Of a DNA stretch of 7,567 bases, positions 1-7,567 are shown piece after piece. How positions within the stretch are numbered: position 1 is the first letter of the stretch; each line of letters starts with the position of its first letter. Source of the DNA: an uncultured Rhodobacter sp. Lineage in GTDB: Bacteria > Pseudomonadota > Alphaproteobacteria > Rhodobacterales > Rhodobacteraceae. The notes beneath the pieces were generated by a model. It ran no database searches and was not told the origin of the DNA. It saw nothing but the letters and a program-made list of their open reading frames with translations. The DNA lies in assembly GCA_937901435.1 (NCBI GenBank), contig CALGTJ010000052.1, positions 1-7,567 on the forward strand, written 5' to 3'. The translations under genes were made by a program, and so were the position numbers.

Positions 1-1127
1 ATCGCGATGCGGCGTCCCTTGCTGATGCGCCCGATACCATCGACAGGCTCGATCGCGGCCAGCACTTCGAGTGCGGCGTTTATCGAGGTGGGATTGGCGT
101 TATAGGCGTCGTCGATCAACTCGAAACTCAGATGATCGTTGATCGGGTCCAGCGAATACCGCTCTATCGTTCCGCGCCCCATGGGCGGGGCCCAGCGGTC
201 CAGATCCTGCGCGGCCAGTGCCAGATCGAGGTCAAGCGCGGCCATGACCGCCAGACAGCCCACCGCATTCGTCGCGAAATGCCGCCCCGGTGAGGCGAGC
301 TTGAACAGCAGGTCCGTGCCCGCCACCGTTGCCTGCCCGATGGTCAGGTCGCGGCTCATGCGGATGCTGGTCAAACGCTCTGTCACGCCCTCGGACTCGC
401 CAAAACTTGTAACACGCGCACCTGCCGTCTCGGCTGCGGCGCGAAGGATTGCAAAGGTCGCGATATCGCCGTTCAGGATTGCCGCGCCGTTCGGTTCTAA
501 CCCCTCGCAGATGCTGGCTTTTTCATGGGCGATGCCCTCGATGCTCTCAAAGGCCTCCAGATGCGCGGCGGCGACGGTGGTGATCATCACCACATGCGGG
601 CGCGCCATGCGCGACAGGGGCGCAATCTCTCCGGGGTGGTTCATGCCGATTTCTATCACCGCATATTCAGCGTCGCGCGGCATCCGCGCCAATGTGATCG
701 GCACGCCCCAATGGTTATTAAAGCTTTTCTCTGCCGCATGGACGCGGCCCTGCCGCGCCAAGACCGCGCGCAGCATTTCCTTGGTCGAGGTCTTGCCAAC
801 AGAGCCGGTCACCCCGATAACTGTTGCGGCACTTCGGGCGCGCCCGGCAATGCCCAGCTTTTCCAGCCCCGCCAGAACGTCGTCGACGATCAACAGCGGC
901 GCGTCGGGGGCGACGCCCTCTGGCACCCGCGACACCAACGCCGCCGCCGCCCCCTTGGCCAGAGCCTGCGCCACAAAGTCATGGCCATCGCGCACGTCCT
1001 TAAGGGCGACGAACAGGTCGCCCGGCTCTATAGAGCGCGTGTCGATCGAAATTCCACTGGCCTGCCAATCGGTTGTGGCACGCCCCCCCGTCGCGGCAGC
1101 CGCCTCTGCCCCGGTCCAAAGTGTCAT
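1..1127 (-). CDS. murF: UDP-N-acetylmuramoyl-tripeptide--D-alanyl-D-alanine ligase MurF (partial, 3' end outside window)
   Basis: MurF is the last cytoplasmic Mur ligase. It uses ATP to join D-Ala-D-Ala to UDP-MurNAc-tripeptide, giving the pentapeptide precursor. The minus-strand frame from ATG at 1127 stays open to the left edge (375 residues, reading MTLWTGAEAA at the start). An N-terminal substrate-binding domain is followed by the ATP P-loop GVTGSVGKTSTKE (residues 105-117), the Mur ligase motif NNHWGVP (137-143), IGMNHPGE (160-167), an AHLE motif followed by EKASI, and DDAYNANP (339-346), which is typical of MurF rather than MurE, MurC or MurD. Family members are usually about 450-480 residues, so roughly the last 80-100 are missing. 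The start codon overlaps the murE stop as ATGA, implying translational coupling; the upstream GGACGG is only a weak ribosome binding site. Nothing suggests a broken gene. Confidence 0.96.
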   Translation of the reverse strand, partial: MTLWTGAEAAAATGGRATTDWQASGISIDTRSIEPGDLFVALKDVRDGHDFVAQALAKGAAAALVSRVPEGVAPDAPLLIVDDVLAGLEKLGIAGRARSAATVIGVTGSVGKTSTKEMLRAVLARQGRVHAAEKSFNNHWGVPITLARMPRDAEYAVIEIGMNHPGEIAPLSRMARPHVVMITTVAAAHLEAFESIEGIAHEKASICEGLEPNGAAILNGDIATFAILRAAAETAGARVTSFGESEGVTERLTSIRMSRDLTIGQATVAGTDLLFKLASPGRHFATNAVGCLAVMAALDLDLALAAQDLDRWAPPMGRGTIERYSLDPINDHLSFELIDDAYNANPTSINAALEVLAAIEPVDGIGRISKGRRIA

Positions 1128-2608
1128 ACGAACCGTCCATCAAGGGCAGAAACGGCCACACTGGCCTGTTCTACATCGTCAAAGGGAAAGACATCATCGC
1201 CCACGACCTGCCCGGTTTCATGCCCCTTGCCCGCCACCAGCAAGGCGTCACCGGGTTGCAGGGCATCGACCCCGCGCAGGATCGCCTCGGCGCGGTCGGC
1301 CACCTCATGGGCCTCAGGACAGGCGGCCATAATCGCGGCGCGGATCTCTGCCGGGTCTTCGGAACGCGGATTGTCGTCGGTGACAAAGACCACATCGGCA
1401 TTTTCGCGTGCCGCCGCCCCCATCATCGGGCGTTTGAACGGGTCGCGGTCGCCTCCGGCCCCAAAGACGACAATCAGGCGGCCCAGAACATGCGGGCGCA
1501 GCGCCTTTAACGCGGTGCGCAGGGCCTCAGGTGTATGGGAATAGTCGACAAAAACCGCCCCGCCATTGTCACGGGTGGCGGCAAGCTGCATCCGGCCCCG
1601 CACGCCCTGCAAATCATGCAACACCTCGAAGGTGCGTGCCGGATCGCAGCCGCTGGCGATCACCAGTCCGGCCGCCGTCAGCACGTTTTCAGCCTGAAAC
1701 CCACCGATCAGGCCCATCCGCACCTGATAGGGTCGCCCGTTCCAGTCAAAGCGCAGGTCCTGCCCGGTCGCGTCATAGCGTTGTGCGCGGATCCGCAGAT
1801 TGGCCTCTGGCCCGTGACCGACCGTGATCAGGTCCTGCCCGCGATCCATGGCAATCTCTGCCATCTGGCCGCCGCGCGGATCGTCCAGATTGATCACCGC
1901 CGCGCCATCATCACTGATCACACGGGTGAACAGCCCCGCCTTGGCAGAAAAATACTCTGCAAAATTCGCATGATAGTCGAGGTGATCCTGACTGAGATTG
2001 GTAAACGCCCCGGCCTTTACAGTCACACCATCAAGACGACGCTGGGCCAGCCCGTGGCTAGAGGCCTCCATCGCGACATGGTCCACGCCCGCCTCGGCGA
2101 TTTCGGCCAGAACGCGGTGCAGGGTGATCGGTTCGGGCGTTGTATGGGCCAGCGGCGTTTCATAGGCCCCCTCGACCCCGGTGGTGCCCAGATTGACCGA
2201 CGGAAGCCCCAGCAGCGCCCAGATCTGCCGGGTGAAGGTGGCGACGGATGTCTTGCCATTGGTGCCGGTGACAGCCACGACTGTGGAGGGCTGTTGGCCA
2301 AACCAAAGGGCGGCGGCAAAGGCCAGCGCCTGCCGCGGGTCTTCGGCCAGAACGAGGGCCGCATCACTGGCCACCAGCACTTCTGCGGCAATCTGCGCGC
2401 CCGCCCGGTCGGTCAGGATCGTGCCTGCCCCCTGCCGCAACGCATATTGAATAAACTCGGCCCCGTGCACCCGACTGCCCGGAAGAGCGGCAAAGAGGTG
2501 ACCCTCTTGCACCGCGCGGCTGTCAACGCTTAGGCCAGTGACGCGAATATCGCGTCCGCCTTGGGCCGTAAGCCCCAGATCTGCCAGTGATTTCGCCCCA
2601 ATGTCCAT
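1124..2608 (-). CDS. murE: UDP-N-acetylmuramoyl-L-alanyl-D-glutamate--2,6-diaminopimelate ligase MurE
   Basis: MurE adds meso-diaminopimelate to UDP-MurNAc-L-Ala-D-Glu in the cytoplasm, using ATP. Numbered from the longer possible start, the order is: an N-terminal UDP-binding domain (VDSRAVQEGHLFAALPG near 31-47), P-loop VTGTNGKTS (117-124), TTPEP (159-163), MEASSHGL (183-190), the SAKAGLF segment whose lysine (226) matches the carbamylated lysine of the family, a C-terminal domain with the meso-DAP specificity motif DNPR (415-418), and GKGHE (463-467). DNPR is the established signature of DAP-adding rather than lysine-adding enzymes and fits a Gram-negative host. Two starts are possible: GTG at 2617 (497 aa) and ATG at 2608 (494 aa). 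I prefer ATG because the purine-rich AAGAG lies about 10 nt before it but only 1 nt before the GTG. It overlaps murF by ATGA and follows ftsI after the only real gap in the operon. Confidence 0.96.
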   Translation of the reverse strand: MDIGAKSLADLGLTAQGGRDIRVTGLSVDSRAVQEGHLFAALPGSRVHGAEFIQYALRQGAGTILTDRAGAQIAAEVLVASDAALVLAEDPRQALAFAAALWFGQQPSTVVAVTGTNGKTSVATFTRQIWALLGLPSVNLGTTGVEGAYETPLAHTTPEPITLHRVLAEIAEAGVDHVAMEASSHGLAQRRLDGVTVKAGAFTNLSQDHLDYHANFAEYFSAKAGLFTRVISDDGAAVINLDDPRGGQMAEIAMDRGQDLITVGHGPEANLRIRAQRYDATGQDLRFDWNGRPYQVRMGLIGGFQAENVLTAAGLVIASGCDPARTFEVLHDLQGVRGRMQLAATRDNGGAVFVDYSHTPEALRTALKALRPHVLGRLIVVFGAGGDRDPFKRPMMGAAARENADVVFVTDDNPRSEDPAEIRAAIMAACPEAHEVADRAEAILRGVDALQPGDALLVAGKGHETGQVVGDDVFPFDDVEQASVAVSALDGRFV

Positions 2609-2662
2609 GCGGACCACGCTCTTGCCAAGATGTTGCGCCCCGCCTAAGGTCTCGTCCCGAAA

Positions 2663-2687
2663 CTTGCCTCGAGTCTTGCCTCGACTC
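2663..2687. repeat. 12-bp tandem repeat and hairpin in the ftsI-murE gap
   Basis: CTTGCCTCGA occurs at 2663-2672 and 2675-2684 (12-bp period). Overlapping it, GAGTC (2671-2675) and GACTC (2683-2687) form a 5-bp inverted repeat with a 7-nt loop. Both arms are also GANTC methylation sites. There is no U-tract, so a terminator is unlikely. The gap of about 90 bp is the only place in this operon where an internal promoter or mRNA processing site would fit. Confidence 0.5.
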
Positions 2688-2697
2688 TGGCAGGGCC

Positions 2698-4485
2698 TTA
2701 GTTTGAGGTCAGTGTTACCCCAGATACCGCAGCGGGTTCAATCTCTGGCCGCAGTCCAAGCAGCGGTGCAACACGACGAATGATCTCGGCGGCGACCGGA
2801 ACAGCGGTCCAGCCTGAGGTGCGGCGTGGCTTTGGTCCAGAGGTTTCGACCGGCTCGTCCAGCGTCACCACCAGCACATATTTCGGATCATGGGCCGGAA
2901 AGACCGTCGCAAAGGTGTTGATGACCTTGTCGTCGTAATAGCCGCCCGTGGGCTTGGGCTTGTCCGCCGTGCCGGTCTTGCCGGCCACTGCATACCCCGG
3001 CACCTCGCCAAAGCTGGCCGTGCCGCGTGTCACCACCGCGCGCAGCATCTCACGCGCGGCCTTGGACACATGTTCCGACACCACGCGGGGACCAAGGGCG
3101 GGTTTGCTGCGTTTCAGCAGGGTCGGCTCTACCCGCGTGCCACCATTCAGCAGGCTGGCATAGCCGGTGGCCAGATGCAGCGGGCTGGCAGACATGCCGT
3201 GACCATAAGACACTGTTATCGTGGAAATTTCAGACCAGCGCGGGGGCAGCAGCGGTTTGGCGCCGGGGGCCTCGACCAGTTCCACCGGCGTGGCATCGAA
3301 AAAGCCCAGACTGCGCAGAAAGTCCTGCTGGCGTTTCTGCCCGATAATCAGCGCCAGCGAGGCGGCCCCGACGTTCGAAGATTTCACGATCACATCCGTC
3401 ACCGACAACGTCGGCCCATAGTTATGGTTCTGGAATTCACGGATCTTGAACTTACCCCATTTCATCGGGGAATCCGCGTTTACCTTGGTTTGTGCATTGA
3501 CCAGACCAAGCTCCATCGCTTGGGCCGAGGCAAAGATCTTGAAGGTCGAGCCAAGCTCGTAGACCCCCTGCACCGCACGGTTGAACAGCGGGCTGTCGGA
3601 TTGATCGCCCACCAAAAGCGGGACGGGGCGGTCATTGGGATCAAAATCGGGCAGCGAAGCCATCGACACGATTTCGCCCGTATGGGCGTCCATCAGAACC
3701 GCCGTGGCCCCCTTGGCGTTCATCAGGCGCATCCCGCCATAAAGCACACGCTCGACCGCGGCCTGCACCGTCAGGTCAATCGATAATTCCAGCGGGCGAC
3801 CATCCTGAGCAGGATCGCGCAGGAAGTCGTCAAAGGCCTTTTCGATGCCAGCGGTGCCGATCACCTCGGCGGCATAAACGCCCTCGCGGCCAAAACCATA
3901 GCCCCCAAGAATATGCGCTGCCAGATGACCGTTGGGATACAGACGCATCTCGCGCGGGCCAAACAAGAGCCCCGGCTCACCGATGTCATGCACGGCCTGC
4001 TGTTGTTCGGGTGACAATGTTTTCTTGATCCACAAGAACTTACGGGTGCCGGTAAAGTCCTTGACCAGTCGATCCTGATCCAGATCAGGAAAGATCAGCG
4101 CCAGTTTCTGCGCCGCGCCAAGCGGGTCGACCATGATCGGCGGCTGCGCATAAAGCGAATGGGTTTGCAGGTTGGTCGCCAGAATACGCCCCTGCCGGTC
4201 CACGATATCGGCGCGTTGCGCCACGATGCGGCTAGAGGTGGCCTCGGCGCGCGGCTCTTCGGGTTCGGACGAGGCCATCACCGCCATACGAGAGCCGACG
4301 ATAGTGAAGGCGCAAAAAAAGAACAGCGACAGCACCAAAAGGCGCCCCTCGGCGCGCTGGCGGGCGGTGTCGCGCATATCTTCATGGCGCAGACGGATGT
4401 TTTCACGTTCGATCGCGTCGGGGTTCTCGCCCTTTTGTCGGGCCGACAGGATCCGGGCAAGGGGGCGCAGGGGGGTGCGGGTCAT
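2698..4485 (-). CDS. ftsI: Peptidoglycan D,D-transpeptidase FtsI (PBP3), septal cell wall synthesis
   Basis: FtsI is the class B penicillin-binding protein that crosslinks septal peptidoglycan together with FtsW and is recruited through FtsQLB/FtsN. The 595-residue product has a basic cytoplasmic N-terminus (1-47), one transmembrane segment (about 48-70, rich in Leu and Phe), and a dimerisation/pedestal domain (about 85-230) with [15 protein letters not shown] (91-105). A transpeptidase domain follows with all three catalytic motifs: SxxK as STFK (catalytic Ser313, Lys316), SxN as SSN (369-371), and KTG as KTGT (503-506). The cytoplasmic tail is somewhat longer than the roughly 20 residues of E. 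coli FtsI. The ATG start overlaps the ftsL stop (ATGA), and AGGTGG about 8 nt upstream, inside ftsL, is a good ribosome binding site. Septal rather than elongation function (PbpA/MrdA) is set by position between ftsL and murE. Confidence 0.96.
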
Positions 4486-4868
4486 GGCTGTTCCACCTCT
4501 CCAACCAGGGGCACTGAGCCCACCACATCAACGGCGTCATCAAAGGACAGTTCGATTTCAGCCTCTGGGATCACCTCTGGCACCGCAGGATAGGAAATCT
4601 GTTCAATCCGTCCGAATTGTTCCGGGCGCAACGGCATCAGGCCCAACCGTTCGAAATTCAGATTTGCAAGCTCGCGCAGCCGGTCGGGGCGGTTGAGATA
4701 GGCCCATTCTGCCCGCAGCACGGCGCGGGTTTCCAGCAAGTGTCCGATATCGCGTTGCAAGCCCTGCACCTCGCGCAGGGCGGCCTGCGTTTTGTAATTC
4801 TGGTGATAGGCCCAAAAGGCAAGGCCCATCACGGCCAGCGCGGAAAGCACATAGATCAGGGATCTCAC
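4482..4868 (-). CDS. ftsL: Cell division protein FtsL
   Basis: FtsL is a small bitopic divisome protein that forms the FtsQLB complex and helps activate FtsWI. The 128-residue product begins [20 protein letters not shown], a single transmembrane segment (about 3-20) with almost no cytoplasmic part. A periplasmic coiled-coil-like region follows (about 24-60), then [17 protein letters not shown] (52-68), which resembles the ERxxLxxPxRLxxLA-type motif of FtsL-family proteins, and an acidic tail. Sequence conservation in this family is low, so size, topology and position between rsmH and ftsI carry much of the call. The start is GTG at 4868, overlapping the rsmH stop as GTGA. AAGGAAG a few bases upstream supports this start. 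The 3' end overlaps ftsI by ATGA, so ftsL is likely coupled on both sides, which suits proteins needed in set proportion. Confidence 0.93.
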
Positions 4869-5869
4869 TGTCTTCTTCCTTTGTTGGTCAGCATTGGCAT
4901 GCCCATTGCGGCACGATCTGCGGGGCCTGCCGGGGCCTCTGTGCGGATCGCGATGCGCAGTTTGGCAGACCGAGAGCGGGGGTTTTCGGCCAGTTCCAGC
5001 GCGTCGGGGCCGATGGCCTTGCGGGTCTTTATGGTAAAACGCGGCTCTGTTTCATCCTGTTGCGGGGCGTGGCGGCTGCCCTGCCCGGCTGTGCCTGCGC
5101 GCTGCTGCATAAAGCGTTTGACCATGCGGTCCTCAATCGAATGAAACGTCACCACCGCCAACGCGCCGCCCGGTTTCAGCGCGCGTTCCGCCGCCTCTAA
5201 CCCCATGGCAAGCTGGCCATATTCGTCGTTCACCGCAATGCGGATCGCCTGAAAACTGCGGGTCGCCGGATGGGTCTGGCCCGGCTTGGGGCGCGGCAGC
5301 TGGCCTTGGATGATCTGCGCAAGTTGCAGCGTGGTTTCCAGTGGGGCCTCTGCGCGGGCCTTGACGATCGCGCGCGCGATGCGGCGCGAGGCGCGCTCTT
5401 CGCCATATAGAAACAGAATATCTGCCAGCTCTTCTTCGCCTGCCGTATTGACCAGATCGGCGGCCGTGGGGCCATCCGCGCTCATCCGCATATCGAGCGG
5501 ACCGTCCGTCATAAAGGAAAAGCCGCGACCGGGTTGGTCAAGCTGCATCGACGAGACACCCAGATCCAGCACCACGCCATCCAGCAAGGTCTCGCTATAG
5601 GTGTCAAGTGTGCTGAACGTGCCCTCGACCATCACCAGCCGCTCTCCGTATTGACCGGCCCAGGCCTTTGCCATCTCAAAAACACTCGGGTCGCGATCCA
5701 CCGCGAACACCCGCGCCGCACCCGCATCCAGCAAACCACGCGTATAGCCGCCCGCGCCGAACGTGCCGTCCAGCCAATCCCCCATCACCGGCTCTACCGC
5801 CGCCAGAATGGGGCGCAAAAGAACGGGGATGTGGGGGTCAGATGACGAAACGCGTACCTCTGCTGCCAT
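4865..5869 (-). CDS. rsmH: 16S rRNA (cytosine(1402)-N(4))-methyltransferase RsmH (MraW)
   Basis: RsmH methylates N4 of C1402 in the 16S rRNA decoding centre using S-adenosylmethionine. The 334-residue product shows the family order: HIPVLL (13-18), the SAM-binding motif [14 protein letters not shown] (34-47) with the acidic end of strand 2 in AVDRD (56-60), [11 protein letters not shown] (101-111) followed by RGFSF (115-119), the helical insertion domain (about 135-210) with [12 protein letters not shown] (200-211), FHSIEDR (242-248) and [10 protein letters not shown] (296-305). Length is normal for the family. ATG at 5869 lies 2 bp after the mraZ stop, with CGGAG about 8 nt upstream inside the end of mraZ. 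This is the usual second gene of a dcw cluster. It overlaps ftsL by GTGA. Confidence 0.97.
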
Positions 5870-5871
5870 TG

Positions 5872-6375
5872 TTACGCGCTCCGGGACTTATCCAGCAAGG
5901 TGAGCGGATCGAAATCCTCTGGGAAGTCTTCGAGCCATTCCTCTGTCTTGGCTTGCTCTTCGGCCTCGTATGTCTCTGGCTTCCAGATCTGGAATGTGTC
6001 GCCCGTCGCGATAAAGAAGGCCTCGCCTTCCAGATCGATCTTGTTGCGCATCTTTGCCGGCAGAACCAGACGACCAGTCTCATCCACCGAGGTATTCAAA
6101 GAATACCCACTGTAAAGGCGCTCTAACATACGGCGATCTTTTGATCCACGCGGCAATCCTGCGATCTGCTCATCGACTTCCGCGATGGCCTGCATGGTGT
6201 AACATTCAAGATAGCTTTGCTTGGCGGTCCCGTAGAAAATCACAAACTCCGGGGACTCGCCTGATTTCCAGTTTGGGTCAGAGGACTCAAGAACACGGCG
6301 AAAATCGGCCGGGATAGACACCCTGCCCTTTCCGTCCACCTTTTGGTGGAATTCGCCTCTGAACCTGCGAGCCAC
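5872..6375 (-). CDS. mraZ: Division/cell wall cluster transcriptional repressor MraZ
   Basis: MraZ is a DNA-binding protein of the SpoVT/AbrB fold. In E. coli it represses its own dcw promoter by binding TGGGN repeats spaced by 5 nt. The 167-residue product has two half-repeats: [14 protein letters not shown] (13-26) and [17 protein letters not shown] (97-113), the duplicated swapped-hairpin motifs of the family, with basic and aromatic residues before the first ([12 protein letters not shown]). It ends in an acidic tail (about 138-157), making it slightly longer than the E. coli protein of about 150 residues. The start is GTG at 6375. AAAGGA lies 11 nt upstream, a somewhat long spacing, but MARRFRGEF is where MraZ homologues normally begin. 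It is the first gene of the operon, preceded by a long leader with a terminator and by phased TGGGN-like arrays that are its likely operators. Confidence 0.96.
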
Positions 6376-6400
6376 GTTGAACCCGGTCCTTTAAATTTGT

Positions 6401-6420
6401 GCCCGATTATTGGTGCGGGC
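6401..6420 (-). other. Hairpin between terminator and mraZ ribosome binding site
   Basis: GCCCG (6420-6416) pairs with CGGGC (6405-6401) around a 10-nt AU-rich loop on the minus-strand RNA. Its 3' side ends 8 nt before the AAAGGA (6392-6387) that serves as the mraZ ribosome binding site. It is present only in read-through transcripts. It may affect mRNA stability or ribosome access; five base pairs is modest, so this is tentative. Confidence 0.35.
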
Positions 6421-6444
6421 CTGATTTTCCGAGGCCATGCCCCG

Positions 6445-6490
6445 AAATAGAAAACGGCGGATTGAGCTGCTGCCACTGCCCAATCCGCCG
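6445..6490 (-). terminator. Rho-independent terminator inside the mraZ leader
   Basis: Read on the minus strand, CGGCGGATTG (6490-6481) pairs perfectly with CAATCCGCCG (6464-6455) around a 16-nt loop. It is followed by TTTTCTATTT (6454-6445). A 10-bp GC-rich stem plus U-tract is a textbook intrinsic terminator. It lies only about 70 nt before the mraZ start and on the same strand, so it must be read through for the dcw operon to be expressed. It is therefore an attenuator, not an end-of-gene terminator; no minus-strand gene ends here. Confidence 0.88.
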
Positions 6491-6496
6491 CCCTCG

Positions 6497-6511
6497 TCCC
6501 GCTGTGCGGGA
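6497..6511 (-). other. Small GC-rich hairpin in the leader RNA
   Basis: TCCCGC and GCGGGA (6 bp, 3-nt loop) form a compact perfect hairpin immediately upstream (in the minus-strand RNA) of the terminator stem, with only 6 nt between them. It has no U-tract of its own. It could stabilise the 3' part of the sRNA, or act as part of an alternative fold competing with the terminator. Function is inferred from position only. Confidence 0.5.
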
Positions 6512-6657
6512 TGTCCAGCTGCGCGCGCCACCTGGGGGGATGTCTGCTCGCTCGCGCGCCGGATCTCTTGTTTCGATGAAAACGGGGTGCCTGTATGAAA
6601 CCTACTTAGTGATCTCGGGGTTCTTGAGATGCCCCATTTGTCCGTCTGCATCGTGTG

Positions 6658-6690
6658 ACTATGGATGCCATGGGAATTCATGGAAATCAA
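6658..6690 (-). promoter_or_regulatory. Candidate promoter for the mraZ leader / dcw operon
   Basis: On the minus strand TTGATT (6690-6685) is a plausible -35, with ATCCAT (6666-6661, 18-nt spacer) or the better-looking CATAGT (6663-6658, 21-nt spacer) as -10. With CATAGT, transcription would start near 6651, placing the start about 276 nt upstream of mraZ, close to the leader length reported for R. sphaeroides. Neither -10 matches consensus well, and a promoter further upstream (larger coordinates) cannot be excluded. The phased TGGGA-like array overlaps this element, as expected for an autorepressed promoter. Confidence 0.4.
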
Positions 6691-6705
6691 CAGGAATATA
6701 CGGGC
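6671..6705 (+). promoter_or_regulatory. Putative MraZ operator array A (four 10-bp-phased repeats)
   Basis: Plus-strand pentamers TGGGA (6671), TGGAA (6681), CAGGA (6691) and CGGGC (6701) are spaced by exactly 5 nt, giving a 10-bp period. E. coli MraZ binds TGGGN direct repeats with 5-nt spacers. Only the first copy is a perfect TGGGN, the others deviate at one or two positions. The array overlaps the candidate promoter. The motif is on the strand opposite to mraZ transcription. The first copy also lies within the inverted repeat CCATG-N6-CATGG (6668-6683). Confidence 0.5.
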
Positions 6706-6713
6706 AAAATTCA

Positions 6714-6728
6714 TGGCAACCGCTGGGA
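6714..6728 (+). promoter_or_regulatory. Putative MraZ operator pair B
   Basis: TGGCA (6714-6718) and TGGGA (6724-6728) are spaced by 5 nt, in the same orientation as array A and just beyond it. The 9-bp direct repeat AATTCATGG (6675-6683 and 6708-6716) links the two arrays at a distance of 33 bp, about three helical turns, so A and B could be bound on one DNA face. Confidence 0.4.
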
Positions 6729-6776
6729 AACCCTGAAAACACGGCTCGATCAAGGGTCTCAAGCCGGACGAAATCG

Positions 6777-6814
6777 CATCTTGTGGTGAAGCCCTTCAAT
6801 TTTGACACAAGATG
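6777..6814. repeat. Perfect 9-bp inverted repeat with nested palindrome
   Basis: CATCTTGTG (6777-6785) and CACAAGATG (6806-6814) are perfect inverse complements around a 20-nt spacer. The spacer contains a second inverted repeat, TGAAG-CC-CTTCA (6787-6798). Neither strand has a following U-tract, so it is not an intrinsic terminator. It may be a regulator-binding site or, if transcribed, an RNA hairpin. Confidence 0.55.
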
Positions 6815-6831
6815 TAGTGGCACTTAGATCT

Positions 6832-6856
6832 GGCCAAAAATTCCCATATTTTCCCG
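6832..6856 (-). promoter_or_regulatory. Putative MraZ operator array C (three phased repeats)
   Basis: On the minus strand CGGGA (6856-6852), TGGGA (6846-6842) and TGGCC (6836-6832) follow each other with exact 5-nt AT-rich spacers. This is the three-repeat, 10-bp-period arrangement described for E. coli MraZ and is oriented with mraZ transcription. It lies about 180 bp upstream of the candidate start, so either it acts at a distance or a second, more distal promoter exists. Confidence 0.45.
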
Positions 6857-6919
6857 AAAAACTTTGGGGATAAGCCTAGATCAGTCGAAAAATCACCTGT
6901 TTCCTCTGCAATATGTAAC

Positions 6920-6967
6920 GAATCACTCTGGGAATTCCAAGGAACAGCCCTTTGATTCGGCGGATTC
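6920..6967. promoter_or_regulatory. Cluster of three GANTC (CcrM-type) sites
   Basis: GANTC occurs at 6920-6924 (GAATC), 6954-6958 and 6963-6967 (both GATTC). In Alphaproteobacteria the cell-cycle methyltransferase CcrM methylates GANTC and can tune promoters of division genes. The sites are seen directly; methylation and any effect here are inference. Confidence 0.35.
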
Positions 6968-6987
6968 TGGCACATGGATTGAACTCG

Positions 6988-7002
6988 TCCCATGTTTTCC
7001 CA
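6988..7002 (-). promoter_or_regulatory. Putative MraZ operator pair D
   Basis: Two perfect TGGGA copies on the minus strand (7002-6998 and 6992-6988) are separated by AAACA, again a 10-bp period; a further single TGGGA on this strand is at 7027-7023. This is the best sequence match to TGGGN-N5-TGGGN in the window. It lies about 120-130 bp upstream of the divergent gene starting at 7121 and so may serve that gene as much as mraZ. Confidence 0.45.
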
Positions 7003-7051
7003 TGCCGTTGATCATCCTGGCGTCCCATGATCGCTGAAGAGGTGCCAATCC

Positions 7052-7077
7052 CCTGCTGTTGGCCTGCTGTTGGCCTG
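7052..7077. repeat. 11-bp tandem repeat upstream of the divergent gene
   Basis: CCTGCTGTTGG occurs twice head to tail (7052-7062 and 7063-7073), followed by a partial third copy CCTG (7074-7077). It lies 44-69 bp before the start of the plus-strand gene. It may be a simple slippage product or a helically phased binding site; no known motif was recognised. Confidence 0.6.
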
Positions 7078-7120
7078 ATTTTGAATTGTCGCTCTGCAGA
7101 TGGCCGCCTACAGAAGTGGG

Positions 7121-7567
7121 ATGCCTAGGTTTTTCAAATCCCTCACCCGCTCCAAGTCAGACGTCGCCCCGCTTATGTCTCATGCAGCGTTCAGTGCGAT
7201 TGTCCTGCCCGCCTTTGATGCGGTGCTGAGCCCTCTTGGCTTTCACCAGCGGCCAGATCGGCTTTGGGTGCGCAGCAATGACGCGCCGATCCGACAGATG
7301 TTTCATATTGCCCATTGGAAAGGCGCCACCGCCTCGCCAAGCTGGGGATTGTCCTTGGATTTCGTCCCCCATCGCGCCGGGGATCGGCTTGTCTGGCATC
7401 GTACCGACAAAACAGCGCGCGTCGACGCAGACCTGCGCGTGCACGATCTATCGGAGCCATATCACCTCTCGATGCTGGCGACAGAGACGGATTTGCGCGC
7501 GCGTTTGGCCCAAGTCTTGCCGCTCTCTCTTATGGACGCGCAAGACTTCTGGGACGCAGGCCGCACC
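7121..7567 (+). CDS. Uncharacterised protein, possibly DUF4304-like (partial, 3' end outside window)
   Basis: The frame from ATG at 7121 is open for 149 codons to the right edge and starts MPRFFKSLTRSK. Codon use favours G or C in third positions, as in the neighbouring genes, which supports real coding. No signal peptide or membrane segment is visible. Notable features are a helix-like LPAFDAVLSPLGF (about 30-42), a following basic and aromatic stretch with RLWVR (47-51), and alternating strands including WGLSLDFVPH. A long-helix, LGF, WxR pattern followed by strands recalls DUF4304 proteins, whose function is unknown; I hold this weakly. An in-frame ATG at 7100 would add 7 residues but has no ribosome binding site; 7121 has GAAGTGGG directly before it, at tight spacing. 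The gene is divergent from mraZ and shares its regulatory region, including a TGGGA copy at 7117-7121 that overlaps the start. Confidence 0.7.
   Translation, partial: MPRFFKSLTRSKSDVAPLMSHAAFSAIVLPAFDAVLSPLGFHQRPDRLWVRSNDAPIRQMFHIAHWKGATASPSWGLSLDFVPHRAGDRLVWHRTDKTARVDADLRVHDLSEPYHLSMLATETDLRARLAQVLPLSLMDAQDFWDAGRT

Follow-up and report, generated by a model that had tools for sequence, protein, structure and literature searches.

The window, by which we mean the whole 7,567-nt stretch of DNA analysed here, carries on its minus strand what we take to be the dcw division gene cluster: the listed frames of this strand were recognised as murE, ftsI, ftsL, rsmH and mraZ, the gene names being assigned by recognition, and part of murF is presumably present at the window's end as judged by eye. 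The first gene of the cluster, mraZ (5872..6375 (-)), begins with a GTG codon and has 80 analysed relatives at 67-80% identity. Upstream of it is a long stretch without a recognisable gene, where a mechanically derived 123-aa frame with a TTG start (6391-6762) overlaps the terminator hairpin described below and can be regarded as a candidate frame only. On the plus strand a reading frame divergent to mraZ (approximately 7100-7567), seen by eye, continues past the end of the window.

The earlier note on this DNA had described a perfect 10-bp stem followed by a T-tract at 6445-6490, about 70 nt before mraZ and with no gene ending there. The stem is present as described (6455-6464/6481-6490; CGGCGGAUUG and CAAUCCGCCG in the RNA) and forms part of a 14-bp hairpin that includes one G.U pair and has a predicted energy of -27.2 kcal/mol. 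This hairpin, R4 (6454..6491 (-)), has a conserved loop, AGUGGCAGCAG, and is directly followed by the U-tract TTTTCTATTT (6445..6454 (-)). The distance from the end of the T-tract to the mraZ GTG (6375) is 69 nt, and none of the recognisable listed minus-strand frames ends at the hairpin. A simple terminator scan, whose rule admits loops of 3-8 only, did not list R4, its sole site being a chance-level one on the plus strand. For the 216-nt RNA of 6440-6655 the calculated folding energy is -91 kcal/mol (z = -4.3), a stability that none of 200 shuffled versions attains, and the hairpin together with its U-tract is predicted to end an RNA of about 206 nt.

Using a reference genome that was assigned to Rhodobacter sphaeroides by a 100% match to the reaction centre L protein of this organism, we compared the locus with UpsM, for which the available text of the original study gives a leader of 268 nt and an sRNA of 206 nt (PMC5089854). 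Counting 268 nt back from the mraZ GTG of R. sphaeroides leads to the start of a conserved block, and a further 206 nt reaches the end of the U-tract. When aligned to the window these published ends fall at 6655 and 6450, again 206 nt apart. The window leader aligns end to end with R. sphaeroides UpsM, and the R. sphaeroides leader matches a covariance model of the UpsM core with an e-value of 1.2e-35. Sequence comparison hence confirms the window leader as a UpsM homologue situated in the mraZ 5' leader on the same strand, with a predicted dcw 5' leader of 280 nt (6376..6655 (-)) and a predicted terminated sRNA of 206 nt (6450..6655 (-)). The proposal that the locus is the source of a UpsM-type sRNA is supported by this alignment, the 206-nt length and the covarying, order-wide family described below, termination itself being predicted. 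The start near 6651 and the RNA end at 6445 that had been proposed with it need to be shifted nearer to 6655 and 6450 by homology, and the lengths of about 207 nt for the RNA and about 276 nt for the leader are replaced by 206 and 280 nt.

A putative promoter region (6663..6686 (-)), delineated from the sequence and its relatives, contains three repeats about 10 bp apart (TTCCAT, TTCCCAT and ATCC), which resemble MraZ boxes; therefore, MraZ may repress its own leader. Across the window and its 80 relatives a strict two-box pattern was found in 48/81 sequences and a looser three-box pattern in 61/81. Additional TGGGA/TCCCA words at approximately 6724-7027, namely about 73, 191, 278, 337, 347 and 372 nt before the predicted start, are possibly further MraZ sites. 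A sigma-70 promoter scan of the window returned no site, and no MraZ operator motif was recognised in the available text of PMC5138195.

These upstream features bear on whether R4 might merely be an ordinary terminator of an upstream transcript, with mraZ being served by its own promoter downstream of the hairpin. Intergenic terminators are common, but the window has no recognisable minus-strand gene upstream, and both a conserved block and the promoter-like repeats lie upstream of the hairpin. While the mraZ leader is described as typically short outside the Rhodobacteraceae, the reporter fusions in R. sphaeroides, as far as they are given in the available text, reveal no promoter nearer to the gene (PMC5089854), and we regard this reading as highly improbable.

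To place the leader in a family we used an MraZ scan, which confirmed 391 related stretches, and analysed the best 80 loci of these 391. Going by the record titles, we take all of them to be Rhodobacterales with one exception: L057 bears a Flavobacteriia title and is identical to L054, a Roseobacter record. The loop motif TGGCAGC occurs 60-119 nt upstream of mraZ in 81/81 cases (the window and 80 loci; 77 distinct leaders). From these 81 sequences 47 were picked by hand for alignment, and loss to failed anchors (seven from the full-leader set and one from the core set) left 40 full leaders and 46 cores. In the aligned structure, which includes the R1 closing stem P1 as a manual addition, pairing holds in 95.6% of cells; a compensatory change is seen at 15 of the 45 pairs, a value reached by none of 500 shuffles. 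The stems thereby covary. By element, compensatory changes affect 6/14 pairs of R4 (40 sequences), only 1/15 of R2 and none of R3, a small hairpin of the form CCCGC..GCGGG (6498..6510 (-)) recognised from the fold and the relatives' alignment. Further pair types, one of five covariation measures, gave a weak signal, the real value being reached by 40/500 shuffles, and P1 is imperfect, with 81.5% and 84.1% of cells pairing. The slid control favours the structure because the latter was partly derived from the same alignment.

Between the conserved blocks of this alignment there are indels of many lengths, unlike what is seen in a conserved coding frame. That attenuation is governed by ribosome stalling on a leader peptide is hence barely credible to us, even though the mechanical TTG frame of the window crosses the hairpin and a sORF is weakly translated in R. 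sphaeroides; the authors of that work, in the available text, report this sORF only from R. sphaeroides (PMC5089854).

The attenuated leader is widely distributed. Our order sample comprised 292 genomes of the order to which G005 belongs; as G005 is the Leisingera aquimarina genome that contains L075, this order is Rhodobacterales. The covariance model of the UpsM core matched 286 of the 292. A second search with laxer filters, covering 31 genomes (the six misses and 25, not all, of the weak ones), recovered matches at E <= 0.01 in 29, and in three of the six misses (G067, G105 and G193) the match lies directly upstream of mraZ, bringing the count with laxer filters to 289/292. G148 and G233 gave no UpsM match even under these filters, and G117 showed a weak match only, on a contig other than that of mraZ. 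The covariance search against related mraZ leaders that the earlier note had called for therefore finds the structure conserved in 286-289 of the 292 genomes. In a class-wide draw UpsM was found in 4/289 genomes, all four being also part of the order draw, and in 0/285 of the others, which we infer to lie outside the order. The window core (6445-6604) itself matches the model at 189 bits, the window being among its source sequences. A scan of the window against Rfam 15 gave chance-level matches only, none near a gathering score.

The earlier note had considered the signal sensed by the leader as not settled; this is out of date, as it has been partly settled in print. StsR, an sRNA dependent on RpoHI/RpoHII, is reported to pair with UpsM and the dcw leader in R. 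sphaeroides and to bring about cleavage by RNase E, the pairing exposing the RNase E site and also altering read-through (available text of PMC8307010, PMC11354728 and PMC8625941). A search of 10 genomes with 11 nt of the reverse complement of the R1 segment gave 28 matches, as against 5 for the pattern read backwards. These 28 fall into nine in UpsM itself, ten at one conserved locus (one per genome, 10/10) and nine others. The conserved locus, exemplified by L156:1454-1581 on the minus strand, which corresponds to G101:C4:1443995-1444122, and delineated by the complement search and relatives, displays CTTGG and TATA boxes in 10/10 aligned copies, a hairpin that carries the complement to R1, and a putative intrinsic terminator with a GC hairpin and a T-run. 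The two boxes presumably represent an RpoH-like promoter. In a larger set of 36 copies 29 have CTTGG and 32 have TATA, with two copies truncated in this region, and a 40-nt core, ACTGCTCGATAGGTTTCTTGCCTGTATGAAACCTGCCTCA, is unchanged in 36/36 of these and in seven further genomes, that is in all 43 read. A model of this StsR-like locus has one match in each of the 292/292 order genomes, including all 31 that were searched again, and in the class draw matches only the same 4/289 genomes. Rfam returned only sub-threshold matches for the locus, SorX scoring 22.5 bits against 46.6 needed. Given its promoter type, complementarity to UpsM and conservation, the locus is very likely StsR. In G117, G148 and G233, where StsR is present and UpsM was not found before mraZ, MraZ is only 25-40% identical to that of the window. 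The retention of StsR in these three, where a clear UpsM is lacking, means that UpsM cannot be its only target.

Comparison of the window with the consensus StsR revealed an 18-nt contiguous complement at R1, GTAGGTTTCATACAGGCA (6588..6605 (-)), with 17 Watson-Crick pairs and one G.U pair, and CAUACAGGC in UpsM matches the StsR loop. Within the close set there is hardly any variation in the R1 segment CAGGTTTCATACAGGC. In 76 of the 81 close leaders the contiguous match to StsR extends over 16-18 nt at its longest, and in five over 11-12. A set of 34 other leaders (28 divergent members, R. sphaeroides and five more phototrophs) has longest runs of 8-18, several of them not at R1; several deep members have an interrupted long match, with longest runs of 8-11 nt, some of which lie off R1. 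Shuffled leaders (n = 405) gave 6-11 in 390 cases and 12-16 in 15. The window-StsR duplex is calculated at -46.8 kcal/mol, a value reached by 0/1000 shuffled StsR cores, and shuffled leaders matched the real duplex value in 2/3240 cases for the 81 close leaders and in 35/2040 for the 34 others (including one bad slice, G287). ACAGGC is absent only in G266 among the 34 others, GAGCAG is present in 110/115 leaders, and UGGCAG in the terminator loop is found in 81/81 close leaders and 31/34 others. G101 and G269 have an extra ACAGGC upstream of the R1 site. Since the search that located the sRNA used 11 nt of complement, 11 of the R1 pairs were selected for, which leaves the flanking pairs and the conservation as the independent evidence. 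Covariation on both sides of the UpsM-StsR pairing was sought over 36 StsR copies and not found, because the core is the same in every copy. In eight divergent genomes (G223, G179, G072, G087, G185, G161, G065 and G067) the longer match is replaced by GAGGCAGG and ACAGGCA, both being complementary to StsR; this replacement is weak evidence because it may represent one clade and a single event and because the longest run lies elsewhere in several of them. Together, the complementarity and the calculated duplexes suggest that R1 is the StsR site. A second contact is possible, if speculative, at CGAGCAG in R2 (6544..6550 (-)), which is complementary to the StsR 5' CUGCUCG in the duplex calculation and absent from the co-fold structure.

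R1 is closed by P1, whose 5' strand (6642..6653 (-)) was defined by the covariation test and co-folding and whose 3' strand (6575..6587 (-)) was defined by the alignment. Co-folding with StsR abolishes the P1 pairing (about 1 before, 0 after) for the window as well as for R. sphaeroides, with a gain of about 10-11 kcal/mol over the separate parts; as pseudoknots lie outside the model, P1 could not have been retained as one, and its loss is partly built in. In the co-fold the U-rich 3' strand of this stem is freed only in part (unpaired at 0.39-0.80 in the window and 0.18-0.76 in R. sphaeroides). Placing the published 130-nt fragment (available text of PMC5089854) on our alignment suggests that the R. 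sphaeroides RNase E cut would map near 6581/6582, in this strand.

The R2 hairpin (6514..6563 (-)), defined by the alignment and the covariation test, has a C-rich apical loop, CCCCCC, at 6534-6539. Its motif ACATCCCCCCAG is present in 81/81 leaders (the window and 80 loci), and its apical segment GCGAGCAGACATCCCCCCAGGTGGC is nearly invariant across the 46 aligned cores. This near-invariance would suit a riboswitch in which a small molecule bound by R2 would switch R4, as proposed by Weber et al., who put forward an R2-R4 refolding and, by the available text, had no experimental evidence for a riboswitch (PMC5089854). In divergent members, however, inspection by eye shows a different apical stem that still pairs, with the C-run as the main constant part, a pattern resembling a displayed loop more closely than a binding pocket. 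The invariance of R1 is accounted for by StsR, Rfam yields no aptamer match, and we consider a riboswitch unlikely. A GGGG following the terminator U-tract lies within 6376-6444 and at the same place in relatives: it occurs within 32 nt 3' of the U-tract in 67/81 leaders, as against a mean of 23.5 and a maximum of 34 in 200 single-base shuffles uncorrected for relatedness. The first GGGG lies 9-13 nt past the stem in 44/81 leaders, and among the others GGGG occurs in only 16/33. That this GGGG pairs with the C-loop of R2 is conceivable.

Homology, structure, complementarity to a conserved sRNA and order-wide co-occurrence have all been established by computation here. Taken with the published record for R. 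sphaeroides, namely termination with about 1% read-through, StsR pairing and RNase E cleavage, they make it highly likely that the window contains a UpsM-type attenuated dcw leader under StsR control via R1. Transcription would begin near 6655, and most RNA polymerases would halt at R4 near 6450 to release the 206-nt sRNA, the rare polymerases that read through yielding the dcw mRNA. P1 would keep the R1 domain closed, with the segment UAGGUUUCAUACAGGCA on display. Under stress or in stationary phase StsR would pair with UAGGUUUCAUACAGGCA and open P1, making its U-rich 3' strand accessible to RNase E, which would then cut both UpsM and the dcw leader and lower the expression of the division genes. 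We infer that this UpsM-StsR scheme as a whole operates in the organism of the window.

UpsM, its terminator and its control by StsR were already known from R. sphaeroides, and the long terminated leaders of Rhodobacteraceae had been described by Weber et al. (PMC5089854); what we add is the proposed R1 site for StsR and the conservation of both RNAs across the order. No paper describing the order-wide conservation of the pair was recognised in the literature searched; a 2021 NAR paper may show part of these results. The control of a division operon by early termination and a stress sRNA has been demonstrated experimentally in one species, going by the available sources. Since almost every genome sampled from the order has both RNAs with matching sites, the switch is likely to be general in an ecologically major group. 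Our analysis supplies precise sites for mutation and a family model absent from Rfam 15, and the 40-nt StsR-like invariance and the UpsM R2 and R4 loops raise concrete questions. In R. sphaeroides StsR is also published to affect rpoE. More broadly, on a proposition about which we are nearly evenly divided and lean slightly to doubt, UpsM-StsR might be a single ancestral two-RNA switch connecting RpoH stress to cell division in the order Rhodobacterales, with the R2 C-run, the R4 UGGCAG and the GGGG after the U-tract marking additional, as yet undescribed partners by which read-through into the division genes is set. In this picture StsR would probably be a hub because its 40 frozen nucleotides exceed the need of one target, and UpsM might double as a sponge for it.

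With regard to known systems, the StsR-like locus shares with StsR/RSs0827 of R. sphaeroides (available text of PMC8307010 and PMC8625941) the complementarity to UpsM and, putatively, an RpoH-like promoter, the two being very likely the same RNA by promoter type, complementarity and conservation. The window leader agrees with R. sphaeroides UpsM (PMC5089854) in its place before mraZ, its 206 nt by alignment, R1-R4, the terminator, P1 and the C-rich R2 loop. The two differ in leader length (280 nt in the window versus 268) and in the contiguous StsR run (18 versus 12), and the RNA of the window is a prediction from sequence. Likewise, the Listeria SreA and SreB, which derive from SAM riboswitches, are terminated leaders doubling as sRNAs according to the available text of PMC5089854; whereas these sense a metabolite, the known partner of UpsM is another sRNA.
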